A stretch of 21,214 nucleotides of DNA from a virus. The notes below the pieces were generated by a model. It saw nothing but the letters and a program-made list of their open reading frames with translations, had not been told where the DNA came from and did not search any database. Positions 1 through 21,214 of this stretch are shown here, piece by piece (positions within the stretch are counted from its first letter, which is position 1; every line of letters begins with the position of its first letter). Both the position numbers and the translations under genes were made by a program. The stretch covers positions 1-21,214 of the IMG/VR virus record IMGVR_UViG_3300003322_000244; one strand, given 5' to 3'.

Positions 1-192
1 CTCGGCTAACTCCTCTGGCAGCCGACGACCATGGACGTCGAAGTAGACACCCGGCTCGTCAAAATACATGTAGACCTGCAGGCCACCGAACGTCGGGTCC
101 GGCTCGAATTTGTGGTGATTTTTGGGGTCGAACTTGACGATCTGGCGAATGAGGACGCCACGATCTACGTCAATTGCTCCTTGAAGCGGCAT
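1..192 (-). CDS. Hypothetical protein, 3' part cut by window edge
   Basis: An open frame starts at ATG 192-190 and runs off the left edge after 64 codons without a stop. It begins MPLQGAIDVDRG and is rich in Asp, Phe and Tyr. A good ribosome binding site (CAGGAG) lies 7 nt before the ATG. It follows the beta-rich virion gene at 287-811 on the same strand, so it is probably another late gene. I do not recognise a family. Confidence is high that it is coding and nil for function. Confidence 0.75.
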   Translation of the reverse strand, partial: MPLQGAIDVDRGVLIRQIVKFDPKNHHKFEPDPTFGGLQVYMYFDEPGVYFDVHGRRLPEELAE

Positions 193-212
193 TGGTGTCT
201 CCTGTGTGAAAG

Positions 213-229
213 TCCGCAGTAAGTGCGGA
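213..229. promoter_or_regulatory. Small hairpin in the leader of the left-edge gene
   Basis: TCCGCA (213-218) and TGCGGA (224-229) form a 6-bp stem with a 5-nt loop. TCCGCA is repeated at 232-237, so two alternative pairings are possible. It lies just upstream of the ribosome binding site of the gene at 1-192. It may be an mRNA leader structure; the role is inferred only from position. Confidence 0.4.
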
Positions 230-249
230 GATCCGCACACATTGCTCTT

Positions 250-284
250 GTTTAAACGATAGGGCCCTTTTGGGGCCCTGTCAA
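250..284 (-). promoter_or_regulatory. Terminator-like hairpin or promoter, overlapping a GTTTAAAC site
   Basis: Read on the minus strand, TTGACA (284-279) is followed by 17 nt and TATCGT (261-256), which is promoter-like spacing. The spacer itself is a perfect hairpin: AGGGCCC (261-267) pairs with GGGCCCT (273-279) around a 5-nt loop. The GTTTAAAC palindrome (250-257) overlaps the -10 position. There is no U-tract after the hairpin. The block lies directly after the stop of the 287-811 gene, so it could be a terminator, a promoter with a structured spacer, or both. The sequence does not decide. Confidence 0.45.
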
Positions 285-286
285 GA

Positions 287-811
287 TCATGCGAAGTACA
301 GAACGTAGTTGTTCGCGGAAGTGCGAACCGCAACACAACTTACACCGCTGTTGGCACCGACACTGGTAGATGCGGCCGATGCGATAGTGAAATTAGTTCC
401 AGCTGCGAACGTAATGGCGTTGGTGCCGCCAAGGTTCGAGACGTAGAATTGAAAAGCATCACCATTCTGCAAACCCGGAAAGGCCGCGATCAGTGCGGTC
501 TCGAAGTTCGTACCAGTCGGCAGTGTCATAACAACAGCAGCCGCCGTGGTGGACGTAATCAGGCCACCGATGATCTGAGCAGCCGTCAGAGTTGCCGACG
601 TATTTACTGCCGAAATAGTGAGGTTCTGAACGAAACCATTCGACAGACGAGCACCGGAGTAACCTGCCTGTACGCCTTCCTGCACGTTGATATTCGAACG
701 AGCTGCCGCACGACGTGCTGCCGGTGTCATCGGGGTCGGATTGACCCCGAAAAGCGGTTGGTTCAGCTCCGCAAGATTCAGGCTCTTGTCGAAGGAATTA
801 ACTGTGGACAT
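287..811 (-). CDS. Beta-rich virion protein (decoration or fibre-like)
   Basis: This 174-residue protein starts at ATG 811 behind a very strong ribosome binding site (AAGGAGG). The N-terminal 40 residues are Pro/Ala/Arg-rich. The rest is low in charge and rich in Thr, Ala, Ser, Gly and Asn, with alternating hydrophobic strands (for example LTAAQIIGGLITSTT and a C-terminal block with VSNLGGTNAITF). This composition is typical of phage head-decoration or fibre beta domains. It is the third gene in the capsid, 822-1331, 287-811 series, which supports an abundant structural role. The function is inferred from composition and position; no catalytic motif is visible. Confidence 0.7.
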   Translation of the reverse strand: MSTVNSFDKSLNLAELNQPLFGVNPTPMTPAARRAAARSNINVQEGVQAGYSGARLSNGFVQNLTISAVNTSATLTAAQIIGGLITSTTAAAVVMTLPTGTNFETALIAAFPGLQNGDAFQFYVSNLGGTNAITFAAGTNFTIASAASTSVGANSGVSCVAVRTSANNYVLYFA

Positions 812-821
812 AGGTCCCTCC

Positions 822-1331
822 TTACGACAGGGTCACAGCCATGTCGGTCATGCTGAAGACGTTCTGGCCTTCCTCACGATATTCAAGTGCGATGTCCGCT
901 ACACCGGCAGCGCCACCGGCTGCGATGTCGATCCAGAATTCCTGCCCCGGAACGACAAGGATTTCGCCGGGAAGGGAAGTCTGGTAGCCGAGGACGCGAC
1001 CGGTCGTGACCGTAGATGGCTGCGAAATTTCGCCAGTGCCGACTACCGGATTGGGGTAGCTAGCAGCGACGTCGGCCTTCAGCACGGAGTTCACAGCGGC
1101 TACAGGAAACGTGAACGAACCCTTGGTCACAGAGCCAGTGGAGTTGTCCGCATTCTTGACGCCGAAGGTGGCGGCAGCGCCTGCTGTAGTCTGTGCAGTC
1201 GTGTAGACTGCCACGATGCGCTTGACGTAAACTGGCTTGCCGAACTTGAAGCGAGCGGTTGTAGAGCCAGCTGCGACAGCGGCCGACTGAAACGCCGTGA
1301 CGCGGTCGTTAGTTGCATAAGGTGCGCTCAT
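822..1331 (-). CDS. Probable head decoration or structural protein
   Basis: This 169-residue protein starts at ATG 1331, with GGGAG upstream. It is a low-Cys, Thr/Ala/Val/Gly-rich chain with predicted beta strands (residues 28-45 and 115-150) and an acidic patch EYREEGQN near residue 150. It sits 12 nt downstream of the capsid stop codon and 10 nt upstream of the next structural gene, so it is co-transcribed with the capsid. A gene immediately after the coat gene is commonly a decoration, stabilisation or head-completion protein. That assignment is positional and I see no defining motif. Confidence 0.7.
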   Translation of the reverse strand: MSAPYATNDRVTAFQSAAVAAGSTTARFKFGKPVYVKRIVAVYTTAQTTAGAAATFGVKNADNSTGSVTKGSFTFPVAAVNSVLKADVAASYPNPVVGTGEISQPSTVTTGRVLGYQTSLPGEILVVPGQEFWIDIAAGGAAGVADIALEYREEGQNVFSMTDMAVTLS

Positions 1332-1343
1332 TGTCGCTCTCCC

Positions 1344-2279
1344 TTAGTTCGAAGTTACGTGGACGGCACGAGCGAGCGAAGCCTTTTCCCACGTATGGAA
1401 AGCTTCGAGCTTGCCGACCCAACCGATTTCCCAGAAGCGGCCAAGATCTTCCTTGGGCCCCATGCGGATTTCGGGCGACTGAATTTCCAGAAGGCCAGCA
1501 CTATCGGCACCGAAGAACACGGCTTCACCGGTCGTGACGGAAGTACCGACGAACTTGGCGAGGGCGTTGCGCTCGTAGCCGAAGTTGTTGGTCTCGATCA
1601 GCGTGAAGCCTTCGATGTCCTTGAGGACGCCGTCCATCAGCGGCTGCGAGGAGGTCGGAGCAATCCAGTCCTTGTATTCGGGGTCGTTCTTCAGACCGCG
1701 AGCGGCCTGAGTGGATAGAATGCCGACATACTTACCGTTGGCAAAGGCCGGGGCCTTGAGATCGCCGGAGAGATAGTCGTGGATCTGACGTAGGTCAGAT
1801 ACGGAGATGTTGCGGTCGGATGTGCCGGTCGGAGTACCGTTGGTTGTCAGGTTGAAGCCCGTGGACATCGGCGTGTATTTGATCGGGGTGAGCTTGAAGA
1901 CGTCGGCGGCCATGATGTCCATGGTCAGCTCGATCTGGTCACGAAGCGTACCTTCGATTTCGCCCGACAGATCGAACGAGGAAAGGTCATTTTCCCAACC
2001 CGTCAGCGGGACCTTGTAGCCCCATTCCGAAATCTTGACGCTCTTGGTTTCCATCGGCGGACGGCCAGACGGCAGACGATCAGTTTCCGCGACACGATTG
2101 GCGAGCGGCAGGCGCAGGATACGCGTAATGGTGATGCTTTCACCCTTCTTGCGCCCGAAGCCCGGCTCTGGATTGAGATACTTGAAGAACACGGTCTTAG
2201 CGAGTGCCTGACGGCGAACCTTCGTGCTAAGCGTGTGGTTTTTATAAACGCCTGCGGGGGCGTCGAACTGCCAAGCCAC
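1344..2279 (-). CDS. Phage major capsid protein (N4-gp56/P22-coat-like)
   Basis: This 311-residue protein begins at GTG 2279 with GAAAGGG upstream. The layout matches N4-gp56/P22-type coat proteins. The N-terminus has VRRQALAKTVFFKYL, then a Lys/Gly turn (GRKKGESITITR, about 44-55) and a SGRPPMETKSVKISEWGYKVPLTG segment (about 72-95). A central part contains SDLRQIHDYL, and the C-terminus has GRFWEIGWVGKLEAF. It forms the head shell. It lies downstream of the scaffold-like gene, the usual order for scaffold-dependent heads. A hairpin and a GTTTAAAC site separate it from the scaffold, suggesting separately tuned expression. The coat role is well supported; the exact family is less sure. Confidence 0.85.
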   Translation of the reverse strand: MAWQFDAPAGVYKNHTLSTKVRRQALAKTVFFKYLNPEPGFGRKKGESITITRILRLPLANRVAETDRLPSGRPPMETKSVKISEWGYKVPLTGWENDLSSFDLSGEIEGTLRDQIELTMDIMAADVFKLTPIKYTPMSTGFNLTTNGTPTGTSDRNISVSDLRQIHDYLSGDLKAPAFANGKYVGILSTQAARGLKNDPEYKDWIAPTSSQPLMDGVLKDIEGFTLIETNNFGYERNALAKFVGTSVTTGEAVFFGADSAGLLEIQSPEIRMGPKEDLGRFWEIGWVGKLEAFHTWEKASLARAVHVTSN

Positions 2280-2314
2280 TGTTGGACCCTTTCAGTTAGA
2301 GGGCCCAAACGTGA

Positions 2315-2338
2315 ACTGGCCCCAATTCAGAGGCCAGT
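2315..2338 (-). terminator. Hairpin between scaffold and capsid genes
   Basis: ACTGGCC (2315-2321) pairs with GGCCAGT (2332-2338). On the minus-strand RNA the stem can extend by two G-U or G-C pairs to a 6-nt loop. No U-run follows, so it may be a weak terminator, an RNA-processing site or a 5' stabiliser for capsid mRNA. It lies 36 nt upstream of the capsid start. Confidence 0.45.
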
Positions 2339-2348
2339 ATACTTCTGC

Positions 2349-2356
2349 GTTTAAAC
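2349..2356. repeat. GTTTAAAC palindromic site, upstream of capsid
   Basis: The exact 8-bp palindrome is extended to a 12-bp perfect palindrome, GCGTTTAAACGC (2347-2358). It lies in the scaffold-capsid intergenic gap. A TATACT hexamer lies 7 nt further along the minus strand. Confidence 0.85.
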
Positions 2357-2389
2357 GCGCGCAAGGGGTGGCTGCGGCTTAGTGTCGCG

Positions 2390-3153
2390 TTAGCGATAGA
2401 AGCCTGTCTTCTGCTGCCAAGCGTTAATCTCCTGCGACAGAGCGCCAAAAGGTGACTGCGGTTCAGCCGGTGCACCCTTACCCTTGCCGGTACCGGGAGC
2501 TACGACAGCTGTCCGGTTGTCCGTGGCGTCGTCATCGCCCTCGTCATCGTCCTCTTCGTCCGTGGCAACGGGCTTGCCGAAGAGTTTGTCGCTCTCTTTG
2601 ATGACGTCGGCCATGAATGCTTCGCGGTTATTGAACATGTAGTCGTCAACATTGACGCCAGCGGCGGCTTGACGCTGCAAAACACGCTGCGTGGCGATCT
2701 CGACACGCTCCGTATTAGCTGCATATTCCTTGTGCTGGTCAGCAAAGTCGTCCCAGAGCTGCTGCATCTGCGTCGCACGCCGCTGAGCGGCCGTCTGTTC
2801 GTGCAGATACTTAGCCTTTTCGTAGTCGATGAGCGTCTGAGCCTTCAATTCGACGTAGCGGGCGTAACCTTCGGGATCCGTATTTGGGTCCGGGGCCTTG
2901 ATATTGCCGAAATTCGGTGCCTGCGGAGCGGCTGGCATCGGTTCGGCCTTCGCCGTGGCTCGTGGGGCCCGCGAAGCATTCAATTCGCCCTGCAGCTGGG
3001 CCAGTTTCGTCTGCAATTCTGCGATCTGCGCTGCCGCGTCGGCTGCTGTTGCTTCTGCTTGTCCTGTTCCTCGAAATCCGAGGCGTCCGGCAGGTCTGGG
3101 TACATTGCCTTGAGTATTTCGGCGTCCGTAGGCTTGCTGGTCTTACGTGCCAT
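2390..3153 (-). CDS. Putative scaffold protein with a -1 frame break near its 5' end
   Basis: The best start is ATG 3153, 7 nt after AGGAG and just past the previous stop. That frame reads MARKTSKPTDAEILKAMYPD then DFEEQDKQ, but ends at TGA 2982-2980. The frame that carries the bulk of the protein is -1 to it. It is open from 3142 but has no ATG or GTG and only a TTG at 3016 without a ribosome binding site. A slip near 3061-3040 would join FEEQDKQ to a predicted coiled coil (AEATAADAAAQIAELQTKLA), giving about 254 residues. The body is Gln/Lys/Glu-rich, with a very acidic stretch (DEEDDDEGDDDATD). This charged, helical, low-complexity make-up and the place between portal and capsid fit a scaffold. 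A base miscall, a real mutation and programmed frameshifting are all possible. No canonical slippery heptamer is seen. Confidence 0.65.
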
Positions 3154-3155
3154 TG

Positions 3156-3443
3156 TCATTCTCCTGTCTTTTCGATGATCGTGTTGGCTGTGGCGGCCTT
3201 GTCAGTGAGGCGATGCCGCAGCCTGTGATAGCTGTAGAGTTCCATCCAATAGTTCATGGCGGCCTCGGGGGTCAGTGTCCCCTTGCGAATGTGCTCATAA
3301 ACGGCAACGTGGACGGTTTTCTCCATCCCGTCAATCTCGGCGTCGATGGATGGCATCACCGTCGAGAGATATGCGGCCTCACGCAGACTTTCGACCTGCG
3401 CTGGCGTCGGATTTTTGATGGTTGTCGTTCGCAGCGACTGCAT
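3156..3443 (-). CDS. Hypothetical protein, 95 aa
   Basis: ATG 3443 is preceded by AAGGAG at 8-nt spacing. The protein is mostly helical by composition: residues 14-50 (TPAQVESLREAAYLSTVMPSI) and a Tyr-rich segment near 66-80 (YWMELYSYHRLRHRL). It lies between the portal-linked small genes and the scaffold. Its stop lies 2 nt before the scaffold start, so the two are co-translated. Not recognised. A role in head assembly is only a guess from context. Confidence 0.7.
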   Translation of the reverse strand: MQSLRTTTIKNPTPAQVESLREAAYLSTVMPSIDAEIDGMEKTVHVAVYEHIRKGTLTPEAAMNYWMELYSYHRLRHRLTDKAATANTIIEKTGE

Positions 3444-3555
3444 TTCGTATGTCTCCTTGTTCGCGCCGTGGTACGAAGCCCGGCTGCATTTGGAAGCCTT
3501 CCGTCACGACCTCGATCGTAACGCGCTCTTCCCCTTCGTCACTCCAATACCACAT
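3379..3555 (-). CDS. Small coupled ORF, 58 aa
   Basis: ATG 3555 shares its A with the stop of the preceding gene (TGATG), a typical translational coupling junction. The product starts MWYWSDEGEERVTIEVVTEG and is acidic at first, then basic. Its last 65 nt overlap the start of the 95-aa gene, whose ribosome binding site (AAGGAG) lies inside this ORF. Without it there would be a 111-nt gap in an otherwise gap-free operon. No family is recognised. The overlap at the 3' end is the main reason for doubt. Confidence 0.55.
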   Translation of the reverse strand: MWYWSDEGEERVTIEVVTEGFQMQPGFVPRREQGDIRNAVAANDNHQKSDASAGRKSA

Positions 3556-3746
3556 CAGCCACGGGCCTTTGCGAATGGGTTGCTCTTCATGAGAACCTTG
3601 GCCAGACGTGCCTGTTTGCCAAGCTTGCCCTTGGCCCCGGCTTCCTTGTTTGCAAACTCAGCTGTTGACATTCCGGCCTTCTTGGCCTTGGCGGCGAACT
3701 GCCCGTGGGCGTTGGCGGTTGCCTTGGCCATCCATTTCTTACTCAT
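3555..3746 (-). CDS. Small basic phage protein, 63 aa
   Basis: The start ATG 3746 overlaps the portal stop by 4 nt (ATGA). The product is Lys/Ala-rich and highly basic (MSKKWMAKATANAHGQFAAK..., ending SNPFAKARG). Small proteins of this Lys/Ala composition are common next to portal genes in phages, with no known activity. The charge would allow DNA or RNA binding, but no defined motif is visible. The coupling to the portal makes it a confident gene. Confidence 0.75.
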   Translation of the reverse strand: MSKKWMAKATANAHGQFAAKAKKAGMSTAEFANKEAGAKGKLGKQARLAKVLMKSNPFAKARG

Positions 3747-5557
3747 TGCTTCGCTACTCCCATGGACTGTGCAATGCCGCCCATCTGTTTGACGGCGGCT
3801 GGCGACGGAGCGCCCTGTTGCTGATTGGCCGCGTCCTGCAGCGGCTGCGTGATGGCGTTAATGGCCTGCTGTCGATCCGATAGGGTCAGCTGCGCCATAT
3901 CGACGTTCGTCAGGTTGAACAGCAGGGCCAGAAACTTGTCCATATCGACGCGCTGAATGAACGCAGCTGCTAGATTAGGATTGGACGCAATGATCTGCAA
4001 GACACCCATAAGGGCCGTCAGCTTCTGCTGCTTTTGGATCAGCGAGGAGATGCCTCGGGCCTGAAACGTAATCGGTCGCGAGATGAGTTCCCTGCGAGCG
4101 CCAATGAGCGCCCCGTACATGTCGGCCCCTACCGCCGTTGCCATACGACTGTCGTTGCGGTCAGCGTGCTGCAAGCCGGTTTTCCAAATCAGATCGAGCA
4201 TGGGGTCGAGGAACCGTGTCTCGATCGTACTGGCGACGCTCCGCAGCATGGACGAGGCCGACTGCTGGGCCCCGGCAACAGCCGAAGCGGCAATGTGGGT
4301 TTTGTCCGGCAGCTGACCCATGGAGATGTCGTTCATGCCAGCAGCGTCCGACAGCTCCTTTTTGATAGCTTGCCAGATCTGCACAGCGCCTGCGTCGAGC
4401 GAGCCAAGGTCGAGCGCCTTGGCGAAGTCCTCGGCAGAATAGCCCTCTTCGAGGAAAAAGATCTTGTTAGGGTAGATGCCCGTGTTAGCCTGCTCTGGGT
4501 TCTGCAGCATGGCCGGGACCATGGCGAACGCCTTCATGCCCGACATGTAAGCCGCGTCGAGCAATAGGTTCGTCAGGTCGTTGAACACCTTGGCGATGGA
4601 GCCGAAATCTTCCATGTACGAGCGGCCGTAAGGCGACAACGGCACCGTCATCAGCGGCGAGTAGACGAGCCAGTCCTTGCCGTGCCAGAACGGGTTGCGC
4701 TCCGGTCCACGAATGAGGTACTTGTCGTCAGCCACGATGGCGACTTCGTTGTCCATGATGATCTTACCGGTCGGGCTTAGCACCGTTGCAACATATTCGT
4801 CCAAAATGATCGGCTTGCGATCGGACATGATCTGTTCGTCGTTGCCCGTCAGCTCACGCGCCTTCTGTTGCAACGAAATGCGATCGCCCATGAGGCGATT
4901 GATCTCTCCGGTATCGTATATCGGCTTGCCCTTGCTCGACAGCGTCGAACCCATGCGCACGAGATCGACAAGATCGACCTCAGTCTGCCGGACCCGATAG
5001 AGCGAACGGTTGGTATGATCGAGCCATACCTGACGCGGATCGACCGTCTCAACGGACACGCGACCATATTTGACGTCGTCGCTCCAGCGTACGACAGCGG
5101 CCATGTTCATGAGAGCGCCCATCTTCACTTGCTCTTCGAAGACGGCAGAGAAGTCGAGCAGCTGGCCTATCTGGTTACGGCCGGAGACGCTGAGCCACAC
5201 ATCCTCCATCTTTTTGATGGACGGCATGAGGTCCGAGTTCGTGTCGTACGGGTCCGTAACGGTGTAGAAGCCATTAGGCGTGTTGACCATCGCATCCTTG
5301 ATCGCAGCCGCGAAGCGGTCTACGAAGCCGGGAACTTCCGGCATTGACACTTTCGATTGCCAGTCGGCCTTGTCGGAGAAATCGACCCGGTTCCAATAGA
5401 GGTCGAGATTTTCCTCCCATTTATCGTCACGCGGGTTGAGGCCGCCCTTGCGGTTTTGCTCCGCCTCACGCTTGTAGCCAACAAGCTGCTCGACAATGTA
5501 TTGGTCGTCGGCGCTCTGGTCTGGCATCGTGGCCGGGACATCAATTGGTAGAGACAT
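3743..5557 (-). CDS. Phage portal protein
   Basis: This 604-residue protein starts at ATG 5557 behind AAGGA. It is the head-tail connector ring through which DNA is packaged and ejected. Supporting features are its length, the acidic N-terminal region with WEENLDLYWNR and WQSKVSMPEV (about 49-73), and a central segment resembling portal wing/stem sequence (LMTVPLSPYGRSYMEDFGSIAKVFNDLTNLLLDAAYM, about 300-345). There is a long helical C-terminal part, and the tail is Gln-rich (DAANQQQGAPSPAAVKQ), as seen in P22-like and podovirus-type portals. It lies between terminase and scaffold/capsid, the standard order. It overlaps the next gene by 4 nt. Confidence 0.85.
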   Translation of the reverse strand: MSLPIDVPATMPDQSADDQYIVEQLVGYKREAEQNRKGGLNPRDDKWEENLDLYWNRVDFSDKADWQSKVSMPEVPGFVDRFAAAIKDAMVNTPNGFYTVTDPYDTNSDLMPSIKKMEDVWLSVSGRNQIGQLLDFSAVFEEQVKMGALMNMAAVVRWSDDVKYGRVSVETVDPRQVWLDHTNRSLYRVRQTEVDLVDLVRMGSTLSSKGKPIYDTGEINRLMGDRISLQQKARELTGNDEQIMSDRKPIILDEYVATVLSPTGKIIMDNEVAIVADDKYLIRGPERNPFWHGKDWLVYSPLMTVPLSPYGRSYMEDFGSIAKVFNDLTNLLLDAAYMSGMKAFAMVPAMLQNPEQANTGIYPNKIFFLEEGYSAEDFAKALDLGSLDAGAVQIWQAIKKELSDAAGMNDISMGQLPDKTHIAASAVAGAQQSASSMLRSVASTIETRFLDPMLDLIWKTGLQHADRNDSRMATAVGADMYGALIGARRELISRPITFQARGISSLIQKQQKLTALMGVLQIIASNPNLAAAFIQRVDMDKFLALLFNLTNVDMAQLTLSDRQQAINAITQPLQDAANQQQGAPSPAAVKQMGGIAQSMGVAKQ

Positions 5558-5566
5558 CGACTGTCC

Positions 5567-5890
5567 TTAGTGAGCGATGAGCTGGACGGTGACAGCGGCC
5601 GTGGCGACCGTGTTGATGCGGAGAAGGGCCGGATTGTCACGTAGCGTGTAGAGACCTTGGCCCTTTGCCGTAATGGCCGTACCGCCAGTGTCCGATACCG
5701 GGGACCATGTGGTTCCACCATCGTTTGATCCCTCTAGGCTTGCCGTACCGGTTGCGGAGATGATCTGAACCGTCTTGTCAGGCCAGCCTGCGAGCGCCAC
5801 AGGCAAACCCACGTCACCGACTTGCAGAACCCATTTCGCGACTTGTGTGCCGTTGCCGCCTTCAGCGGTTGTCGGTGCTACGTTTGCCAT
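5567..5890 (-). CDS. Small beta-rich virion-associated protein, 107 aa
   Basis: ATG 5890 follows a GAGGT ribosome binding site. The sequence is low in charge and beta-rich: QVAKWVLQVGDVGLPVAL, then a motif reading SATGTASLEGSNDGGTTWSPVSDTGG and a C-terminal strand LRINTVATAAVTVQL. The S-N-D-G-G-T-T-W pattern resembles short surface-exposed beta domains in phage head or neck proteins. It starts 13 nt after a GTTTAAAC site and sits just upstream of the portal. Structural is likely; precise function unknown. Confidence 0.65.
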   Translation of the reverse strand: MANVAPTTAEGGNGTQVAKWVLQVGDVGLPVALAGWPDKTVQIISATGTASLEGSNDGGTTWSPVSDTGGTAITAKGQGLYTLRDNPALLRINTVATAAVTVQLIAH

Positions 5891-5903
5891 TGTAACCTCG
5901 TTT

Positions 5904-5911
5904 GTTTAAAC
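5904..5911. repeat. GTTTAAAC palindromic site, upstream of 5567-5890 gene
   Basis: An exact copy within a 12-bp perfect palindrome, TTGTTTAAACAA (5902-5913). It lies in the 36-nt gap between the SGNH gene and the 107-aa gene. Its left edge is 13 nt from the start codon at 5890, directly before the GAGGT ribosome binding site. Confidence 0.85.
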
Positions 5912-5926
5912 AAGCAGAGAGTAACA

Positions 5927-7513
5927 CTATGCGAGAATGCTGTCGAGCCACGTACCCGTCACGTTGTCGAGGAAGACCTGTCCACCCTTGCCGCCTGACG
6001 CCACGCGTGGATGCAGTCCGTCGTCCGACATGTAACTGACACCCGGCACGGCGTAGTATTGGTCGCCAACGACCTGCGTGTTCGTCCATGCGCTCGTCAC
6101 GGTGATATCGCCATTCGTATTACCGTTGCCGGATTTCGCCACGCCAACGTTCGCACCGGTCAGCGGCTGGACAAAGCCGTTCACGATCGTGCTGGAGCCC
6201 GAGGCATAGTTCGAGTTGAACCGTGACGTCGAGATGACTGAGCTGACCGTGATCAGCGAGACATCAGGCAGGAGCGTGTCCTCGCCTGCGATCTTCCACC
6301 GTCCGGCATCGCGCGACGGCTCGACAGCGTCACCCCATTCGATCACGGCATCTACGTTGCCGCCTCGTATCCACGAGTTAATCTGTCCGCGATTGGAGCC
6401 GGAGCCAGCAGCCCATGCCGTCTGCGGCGTTTGGAAATTGGCCTCTGACGTAAACTTCCACGACTGAATGGTGATTGTGCCTGTGGCGGTTGGCGACCCT
6501 GATCCTTGAAACAGAAGCGTCACCGTGTTCGCCGTTGTGTCCCGAGCCGTGCAAATCTTCGAGCCGTTGTATTCCGCCTCATTCGCTCCAGCGATTGAGT
6601 ACGGCCTACCGACACGGAATAGACTTGCGTCCGCCACCTGAGCCGTGATCGAATTGCCACTCGACGTCAGCGTAGCGGAGATCGCCGAATTCTGATTGAC
6701 CCGAGGCGTCATGGTCATCTGTCCGAACTTCATGCCTGCGGCCCTGACAGCGTCTCGCATCGTGGTTAGCCAGCCCTGAAGCTGCGCCACTGTAGCACTG
6801 GCTCCGAAGTCGTTCGTGCCGAAGTTCGTCACGACATGCGTACAGGCGAGTTTGGCCGCAAGATCAACCTGCTTGGAGAAATTGCCGTTCGTCGCGTAGG
6901 TCTGCGCCGTGGTGCCAGAGATGGAGTTGAGATAAGCCGGGCATCGGCTGGCAGCAGCATTGATCAGCGCTCCGCCGTTGTTTGTCATGATGCTATCTCC
7001 GAAGCCCGCAACGGCGGCCTTGACGAGTGTATTCGACATCGCATGGACGCGAAGACCAGCGAACCCTAGCGCCGTGATGTACGTTGCACCGTTGGCCGGA
7101 GTGGCCGACAGGTTCACCTTGAAGCTGCCTCCAGCCGTAATTCCTGCACTCAGTGCAATATCTGCGCTCTCATTGTTGAGACCGGGCGTGACCGTCGTGT
7201 TCGGGATCGTCCCGACCGTTGTCCCAACCGGGAACTCGATCGTCCCACTAACGACATACGAAGCTGAGCAATCTGTTGTACCGGTTGTGCGCAGCGTCCA
7301 TCCCTGCAGCACGACCGAGCACGTGTTGATCGTCGCACCGGAGCGATTGACAAAAGTTCCGGCATAGGTCTTCTGAGTTCCGTCACCTGTGAGCGGTGCA
7401 GCACCAGAATTGTAGCCCGGACCCGTGACCGTGTGTGCCAGCTGCTTAAGCATCACTGGGCCGCCAGCATTGCTGCCGATCAGCAAAAGACGTCGTCTAC
7501 GCCGGTTTGTCAT
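5927..7513 (-). CDS. SGNH-hydrolase-type virion protein
   Basis: This 528-residue protein starts at ATG 7513. It carries the SGNH blocks in order: GDS at 172-174 (block I, candidate nucleophile Ser174), GTND at 232-235 (block III), and DGLH at 498-501 (block V, Asp-x-x-His). Residues 30-160 form a Thr/Gly/Ala-rich beta domain, and 270-480 is again beta-rich between the catalytic blocks. SGNH enzymes hydrolyse esters, including acetyl groups on polysaccharides. In a phage structural cassette this suggests a tail or spike protein that deacylates host capsule or lipopolysaccharide. The catalytic motifs are seen; substrate and virion location are inferred. It lies between terminase and portal and is separated from each by short gaps. 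Confidence 0.7.
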   Translation of the reverse strand: MTNRRRRRLLLIGSNAGGPVMLKQLAHTVTGPGYNSGAAPLTGDGTQKTYAGTFVNRSGATINTCSVVLQGWTLRTTGTTDCSASYVVSGTIEFPVGTTVGTIPNTTVTPGLNNESADIALSAGITAGGSFKVNLSATPANGATYITALGFAGLRVHAMSNTLVKAAVAGFGDSIMTNNGGALINAAASRCPAYLNSISGTTAQTYATNGNFSKQVDLAAKLACTHVVTNFGTNDFGASATVAQLQGWLTTMRDAVRAAGMKFGQMTMTPRVNQNSAISATLTSSGNSITAQVADASLFRVGRPYSIAGANEAEYNGSKICTARDTTANTVTLLFQGSGSPTATGTITIQSWKFTSEANFQTPQTAWAAGSGSNRGQINSWIRGGNVDAVIEWGDAVEPSRDAGRWKIAGEDTLLPDVSLITVSSVISTSRFNSNYASGSSTIVNGFVQPLTGANVGVAKSGNGNTNGDITVTSAWTNTQVVGDQYYAVPGVSYMSDDGLHPRVASGGKGGQVFLDNVTGTWLDSILA

Positions 7514-7522
7514 GTCAACCTC

Positions 7523-8986
7523 TTAGAATTTGGGACTACTGCCGTGCTTGGGCATCGGACCCCTAGGTCCGGGGCCAATACGGAATTCTGGATCACCCGG
7601 CAGTATCAGGCCGCGACCTTGCTCGCCAAAGTAGTGACCAGTCTTCGGCTCGGCGAACTTCGTTTCCTTCGACACTCGTCCCATCGGAAACAGGATCGCG
7701 GCCAAGTAGCCCATCGCATCGCCGGGGTGGCTGTGAAGGTCCTTCGCCGCTTCGGCACTCGTGATGCCCGAGCGGTTGACATTGTAGTGCCAGCCACCGC
7801 GAAGCGCGTGCCAGACCTCTTTCGCGTTTGCACGATCGACCTGCACGACGCCGACGCCGCTAATCGTCCGCGTGAGCACGGCCTGCAGCGGGTTGATGCG
7901 CTCTTCCCAACGGACAGGGCCTGATCGCCACGTGCCTCCAATCAGGCTCTTGACTGATTTTACGGCCGAACGTCGGATACTGGTCTGCTCGCCGCTGGTC
8001 CCGGCCGGGTCGCCAATGTGGCGGATGACTGGCCGTCCGGCGAAGCGGTCCCGCAGCACCGGGATGACTTGGTCCACGATCAGCTCCTCGACGCCGATAC
8101 CGTCACCGACAAACGAGTGTAGGATGTTCCAATAGCCGAGCGGGGTCCGCTGCGTGATGATGGCCGTGGGGTTGTGACCGAAGTCCCAGCCGATGATGAT
8201 CTCGCGATTGCGAACGGGCGACAGACCGAGCGACAAATGGATGCGGTCGCTCCATTGCGGCGTGACCGGAGCGCCATCCTGCTGGAAACCGAACTCACCG
8301 TCCACGAACCGTCGAATGAGGTCGGGCCGATGAGCATTCGCCTTGCGAATGCGTTCATAGTAGCCTTCCGGCAGGTTCTGCATGTTCTCGGGCTTCGACG
8401 GTTGCCACAGGCGGAAATTGTTCTCCTCCGCTCCCTCACCGACGAACTTCTTATACGTCCAGTGGTTGTCGTCCGGGTTGTTCGTGGCCAGCTTCATCGG
8501 CCGCCACTTCATGCCCGGTTGCCGCAGACGCTGAATGCCCAGATCGAACACCATCTCGTTGATGCCTGCAGACCCTGCGGCCGGAGCCGGCTCGTCCATG
8601 GCGATGCCGCCGAGCACCCATGACAGCAACTTCGACGCGTCACCGGGATCGTCCATACCGACAAAGGTCACGGTCCCCTTGGCGATGCGCTCGTACCACG
8701 TGAACTCTTTCTTCGTGGCGTTGTAATCGCCGAAGACACCGGGTGGGAACCACTCGAAGAACGTTTTCTGTGATGTCTTCTGGATGTTCTCGAACGTGTC
8801 ACGGATGAAGGCCCACTCGGCACCGGGATTGTGCTTCGTGTGATACAGGATCGACCAGCACAGCGCTGTGGACTTGCCCTCGCCGACGCGAGACGAGAAA
8901 AGGTCCGCAGCCGCTTGGCTCTCGATAAAACCCTTCTGCACGGGGTTAGGGTTGAATTGGACTAGTCGCTTTTCGATTGTTGGCAC
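7523..8986 (-). CDS. terL: Terminase large subunit (packaging ATPase-nuclease)
   Basis: This 487-residue protein begins at GTG 8986, with AGGAG 6 nt upstream. It powers DNA translocation into the prohead and cuts the concatemer. The Walker A-like motif RVGEGKST is at 33-40 and Walker B GGIAMDEP at 126-133 (Asp131, catalytic Glu132). The coupling motif KLATNNP lies near 165-171. The nuclease domain follows: GWDFGHNP with Asp268, and HIGDPAG with Asp326, consistent with an RNase H-like fold. The length is near the usual 450-600. It is preceded by the Gln-rich gene and is in the same operon as the small subunit. Confidence 0.92.
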   Translation of the reverse strand: MPTIEKRLVQFNPNPVQKGFIESQAAADLFSSRVGEGKSTALCWSILYHTKHNPGAEWAFIRDTFENIQKTSQKTFFEWFPPGVFGDYNATKKEFTWYERIAKGTVTFVGMDDPGDASKLLSWVLGGIAMDEPAPAAGSAGINEMVFDLGIQRLRQPGMKWRPMKLATNNPDDNHWTYKKFVGEGAEENNFRLWQPSKPENMQNLPEGYYERIRKANAHRPDLIRRFVDGEFGFQQDGAPVTPQWSDRIHLSLGLSPVRNREIIIGWDFGHNPTAIITQRTPLGYWNILHSFVGDGIGVEELIVDQVIPVLRDRFAGRPVIRHIGDPAGTSGEQTSIRRSAVKSVKSLIGGTWRSGPVRWEERINPLQAVLTRTISGVGVVQVDRANAKEVWHALRGGWHYNVNRSGITSAEAAKDLHSHPGDAMGYLAAILFPMGRVSKETKFAEPKTGHYFGEQGRGLILPGDPEFRIGPGPRGPMPKHGSSPKF

Positions 8987-8995
8987 TGCGGTCTC

Positions 8996-9415
8996 CTACA
9001 TGCCGGTCATGTTCTCGTCGCCCCAGCGGGAGCGACCCGGCCGCTTCAGCGGCTTGTTGGCGTTCTGCTGCGCTTGTTTCTGCGCCTCAAGCGCCTGCTT
9101 CAGCGCATTGAGCATCGACTGGTTGAACATGTTTTCGATGCCGCTTTGCTGGCTCTGGGTGAATGCGTTGCCGCCCTGTGGCGTGTAGCCGAGCTGCTGC
9201 GCAAAGCTCTGCGCTGCCTGCTGGGCCTGCTGCTGTTGCGCTACGTCCATCGGCCCTTGTGGCACCGTGAACGGCATCTGCTGCCCATTACGTGGGTCCT
9301 GTGCCGCTAGGTACTGCTGCATCGGTATGACACCGTTGTCAGCGAACGGCTGGCCCAACACGCGGCCTATGAGGACGTTCGTGCTCTGCCTCTGGCCGGG
9401 AAACAGGTCGCTCAT
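8996..9415 (-). CDS. Gln-rich hypothetical protein, 139 aa
   Basis: The start ATG 9415 overlaps the stop of the 24-aa ORF by 4 nt (ATGA), and an AAGGAG site lies 9 nt upstream. Residues 58-80 and 105-122 are Gln/Ala-rich (VAQQQQAQQAAQSFAQQLGY; LEAQKQAQQNANK), suggesting helices or coiled coil. The C-terminus is basic. Its position between a virion hydrolase and terminase would suit an internal head or ejection-complex component. No family is recognised. Confidence 0.65.
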   Translation of the reverse strand: MSDLFPGQRQSTNVLIGRVLGQPFADNGVIPMQQYLAAQDPRNGQQMPFTVPQGPMDVAQQQQAQQAAQSFAQQLGYTPQGGNAFTQSQQSGIENMFNQSMLNALKQALEAQKQAQQNANKPLKRPGRSRWGDENMTGM

Positions 9416-9486
9416 CGTGTGATCTCCTTCGGTGGCGGCTTGTGTGGGCCCTTACGCCTTGTCGGAACGTACGTAATCGTGTTCAT
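9412..9486 (-). CDS. 24-aa coupled micro-ORF
   Basis: It starts at ATG 9486, sharing 4 nt with the stop of the lysozyme-like gene. It ends at TGA 9414-9412, sharing 4 nt with the start of the 139-aa gene. The product, MNTITYVPTRRKGPHKPPPK plus EITR, is basic and Pro-rich. It has its own ribosome binding site (GAGGT, 7 nt spacing), and the one for the next gene (AAGGAG) lies in its last codons. ATGA junctions at both ends strongly suggest it is translated. It may act mainly to couple translation. Function unknown. Confidence 0.6.
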   Translation of the reverse strand: MNTITYVPTRRKGPHKPPPKEITR

Positions 9487-10403
9487 GCCTGATACCTCGT
9501 CTTGTTCTTCAGGGCCTGAAGCCGCTCTGCGGCTTTCGGGTCCGCCTGCATGACCCGTTGGATGAGTTGCTTGGCGATCGACGGAGCCGCTGCGGCTGCC
9601 TTGCTGACTGCAGGACCGACCTGCGGCAGCTGGGCCTCGGGCAGCGGGATGTCCCTGCTTGTGTCTACGTAAACACCCTCAGGAGACTGCTGAGAGGGAT
9701 CTGAAACGGTCGCTACCTGACTAGGGTCAGGTTGAGAAACCGCGCCAGCGGGCTGCTGTGTGGCGCTGGAGGCCACATCGCTCGGCGAGCCACCCTGCAT
9801 CACCCGATCGACCGGACTGGCAGACGACTTTCCGAGCCCGGCGACGAAGCGCTGGCCATATGAGCTGACGCTGGTGCCGAGCTTGTCCTTGCGATCGCCC
9901 TTGCCGACGCTGCCGGGGCCACCGAACCACGCCTGTGCTGCGCCTTCGAGGCCGTACTGCTGCACGTAGCCACCGAACTTCGCGTTGAAGACGGCATCTT
10001 GGGCCTGCGGCGACCGCAGGAACTGCTGCGGCGTCATTGCCGTGCCTAGGACTTCCTTCGTCCATGGGCCGACGTTGTTGGACATGACTTGGTATTTGCC
10101 GAGTGCCGTGTTGCCATTTGTCGTGGGGCCGACTAGATCGTAGCGACCTCCGCTCTCGATCTTGGCGATGCTGTCCTGCCAAGCCTTCTGTTCGGCCGAA
10201 GACGTGGCGGCCGTTTGGTCCGCCATCGTCGTGTTGTTCGCGGCCTTGCGCTCGGGGGTAAAGATATCCACGGCGGATTGCGGGGCGGCCGACGCTGCAA
10301 CTGCGGGCAGGATGCGCTGGACAGCCGACGCGAGCGGGTTATTCGTCGCCGTCGCTGTCGGGCTCTGCGCCGCTGCCGCCATCTGTGTCAATTGCCCGCT
10401 CAT
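9483..10403 (-). CDS. Virion protein with lysozyme/lytic transglycosylase-like domain
   Basis: This 306-residue protein starts at ATG 10403, inside the 3' end of the small terminase gene. Residues 1-70 are Ala/Thr/Gln-rich linker. Residues 75-185 resemble the lysozyme-like SLT fold: IAKIESGGRYD with candidate catalytic Glu83, then TALGKYQVMSNNVGPW (99-114) and a C-terminal TSVSSYGQRFVAGL. The C-terminal third is low-complexity with helical KQLIQRVMQADPKAAERLQAL. There is no signal peptide or holin next to it. It is therefore more likely a virion-borne enzyme for local peptidoglycan opening during DNA entry than the lysis endolysin. Domain assignment is from motif recognition. Confidence 0.65.
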   Translation of the reverse strand: MSGQLTQMAAAAQSPTATATNNPLASAVQRILPAVAASAAPQSAVDIFTPERKAANNTTMADQTAATSSAEQKAWQDSIAKIESGGRYDLVGPTTNGNTALGKYQVMSNNVGPWTKEVLGTAMTPQQFLRSPQAQDAVFNAKFGGYVQQYGLEGAAQAWFGGPGSVGKGDRKDKLGTSVSSYGQRFVAGLGKSSASPVDRVMQGGSPSDVASSATQQPAGAVSQPDPSQVATVSDPSQQSPEGVYVDTSRDIPLPEAQLPQVGPAVSKAAAAAPSIAKQLIQRVMQADPKAAERLQALKNKTRYQA

Positions 10404-11166
10404 TCTCGCTCGCCTTCTTGGCCGCCTTGGTGATCGCCATTTTCGTTTTTGCTAGGGACTTGTGGCCCTTGCCCCTGCGGACGAGTGGTCCGTCCTTTCG
10501 ACCCTTTGGCCGTCCGAGGGGCGGGTTGTACAGCTGCTGTCGCTCGTGCTCCGCGAGGCCGAACGGGAGCCCCGTCGCTTCGGCCTCATCATACGCGGTT
10601 TCGTCGTTTAAACGAAGGGGGGTGTCGTCGTCGCTGGTGTCGGGCACAGGCCTTCCCTCCCGATGGTCGGGGGCCGAGGCTTCAGCCGAGGCGGCTGACA
10701 CGTCGATCGTGTAGACGGAAGTCGAGGCATCCACAACGGGGCCTTGGCCCTCCTGCCCGAGGTTGAGGGTCGTGACGATCTGGATTGGGACCTGCGACGT
10801 CTGCGTCGTCTTCTGGCCGTAGCGGTCCGGGTCGCGGCGAGCGGCCGACCAGCGCAGTTGCTGCATCGCGACGTTGTAGGCTTGGACCTTCGTCCCGGTG
10901 AAGTCGTTGGGGCCGGTGAGTTTGCGGGCGAGGTCGAGCGCTTCGTCCTCGAACGACTGGGCGGCGAGTTCACGAGCCCGCTCATAGGCGTCGAAGAACT
11001 TCGGGTAGACGGTTAGCCAGCGATAGATGGTGGAGCGGGACGGCATGCCCTCCGTCGCCACAATTTCCGTGACGGTCTTGCCGCTTGCGATCGCCTCACA
11101 GATGGCGAGGGCGACGGCCGGATCGTAGCCCTTGTCTTTGAGCTTGCTTTCGATCGGATTGTCCAT
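10339..11166 (-). CDS. terS: Terminase small subunit-like DNA-binding protein
   Basis: This 275-residue protein starts at ATG 11166 behind GGAGGG. It recognises packaging DNA and recruits the large subunit. Residues 18-57 form a helix-turn-helix of the Sf6-like terminase small subunit kind (ICEAIASGKTVTEIVATEG then MPSRSTIYRWL). They are followed by a helical oligomerisation region (60-115, with FEDEALDLARKL). The C-terminal half is disordered: acidic, Pro-rich, then Lys-rich GRPKGRKDGPLVRRGKGHK and a very acidic end. This is longer than the usual 140-200 residues because of that tail. A GTTTAAAC site lies inside the coding sequence (10606). It overlaps the next gene by 65 nt. Confidence 0.8.
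   Translation of the reverse strand: MDNPIESKLKDKGYDPAVALAICEAIASGKTVTEIVATEGMPSRSTIYRWLTVYPKFFDAYERARELAAQSFEDEALDLARKLTGPNDFTGTKVQAYNVAMQQLRWSAARRDPDRYGQKTTQTSQVPIQIVTTLNLGQEGQGPVVDASTSVYTIDVSAASAEASAPDHREGRPVPDTSDDDTPLRLNDETAYDEAEATGLPFGLAEHERQQLYNPPLGRPKGRKDGPLVRRGKGHKSLAKTKMAITKAAKKASENERAIDTDGGSGAEPDSDGDE
10606..10613. repeat. GTTTAAAC palindromic site inside terS
   Basis: An exact copy within the 12-bp palindrome TCGTTTAAACGA (10604-10615). It is intragenic and encodes Arg-Leu-Asn-Asp in the disordered C-terminal part of the small terminase, where sequence constraint on the protein should be low. Confidence 0.85.
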
Positions 11167-11184
11167 GTTGCTGTCCCTCCGTCG

Positions 11185-12144
11185 TCAGGCGAGCAAGCGC
11201 CAGTAGTAAACACCGGCCGATTTGTTGTAGTAGCTCTCTGCGATGCCAGCCTTGGCACGCGATAGCGTCGCCGGGGCGATGCCTTCGTCCTTTGCAGCCT
11301 GCTCGACCTCCGTCGCAGGGGCCGGGGCATCGGCGAGGAGGGCACGGAGGAACGCAATGGCCTGCTCGCGGCGGCCGGAGCGGCTCGACGTGGGCAAGTC
11401 GTCGTCAGCGAACTTGTCACCCCAGACGAAACCGTCCTTCGTGATCTCGAAAGAGCGCGTAGGGCCCAGTTCTCCGTAGTTCGTCTTGACGTGCTTCATG
11501 ATTTTGGTCCCGTCGTTCGTCCGGGTGACGAGAATACCGCTGCGGGCGGCATTGACCCAGTCGGCAGAGCCCGTCATGCGGTCCTGTTCGGACCCTTCGT
11601 CGGATTTTTTCACGTGGCCGACGATAATCACGGCCGCACTGGCGGCTTCGGCCGCGTCTTTCAACCGCTCCATCATCGCACGGACCTCGTTGGACTTGTT
11701 CATGTCCATTTTTCCACCTGCGTAGAAGACAATCGGGTCGATAAACACGATCGTGGCGGCGAAATCGCGCATAATTTCCGTTACGTCGGCTGCGCCTTCT
11801 TTGTCGAGCGTGAATTTCTTGTCCGGGACCGCGATATGGCGTCGATCAGCGCCCTGTTTGATGAGACGGGGGACCAGAACGTGCTGATAATCGTCCTCCG
11901 CGCTGAGCATAAGGACATTTTGGGGCCGACCGAAAGGGAGGCTGTCCGGAAAGGCCGTGCCGGTTGATAGGCGCGAGGCCAGATCGACGGTGAGGAACGA
12001 CTTGCCTTGGCCGCCGCGACCGAAAATGGCGGTCACGGTGCCGAGGGGGATGTAGGGCTCCCAGAGCCACTTCATCGGCAAGGGCTCGATCGTGTCGAGA
12101 GTGATAAACTTCGGCTTGGCGCGCTGCTTGACGACGGTGCCCAA
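11185..12144 (-). CDS. RepA/RecA-like AAA ATPase, probable replicative helicase
   Basis: I place the start at TTG 12144, because AAGGAGA lies 7 nt upstream. The in-frame ATG at 12177 has no ribosome binding site. The result is 319 residues. Walker A GRGGQGKS is at 42-49, SAEDD at 81-85, Walker B TIVFIDP at 131-137 and an IIVGHVKKS motif at 173-181. This order is that of hexameric RepA-like helicases of the RecA/KaiC superfamily. The C-terminal 70 residues look like a winged helix (REQAIAFLRALL; ATLSRAKAGI). It may act in replication or DNA partition. A TGATAA cluster and a GTTTAAAC site lie just upstream, so it could bind or be controlled by them. The gene heads the packaging operon. Confidence 0.75.
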   Translation of the reverse strand: MGTVVKQRAKPKFITLDTIEPLPMKWLWEPYIPLGTVTAIFGRGGQGKSFLTVDLASRLSTGTAFPDSLPFGRPQNVLMLSAEDDYQHVLVPRLIKQGADRRHIAVPDKKFTLDKEGAADVTEIMRDFAATIVFIDPIVFYAGGKMDMNKSNEVRAMMERLKDAAEAASAAVIIVGHVKKSDEGSEQDRMTGSADWVNAARSGILVTRTNDGTKIMKHVKTNYGELGPTRSFEITKDGFVWGDKFADDDLPTSSRSGRREQAIAFLRALLADAPAPATEVEQAAKDEGIAPATLSRAKAGIAESYYNKSAGVYYWRLLA

Positions 12145-12219
12145 GTGGTTGTCTCCTTGATTTTTGTTATTTTTCATAGCGATGGCCGGGGCGCGGGGAT
12201 GCGCCGTAGGGGAAATCTC

Positions 12220-12227
12220 GTTTAAAC
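12220..12227. repeat. GTTTAAAC palindromic site, upstream of ATPase gene
   Basis: An exact copy with flanks TC and TA. It lies 75 nt upstream of the TTG start of the ATPase gene and 46 bp from the first TGATAA motif of the adjoining cluster. Confidence 0.85.
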
Positions 12228-12272
12228 TACCGCCCGTGGACGCCGGGCGCAAGCCCCCTCCGGGAAAGCAGG

Positions 12273-12448
12273 TGATAATCTTGATAATTTGATAATCTCC
12301 CCTGCGACATCCTGCCGCAGATTATCAAGGGGGTATATTGTATTTATTACTCTTTTATCAAAAATACCTAATCGTATCAGGGGGTTAGGCGATGGTTTAT
12401 CAAATTATCAAATTCCATCGCCAAGTCGTGATAAAGGGATGATGATAA
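12273..12448. repeat. TGATAA iteron-like cluster 1 (nine copies)
   Basis: TGATAA occurs on the plus strand at 12273, 12282, 12290, 12429 and 12443. Its complement TTATCA occurs at 12322, 12355, 12397 and 12405. The wider consensus is YTGATAAWC. Three direct copies at 8-9 bp steps start the array, an AT-rich stretch (12332-12370) lies in the middle, then come two inverted copies 8 bp apart and two direct copies 14 bp apart. No gene overlaps it. It could be a replication origin with iterons, a partition site, or an operator for a minus-strand promoter: TTGATA (12360-12355), 18 nt, TATACC. Confidence 0.75.
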
Positions 12449-12506
12449 ACCGGAACAAAGTGTGAACGTGCTATCACGACCTCCGGCAACCGTTACGCGA
12501 TGAGAC

Positions 12507-12553
12507 GTCGAGGCCCCGCAGGGGCCGACGCCCGCTGGCGCGGGCGAGCCCGC
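12507..12553. ncRNA. Two tandem GC-rich hairpins with an alternative pairing
   Basis: GGCCCC (12512-12517) pairs with GGGGCC (12521-12526) around GCA. GCCCGC (12530-12535) pairs with GCGGGC (12540-12545), which can also pair with GCCCGC (12548-12553), so the second and third arms compete. An imperfect direct repeat flanks them: GTGAACGT at 12462 and 12562, GTTACGCG at 12492 and 12579. It might be an attenuator-like RNA or an origin structure. Whether it is transcribed is unknown. Confidence 0.35.
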
Positions 12554-12820
12554 CACAAATAGTGAACGTCCTCAGGCGGTTACGCGGATACACGGCGGTC
12601 GGAGGGCCTGCAACCCACACGTGTGCTTCCGTGAAACTTGCCTCGGGATGGCTGTGGGTCCCCATGACCGGACGCGACCGATCGACACCCGCTGGGGGAA
12701 ACCCCCGACCTCTGGCCTCGACCCCGTGCCGGACGCCGATCAGATAACATGCATTATGGAACTGGAGTTGAAGTGTCAGGTTAACATACGACGCTAAGCC
12801 ATTGATATCGTTGCAGCTGC

Positions 12821-12828
12821 GTTTAAAC
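12821..12828. repeat. GTTTAAAC palindromic site in the gene-free region
   Basis: An exact copy with flanks GC and GA, in the middle of the non-coding block. It is more than 350 bp from the nearest supported gene, so its retention is not explained by coding or by a ribosome binding site. Confidence 0.85.
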
Positions 12829-13135
12829 GATGAGCCCAACAGTCCGCCTAGACGGATAGGAATTTATTCCCATGCATACTACGGGATGGACGCAAATGGG
12901 CAAATTTTTGCACTCAGTGTAAGATTATCAACGAAAGAATATTGCGCGTGCTTGTACTTATCTTGCGTCACGGCGCAAGAAAATGTCCGAGGCGCTGGCG
13001 GCCCCGTGTCCCGTCGCTGTGCCGATTGTCCTTCCGTAGCCGCGTCCGTCGTCGCCTAGCGCTTGCGCGCTATGGCCTACGCTTCGCTGCGGCCCCGCTA
13101 CCGGTGCATCGTGTGTCGGTCGGGGATCGCGTGGC

Positions 13136-13164
13136 AAAAAAAAATCCCCGGCTGGGACCGGGGA
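13136..13164 (-). terminator. Strong intrinsic terminator
   Basis: On the minus strand, TCCCCGG (13164-13158) pairs with CCGGGGA (13151-13145) across a 6-nt loop. Nine T residues follow directly (13144-13136). It lies 23 nt after the stop of the 62-aa gene and insulates the gene-free region from the accessory operon. Confidence 0.9.
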
Positions 13165-13187
13165 CTTCACTCGCTATCGCTCGTGGC

Positions 13188-13376
13188 TCAGCGCATGACA
13201 GCGCCTTGGCTCGTGGCGTACACCGGTCGAGCGCTGTAGCGGTAAGCGCCATATTCGTTGTCCTTCTTATCGACCAGCGACCGTGCGGCCTTCAGCGTCT
13301 TACGCGTAGCGATGATAAGGCCAGTCTGCTTGTCGATGATGTTGACGTAGAGCGGTGCTTCGAAGTCGTTGGTCAT
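13188..13376 (-). CDS. Hypothetical protein, 62 aa
   Basis: ATG 13376 has GGGAG 8 nt upstream, and a strong terminator follows the stop. The sequence starts MTNDFEAPLYVNIIDKQTGL, then a helix with KTLKAARSLVDKKDNEYG and a Tyr-rich end. It looks like a small soluble alpha/beta protein in which a strand pair is followed by a helix. It is separated from the SprT gene by a hairpin, so it may be expressed as a short unit. Family not recognised. Confidence 0.7.
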   Translation of the reverse strand: MTNDFEAPLYVNIIDKQTGLIIATRKTLKAARSLVDKKDNEYGAYRYSARPVYATSQGAVMR

Positions 13377-13410
13377 ATCCGTGTCTCCCGTGGCGTGATT
13401 GCCATGAATA

Positions 13411-13436
13411 CAGAATGGCCCTTGCGGGCCAGACTG
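13411..13436 (-). terminator. Weak terminator-like hairpin after the SprT gene
   Basis: TGGCCC (13416-13421) pairs with GGGCCA (13426-13431) around TTGC. An outer CAG/CTG pair extends it. On the minus strand it is followed by ATTCTGTATT, which is only moderately U-rich. Confidence 0.45.
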
Positions 13437-13471
13437 TCAATCGAAAAATGCGTTCCGGCATCGAAAATCGC

Positions 13472-13479
13472 GTTTAAAT
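13472..13479. repeat. Degenerate GTTTAAAC site (one mismatch)
   Basis: GTTTAAAT differs from the repeat at one end base. The flanks GC and GC keep the outer symmetry. It overlaps the TAA stop of the SprT-like gene, so the mismatch allows the last Ile codon (ATT) before TAA. Confidence 0.5.
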
Positions 13480-14133
13480 GCGGCGGATGAAGTGTGAGTT
13501 GCAATCGTTGCAAGTACAGTTGAAGACATCCCGAGCAACACGAACCTTCAACGGCGGCTCGCACTCGCACTCGAACAGGCGCAGACGGCTGCCGCTGCCA
13601 ACGCCACGGCTCTTGCCGCCTCGCACGCCGATCGCAGCGGTGCAAGGCTTTGGCCCTGCCTGACGCTTGCCAATGCGGAAGTTCTCGCCAAATAGCGCCT
13701 GAGGCGTCCCATCGGTCGGCTTCGGCATGGTGGCGATCAGCGAACGGATATCCTTATCGAACATGGCGAACTTGTACTCGGTCCCGGCGGCTCGTACACG
13801 GCGTAGGCCAAGCTTCTCGCAAGCTTCCTTCCACAGCGGGCCATGACCTGCGTCCCAGCCTGCCAGCACATGGCCCAGCTCATGGATCGTCGTCCCTGCC
13901 AGCTGCACGAGGCTCTCCTGATGCAGCGCGTTGATCGCGACGAACGGGGCCTTGGTGTCGGCCTTGCCCCAGCGATTGTAATATGTCACGCCGCGAGTGC
14001 CGTCCGGTCCTGCCCCGTAGGCCAGCTTGATATTGGCGCAGATCTCACGCTCGTCGCTCCGCAGGCGGCTGCACGCAATCGCCGCGACCTGCTGTACGAA
14101 CTCCTCATGTGTAAACGTCGTCACCTGTTTCAC
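13474..14133 (-). CDS. SprT-like zinc metallopeptidase
   Basis: This 219-residue protein starts at GTG 14133, with AAAGGA upstream. The zinc site is HELGH at 84-88 with Glu85 as catalytic base and a third ligand probably His97 (AGWDAGHGPLW). This is the SprT/Spartan-like arrangement: HExxH, then H about nine residues later, in a small helical domain. The C-terminal region has paired cysteines (FECECEP; FNCTCNDC), fitting a zinc ribbon. In cells such proteins act on DNA-protein crosslinks. In phages the target is unknown, and a role in removing host protein from DNA is inferred. It lies at the head of the short unit before a terminator, opposite the divergent plus-strand gene. Confidence 0.8.
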   Translation of the reverse strand: MKQVTTFTHEEFVQQVAAIACSRLRSDEREICANIKLAYGAGPDGTRGVTYYNRWGKADTKAPFVAINALHQESLVQLAGTTIHELGHVLAGWDAGHGPLWKEACEKLGLRRVRAAGTEYKFAMFDKDIRSLIATMPKPTDGTPQALFGENFRIGKRQAGPKPCTAAIGVRGGKSRGVGSGSRLRLFECECEPPLKVRVARDVFNCTCNDCNSHFIRRI

Positions 14134-14201
14134 GGTATTGTCCTTTCCCGTTGTAGTCTATCCGGTGCCTTGCCTCCGCTACGCGTCGGCCGAACAAGTA
14201 C

Positions 14202-14230
14202 AGTGTATGTTTAAACGCGAGACATGGCAA
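14202..14230 (-). promoter_or_regulatory. Candidate minus-strand promoter with GTTTAAAC in the spacer
   Basis: On the minus strand, TTGCCA (14230-14225), a 17-nt spacer and TACACT (14207-14202) form a plausible sigma-70 promoter for the SprT gene. The palindrome GTTTAAAC (14209-14216) lies in the spacer next to the -10 element, where a bound protein would block or modulate polymerase. The -10 match is only four of six. Confidence 0.45.
14209..14216. repeat. GTTTAAAC palindromic site in the divergent intergenic region
   Basis: An exact copy with flanks AT and GC. It lies between the SprT gene and the plus-strand gene, within the candidate minus-strand promoter and 28 nt from the -35 of the plus-strand promoter. 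Confidence 0.85.
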
Positions 14231-14243
14231 GGAAAATTTTTTG

Positions 14244-14272
14244 TTGACAAGGTGCTAAGTACGCCTTAGTAT
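14244..14272 (+). promoter_or_regulatory. Consensus sigma-70 promoter with an inverted repeat
   Basis: A perfect TTGACA (14244-14249), a 17-nt spacer and TAGTAT (14267-14272) give near-ideal geometry for the host housekeeping polymerase. It drives the only plus-strand gene. CTAAG (14255-14259) and CTTAG (14265-14269) form an inverted repeat between and overlapping the -10, a possible operator. An A/T-rich tract (14232-14243) upstream resembles an UP element. Confidence 0.8.
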
Positions 14273-14302
14273 CCGCCCGTTCGCTGGCCGAGGGGCTGGC
14301 GG

Positions 14303-14341
14303 ATGTCAAAAACCTACGGGCATGGCTACAGGGCGCTCTAG
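14303..14341 (+). CDS. Possible 12-residue leader peptide
   Basis: ATG 14303 opens MSKTYGHGYRAL, ending at TAG. GAGGGG lies 7 nt upstream, a usable ribosome binding site. The ORF sits in the 100-nt leader between the promoter and the gene at 14375. A short inverted repeat (GGCTA 14324-14328, TAGCC 14339-14343) overlaps its end, so translation could affect leader folding. This is suggestive only; short ORFs occur by chance. Confidence 0.35.
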   Translation: MSKTYGHGYRAL

Positions 14342-14374
14342 CCGCAATCCATCAACCACGAGGAGTATGACCGA

Positions 14375-14668
14375 ATGCCAATGAGAGTGACAACACCGAA
14401 TACCTTCCAAGACGTTTTCAATCACGATCGTTTCCTCCGCGTCGGCGATCGCATCGCGGCCAAGGGCCCTAACGGCGTTAGCCTCAACGGCCGTGTCGTC
14501 TGCGGCTGGTCCCGCAAGCTGCGCTCATTCACCTCCCAGCGTGGCCACGTTATCGCCGACGATGAAATCATTGCGGTATCGCTGGGCCCCGACGAACGGG
14601 TCCGCATTCACGGAAAAGATTGGTACACGGAGTTTGTGGATACGGCGCTGTTAGGTCGTCCACACTAG
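14375..14668 (+). CDS. Hypothetical protein, 97 aa, the only plus-strand gene
   Basis: ATG 14375 follows GAGGAG at 9-nt spacing, behind a consensus sigma-70 promoter and about 100 nt of leader, and a terminator closes the unit. The protein is basic with short strands (FLRVGDRIAAKGPNGVSLNGRV; RKLRSFTSQRGH; DDEIIAVSLGPDERVRIHG), suggesting a small beta-barrel. An early, host-polymerase-transcribed gene with its own unit could be a regulator or host-takeover protein, but no DNA-binding motif is evident. Family not recognised. Confidence 0.75.
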   Translation: MPMRVTTPNTFQDVFNHDRFLRVGDRIAAKGPNGVSLNGRVVCGWSRKLRSFTSQRGHVIADDEIIAVSLGPDERVRIHGKDWYTEFVDTALLGRPH

Positions 14669-14670
14669 CG

Positions 14671-14709
14671 AACAACGGGACGGTGCCACTCGACGCCGTC
14701 CCGTTTGTT
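14671..14709 (+). terminator. Terminator of the plus-strand gene
   Basis: CGGGACGG (14676-14683) pairs with CCGTCCCG (14696-14703). The flanking AACAA and TTGTT extend the stem and supply a T-rich tail (TTTGTT). It starts 2 nt after the gene's stop. The symmetry would let it work for the converging minus-strand gene too. Confidence 0.75.
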
Positions 14710-14725
14710 GCATGCGATGCCCGTG

Positions 14726-14986
14726 TTAATCCAGCGGCCAATGCCGCAGCGTTTCGTCGTCCTGCGGCCGCAGCGCCCGTTGCGGGTAGTCGCTCCGTCC
14801 GTGCTCCTCGTACCAGCAAACGTAACCGTCCATGAACTCGGCCTGCTGCCAGTCATCGAACGGAAAATTGCGCATGGCCACGATCGGACGGCCCTGTGCC
14901 GCACATTGCCATCCGGCTCGCCATGCAAGGACACGAGGCTGCCAGAAGTACCCTAGCAGCTGTTCCTTGATCCCTTCGTCACTCAT
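14726..14986 (-). CDS. Rmf/CrpP-like small protein, 86 aa
   Basis: ATG 14986 overlaps the previous stop by 4 nt, which is why I choose it over the upstream ATG at 15049. The centre has LAWRAGWQCAAQGRP (about 18-32), an aromatic stretch NFPF, and DWQQAEFMDGYVCWYEEHG. The G-W-x-x-A-x-x-G-R ... N-P-F ... W-x-x-G-Y pattern resembles ribosome modulation factor and the related CrpP family of small mobile-element proteins. In bacteria Rmf dimerises resting ribosomes. A phage version could alter host translation. The resemblance is by eye; function is uncertain. Confidence 0.55.
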   Translation of the reverse strand: MSDEGIKEQLLGYFWQPRVLAWRAGWQCAAQGRPIVAMRNFPFDDWQQAEFMDGYVCWYEEHGRSDYPQRALRPQDDETLRHWPLD

Positions 14987-15312
14987 CGCTTGTCCCCATC
15001 GTTGCCGAACGCAAACGGAATGCGCTCGATCGTTTCCTCCGCGTTCCACGATGGCCGTCCGTCGCGGAGCGCTTTGTCCGCGTCGCGATAGGCCCGTGTC
15101 AGTCGCGACATCTGGGCCAAGAGGCCCAGCGTCTTGCGCTTGTCCCGCTCATAGCTGTTCGCCATGAATAGGTCGTATAGCTCGGCTCCTCGCACGGCAC
15201 GGCGGTTGTTCCACGCCTTCCGGTGCTCGACGCAGCAGAAGACGGCCGTCGGACGAAGGCCCAGCGAGCGAAGCTCGCAACCACATTCGCGGCAGTGTGT
15301 CTCACGTGTCAT
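14983..15312 (-). CDS. Zinc-finger protein, 109 aa
   Basis: ATG 15312 has GGAG 8 nt upstream, within the preceding small gene. The N-terminus carries a zinc-binding set: Cys7, Cys10 and Cys12, then Cys26, Cys27 and His30 (HCRECGC ... VFCCVEH). The following AWNNRRAVRGAELYDLFM motif, seen in small phage proteins next to such fingers, leads into a helical basic part (RDKRKTLGLLAQMSRLTRAYRDADKAL). It may bind nucleic acid or act on a host protein. The role is not known. It is coupled to the Rmf-like gene by ATGA. Confidence 0.7.
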   Translation of the reverse strand: MTRETHCRECGCELRSLGLRPTAVFCCVEHRKAWNNRRAVRGAELYDLFMANSYERDKRKTLGLLAQMSRLTRAYRDADKALRDGRPSWNAEETIERIPFAFGNDGDKR

Positions 15313-15388
15313 GGGACAGGCTCCAGAGGTTCACGAGCGAAACGGCGAGGCTGACGCCAGCCGCGAAGAAGATAACCACGGCGACCAT
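15302..15388 (-). CDS. 28-aa single-helix membrane micropeptide
   Basis: ATG 15388 shares its A with the stop of the preceding gene (TGATG). The product MVAVVIFFAAGVSLAVSLVN plus LWSLSHDT is almost entirely one hydrophobic helix. Its 3' end overlaps the zinc-finger gene by 11 nt and carries that gene's ribosome binding site. Coupling at both ends argues that it is real. It could be inner-membrane, but function is unknown. Confidence 0.55.
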   Translation of the reverse strand: MVAVVIFFAAGVSLAVSLVNLWSLSHDT

Positions 15389-15621
15389 CAGTGTAGCCTC
15401 GCACGGGCCGGACGGCAGACGTTGCACTCAATGAGGCGAGTGGCAAAGGCCCCGTAGCGGCTGTCGAGCGACCATATGAGGCCACTGTCGATGAGGGCCT
15501 GAAAGCCCGTGGCGACCTCGCTGTCGCTGCAGACGCCTGCGTCGAAGAGCATGATGAAATCGAGCGCTTCGTTGACGCTGTGCTGGGCGAGGGCCCTGTG
15601 TTCACGTTCCTTGTTTGTCAT
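15388..15621 (-). CDS. Hypothetical protein, 77 aa
   Basis: ATG 15621 has AAAGGAG 8 nt upstream, the strong start of a short operon. The sequence is helical with EREHRALAQHSVNEALDFIMLF (residues 5-26), then DSEVATGFQALIDSGLIWSL and two Cys near the end (IECNVC). No family is recognised. It heads the coupled block 15621-14726 (micropeptide, zinc finger, Rmf-like), so it probably shares its expression timing. Confidence 0.7.
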   Translation of the reverse strand: MTNKEREHRALAQHSVNEALDFIMLFDAGVCSDSEVATGFQALIDSGLIWSLDSRYGAFATRLIECNVCRPARARLH

Positions 15622-15682
15622 GGTCTTGTCTCCTTTGGGTCGGTTTCTATCCGACTAGTCGCATGATGTCAGAGGCCGCTTT

Positions 15683-15708
15683 AAATAGCAAGAACTTTCT
15701 TGCTATTT
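15683..15708 (-). terminator. Hairpin at the HNH gene end
   Basis: AAATAGCAAG (15683-15692) and CTTGCTATTT (15699-15708) form a perfect 10-bp stem with a 6-nt loop. It includes the HNH stop codon and its minus-strand transcript ends in UAUUUAAA. It may be a weak terminator that travels with the inserted gene. Confidence 0.6.
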
Positions 15709-16131
15709 CCACGTGAGGTGGTTAACAATTTGCCACACATTGCCGACACTGAGCCTGTAATCGTCTGCTATATGTTGAAACTTATGGCCTTGTTTACGTC
15801 TGCGGCGAATTGCGGCTACATCTTTTTCGGTCAGTCTTGTGCGTCCGTGGGTCTCGCGACGAGGATGACGTCCATTTCTTATTGCGTCATGGACGTTGTC
15901 TGCCGTGGTGCCGTAGGCTAGATTGTCTAGCTTGTTATCGGCTTTCACGTCGTTGAGATGGCGTGTCACGAGATTTGATGGACGAGGTCCTAGAAATGTC
16001 TCCGCAACTAGACGATGGACTGCCCAGCCAAGCACAAAGGCGTAACCATTTCGCCACTCTATGACAGCGAACGTGAATACTATTCCCTGATCAGAGACCC
16101 ATAATCCGCTTTGTGCGTGTTGCTTAATCAT
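15703..16131 (-). CDS. HNH homing endonuclease with HTH tail
   Basis: This 142-residue protein starts at ATG 16131 with no good ribosome binding site. The HNH core is VHRLVAETFLGPRP (38-51) and TRHLNDVKADNKLDNLAYG (56-74). Expected metal and catalytic residues are His39, His58 and Asn60, plus the Asn-Leu end. A C-terminal helix-turn-helix (residues 99-140, RLTEKDVAAIRRRR ... SVGNVWQIV) gives DNA binding, as in free-standing phage homing enzymes. The region is visibly more AT-rich than its neighbours and ends in its own hairpin, which marks it as a mobile insertion between host-takeover genes. It cuts DNA of related phages lacking the gene; target not deducible. Confidence 0.85.
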   Translation of the reverse strand: MIKQHAQSGLWVSDQGIVFTFAVIEWRNGYAFVLGWAVHRLVAETFLGPRPSNLVTRHLNDVKADNKLDNLAYGTTADNVHDAIRNGRHPRRETHGRTRLTEKDVAAIRRRRKQGHKFQHIADDYRLSVGNVWQIVNHLTWK

Positions 16132-16154
16132 TCAGTCTATCCATCAACAGTCCG

Positions 16155-16457
16155 CTATGAGGCGCGGAGCATGTCCTCGTTTTCTTCGAATGTCTCATCA
16201 CACGAGGCAATGGCGTCTTCGAGGTTCTCCGCGTTACGAATGAACTGGTATTCTTCGAGGCTGATGTAGAGCCCACGCTCCGTGCGACGGTCGTGAAGGT
16301 AGAAGCGGCCGTTTCCGGCACGGGTGCCGTAGTCGGTTAGGAGGTAGCGGTCGCCGATGGCGACGGAGGATGCGTGCATGGGCTGGTAGCTCCGTGAGAA
16401 GGGCCGACCGGCTGAGCGTCGGTCGGGTGCTGGTTGGTGGGTGGAGGAGAAGAGCAT
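16155..16457 (-). CDS. Hypothetical protein, 100 aa
   Basis: I prefer ATG 16457, 8 nt after GGAG and just past the upstream gene. ATG 16379 (with GGAG) is an alternative that would give 74 residues. The first 30 residues are basic and Ser/Pro-rich. The better-formed part, from residue 30, has IGDRYLLTDYGTRAGNGRFYLHDRRTERGLYISLEEYQFI and a strongly acidic helix with ETFEENEDM. It looks like a small beta domain followed by a helix. No family is recognised. Confidence 0.65.
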   Translation of the reverse strand: MLFSSTHQPAPDRRSAGRPFSRSYQPMHASSVAIGDRYLLTDYGTRAGNGRFYLHDRRTERGLYISLEEYQFIRNAENLEDAIASCDETFEENEDMLRAS

Positions 16458-16462
16458 TGCGG

Positions 16463-16642
16463 TTACTCCGTGTCCGTGGTGATGCACATGGCGGCAATGC
16501 TATGCGTCTTGTCAGACGCGACGACGCTCTTGACGGTAGCTTCGCAGAGTGACTTGTCGTGATAGAAAATACGTTCCGACGTCGTGGCAATGCCATTGTT
16601 ATTAGTGAGGACTGTCATCCAAATGATAAGAACGTAGTACAT
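16463..16642 (-). CDS. Small secreted or membrane-anchored protein, 59 aa
   Basis: ATG 16642 follows AAAGGAA, so the upstream ATG at 16669 is rejected. The first 12 residues (MYYVLIIWMTVL) are strongly hydrophobic and resemble a short signal-anchor. The rest has two Cys (33 and 53) that could form a disulfide outside the cytoplasm. A GTTTAAAC site lies exactly 17 nt upstream of the start codon. Function unknown. Confidence 0.65.
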   Translation of the reverse strand: MYYVLIIWMTVLTNNNGIATTSERIFYHDKSLCEATVKSVVASDKTHSIAAMCITTDTE

Positions 16643-16659
16643 GGTCGTTTCCTTTCCGT

Positions 16660-16667
16660 GTTTAAAC
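16660..16667. repeat. GTTTAAAC palindromic site, 17 nt before a start codon
   Basis: An exact copy with flanks GT and AA. It ends 17 nt before the ATG at 16642, directly before the AAAGGAA ribosome binding site. The same 17-nt spacing is seen at 19250. Confidence 0.85.
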
Positions 16668-16682
16668 AATGTTTGTTTGGTG

Positions 16683-17030
16683 TCAGAAGCCGTCGTCAGG
16701 GATGGCCCCAGCCGCGCTAGCGGCTGTCTTGGCTGATACCCAATAGGTCTGGCCGTCTAGCCACGTGACAAGCAGTTTGCTCTCTCCGGTCAGCCGACCG
16801 GCCTCCGTGGCGATGCGACGGAGCGAGGACCAACCGTAGGTGTTGTTGTCGGTGACGATGTCGTAGCGGATGGCGGGTTGCTCGCGGTAGTGTCCGGTGT
16901 CTCGGTCGTACCCTCCGACGATTACGGAGGTGCTGATCCACGAGGAGAATGTGTCGGCTAGATCCTTGCGGATGACCTCGTGGGCCTCGACACTTGCTAG
17001 CGGGACGGTGATGCTGCTCAATCGTTGCAT
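16683..17030 (-). CDS. Hypothetical protein, 115 aa
   Basis: ATG 17030 has AAAGGA 7 nt upstream. The protein mixes strands and helices: SSITVPLASVEAHEVIRKDL, then WISTSVIVGGYDRDTGHYRE, YDIVTDNNTYGWSSLRRIATEAGR and KLLVTWLDGQTYWVS. It ends acidic. The Trp/Tyr content and the alternation fit a small alpha/beta fold. No family is recognised. It overlaps the one-helix membrane gene upstream by 13 nt. Confidence 0.65.
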   Translation of the reverse strand: MQRLSSITVPLASVEAHEVIRKDLADTFSSWISTSVIVGGYDRDTGHYREQPAIRYDIVTDNNTYGWSSLRRIATEAGRLTGESKLLVTWLDGQTYWVSAKTAASAAGAIPDDGF

Positions 17031-17167
17031 GTGAGGGTCCTTTCAAGTTGTTGCGAGGGGAGCTGATGGGTCGCAGCGCCGAGCCAGACGAGGCCGCCGA
17101 TGGTGGTGACGGCGATCGTGGCGAGGAAGAGGGCGAGGATCAGCGAGGCGCGTTGTTCGTGTTCCAC
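17018..17167 (-). CDS. 49-aa single-pass membrane protein
   Basis: I place the start at GTG 17167, 9 nt after GGAGGA and 2 nt past the upstream stop. An ATG further up lies within the metallopeptidase gene. After EHEQRA comes one hydrophobic helix (SLILALFLATIAVTTIGGLV) and a short polar tail with one Cys. The last 13 nt overlap the start of the 115-aa gene. The topology fits an inner-membrane protein. Function unknown. Confidence 0.65.
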   Translation of the reverse strand: MEHEQRASLILALFLATIAVTTIGGLVWLGAATHQLPSQQLERTLTCND

Positions 17168-17169
17168 GG

Positions 17170-17667
17170 CTAAGCGTCCTCCGTGGCTGGGGCGAACTCG
17201 GCCGGACGGGTGCAAAAGTCAATCGTGCGGCGGAGGCGGGGTTCGGTCGGGATGTAGCCGCCCATGGCGTAGTGGGCATAGCCGTTGGCGTCGGCCTCCC
17301 ATGGCTGGGCGCAGTAGCCTGCTTGGCCGGGATAGATAGGGAGGCCATAATTGATACCGTGCCATATGATGCCACCTATGCCGTTGCTCTTCAGCCACCC
17401 ACGTCGATGCTGTACCGCGTGGCGCAGTTCGTGAATGTAGACGAACAGGATGTCTCGCTCATTCATCATGTCGTGCATTTCGTCGCTGAAGAGGAGATAG
17501 GTCTCCTCGTCATATAGGAGGTTGTAAGACTGCACGAAGCAGGCGGTGGGATGATTGAACGAACGACGTACCTCTAAGTCCGCGACTTCGTCAGCGGGAA
17601 AGTACGTCAGCGCCTCTTTCAGTGTGACTGCTTGGCGTTCGGTCAGGGTGGTTTCATTCCGGCGCAT
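17170..17667 (-). CDS. HExxH zinc metallopeptidase-like protein
   Basis: This 165-residue protein starts at ATG 17667 behind AAAGGA. The zinc motif is HELRH at 79-83 (Glu80 catalytic), within VYIHELRHAVQH. A later EADANGYA (Glu124 as likely third ligand) gives the gluzincin pattern HExxH...E, as in ImmA/IrrE-like proteases. The preceding residues are acidic (FSDEMHDMMNERD) and Cys44, Cys119 and Cys152 are isolated. ImmA-type enzymes cut repressors or toxins, and a phage version could inactivate host defence regulators. That is inferred. It is the second zinc protease in the window, distinct from the SprT-like one. Confidence 0.7.
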   Translation of the reverse strand: MRRNETTLTERQAVTLKEALTYFPADEVADLEVRRSFNHPTACFVQSYNLLYDEETYLLFSDEMHDMMNERDILFVYIHELRHAVQHRRGWLKSNGIGGIIWHGINYGLPIYPGQAGYCAQPWEADANGYAHYAMGGYIPTEPRLRRTIDFCTRPAEFAPATEDA

Positions 17668-17714
17668 TTCGTGTCCTTTCGTTGCGTTTGTGGTTTTACC
17701 GAGCGTAGCGAGGT

Positions 17715-17730
17715 AGGGGCTTTAGCCCCT
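17715..17730 (-). terminator. Short GC hairpin between two small genes
   Basis: AGGGGC (17715-17720) and GCCCCT (17725-17730) pair around TTTA, 1 nt after the stop of the 56-aa gene. There is no U-tract after it. It may be a weak attenuator or mRNA end protector. Confidence 0.45.
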
Positions 17731-17731
17731 C

Positions 17732-17902
17732 TCACTCCCACACCCAGATCAGGTTGACGGCGACGCCTGCGAGGGTCGAGGCGTGGGCCCATTCTGGGTA
17801 GGCGATGGCGACGACCGCGCCGACGATCGTGCCGCCAGTGACGAAGAGCTGCACCTTGCGGTGGCGCTCGTAGTGGCAAATGTGGATGAGCAAGCGACGC
17901 AT
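17732..17902 (-). CDS. 56-aa membrane protein
   Basis: ATG 17902 follows GAGG with 7-10 nt spacing, and sits 10 nt after the upstream stop. The product begins MRRLLIHICHYERHRKVQ, then a hydrophobic stretch (LFVTGGTIVGAVVAIAY, residues 19-35) and another semi-hydrophobic end (STLAGVAVNLIWVW). It looks like one or two membrane helices with a basic cytoplasmic start. It is co-transcribed with the 68-aa gene. Function unknown. Confidence 0.6.
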   Translation of the reverse strand: MRRLLIHICHYERHRKVQLFVTGGTIVGAVVAIAYPEWAHASTLAGVAVNLIWVWE

Positions 17903-17912
17903 CGGCCGGTCC

Positions 17913-18119
17913 TCACTCGAAGTGGACGAAGTAGTTCAGGACGCCGAGGACGAGGAGCACTCCGCCCATGGCCGCGTAGAGCCCGTGGGCCTCCCACCAC
18001 ACGGCCCCGAAGTAGCTGCAGTGGATGGCATGGCTGCCGTGGCGCAGCGTGTCGCGGACGTGCGGCACGCGGACGACGATGTTGTGGGCGGCCAGCCATC
18101 GGTGGACGGGATCGAGCAT
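17913..18119 (-). CDS. 68-aa membrane protein
   Basis: I choose ATG 18119, with GGAGA at 5-nt spacing, over the unsupported ATG at 18221. The N-terminal half is His-rich and basic (LDPVHRWLAAHNIVVRVPHV; TLRHGSHAIHC). The C-terminal half is a membrane helix (GLYAAMGGVLLVLGVLNYFV, about 46-65). It is the first gene after the second TGATAA cluster, so that cluster probably controls or neighbours its promoter. Family not recognised. Confidence 0.7.
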   Translation of the reverse strand: MLDPVHRWLAAHNIVVRVPHVRDTLRHGSHAIHCSYFGAVWWEAHGLYAAMGGVLLVLGVLNYFVHFE

Positions 18120-18227
18120 TGAGGTCTCCTTCTGTTGGGGGATGGTGCGACAATGCGACACTCTTGCGTTCCCCTCTCGGTTGCGTCGGGGCCAGTGTAA
18201 GCGACTCCATGGGGATGTCAAACGAAA

Positions 18228-18457
18228 TTATCAAGTACGGGGCGAAAAATCGTCGCGTCAGCATGTTGATAATCTGATAATCTTGATAAACCGTTTATCA
18301 GATGGGTGCCGACGACGGCCCCTTTGCTGCACTACATACACGGAATTTACTAACGAAATCAGCAAGATGCGGAGTAATCTATATAATATATAGATATTGT
18401 CTCTTTATCAGATTATCACGTCCTTCACATACGTGACTTGATAAACCAATGTGATAA
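18228..18457. repeat. TGATAA iteron-like cluster 2 (nine copies)
   Basis: TGATAA occurs at 18267, 18275, 18284, 18439 and 18452. Its complement occurs at 18228, 18295, 18405 and 18413. As in cluster 1 there are three direct copies at 8-9 bp steps, an AT-rich middle, two inverted copies 8 bp apart and two direct copies 13-14 bp apart. Consensus YTGATAAWC. It lies in a gene-free block between a terminator and the 68-aa gene. A minus-strand promoter candidate sits in it: CTGATA (18410-18405), 17 nt, TATTAT. Origin, partition site and operator remain open. Confidence 0.75.
18378..18394. repeat. AT-only inverted repeat inside cluster 2
   Basis: TCTATAT (18378-18384) and ATATAGA (18388-18394) are perfect inverted arms around AAT. 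It lies in the middle of cluster 2 and overlaps the candidate -10 element. It would be an easily melted DNA stretch, suiting an origin unwinding element or a promoter. Confidence 0.6.
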
Positions 18458-18485
18458 ACGGCGAAAAGCGTAGTAATAACAAACA

Positions 18486-18517
18486 AATGGCCCGATGCGG
18501 GAGGTCACCGGGCCATT
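18486..18517 (-). terminator. Intrinsic terminator of the right-hand operon
   Basis: AATGGCCCG (18486-18494) and CGGGCCATT (18509-18517) form a 9-bp stem with a 14-nt loop. On the minus strand it is followed by TGTTTGTTATT. It is the first such structure after the 25-aa gene and separates the 21214-18602 gene chain from cluster 2. Confidence 0.75.
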
Positions 18518-18601
18518 CGGACGATCAGCGGTTAGGTGCGTTTCCACCCGCACCGTCAGGGACAACGGGAAGGACAAAGCGTGTCCCCTCGCCGATCATC
18601 A

Positions 18602-18679
18602 TTACTGCCACCATACACGTAGGAGTATGGCAATTGCGAAGAGGACGAGCATCACGACAACCGTGTGTACGGCGTCCAT
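18602..18679 (-). CDS. 25-aa single-helix membrane micropeptide
   Basis: ATG 18679 shares its A with the preceding stop (TAATG), a coupling junction. The product MDAVHTVVVMLVLFAIAILL plus RVWWQ is one hydrophobic helix with a short basic, Trp-rich end, resembling other tiny phage membrane peptides. It is the last gene before the terminator. Small holin-like or host-membrane roles are possible but not shown. Confidence 0.55.
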   Translation of the reverse strand: MDAVHTVVVMLVLFAIAILLRVWWQ

Positions 18680-18870
18680 TAGCTCACCATGACGGCTCGG
18701 CCGCCTTTCCAGCACAGTGGCACACCAAAGTGGCGACGGAAGGCCCGGTCGGCTCGGATGCGGCTTTCGTCGTCCGGGGCGCTGACCCAGCGGTCATAAA
18801 GCTCGCTGTACTTGTGTGGCGTCTTGCCCTTGGCGGCGTAGGGCGACTTGCCCTTATTTGGTCGGCTCAT
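18679..18870 (-). CDS. Hypothetical basic protein, 63 aa
   Basis: ATG 18870 shares its A with the upstream stop (TGATG), and GAGGAG lies 9 nt before it. The product is basic at first (MSRPNKGKSPYAAKGKTPHK), then YSELYDRWVSAPDDESRIRADRAFRRHFG. The Lys/Arg content fits nucleic-acid or ribosome contact, but there is no clear motif. It lies between the conserved 120-aa gene and a membrane micropeptide in a coupled chain. Confidence 0.65.
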   Translation of the reverse strand: MSRPNKGKSPYAAKGKTPHKYSELYDRWVSAPDDESRIRADRAFRRHFGVPLCWKGGRAVMVS

Positions 18871-19232
18871 CACTCGCACTCCTCGATGTAGTCGGCGATC
18901 TGGTCGAATGTCCAATCCTTGTTATCATTCAGATCGGAAAAGAAACTGTTGGGGTTGTTTGTTCGGAAATCGAGTTCTATGACAAGGTCTCGTGGCAATC
19001 CACCGTTTTCAAGTCCTGCGTAAATACCTGTGATTAGCGTTATTTGCGTAGGGCTTTCGTCATAGCTTACCCCAGACACAGTCAACAGCTCTGGCATCTT
19101 CTTGTGTAGCTCACAGGCTAAGACGCCCAGACAGCAGTAAGCACCGCTACCAGTCTTCAGCGACAATTTTCCCTGCTGATACTCCCCCGACCGCAGCGCG
19201 GTCACCCACATATCCTTCACGTCCTTACGCAT
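18870..19232 (-). CDS. Conserved-looking phage protein, 120 aa
   Basis: ATG 19232 has AAAGGA 7 nt upstream, so the upstream ATG 19259 is rejected. Residues 8-40 have the pattern MWVTALRSGEYQQGKLSLKT then GAYCCLGVLACEL, with adjacent Cys33-Cys34. This W..ALRSG.Y.QG...CCLGVLC.L signature is familiar from many phage hypothetical proteins of unknown function. The rest is acidic and ends YIEECE. The gene is more AT-rich than its neighbours, hinting at separate acquisition. A GTTTAAAC site lies 17 nt upstream of its start. Confidence 0.75.
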   Translation of the reverse strand: MRKDVKDMWVTALRSGEYQQGKLSLKTGSGAYCCLGVLACELHKKMPELLTVSGVSYDESPTQITLITGIYAGLENGGLPRDLVIELDFRTNNPNSFFSDLNDNKDWTFDQIADYIEECE

Positions 19233-19249
19233 GTCAGCGTCCTTTCTTC

Positions 19250-19257
19250 GTTTAAAC
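19250..19257. repeat. GTTTAAAC palindromic site, 17 nt before a start codon
   Basis: An exact copy with flanks TC and AA. It contains the TAA stop of the 34-aa ORF upstream and ends 17 nt before the ATG at 19232. The spacing matches the site at 16660. Confidence 0.85.
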
Positions 19258-19356
19258 AAGCCCCATCAGCCGGAGCACGCTCCACCCGACAGCGGCGGCT
19301 GCGACGAGCCAGTAGATTTCGTTGCTGTGTACGGGCTCCGGCTCGACGTATTTCAT
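19252..19356 (-). CDS. 34-aa membrane micropeptide
   Basis: ATG 19356 has AAAGGGA 6 nt upstream, inside the preceding gene's last codons. The product is MKYVEPEPVHSNEIYWLVAA followed by AAVGWSVLRLMGLV, so a polar start and one hydrophobic C-terminal helix. Its TAA stop is part of the GTTTAAAC site. The tight fit with both neighbours supports coding. Confidence 0.55.
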   Translation of the reverse strand: MKYVEPEPVHSNEIYWLVAAAAVGWSVLRLMGLV

Positions 19357-19357
19357 G

Positions 19358-19519
19358 CTACTTCCCTTTGCGCGTGACCCTGCGGCCGTTTGGATGGATG
19401 CTACTCTGGTGGCTTTGCTCCCCTGCCGGTTGGCCCGTCTGCGTGTAGTGCGTCAGGTGTGACAGGTGCGGACCCTTCGGTCCCTTGTAGGCTTTCCAGA
19501 ACGAGTATTTCTTTGGCAT
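19358..19519 (-). CDS. Small basic protein, 53 aa
   Basis: ATG 19519 follows GGAGA with 7-nt spacing. The product starts MPKKYSFWKAYKGPKGPHLS and is rich in Lys, His, Gly and Gln, ending GRRVTRKGK. It is highly basic and probably unstructured. Its last codons contain the ribosome binding site for the next ORF, 1 nt downstream. No family is recognised. Confidence 0.6.
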   Translation of the reverse strand: MPKKYSFWKAYKGPKGPHLSHLTHYTQTGQPAGEQSHQSSIHPNGRRVTRKGK

Positions 19520-19557
19520 CGATCATTCTCCGATTGCATAAGGGCTGTCAAGCGAAA

Positions 19558-19767
19558 TTATTCGCTTGCCGCCAGATTTTTCTTGGCCATTTCCTCGTGG
19601 TGACGGACGGCGAACGTTTCCAGATCTTCTGCGAAGTCCTTCAACGTGTAGTGAGCGGCCCAGAGCATCCCGTTGTCGAGCGACGACAGCACCGACAGAC
19701 ACTTGGTCCGCATCAGGGCCTTGGCCTGTTCGATGTCGGCCGGTACGTCACGGCGCTTCGGTGGCAT
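19558..19767 (-). CDS. Hypothetical helical protein, 69 aa
   Basis: ATG 19767 has a full AAGGAGG 6 nt upstream, one of the strongest ribosome binding sites in the window. The product is helical by composition: ADIEQAKALMRTKCLSVLSS, then MLWAAHYTLKDFAEDLETFAVRHHEEMAKK. It has one Cys. Its start overlaps the preceding 53-aa ORF by 20 nt. It looks like a small soluble helical protein. No family is recognised. Confidence 0.7.
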   Translation of the reverse strand: MPPKRRDVPADIEQAKALMRTKCLSVLSSLDNGMLWAAHYTLKDFAEDLETFAVRHHEEMAKKNLAASE

Positions 19768-19909
19768 GGTCGCCTCCTTCGCACGAGTGAACGCAAGGCG
19801 TCAGCGGCGGAGCGTCCTCGAACAGCTGATGGTTGGTGCCCCACCACAGGGCCCAGAGAAACACGACCAGCAGCACGACCGCTAGGCGTGGTGGCATGAG
19901 GTCACGCAT
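19748..19909 (-). CDS. 53-aa single-pass membrane protein
   Basis: ATG 19909 has AAGGG 10 nt upstream, and the 11-codon ORF before it overlaps by 8 nt. One hydrophobic helix (LAVVLLVVFLWALWWG, residues 9-24) is followed by a polar tail with two Cys (39 and 43) that would face the periplasm. This is a plausible accessory membrane protein. A spanin-like role cannot be claimed because no lipobox is present. The 3' end carries the strong ribosome binding site of the 69-aa gene. Confidence 0.55.
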   Translation of the reverse strand: MRDLMPPRLAVVLLVVFLWALWWGTNHQLFEDAPPLTPCVHSCEGGDHATEAP

Positions 19910-19937
19910 CGGCGAACACCCTTCGTGTACTCACCAT
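19902..19937 (-). CDS. Possible 11-residue leader ORF with ideal ribosome binding site
   Basis: ATG 19937 is preceded by AAAGGAGGTG with 7-nt spacing to the GGAGG core, the best site in the window. The ORF reads MVSTRRVFADA and ends at TGA 19904-19902, overlapping the start of the 53-aa gene by 8 nt. It also overlaps the 3' end of the 66-aa gene by 7 nt. It might be a leader peptide that couples translation, or a chance ORF beside a ribosome-loading site. Confidence 0.4.
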   Translation of the reverse strand: MVSTRRVFADA

Positions 19938-20131
19938 TTGAACACCTCCTTTCGGTGTTGTATTTCCTTGTCGATACGATGGATCTTATCCGTCCATCGT
20001 ATCAGCTCATTCGGCTCCGCACAGTTGCCAAATCTCCAGTCCCGAAAACGAAACTGTTCTTTAACTGCATGGATGCGAAGATCTATTAACGTCGCTGTGT
20101 CATACGCGGCGTAGTTAGGCTTCCACGTCAT
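19931..20131 (-). CDS. Hypothetical protein, 66 aa
   Basis: ATG 20131 overlaps the flavoprotein stop by 4 nt (ATGA). The product is a helical, charged protein (ATLIDLRIHAVKEQFRFRDW; ELIRWTDKIHRIDKEIQHRKEVF), possibly a coiled coil. Its codon use is more AT-rich than that of the flavoprotein gene. Its last codons contain the strong ribosome binding site for the next ORF. No family is recognised. Confidence 0.65.
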   Translation of the reverse strand: MTWKPNYAAYDTATLIDLRIHAVKEQFRFRDWRFGNCAEPNELIRWTDKIHRIDKEIQHRKEVFKW

Positions 20132-21081
20132 GAGGCTAGATACCCGTGGATCATCTGTAGGGCCCCGACGCCCTCCCCAATGGCGGTTGCGATACGCTTC
20201 GTGCTGCCGCTGCGGACATCACCGGCAGCGAAGACACCCGGCATCGACGTCTCGTAGTACTGAGGCACATCGATCAGAGGACCAGTAGCGACGAAATTGT
20301 GATCGTCCAGTATGACGTCGCCTTTCAGCCATAGCGTCTTCGGCACGGCCCCGATGAAAATGTACATGGCGTCGCAGGCGATCGTGCGCTCCACCCCGGA
20401 CTTGACGAGGACGACCTTTCGCAGGCACGTGTTGCCGACACAGGCTTTCACCTCGCATGCCTCGATCACCTCGATCCGCTCGTTTAAACGAATGCGCTCG
20501 ATGAGGTAGGTACTCATGGCGTCTTCGATACCACGGCGGATGAGGAGCTTAACGTCTAGTCGCTTGTCTTTGGCGAGACCCAGAGCGGCTTGCCCGGCGC
20601 TGTTGGCGCCACCTATCACACAGACGGTCTTGATGTGTCCAGCGAGCCGCTGCGTCGGCGACCCGTAATAGACGCCACGGCCGATGAATTGGCCAATGTT
20701 GTCAGCCGCAAGGCGACGGTATTGCAGCCCCATGGACAGCAGCACGCTGCGGCTCGTGTATTCAGAATAGTCGTCGCACAGCACGGTGATACTGCCGTCC
20801 GGGTTCTTCGTGAGTTTTGCTGCGGCTACGGGACTAATGACCGAGGCCGCGAACTTCCTCGCCTGTCGGGCCATGTTGCCCATCAGCTCCTCGCCCGTAA
20901 TGGCGTCCACGAAGCCGGGGTAGTTTTCGATGCCGGAGCTTTCCTTGGCTTGGCCACCCAGCATAAAGCCGTTATCGAGCAGGCGGACGTTGAGACCCTC
21001 ACTGCCGCCATTGATCGCAGCGGAGAGCCCTGCGGGCCCTCCACCGACGATGAGAAGATCACTTGTACATGTTGGCTTCAT
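20128..21081 (-). CDS. Thioredoxin-reductase-like flavoprotein lacking CxxC
   Basis: This 317-residue protein starts at ATG 21081, overlapping the previous stop. It has the two-dinucleotide-binding fold: FAD motif GGGPAG (13-18), NAD(P)H motif VIGGANSAG (155-163), and the C-terminal FAD loop VFAAGDVR (283-290). It is close to TrxB in length and order, but the position of the redox CxxC (about 135-140) reads GVYYGSPTQ with no cysteine. It therefore cannot reduce thioredoxin by the TrxB mechanism. It resembles bacterial TrxR-like oxidoreductases that lost the disulfide. It may oxidise NAD(P)H with another acceptor. As a phage gene it is an auxiliary metabolic gene. A GTTTAAAC site lies inside it. 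Confidence 0.8.
   Translation of the reverse strand: MKPTCTSDLLIVGGGPAGLSAAINGGSEGLNVRLLDNGFMLGGQAKESSGIENYPGFVDAITGEELMGNMARQARKFAASVISPVAAAKLTKNPDGSITVLCDDYSEYTSRSVLLSMGLQYRRLAADNIGQFIGRGVYYGSPTQRLAGHIKTVCVIGGANSAGQAALGLAKDKRLDVKLLIRRGIEDAMSTYLIERIRLNERIEVIEACEVKACVGNTCLRKVVLVKSGVERTIACDAMYIFIGAVPKTLWLKGDVILDDHNFVATGPLIDVPQYYETSMPGVFAAGDVRSGSTKRIATAIGEGVGALQMIHGYLAS
20482..20489. repeat. GTTTAAAC palindromic site inside the flavoprotein gene
   Basis: An exact copy within the palindrome TCGTTTAAACGA on the minus strand. It is intragenic and encodes Arg-Leu-Asn-Glu, on the same minus-strand reading phase as the terS site (codons CGT TTA AAC). Confidence 0.85.
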
Positions 21082-21214
21082 CGTCCATTCACCACCTTTC
21101 CGACGCCGATGCTCACGCTACCCCAATACGCGTCCTGTCTGGACGCGCACGAGGTGACGAGGCCTGCGGCCGCCAAGCCTAGGAACAAGCCGACTGTAAG
21201 CAGGCCCCGCCAGT
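21078..21214 (-). CDS. Lipoprotein, 5' end outside window
   Basis: An open frame enters from the right edge and ends at TGA 21080-21078, overlapping the flavoprotein start by 4 nt. The visible part is a hydrophobic segment (LLTVGLFLGLAAAGLV) followed by TSC, a lipobox-like cleavage site with the lipid-bearing Cys, then a short mature part (ASRQDAYWGSVSIGVGKVVN). Small outer-membrane lipoproteins in phages include Rz1-type spanins, but the truncation prevents an assignment. It supports a Gram-negative host. Confidence 0.6.
   Translation of the reverse strand, partial: WRGLLTVGLFLGLAAAGLVTSCASRQDAYWGSVSIGVGKVVNGR

Follow-up and report, generated by a model that had tools for sequence, protein, structure and literature searches.

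The locus and its genomic setting

The window, i.e., the whole stretch of DNA analysed here, is the virus record IMGVR_UViG_3300003322_000244 (positions 1 to 21,214; 21,214 bases). It carries genes for both subunits of the terminase (large and small) and for an SU10-type portal, as well as an AAA/helicase-like gene. Hence, it belongs to a phage, as the preliminary description had proposed. The gene under study, on the minus strand, is an open reading frame that starts with ATG, encodes 317 aa, and has no internal stop. Its product resembles thioredoxin reductase (TrxR). The gene, its motifs, and the two flanking ORFs are as follows.

21078-21212, minus strand: incomplete upstream ORF that runs off the end of the window, lipoprotein-like, with a lipobox-like LVTSC (sequence reading)
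20128-21081, minus strand: stand-alone gene for a CxxC-less TrxR-like flavoprotein of 317 aa (ORF, Pfam and TIGR profiles, structural model, tree)
21028-21045, minus strand: FAD-binding GGGPAG, residues 13-18 (G13, G15, and G18 invariant where aligned)
20650-20676, minus strand: GVYYGSPTQ, residues 136-144, replacing the canonical CxxC (alignment to canonical TrxRs)
20593-20613, minus strand: NAD(P)H-domain motif GGANSAG, residues 157-163; the family signature NSAGQ runs to residue 164 (alignment)
20506-20538, minus strand: R182-Y192 region, with the signature R...MSxYL in place of the TrxR motif HRRxxxR (alignment)
20425-20457, minus strand: C209, C214, and C219, in beta strands of the NAD(P)H domain (alignment and model)
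20194-20223, minus strand: GDVRSGSTKR, residues 287-296, C-terminal FAD-domain signature (alignment)
19931-20131, minus strand: 66-aa ORF coupled downstream of the flavoprotein gene (ATGA overlap at 20128-20131; no family)

The upstream partial ORF also overlaps the start of the flavoprotein gene by ATGA and has no PHROG match. The flavoprotein gene is surrounded by small ORFs, far from the head genes, and its GC3 (0.73) is like that of the remaining phage genes of the window. It is a candidate auxiliary metabolic gene: it lies in a phage genome, has cellular homologues, and is conserved. The coupled 66-aa ORF had been taken as a functional clue, but it matched no family, has no relatives among viral contigs, and no gene like it neighbours the flavoprotein elsewhere. 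A functional link between the two is therefore unsupported. Elsewhere in the window, we observed a free-standing HNH endonuclease (15703-16131), an esterase-like protein (PHROG 8480) between the terminase and portal genes (5927-7513), and a weak match to DUF6782, a putative metallopeptidase family (17170-17667), of which contig L045 also has a relative. A tRNA scan of the window found none.

Fold, motifs, and cysteines

The protein matches the Pfam profile Pyr_redox_2 with 96 bits and scores 181 bits against the TrxR equivalog TIGR01292, below its cut-off of 343. The predicted structure has the TrxR fold (pLDDT 95.4, pTM 0.90). The model is closer to the FR form of TrxR (5mh4, TM 0.86) than to the FO form (5mjk, 0.63). 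The canonical TrxR of contig L046, folded with the same rows as a control, gave 0.84 and 0.67, respectively, so the FR-like conformation is not specific to the window protein.

The two columns that hold the CxxC of canonical TrxRs are occupied by G140 and Q144, and the 317 residues contain no CxxC anywhere. The reading of the gene as TrxR-like but devoid of redox cysteines, with GVYYGSPTQ at the expected site, is thus borne out. Y139, G140, and P142 are invariant across the eight-sequence viral alignment, and no family member examined has a cysteine pair at the CxxC columns. The claim that the FAD and NAD(P)H motifs are intact stands for GGGPAG and GGANSAG. It does not stand for HRRxxxR, the canonical NADPH-specificity motif, which is degenerate: its first arginine, R182, is the sole residue of it that is invariant in the family. 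Across the family alignment, R182 and Y192 are invariant, with M189 and S190 nearly so; the residues that are invariant or nearly so also include the FAD motifs, Y139, N160, and G287-D288-R290.

A conserved cysteine pair relocated elsewhere in the protein would have told against the loss of the active site. The alignment of homologues revealed none, and not one of the seven cysteines of the window protein is conserved across its viral clade. C209 is shared with the relatives in contigs L019 and L161, C214 with L161, and C219 with L019. As these cysteines are only partly present in the nearest two relatives and all three are missing from L020, a relocated pair is not a trait of the family. They may have a lineage-specific role. 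It is highly improbable, in our view, that they turn the protein into a disulfide reductase acting on thioredoxin or another disulfide, because this partial sharing is set against the lack of conservation across the clade, and because all three are located among the beta strands of the NAD(P)H domain, away from the CxxC site.

A family of sensor-fused flavoproteins in bacteria

The closest cellular relatives are the C-terminal domains of proteins of ~550 aa, with about 37-46% identity. Their N-terminal parts match the Pfam families cNMP_binding or Response_reg, and the linker between this sensor and the flavoprotein domain reads like a Trx fold. They are annotated as "cyclic nucleotide-binding domain-containing thioredoxin-disulfide reductase" or "FAD-dependent oxidoreductase". 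The window protein carries the signatures of this family (GG[AG]NSAGQ, MSxYL, IGAxPxTxWL, and GDVRxGSxKR) and clusters with it in the tree, separately from canonical TrxR (100/100 against the outgroup). The window ORF begins at the flavoprotein domain and has no receiver or cNMP domain ahead of it. Hence, the protein is a stand-alone relative of that domain and not a full member of the fusion family.

To assess the architecture in bacteria, we searched a profile of eight viral sequences against 1588 genomes, a sample of four phyla (399 Pseudomonadota, 397 Actinomycetota, 396 Bacteroidota, and 396 Acidobacteriota) that were taken from the loci L122, L061, L066, and L084, respectively. The copies at E<1e-80 are long open frames in almost all cases. 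Five short frames that were inspected (L195-L199) are cut by the contig or, by reading, frameshifted, and five borderline matches (L190-L194, 1e-66 to 1e-72) turned out to be canonical TrxRs with a CxxC. No bacterial copy that truly stands alone turned up among the cases checked, which cover all but a few of the short or partial matches. Likewise, the best 80 genome loci have an open frame of at least about 95 aa before the domain, unless the contig starts within the gene. A shorter front part of ~110 aa occurs in the bacterial members L200 and L201. The bacterial homologues had been described as stand-alone or fused. They are overwhelmingly fused, and the stand-alone form is, in the samples searched, a trait of phages.

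The next gene downstream could be read in 71 of the bacterial loci L047-L126. In 34 of these 71, it falls into a single cluster, represented by a protein with cNMP and HATPase domains (histidine-kinase-like), and in 11 it is a zf-UBP gene. Searched by pattern, zf-UBP genes occur in 25 of the 80 bacterial loci and in none of the 31 viral ones. Having kinase and zf-UBP genes as neighbours, the bacterial fusions may play a role in signalling. Given the sensor-fused architecture, together with these neighbours, the activity of the bacterial flavoprotein is presumably switched by a signal.

Phage-borne relatives

Two scans of uncultivated viral contigs with family alignments identified 30 contigs with family members, in addition to the canonical TrxR L046; a scan of these contigs with a single sequence recovered no relatives. 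In 24 of the 30, the gene is stand-alone or, by reading, consistent with it. This count includes two genes cut by contig ends and the pairs L021/L022 and L040/L041, which look like near-duplicates. Two contigs (L030 and L031) have long front parts and are placed among or near the bacterial fusions, and one (L034) has a short front part. In the last three, the related domain is the C-terminal part of a long phage ORF. The front part is portal-like in L180 (a match to Phage_portal_3 at E 1.8e-7, slightly below the cut-off of that profile), XkdF-protease-like with weak Pfam support in L044 (E 0.004), and a phage sequence without family assignment in L189. The window and most of these relatives are metagenomic fragments.

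The window protein falls in a nine-row, all-viral clade of stand-alone proteins (bootstrap 100, SH-aLRT 99), together with L019, L161, L020, L025, L028, and L022-L024. The family phylogeny thus places it within the CxxC-less family and apart from canonical TrxR. The best tree, with three changes, would point to independent captures by phages, yet the AU test does not reject a single viral clade (p 0.08), so that one origin of all stand-alone viral forms is compatible with the data. Values of dN/dS among L022-L024 are 0.07-0.13; they are rough, as dS (above 1.5) is near saturation, and they come from relatives of the window gene.

The phage backgrounds of the stand-alone relatives differ, and no neighbour gene is conserved across them. 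The gene is next to tail tube and baseplate genes in L019, between the portal and head maturation protease genes in L025, and next to a DnaB-like helicase in L028; the neighbours in L022-L024 and L028 are non-structural. A kinase or zf-UBP partner was not seen next to the phage form. Relatives of the window's terminase lack the flavoprotein gene and flavoprotein carriers lack such a terminase, which is weak evidence because fragments were compared.

All matches in 50,697 records of isolated phages have less than 37% identity to the window protein. Those inspected proved to be canonical TrxRs, with one exception: MT838110 is a long fusion of receiver-type length that probably comes from bacteria. 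The DNA pattern GVYYG[ST]PT matched seven contigs, and none of the frames inspected belongs to this family. We also observed an N-terminal CxxC, followed by a third cysteine directly before the FAD motif, in L027 and L033, and a YHGT-like, ADP-ribosyltransferase-fold-like sequence beside the flavoprotein in L026 (5486-6001) and L180, the one in L026 having no Pfam match.

Comparison with known systems

The phage form shares with the bacterial cNMP- or receiver-fused FAD-dependent oxidoreductases the CxxC-less TrxR-like domain (~37-46% identity) and the NSAGQ, MSxYL, and GDVRxGSxKR signatures. It lacks their N-terminal sensor/linker part of ~230 aa, and also a single cysteine that is kept in 74 of 80 bacterial members and is missing from the whole clade of the window. 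With its stand-alone viral relatives it shares the clade, the free-standing form, and Y-G-x-P at the CxxC site. Low-Mr TrxB, including gp344 of phage G, has the same fold and the same FAD and NAD(P)H domains, whereas the window protein lacks the CxxC and retains HRRxxxR only in part. Gp344 of Bacillus phage G (L018, PHROG 6397) is itself annotated as a ribonucleotide reductase large subunit, while its sequence is that of a canonical TrxR with CAVC; hence, the label of PHROG 6397 carries the same error onward. AhpF and AhpF-like proteins also have the TrxR-like domain and, as in the bacterial fusions, an N-terminal partner domain; AhpF depends on cysteine pairs in both parts (PMC8945050).

The TrxR-like FNRs share the fold and, like the window protein, lack the CxxC (PMC10294844). 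One could thus read the phage protein as an FNR, which we find very unlikely. Its matches to FNRs in the PDB are weaker than those to TrxRs (best E 4e-21 versus 3e-33), and its signatures are those of the fused family. Furthermore, FNR chains extend 19-38 residues past the matched part, in a C-terminal extension with a flavin-stacking residue, whereas the model of the window protein stops with the last helix (297-316).

CxxC-less TrxR-like proteins are thus already known in the form of these FNRs. What appears to be new is the stand-alone phage form of a sensor-fused family. A literature search that left out most subscription journals found no papers on this family or its phage forms.

Possible function of the phage protein

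The reading that we favour, and hold to be probably correct, is that the gene encodes a sensor-free and unregulated flavoenzyme, which depends on NAD(P)H and delivers the electrons to an acceptor other than a thiol, and that it is a copy of the output domain of the bacterial CxxC-less family. The analysis shows the predicted fold, the family membership, the loss of the cysteines, the stand-alone viral clade, and the purifying selection among the relatives; the choice of cofactor, the acceptor, the constitutive activity, and the benefit to the phage are inferred. The literature searched contains no family member with known biochemistry, and enzyme activity is for this reason also deduced. Going by its homology, the protein most likely forms dimers, as TrxR does, and binds both FAD and NAD(P)H. 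In the bacterial form, a receiver or cNMP-binding domain and a Trx-fold-like linker are attached to the flavoprotein domain; the phage retains the catalytic part alone. NAD(P)H would reduce the FAD. With no cysteine relay, electrons would leave directly from the flavin, towards a small acceptor (O2, a quinone, or similar) or a protein partner. Without the sensor domain, this activity would not be switched. The draining of NAD(P)H put forward in the preliminary description is plausible under this scheme, and the low dN/dS of the relatives argues for an active enzyme.

TrxR-fold proteins act as dimers. The phage domain might accordingly pair or compete with the sensor-fused homologue of the host and disrupt a signalling or stress pathway, any turnover being perhaps secondary. 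We regard such interference as unlikely. The protein is indeed the output domain of a bacterial signalling protein minus its regulatory part, carried by different types of phages, but a pure decoy would not need the catalytic motifs that are retained, and for heterodimers one would expect more than the identity of at most 46% seen with known copies from bacteria. It is rather improbable, too, that the enzyme is assembled into the virion or delivered with it. The domains at the C-terminus of the portal-like, XkdF-protease-like, and unassigned ORFs speak for this, as do the positions of the gene between head genes in L025 and close to tail genes in L019. Yet, the XkdF part of L044 has little Pfam support, the window gene is among small ORFs at a distance from the head genes, and L022-L024 and L028 have no structural neighbours. 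That the gene is a host gene decaying without function is barely conceivable: the catalytic cysteines are gone, but so they are in the whole family, and the open frame, the invariant motifs, and the low dN/dS in relatives tell against decay.

Returning to the unregulated flavoenzyme, it looks as though phages acquired the catalytic end of a bacterial signalling enzyme and left the control switch behind. We suggest, tentatively and with more doubt than confidence, that the uncoupled output enzyme of the receiver- or cNMP-controlled redox signalling family recurs in phages, either free as a constitutive overrider of the redox signalling of the host or built into virion proteins. If true, this would be a new kind of host-takeover factor. 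As a caution for annotation, such phage genes should not be labelled as thioredoxin reductases. In the phage gene, a signalling flavoprotein that is widespread in bacteria is reduced to a single domain. This minimal form could help to identify the missing electron acceptor, and its separation from the sensor part makes the regulation of the bacterial fusions testable.
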